In this document: positions 1 to 7,662 of the stretch, one piece after another
Numbering within the stretch: position 1 is the stretch's first letter
How the letters are laid out: each line of letters begins with the position of its first letter
Source of the DNA: Anaerolineales bacterium
GTDB taxonomy: Bacteria; Chloroflexota; Anaerolineae; 4572-78; NAK82
Length of the DNA stretch: 7,662 bases
Direction of reading: 5' to 3'
Assembly (NCBI GenBank): GCA_024643945.1
Contig: JAHELX010000284.1
Coordinates: 1 to 7,662 of the forward strand
The notes under the pieces: model-generated
Databases searched by the model: none
Told to the model about the DNA's origin: nothing
Seen by the model: the letters and a program-made list of their open reading frames with translations, nothing else
Position numbers and translations under genes: made by a program

Positions 1-802
1 CACCCACGCCCAGAGGGTTGAGCAGCTTGAGGCGGATACGCTCCGCTTCGTCCAGGGTAGAGACGATGTAACGCTCCAACGCCTCGAAGCGGCTGGCAGC
101 CAGCAGGCCGGCCCTATCCCTCCCTATCTTGGCCCGGAGGGCTTGCCGGGCTGACACCGGGAAAATCTCGGGCGTAAAGCCCAACAGCGTGCGGGCATTA
201 TCGGCGATGAAGGTTTCGATACGAGCGACATCTTCGGGCGTCTCCAGAATGTCAATCTTATTGACGATAACCACTACCTTTTTGCCCCAGTCACGAATAC
301 GTTGCAGGAACACACGCTCACTCTCGGTGAAGGGACGATCGGCGGAGGTCACAAAGAGCACCATATCGGAGCGCGGGACGAATTCCTGGGTGATGGCCTC
401 GTGCTCGCGTTGGATGGCGTTGGTGCCAGGCGTGTCTACGATGTTAATCTCCCGCAGCAACTCCATGGGAGCAGTTATTACGTCAATGTAAGACTCGGCA
501 ATAGTCCGCTCAGTCGTAGGGCCATGCTTAAGCAAATTGATGCGAGTGGTGGTGGGCGTGACCCCCTCCTCCAGCACCGGCTGGCCGAGCAAGGCGTTGA
601 TAAAAGCACTCTTGCCGGAGTTGAATTCGCCGACGACGACTAACAAAAAAAGCTCGTCGAGCTGGTGGATGGAGCGATCGAGGGTAGTCCGGTCGTCAGG
701 TGTTACGTCGAACCGGGCCAGGGCAACCCGCAGGTCACTCAGCCAGCGGCGCTCGTCGGCCAGGAGTTCCTCTTGTTGATTGGTGAGAATACGTCGGAGC
801 AT
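1..802 (-). CDS. Dynamin-like GTPase, N-terminal G domain (partial, cut by left edge)
   Basis: No ORF closes here because the gene runs off the window, but reading the minus strand from the ATG at 802 gives 267 open codons. The GTPase motifs are all visible: P-loop GEFNSGKS (residues 58-65), switch-I threonines in TPTTTR (82-87), DTPG (123-126), NKID (181-184) and SAR (217-219). The P-loop is preceded by a helical stretch of about 50 residues, as in bacterial dynamin-like proteins. Such proteins bind membranes and remodel or repair them through GTP-driven assembly; this role comes from the family and is not shown here. The start is fixed: an in-frame TAG lies four codons upstream at 814-812, no other start codon lies between, and a purine-rich ribosome binding site (AGGGGGAG, 813-806) sits 3 bases before the ATG. 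The helical stalk and any membrane-binding segment would be beyond the left edge. An Era-like or other septation GTPase is less likely, because the GEFNSGKS loop is typical of dynamin relatives. Confidence 0.9.
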   Translation of the reverse strand, partial: MLRRILTNQQEELLADERRWLSDLRVALARFDVTPDDRTTLDRSIHQLDELFLLVVVGEFNSGKSAFINALLGQPVLEEGVTPTTTRINLLKHGPTTERTIAESYIDVITAPMELLREINIVDTPGTNAIQREHEAITQEFVPRSDMVLFVTSADRPFTESERVFLQRIRDWGKKVVVIVNKIDILETPEDVARIETFIADNARTLLGFTPEIFPVSARQALRAKIGRDRAGLLAASRFEALERYIVSTLDEAERIRLKLLNPLGVG

Positions 803-805
803 AGA

Positions 806-813
806 CTCCCCCT
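806..813 (-). promoter_or_regulatory. Ribosome binding site of the dynamin-like GTPase gene
   Basis: The minus strand reads AGGGGGAG, then three bases, then the ATG. With the in-frame stop at 814-812, this site settles the start codon of the GTPase gene. Confidence 0.7.
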
Positions 814-830
814 ACGAAGCCCGTCGTTGC

Positions 831-929
831 CTAATACTGCAACCTCACTTCGGCCCGAAACGAGATTCCCTTCGGCCCAACCTCACCTGTGCCGGTGCGC
901 CAGAATGATATGTGAGGTTGTAGTACTAA
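831..929. repeat. Long imperfect inverted repeat filling the gap before the GTPase gene
   Basis: The left arm (831-850) and the reverse complement of the right arm (910-929) agree at 16 of 20 positions; the core pairing of 832-848 with 912-928 has only two mismatches, and each of these is a G-U wobble on one strand or the other. The arms enclose about 60 bases. Inside, CAACCTCAC occurs again at 878-886 (also at 840-848), CTTCGGCCC occurs at 848-856 and 870-878, and TTCGGCCCGAA (849-859) is a palindrome around one central base. Terminal inverted repeats plus internal short repeats in a 99-base unit look like a small non-coding mobile element (MITE-like) or a structured intergenic element. It lies 17 bases past the stop of the upstream gene. 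No run of T follows either arm, so it is not a normal intrinsic terminator. I see no obvious target-site duplication. Confidence 0.6.
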
Positions 930-945
930 CACAGCGATGAAACGC

Positions 946-1767
946 TCAATACACCGCGTCCGGGAAAGTACACACGCCAGCGTGATGGTACAGCCGCTTG
1001 AACATTCCCACTTCCAGCCCTGGCCAGGGCTCTCCCAGAATTCCATCGTGGATGGCCCAACTGCGGCCGCGTACCGTATGCGCCATTTCGGGTTGTCGAA
1101 ATGGGGTGGACCTATCGAGCTTTTCGAAGAGTTCGCCGCCAGGCTCAAATTCGCGGTGAATCCAATCCATCTTGCGCCGGCCACGGATGTAGTTGAACCC
1201 CTGCCATTCCAGAAAGATGGCGTTGTGATAGCCCAACGGGTTGGCCAGATAGATCTCGTGCCCGAGGGCTGCGGCAAAGTTTTCCACCAATTTCTGCTGG
1301 CGGCGCATTTGGTGGAGGCCACGCCGAATCTGGCCGGGGGCCAGACCCGCCTTCATGGCTCGCTCCTCCTCCTCCAGGTTGCGCCGCATCAGGCCAAATT
1401 TGGTCGGCTCGTCTGCCCAATCCCGATCTACGTTAAAACGCTCACTGGAGGGGTCATTGATAATGACGAGCAACACTTCAAGCTGATGATTGCCGGTATC
1501 GCCCAGCTCAAATTGGAAGAGTGGGTCTGGAAAGCCAGGGAAAGGGAGAACCCGGATACGCAGAAAGCCGCTACCTGGGTTGGCTTCCAGATGCACAAGC
1601 TTCACCCCCTCGGCGCTGGTCCAGGCAATGGGCTCAATCCCAAACTGAGCCAACAGGTCATCCGGGATGAGCCTCTGGTAAACGGCCATCTTCTGCTCCT
1701 CCGGCAGAGCGTTAATCTGCCGGATGGAACGCATCGGCACGCCATCGACCAGGATTGGCCCAGCCAT
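946..1767 (-). CDS. Conserved-looking protein of unknown function, coupled to smpB
   Basis: I do not recognise this 273-residue protein. It has no signal peptide, no transmembrane segment and no nucleotide-binding motif that I can see. Residues 1-45 are an amphipathic leader. Residues about 50-115 alternate like a beta-rich domain (FQFELGDTG, LEVLLVIIND). Residues about 125-165 are a highly charged helix (LMRRNLEEEERAMKAG and onward, rich in R, K, E and Q). The C-terminal third is rich in aromatic residues and His (NPLGYHNAIFLEWQGFNYIRG, HDGILGEPWPG, LYHHAGVC). The ATG shares one base with the smpB TAA (TAATG at 1769-1765) and is preceded by AAGGAGAG (1778-1771), so the start is well supported and translation is probably coupled to smpB. 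It ends in TGA at 948-946. Coupling suggests co-expression with SmpB but does not show a role in ribosome rescue. A soluble cytoplasmic protein is the best guess. Confidence 0.85.
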   Translation of the reverse strand: MAGPILVDGVPMRSIRQINALPEEQKMAVYQRLIPDDLLAQFGIEPIAWTSAEGVKLVHLEANPGSGFLRIRVLPFPGFPDPLFQFELGDTGNHQLEVLLVIINDPSSERFNVDRDWADEPTKFGLMRRNLEEEERAMKAGLAPGQIRRGLHQMRRQQKLVENFAAALGHEIYLANPLGYHNAIFLEWQGFNYIRGRRKMDWIHREFEPGGELFEKLDRSTPFRQPEMAHTVRGRSWAIHDGILGEPWPGLEVGMFKRLYHHAGVCTFPDAVY

Positions 1768-2237
1768 TATCTCTCCTTCCAGTGACGGGCAACCACGCGA
1801 TCTATCTCGCGGCGTGTTTCTTTTTCGCGCAGGGCGGCCCGTTTGTCGTACTGTTTTTTACCCCGGCCCAGACCCAACTCCACTTTGGCCAGGTTGTTCT
1901 TTAGATAGAGTCGCAGCGGGACCAGAGTGAAGCCCTTCTCCTGTAACTTGCCAGCAATGCGATTGATTTCACGTCGGTGCATCAGCAGCTTGCGCGGCTG
2001 GCGCGGCTCGTGATTGGCGTACGTCGCTTGATCGTAGGGGGCGATGTGGGCATTCATCAACCACAGTTCGCCTTCTTTGACCACGGCAAAGCTATCGCGC
2101 AGGTTCACATGGCCGGCACGGATGGATTTGATCTCAGAGCCAGTCAATACCAGACCTGCCTCATAGGTTTCTTCGACGAAGTAGTCGTGGCGAGCTTTGC
2201 GATTGGTGGCGATCGTTTTAACAGCGTCGGCGCTCAA
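1767..2237 (-). CDS. smpB: SsrA-binding protein SmpB (trans-translation)
   Basis: SmpB binds tmRNA (SsrA) and brings it to stalled ribosomes, so that the nascent chain is tagged for degradation and the ribosome is freed. The 156-residue product has the full family pattern: [17 protein letters not shown] (12-28), [12 protein letters not shown] (31-42), the barrel strand [20 protein letters not shown] (108-127), and the basic tail [19 protein letters not shown] (127-145), which forms the helix that enters the mRNA channel. The length is normal. The start codon is TTG (2237-2235): in-frame TGA lies upstream within the protease gene, no ATG occurs until residue 61, and GGGGA sits 5 bases ahead. 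The TTG overlaps the stop of the upstream protease gene in the sequence TTGA, and the TAA overlaps the next ATG. No tmRNA gene is visible in the window. Confidence 0.97.
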
Positions 2238-3481
2238 TTTGTCCCCAACAGAGATTCAACCGCCCGCTCTAACTGCGGGTCGCGCCCGTCGACGAAATCT
2301 TCCTGAGTGCGCTCCACGTAGACGTCGGGCACAATGCCCTCGCCCTTGATTTGCTTGCCGCTGGGAGTGAGCCATTCGGCAATCGTCACACGCAGTTCAG
2401 AGCCATCGGACAGGGTGTGGGGGATCTGGACGGTCCCCTTGCCAAAGGTTTGCTCGCCCAATATGGTGCCGCGGCCATTCTCCTGAATGGCGCCAGCCAC
2501 GATCTCGGACGCACTGGCGCTGCCCCGGTTGACCAGCACCACCAGTGGCACATCAAGGGCCACCCCACCCGGTTGTGCTTCGTAGGGCTGCTCTTTGCCA
2601 CCCTTCAGCCGCTCGATGGTGATCACGCCCTGGTCGACGAATTGGCTGCTGACGAAGATCGACTCATCGAGCAGGCCGCCGGGATTGTCACGCAAGTCAA
2701 AGATGAGCCCAGTCAACGGACCATCTGCTTCCAGAGTCTTGATAGCCTCAGCCACCTTGCCCGCGGCACCGCGGCTGAAGTCGGTGAGGCGGACATAGCC
2801 AATGTCGCCTTCCAGTCTATCGGACTCGACGACCTCGATTTCGATGCGAGCGCGTACAACGGATACGTCGAACGGCTCGTCAACGCCATCACGGAAAACA
2901 GTCAGCACCACGGTCATCCCCGCTGGCCCACGAATCAGGCCAATGGCCTCGTAGAGACTCAATCCTTGCAGAGACGTGCCATCCACCGCCAGCACGACAT
3001 CGCCCCGCTTTAGGCCCGCCTCAGCCGCCGGCTGACCTGCAAAAGGCTCAGCGATGACCAAGCGCCCCATCTCATCCATACGGACCGCAGCGCCGATGCC
3101 CTCAAAGCTGCCGCTCACGTCCTCCCGAAAAATGGCCGCCCGGTTCGGTTCGATAAAAGCGGTATTTTCGTCGCCGTAGCTATTGACCATCCCCCGGATT
3201 GCGCCGTAGACCCGATCAGGCTCAGCGGGCACGTCCCCATAGAAGTTCTCTTCAACAAAATTCCAGGCCTCCCAAAACACGTGGAACTCTGGCGGCACAG
3301 CCTGGTCACCGGCGCCGACCTGGGGCGATTGGAGAGCGGTGGGCGCTGCCACGGCTGGCTCCCCCACCAATGACTGCGTCGATCCCGAGACATAACCAGC
3401 ACTAAACGCCCCGAAGACCACCGCTACTGCCAGCACCACCATCGCCATTAACTTGATTATCACCTTAATGAAATCACCCAT
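2234..3481 (-). CDS. ctpA: Membrane-anchored S41 carboxy-terminal processing protease (second paralog)
   Basis: This is a serine protease of the CtpA/Tsp family, which recognises and cuts proteins at or near their C termini outside the cytoplasm. The 415 residues comprise a signal anchor (about 5-30), a linker rich in Ala, Pro and Gln (31-62), an N-terminal helical region (63-125), a PDZ domain (about 126-200, with FEGIGAAV and the AGLKRGDVV loop), and the S41 core (about 225-390). The Ser-Lys-Gln catalytic set is intact: Ser323 in GSASASE, Lys348 in TFGKG and Gln352. [11 protein letters not shown] (262-272) is the usual family signature. The ATG at 3481 follows AGAGGTGGGAAGGAT, a strong ribosome binding site. 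The gene begins 33 bases after the first protease gene and ends in TGA within the TTGA that starts smpB. It closely resembles its neighbour in order and motifs, including the shared tail DPQLERAV, which points to tandem duplication followed by divergence. Confidence 0.95.
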
Positions 3482-3514
3482 ATCCTTCCCACCTCTCTAT
3501 CGCTATTGCGCCCA

Positions 3515-4705
3515 CTACTGCTCTTCCTCTTGCAGATAAGCAACTGCCCGCTCCAATTGAGGATCTGTACCGCCCGCCCGATCCTCCTCGGTCGGAATGA
3601 CTTCGAGGTCGGGCTTGAGTCCCTCTCCGTCAATACGATGCTGGCTGGGGGTCAGCCAGCGGGCGACTGTCACATGCAACGACGACTGATCTGTCAGATC
3701 GTACACCAATTGCACCGAACCCTTGCCAAAAGTTTTTTCGCCGATGAGAGATCCACGTCCGTGATCCTGCAACGCTCCGGCCACGATCTCCGACGCGCTG
3801 GCCGTGCCGCCATTCACCAACACCACCAAAGGCAAATCGAGAGCCAGCCCCCCCTTTTTCACCGAGTAAAACTTCTCCGACTCGTCACGTCGATCCTCGT
3901 AGAGCACGACCCCTTCACGCAAAAACTGGCTGGTCACATCTACCGCAGCATCCAGCAATCCGCCGCCATTGTCGCGCAGATCCAGTATCAGACTCGTGAT
4001 ACCTGCCTCCCTCAAGTCCTGGAGGGCACGTTCCAGTTCACGGCCAGTCCGCTCGGTAAAGAGCCGGATGCGGATGTAGCCAATGGCAGGGTCCTGATCC
4101 AGGGTCCTCCATTCTACCGAAGGAGTCTCGATATTCTTGCGAGTAACGGTCACAACCATCGGATCAGCTACCCCAACCCGCTGCAGGGTAAGCACGACCT
4201 GGGTGCCCACTTCACCCCGGATGAGCAAAACGACCTGGTCGGATGTCATCTCGGGCGTGACAGGCGTGTCGTCTACCCGGAGCACCACGTCTCCTTCTTG
4301 CACCCCAGCCTGCTCGGCTGGCGAGTCGACCATAGGCGTGAGAATGACTTCCCCCGCCTGTCCCCGGGTTATGTAAGCGCCAATGCCTCCAAACTGGCCT
4401 TCCAGTTCTGCTTTTTCCAACGCCCGGGGCTGCGGTTCGACAAAGATCGTATAGGGGTCCTGCAGCGTGCTCAGGGCGCCGCGGATCGCGCCGTAGACGG
4501 GAACAGAGTCTTCGGGAATGTCACCGTAGAACTTGTCTTGGATGATGTGCCATACCTCCCAATACAACCGAAACTGGCTGGCTTCTTCGGGCGTAGGGCT
4601 GTTCCTGGTAAGGTACCAATGAGCGCCATATCCGGCGCCTGCACCCAAGCTAAAGATCATCAGTGTTGCCAGAAGCACCAGGGCAACTCGTGTCGAATTT
4701 CGCAT
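3515..4705 (-). CDS. ctpA: Membrane-anchored S41 carboxy-terminal processing protease (first paralog)
   Basis: This 396-residue CtpA-type protease is the first gene after the promoter at 4748-4776. It has an N-terminal signal anchor (about 6-28, LVLLATLMIFSLGAGAGYGA), a short linker, an N-terminal helical region (about 42-105), a PDZ domain (about 106-180; FGGIGAYI and AGVQEGDVV) and an S41 core (about 206-372). The catalytic residues are Ser303 in TASASE, Lys328 in TFGKG and Gln332, so it should be active. LDLRDNGGGLLD (241-252) matches the family signature. It lacks the longer linker of the second paralog, so its catalytic part probably sits closer to the membrane. The start is taken at the ATG at 4705, which gives a normal signal anchor. 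No good ribosome binding site precedes it; a short hairpin occupies that place instead. It ends in TAG at 3517-3515. Two different S41 proteases in one operon suggest different substrates or regulation, which is inference. Confidence 0.95.
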   Translation of the reverse strand: MRNSTRVALVLLATLMIFSLGAGAGYGAHWYLTRNSPTPEEASQFRLYWEVWHIIQDKFYGDIPEDSVPVYGAIRGALSTLQDPYTIFVEPQPRALEKAELEGQFGGIGAYITRGQAGEVILTPMVDSPAEQAGVQEGDVVLRVDDTPVTPEMTSDQVVLLIRGEVGTQVVLTLQRVGVADPMVVTVTRKNIETPSVEWRTLDQDPAIGYIRIRLFTERTGRELERALQDLREAGITSLILDLRDNGGGLLDAAVDVTSQFLREGVVLYEDRRDESEKFYSVKKGGLALDLPLVVLVNGGTASASEIVAGALQDHGRGSLIGEKTFGKGSVQLVYDLTDQSSLHVTVARWLTPSQHRIDGEGLKPDLEVIPTEEDRAGGTDPQLERAVAYLQEEEQ

Positions 4706-4718
4706 CAGTTTCTAACTG
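4706..4718 (-). promoter_or_regulatory. Small perfect hairpin touching the start codon of the first S41 protease gene
   Basis: On the minus strand CAGTT-AGA-AACTG forms a 5-base-pair stem with a 3-base loop directly before the ATG at 4705, in the place normally held by a ribosome binding site. The nearest purine-rich stretch, AAAGGTGG, lies about 17 bases upstream of the ATG; folding the hairpin would shorten that distance to roughly 4 bases. A role in translation start is possible but unproven, and so short a stem could occur by chance. Confidence 0.35.
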
Positions 4719-4747
4719 AGCCACCTTTATCTTCGAGACTTCAACTC

Positions 4748-4776
4748 ATTGTAACACGGCTGAATCGGGGGAGCAA
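4748..4776 (-). promoter_or_regulatory. Extended -10 promoter for the protease-smpB operon
   Basis: On the minus strand, -10 TACAAT (4753-4748) matches five of six consensus bases and is preceded by TGT (4756-4754), an extended -10 element. A weak -35, TTGCTC (4776-4771), lies exactly 17 bases upstream. Transcription would start near 4741, leaving a leader of about 36 bases before the ATG at 4705. It lies in the only sizeable gap between the nuclease and the protease genes. Confidence 0.6.
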
Positions 4777-4794
4777 ATTGGTTTTTAACAACCG

Positions 4795-6012
4795 TCAACA
4801 TTTTCGCTGCAGGCGCGCCCGGCGATATTCCAAGTCAGCCAGCCATTGATGGCGCTCAGGACGCGGAAAATCGGGCGCGCTGACGAGGGCGATGGCGGCC
4901 TGGGTCCACTGCGCTGCTTCGCGATAGTCGCGCGCTTTGTGTTCGTAAAACTTAGCTAATTCCACGTGCGCGTAAATGTGGCCACTATGTGCCGCCTGGC
5001 GCCATAAAGCAATTGCCGCCGGAAAGTTTCCCTGCCGCTTGTGCGCAAACGACAGCCGCCGCACCGCCTCCCAATACGCCTCCTCCGGCAGATTGTGCGA
5101 TAACCCGCATTCGTATAACCCCGTAGCCGTCTTGAGATGACCCAGATCCTCGAACAGTTTTCCCATCGCTATCAGGTCTAGAGCGTGTTCGACGGCCCCA
5201 CCAAGCGGGTCGCCGAGCAGTTCCGAGACATGGCTCAAGAGGGCAGCCAGCGAAAGCACGTCCATCGCGTTGTGATAAAAGACGCTCTTGAGAGGCCGCG
5301 CGTCACCGCTCCGCAAGTAGTCAAAATACAAACTGGGGATCACCCAACCAGGGACATCCTCCTCGGTTCGGACTGCATCCAAGATGTGCTCTTCGAGAGA
5401 GCCAAGGGCACGGCTGGAGAGACGGTCACGCCATAATCGCCGCGCTAATGGTAAAAGATCCAGATGGGCTGCAGATGCCAGTAGAGGCATTTCACCATTG
5501 GTGACGTAGCGTGCATTCAAAAGCGGGACGTCAAATGCTTTGCCGTTAAACGTTACCAGCGCCTGGCAAGGTTGAAGAAATTCGGCCAGCGCAGCCAGCA
5601 GCGCTGGCTCTTCCATCGGATCACGCATGAAAAATTGGGCCAGTTGAAATACTTCACCCGCGTAGCGACCGACCCCGACCAAAAAGGCATAGGTGCCTGT
5701 ACCGCCTGACAATCCCGTGGTTTCGGTATCGAGAAAGGCAAATGTGCCCGGTGCAACCCCGGCGAGGCGCGGCTCGCGCGCCCACTCAGCGATGACTTGC
5801 AGGGATGCGACGATGCGCAGCGAGGCCCGCCCCTGCCGATGCTCAAGCGGATACTGCCTTTCGACGAGGAAAACCTCACCCTGGGACGTTTCCTGAAAAC
5901 GACCCGGGACGATGTGGTCGATGGGATAAGGGATACGCGGACGCGGCGGCGGCAAATCGCGTGCGCCGACCTTCACGCCCAGTGATTTGAGTTTGTCAGA
6001 GAGTGAAACCAT
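4795..6012 (-). CDS. mrfB: YprB/MrfB-like DEDD exonuclease with C-terminal TPR-like region
   Basis: This protein of 405 residues has an RNase H-fold exonuclease domain of the YprB type. The metal-binding DEDD residues can be placed: Asp95 and Glu97 in FLDTETTG, Asp161 in FNGKAFDVPLL, and His247 with Asp251 in YHNAMDVLSL; LDLL (Asp185) is a further acidic site. The basic N-terminal 40 residues and the segment up to 90 precede the nuclease. Residues about 272-405 form helix pairs resembling tetratricopeptide repeats (ALDLIAMGKLFEDLGHLKTA, FAHKRQGNFPAAIALW, ELAKFYEHKARDYREAA). In Bacillus subtilis, YprB (MrfB) works with the helicase YprA (MrfA) in repair of mitomycin C damage; size, domain order and neighbour match. 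I chose the ATG at 6012, although the frame stays open to 6135: it gives the TAATG overlap with the helicase stop, and the extra 41 residues upstream are only antisense-like translation of helicase coding sequence. It ends in TGA at 4797-4795. Confidence 0.93.
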   Translation of the reverse strand: MVSLSDKLKSLGVKVGARDLPPPRPRIPYPIDHIVPGRFQETSQGEVFLVERQYPLEHRQGRASLRIVASLQVIAEWAREPRLAGVAPGTFAFLDTETTGLSGGTGTYAFLVGVGRYAGEVFQLAQFFMRDPMEEPALLAALAEFLQPCQALVTFNGKAFDVPLLNARYVTNGEMPLLASAAHLDLLPLARRLWRDRLSSRALGSLEEHILDAVRTEEDVPGWVIPSLYFDYLRSGDARPLKSVFYHNAMDVLSLAALLSHVSELLGDPLGGAVEHALDLIAMGKLFEDLGHLKTATGLYECGLSHNLPEEAYWEAVRRLSFAHKRQGNFPAAIALWRQAAHSGHIYAHVELAKFYEHKARDYREAAQWTQAAIALVSAPDFPRPERHQWLADLEYRRARLQRKC

Positions 6013-7662
6013 TACAATTCCAACTGATTCTGCTGACGGATTGACAAGACCTCCAGAATTGCCAATGTTTCTCTCTTGCCGCCAAGGCCGTCTTCCCCAG
6101 CAGGGCCAACACACGAGGGACAGCCATCGACGCACGCACAGGCCGCAACCAATTCATAAGCCCGGCCCATCAGTTCATCGTGGATTTCAAACAAGCGCTC
6201 GCTGAATCCAATCCCGGCCGGCACGTGGTCATAAATTACCACTGTGGGTCGCCCATCAGCCAGCGGTGATTGCGGATCGGAGTGCACGCCCACGTCGCGC
6301 GCGTCGCACATCAAAAAGAGTGGCGAGAGATGAGCCAATACGGAGGCCAGGCCGGCCAGCCCGCTCCGCATACGCACTCCCAATTCGGCACGGCGGTGAC
6401 AAGGTGAGCAAAGAGTCACCAGGTTGTCGATTTGGTTCGCTTGCAGGTATGAGGCAAAACCACGGAAAGGAATTTTGTGATGGACGTGGTGGGCCCGGCC
6501 TTGCTCCGGCGCGCCGCAGTTTTGGCAACGATAGCCGTCGCGCGCCCGTGCCTGGTCGCGCTGCGCCGGCCAATTGGGCCCGTAATCGTTGGGATCATTG
6601 GTCCATAATCCCTGATCGCGCAAGTGTGCCACCGTCTCATCCTTCAGTGCCAGCCAATACCCGGTCGTCATCAGTTCGGTCGGCGGCAGAGAGACCTCGC
6701 CCATGCCAAGTTGCTCGTGCGTGAACCATTTGAGCTTACGAAAACCGGTCACCTGGGTGGTCACGGCAATTTCGCCGTAGGCCTTGATGGCACCACGCGC
6801 CTCGATTTCGCCTAATTTCTCCAAAAGCTGCACCGTGGTTTCACTGCGAGGTTGGGTGTAATAATCCAAATCCACTGCTTGCAACTGCGCGATGTGTTGT
6901 GCCAGATCGAGCCCTTGCACCAGGTACGCTGTCCCCTCATGCAAATAGACAGCTCCGGGGTGCACCATCCAGTGTGCGCTGGCGTGGTCTACCTGGCCGA
7001 TGGTGGTGTATTCATCGCCGTCCGGCACCTGCAGCACCACAGCCTCGGTTGAGGCAGTACGCAGCGAGACATCTCCGGCCGGATAGTGATCCGCCATCCA
7101 GAAGAATTTATCCCCCGATCGGTGCAGGACCCCGGCCTCTTGTAAGAACTGGAGGAATTCCGCCACACGCATCCCTTCGACACGGCCAAAACTTTCTCCG
7201 CCCTGGAACGGCAGCTCAAAGGCAGCACAGCGCAGATGCCCCAGCAAGATGAGAAGGTTATCGGGGTTAATGAGGGCCCGCTCGGGGGAGCGGCCGAAAA
7301 AATAATCAGGGTGCCGGGCCAGGAATTGATCTAACGGATTGGCTGACGTGACCAGGGTTGCCAACGACGCATCGTTTCCCTCCCGGGTAGCTGCAGGTTG
7401 GCGTCCAGCCCGCCCGGCCTGCTGCCACGTGCCGGCGATGGTGCCCGGGTATCCAGCCAGCACGGCCGCGCCCATGCCGCCGATGTCTATCCCCAGCTCG
7501 AGGGCGTTGGTGGCGATCACCGAACGTACCGTCCCTTCGCGTAGACCACGCTCGATCTCGCGGCGTTGGCGCGGCAGGTAGCCACTGCGATAGCCACGTA
7601 CCTCGACCTCACCCCTTCGCCCCTCTCCTGGCAGGAGAGGGGTTGGGGAAGAGCTCTCGCGC
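6012..7662 (-). CDS. mrfA: MrfA/YprA-family superfamily 2 helicase with embedded HNH domain (partial, start beyond right edge)
   Basis: The frame is open from the right edge to TAA at 6014-6012, 549 codons. It carries the second RecA domain of a DEAD/DEAH helicase: YRSGYLPRQRREIERGL (codons ending near 7551), ATNALELGIDIGG (motif V, about 7514-7476) and QQAGRAGR (motif VI, about 7424-7401). Next comes the long C-terminal region of the DUF1998/MrfA family, ending in a zinc-binding cluster, CACVDGCPSCVGP (about 6140-6102). The N-terminal ATPase motifs I-III are outside the window. B. subtilis MrfA is a 3'-to-5' DNA helicase that acts with MrfB in repair of mitomycin C adducts, and the next gene here is a MrfB-like nuclease, overlapping by one base. 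Two oddities stand out: an HNH motif set at about 6381-6566 and a palindromic repeat translated in frame at 7607-7650. A GTG at 7520 falls in the middle of a helicase motif and is not the start. A DISARM-type DrmB or another DUF1998 protein is less likely, given the YprB partner. Confidence 0.93.
   Translation of the reverse strand, partial: RESSSPTPLLPGEGRRGEVEVRGYRSGYLPRQRREIERGLREGTVRSVIATNALELGIDIGGMGAAVLAGYPGTIAGTWQQAGRAGRQPAATREGNDASLATLVTSANPLDQFLARHPDYFFGRSPERALINPDNLLILLGHLRCAAFELPFQGGESFGRVEGMRVAEFLQFLQEAGVLHRSGDKFFWMADHYPAGDVSLRTASTEAVVLQVPDGDEYTTIGQVDHASAHWMVHPGAVYLHEGTAYLVQGLDLAQHIAQLQAVDLDYYTQPRSETTVQLLEKLGEIEARGAIKAYGEIAVTTQVTGFRKLKWFTHEQLGMGEVSLPPTELMTTGYWLALKDETVAHLRDQGLWTNDPNDYGPNWPAQRDQARARDGYRCQNCGAPEQGRAHHVHHKIPFRGFASYLQANQIDNLVTLCSPCHRRAELGVRMRSGLAGLASVLAHLSPLFLMCDARDVGVHSDPQSPLADGRPTVVIYDHVPAGIGFSERLFEIHDELMGRAYELVAACACVDGCPSCVGPAGEDGLGGKRETLAILEVLSIRQQNQLEL
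6381..6566 (-). other. HNH endonuclease domain inserted in the helicase C-terminal region
   Basis: Within the helicase reading frame, about 62 codons carry a full HNH motif set: Cys-x2-Cys in YRCQNCGAP (6527-6516), HHVHHKIP (6491-6468), Asn in QIDNLVTLC (about 6425) and C-SPCH (6410-6396). These are the zinc knuckle, the His pair of the catalytic core, the central Asn and the closing Cys-x2-Cys-His. The domain falls between two stretches that look like the ordinary family C-terminal region: LMTTGYWLALKDETVAHL before it and SGLAGLASVLAHLSPLFLMC after it. It therefore looks like an insertion into a surface loop. All usual residues are present, so nuclease activity is plausible but unproven. Confidence 0.85.
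7607..7650 (-). repeat. Palindromic GC-rich repeat translated inside the helicase gene
   Basis: Positions 7620-7629 and 7633-7642 form a perfect 10-base-pair stem (CCCCTCTCCT with AGGAGAGGGG) around a 3-base loop. CCCC at 7612-7615 can pair further out with GGGG at 7645-7648. From memory, this CCTCACCCC...CCCCTCTCC...GGAGAGGGG...GGGG layout resembles a palindromic repeat scattered between genes in many bacterial genomes. Here it lies in the open helicase frame and encodes a low-complexity stretch, SSSPTPLLPGEGRRGEVEV, directly before the VRGYRSGYLP motif of the second RecA domain. Confidence 0.7.

Follow-up and report, generated by a model that had tools for sequence, protein, structure and literature searches.

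Does the MrfA/YprA-type helicase encoded at the edge of this contig carry a working nuclease of its own and, if it does, what would such a nuclease do beside MrfB, the exonuclease specified by the adjoining gene? The question goes back to the original prediction, which was made from the DNA sequence and placed an intact HNH domain in frame within the helicase.

The HNH insert of the helicase

The window, by which we mean the whole analysed stretch of 7,662 nucleotides, contains the C-terminal part of the helicase, the N-terminal part falling outside because the gene is truncated by the window edge (Table 1). The Pfam domains follow each other in the order Helicase_C, WHD_HRQ1, HNH and MZB/DUF1998, all scoring over the cut-offs. 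The RecA1 motor is beyond the edge; a DEAD domain is seen in the nearest full-length protein, P0001 (865 amino acids, 96% identity over 98% of residues 100-549), whose Pfam labels are DEAD, Helicase_C, WHD_HRQ1, MZB and HNH, SNF2 being absent. The window helicase has the overall MrfA fold and is nearest to MrfA in both sequence and structure, the comparison with the B. subtilis enzyme (6znp_A) giving an E value of 7.5e-114.

Table 1. Features of the helicase and MrfB genes (positions in the window, residues of the 549-residue helicase part)
Feature	Residues	Positions	Strand	Remarks
MrfA/YprA-type helicase, C-terminal 549 aa	1-549	6012..7661	minus	frame 7661 -> 6012, truncated by window edge
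Helicase_C (RecA2 end)	18-87	7401..7610	minus	Pfam PF00271, E 1.9e-8
Winged-helix domain WHD_HRQ1	131-202	7056..7271	minus	Pfam PF22982, E 4.2e-9
Insert without counterpart in B. subtilis MrfA	342-432	6366..6638	minus	6znp_A alignment break; absent from 30 HNH-less rows
YGPNW segment ahead of HNH core	360-364	6570..6584	minus	common to viral HNH endonuclease
HNH endonuclease core	379-424	6390..6527	minus	Pfam PF01844, 40 bits vs cut-off 21.4, E 4.2e-10
First CxxC (C379, C382), structural zinc site	379-382	6516..6527	minus	92/92 rows
H394-H395	394-395	6477..6482	minus	92/92 rows, 240/240 proteins
N413, Asn of HNH	413	6423..6425	minus	92/92 rows
CxxCH: second half of zinc site (C418, C421) and final HNH His (H422)	418-422	6396..6410	minus	92/92 rows
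MZB (MrfA Zn-binding, DUF1998)	439-518	6108..6347	minus	Pfam PF09369, E 7.2e-21
Helicase stop TAA		6012-6014	minus
TAATG, helicase stop / MrfB start		6010..6014	minus	1-base overlap at 6012
MrfB-like DEDDh exonuclease gene, 405 aa		4795..6012	minus	Pfam RNase_H_2, E 5.8e-37

The alignment with 6znp_A, a check suggested together with the prediction, is interrupted at query residues 341/433 and chain residues 634/646, thus approximately 91 residues of the helicase (6366-6638) stand opposite just 11 residues of B. subtilis MrfA, and the segment is indeed an insert that the B. subtilis protein lacks. Judged by sequence position, the HNH domain is in the connector of the OB-CON-DUF1998 canopy, between the OB-like region and MZB. 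The range originally assigned to the nuclease, 6381-6566, corresponds to residues 366-427 and spans the HNH core, and the suggested search of the insert against profile PF01844 gave a score over the cut-off. By their positions we take H394-H395 to provide a metal ligand and the general base, and the role of H422 is assumed in the same way. The predicted structure of the insert is a confident model of the HNH (beta-beta-alpha) fold. Foldseek alone returned no match with E < 0.001 for the insert model. Among the matches of the fold comparison was DotN, which is not known to be a nuclease, thus an HNH-type fold is by itself no proof of cutting.

Conservation was followed in 138 collected loci, from which 16 were dropped (13 duplicates and three short ones, L047, L050 and L114); the remaining 122 loci and the window make an alignment of 123 distinct helicase rows. 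A row was called insert-bearing when at least 40 of the 62 core residues were filled, the motif not being used as a criterion. By this rule 92 rows (window included) have the insert, 30 do not, and one (L026) ends inside it. The eight residues C379, C382, H394, H395, N413, C418, C421 and H422 (C-C-H-H-N-C-C-H) are kept in all 92 insert rows, where W364 of the YGPNW segment is likewise invariant, and they are intact in each of 240 database proteins (the best 120 of 6294 and the best 120 of 425 hits). Across the 62-residue core, 0 to 7 residues align in the rows without HNH; L120 is the exception, its linker being longer and unrelated. The claim of an intact HNH domain set in frame within an MrfA-type helicase is thus upheld by the profile score, the domain order and the motif counts.

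Two explanations of the motif were rejected. A chance motif is ruled out by the PF01844 score and by the retention of the motif throughout a row set selected blind to it, and a decayed domain by the intact motif of all 240 proteins, which include three (P0168, P0185 and P0188) without a precomputed HNH label. In L026, which was excluded from the trees and the motif counts, the HNH-MrfA frame departs from the family midway through the HNH domain (near 7197-7270), about 75 bases short of the contig end; this break is either an assembly error or a broken gene.

It could be argued that the nuclease activity has been lost, and that the insert is now a zinc-stabilised DNA-binding or spacing element aiding the grip of the canopy on DNA. 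The zinc cysteines are invariant in the 92 rows, and small, mostly zinc-binding canopy insertions are described for defence members of the YprA family in PMC12458937. We nevertheless regard this as quite improbable, because H394, H395, N413 and H422, which are dispensable to the zinc site, are invariant like the cysteines in both sets of sequences, while the neighbouring position 392 varies (D in 63% of the insert rows). Fifteen of the 95 insert columns are invariant, and when the zinc cysteines are removed, the four residues all fall within the 11 invariant of 91 columns (p 1.2e-4). The insert core is diverged, with a median pairwise identity of 56% and values down to 34%, and its mean conservation equals that of the remainder of the protein (0.67 and 0.68, respectively). 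Free variation of the histidines and the Asn, which had been named beforehand as the mark of a structural zinc finger, was thus not found, and the conservation of these residues supports the nuclease competence of the HNH domain. The cysteines of the MZB zinc cluster (C508, C510, C514 and C517) are also invariant across the 92 insert-bearing rows.

Distribution and origin of the insert

The original prediction had conceded that the segment would not be unusual if most MrfA-family members carried it. The genome counts of this paragraph are table readings by eye, and in many genomes only part of the candidates were scored. In the phylum of an Anaerolineales genome (G001), 321 of 400 genomes have some helicase match. 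At least 49 of the 400 have a match that continues through the HNH domain, with the motif pattern present in all 49; this number is a lower bound, since one genome (G149), missing among the phylum matches listed, was found in the class-level search. In at least 97 other genomes of the phylum the match stops at residue 339-359, ahead of HNH, and in the 21 of these that were retrieved the insert was absent without exception. Of 120 genomes in the class of G001, 81 have a match through HNH (some of them partial, and counted by the match, not by individually checked motifs), and at least 32 of these 81 show a further match of the type lacking HNH. None of the matches listed runs through HNH in either of two further phyla, 447 genomes together: that of a genome titled Thermodesulfobacteriota (108 of 198 genomes with a match) and that of one titled Clostridia (121 of 249). 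Where the source names the organism, the best 120 of the 425 hits come from Anaerolineae, Thermoflexales, Caldilineales, Candidatus Roseilinea or plain Chloroflexi, all of them Chloroflexota. A large part of the family is thus without the segment, which in the Chloroflexota, too, is limited to a part of the genomes, and the result named beforehand as refuting did not arise.

Three genomes near the lineage of the window, G002, G003 and G001, have a second MrfA-type paralogue without HNH (L059, L060 and L061, respectively). In another class member the match to an MrfA copy of 52% identity (G944:C11:45508-46809) breaks at the HNH insert, which suggests that loss or exchange of the HNH domain may occur.

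On a 122-row tree, built with the insert columns omitted, the HNH label changes 2 times, as against 26.9 in shuffles. A second analysis was made with 59 of the 122 rows, chosen by hand and with the longest rows omitted: the free tree has 2 label changes, and a tree in which all HNH rows are together is 23.4 log units above the free search result, with an AU p of 0.69. If L059-L061 and L105 are taken out of the 59-row set, a step made only after the first 59-row tree had been inspected, 1 change suffices, with a support of 100. All these trees were built quickly with a simple model and contain some long branches. We consider a single gain of HNH in an ancestor of the Anaerolineae-type Chloroflexota most likely; as judged from sequence comparison, the insert is old and clade-wide.

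Outside the family the insert comes closest in sequence, among the proteins found, to free-standing viral HNH endonucleases, namely phrog_8446 (E 1.7e-22) and the C-terminal part of gp38 of the haloarchaeal virus HJTV-4 (50% identity over 74 columns, from YGPNW onward). The viral proteins differ from HNH-MrfA in having no helicase and in carrying the module near their C-terminus. The simplest reading is that the module was captured from a virus-type free-standing HNH gene, the direction being presumed. The same two likenesses to HNH endonucleases would also suit a selfish, homing-type passenger sitting in a tolerated loop, but this seems to us hardly credible: passengers come and go, yet the label changes just 1-2 times on the trees, and an altered motif was found in none of the 92 rows, L026 alone breaking inside the domain.

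We also searched for the helicase on mobile DNA. In viral contigs 6 stretches fit a pattern and 0 were relatives, and none of the 38 records from a phage collection spans 80% of the query; in the ten phage records listed the alignment is confined to query residues 298-428, around HNH. A phage-borne helicase was rejected on the ground that neither the viral contigs nor the phage records yielded a relative at 80% query coverage. A plasmid tblastn search with the helicase query, counted regardless of HNH, gave 92 records, all below 60% identity, 27 of them covering 80% of the query.

MrfB and the other neighbouring genes

MrfB is the next gene, as had been predicted, and the TAA stop of the helicase shares a base with the ATG of the exonuclease gene. 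The DEDDh site of MrfB (D95, E97, D161, H247 and D251) is intact, and its residues recur in 33-34 of 34 rows, with a gap accounting for the sole miss. A homologue of MrfB was found in all 22 genomes tested, including the 16 HNH carriers among them. When adjacency (same strand, within 300 nt) was counted in loci with at least 1200 nt downstream, MrfB adjoined the helicase in 11 of the 82 loci with HNH, as against 18 of the 29 without it, thus the HNH form is less bound to MrfB by gene order. The further suggestion that the pair may form one incision-and-resection machine is not supported by this gene order, even though no HNH genome tested lacks MrfB. G001-G003 possess the HNH-less paralogue beside an HNH copy, and the single MrfB match in these genomes is near the HNH copy. 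In the locus L001 (7641-10637) about 3 kb separates the HNH-MrfA gene from the MrfB gene, thus in this close relative the pair is interrupted.

One alternative is a DNA-cutting HNH domain that does not serve MrfB but acts as a structure-specific fork or junction nickase at stalled replication forks, like ZRANB3 or T4 endonuclease VII. We consider this possible but unlikely, since MrfB accompanies the helicase in every HNH genome tested and is its overlapping next gene in the window.

UvrC is present in 21 of the 22 genomes and in 15 of the 16 HNH carriers, which argues that HNH-MrfA is no substitute for UvrABC, and a replacement of UvrABC by HNH-MrfA was rejected on this ground.

Immediately downstream of mrfAB there are tandem genes for S41 peptidases with PDZ domains (2234-3481 and 3515-4705). 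A 273-residue protein adjoining SmpB (946-1767, minus strand) has no Pfam match at E 0.001, and the N-terminal part of a dynamin-like GTPase, truncated by the edge (2-802, minus strand), has PADLOC matches to LeoA/LeoBC (best E 7.8e-16). Pfam, and PADLOC run on four window proteins and P0001, recognised no defence genes in the 7.7 kb window besides these LeoA/LeoBC matches, the upstream side being truncated.

These neighbours bear on the suggestion, made with the original prediction, that the activity might be directed against foreign DNA. HNH-MrfA would then nick invading DNA as a defence enzyme, akin to the YprA helicases known from DISARM, Dpd, Druantia or ARMADA but with its nuclease at another site. 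Nucleases are frequent in the defence branch of the family according to PMC12458937. The module resembles viral HNH enzymes, and 2 of the 25 PADLOC matches shown for P0001 (ZorE and one DpdF model) are on HNH. The other 23 are on the motor, however, the helicase is nearest to MrfA by sequence as well as by structure, HNH has been retained in a group of class rank with the label seldom changing, and the scanned window proteins, the dynamin-like GTPase aside, include no recognised defence genes. With S41 peptidases, SmpB and the GTPase as neighbours and with no viral or phage relative at 80% coverage, the suggestion is unsupported, and we judge a defence function highly improbable.

Known systems and proposed function

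It is useful to compare HNH-MrfA with known systems. B. subtilis MrfA/YprA (6znp, 6znq and 6zns), which works with MrfB, belongs to the same family but has no HNH. Human ZRANB3 has a C-terminal HNH, it is eukaryotic and PCNA-bound, and its SNF2-type ATPase is of a different motor family; no SNF2-type motor is among the Pfam labels of P0001. SulCasDinG-HNH of type IV CRISPR is, according to PMC12345164, likewise a bacterial SF2 helicase with HNH; it differs in having a DinG-type helicase and the HNH at the C-terminus, and in being RNA-guided. To judge from where it matches, the DpdF-type helicase profile of PADLOC, PDLC02859, combines a stretch resembling HNH (about 2-58) with a helicase portion (about 90-430), thus it differs by an N-terminal HNH. 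Since HNH stretches are hit by the first 58 positions of this profile and helicases by positions 90-430, the Dpd defence group may include a different HNH-helicase fusion. Strong matches to its helicase part were seen in several HNH-MrfA genomes, in genes other than HNH-MrfA (G003:C1:1997483-1998433, G013:C65, G012:C23 and others). Cascade subunits with HNH (8yha and 8zp7) are RNA-guided, and the chain has no helicase motor. The YprA helicases of ARMADA, Druantia, TALON and DISARM are of the same family and have a nuclease in the same chain or operon, but these nucleases, as far as the available text of PMC12458937 covers them, are Vsr, PLD, RNase H or PD-(D/E)xK, placed C-terminally or in separate genes; 'HNH' was found once in that text, in the reference list only. 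The MexAMORF1192P restriction system has a DUF1998 translocase and an HNH endonuclease (PMC4752239), as in HNH-MrfA, but its HNH forms a protein of its own next to a methyltransferase.

No description of the MrfA-HNH fusion was found in the open-access literature searched, insofar as the texts were available (among them PMC12458937, PMC11194089, PMC9674854, PMC4752239, PMC13192584 and PMC12345164; supplementary tables and most subscription papers were outside this scope). It may be listed somewhere; the Pfam combination is visible in databases. Helicases with HNH are already known otherwise, as SulCasDinG-HNH and, by match positions, the DpdF profile. The MrfA helicase and HNH are each of known kinds, and what is new is their combination and its retention.

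The background for a functional proposal is the following. MrfA has 3'->5' helicase activity, its OB-CON-DUF1998 canopy moving over the motor when DNA is bound, and mitomycin damage is a target of MrfAB (both PMC12458937), which in B. subtilis acts independently of UvrABC (PMC11194089). PMC12458937 names nucleotide excision repair as the function instead, and states that only closely related alleles complement. The MrfB paper proposes unwinding and then excision, the word 'incision' being absent from the main text (PMC11194089). PMC5481773 reports for ZRANB3 that a motor-coupled HNH can rely wholly on ATP hydrolysis.

The best explanation, which we hold with moderate confidence, is that the protein is an MrfA-type repair helicase that has gained an HNH domain and become a motor-coupled nickase whose cut gives MrfB a 3' end. 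We observed the domain order, the site of insertion, the invariant active-site residues, a confident fold model, retention of the insert across the clade, and both the co-presence of MrfB and the overlapping gene pair. The helicase would load on an exposed single strand and move 3'->5'; the HNH domain, carried with the motor on the moving part, would cut the strand near a blocked or distorted site, the motor driving or positioning the cut. HNH nucleases typically leave 3'-OH ends. The nick in the motor-opened DNA may thus yield a 3' end that is passed to MrfB, and this 3'->5' exonuclease would remove the damaged stretch from there. The substrate would be bulky or crosslinked DNA.

In the B. 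subtilis MrfAB repair the enzyme that makes the cut appears open, and HNH-MrfA could fill this place, no enzyme being known for the step. With a nuclease naturally built into MrfA, the incision question can be tested directly: is the HNH site needed, and what is cut? If it is a nickase, HNH-MrfA would be a bacterial parallel to ZRANB3 as a motor-driven, structure-specific enzyme. Tentatively, and as a possibility that we place short of probable, Anaerolineae-type Chloroflexota may have a two-protein, UvrABC-independent excision system, in which HNH-MrfA unwinds and incises the DNA and MrfB resects it from the new 3' end. A nuclease module taken over from a virus would then perform the incision, a step that in other bacteria the MrfAB pathway either lacks or has to borrow.
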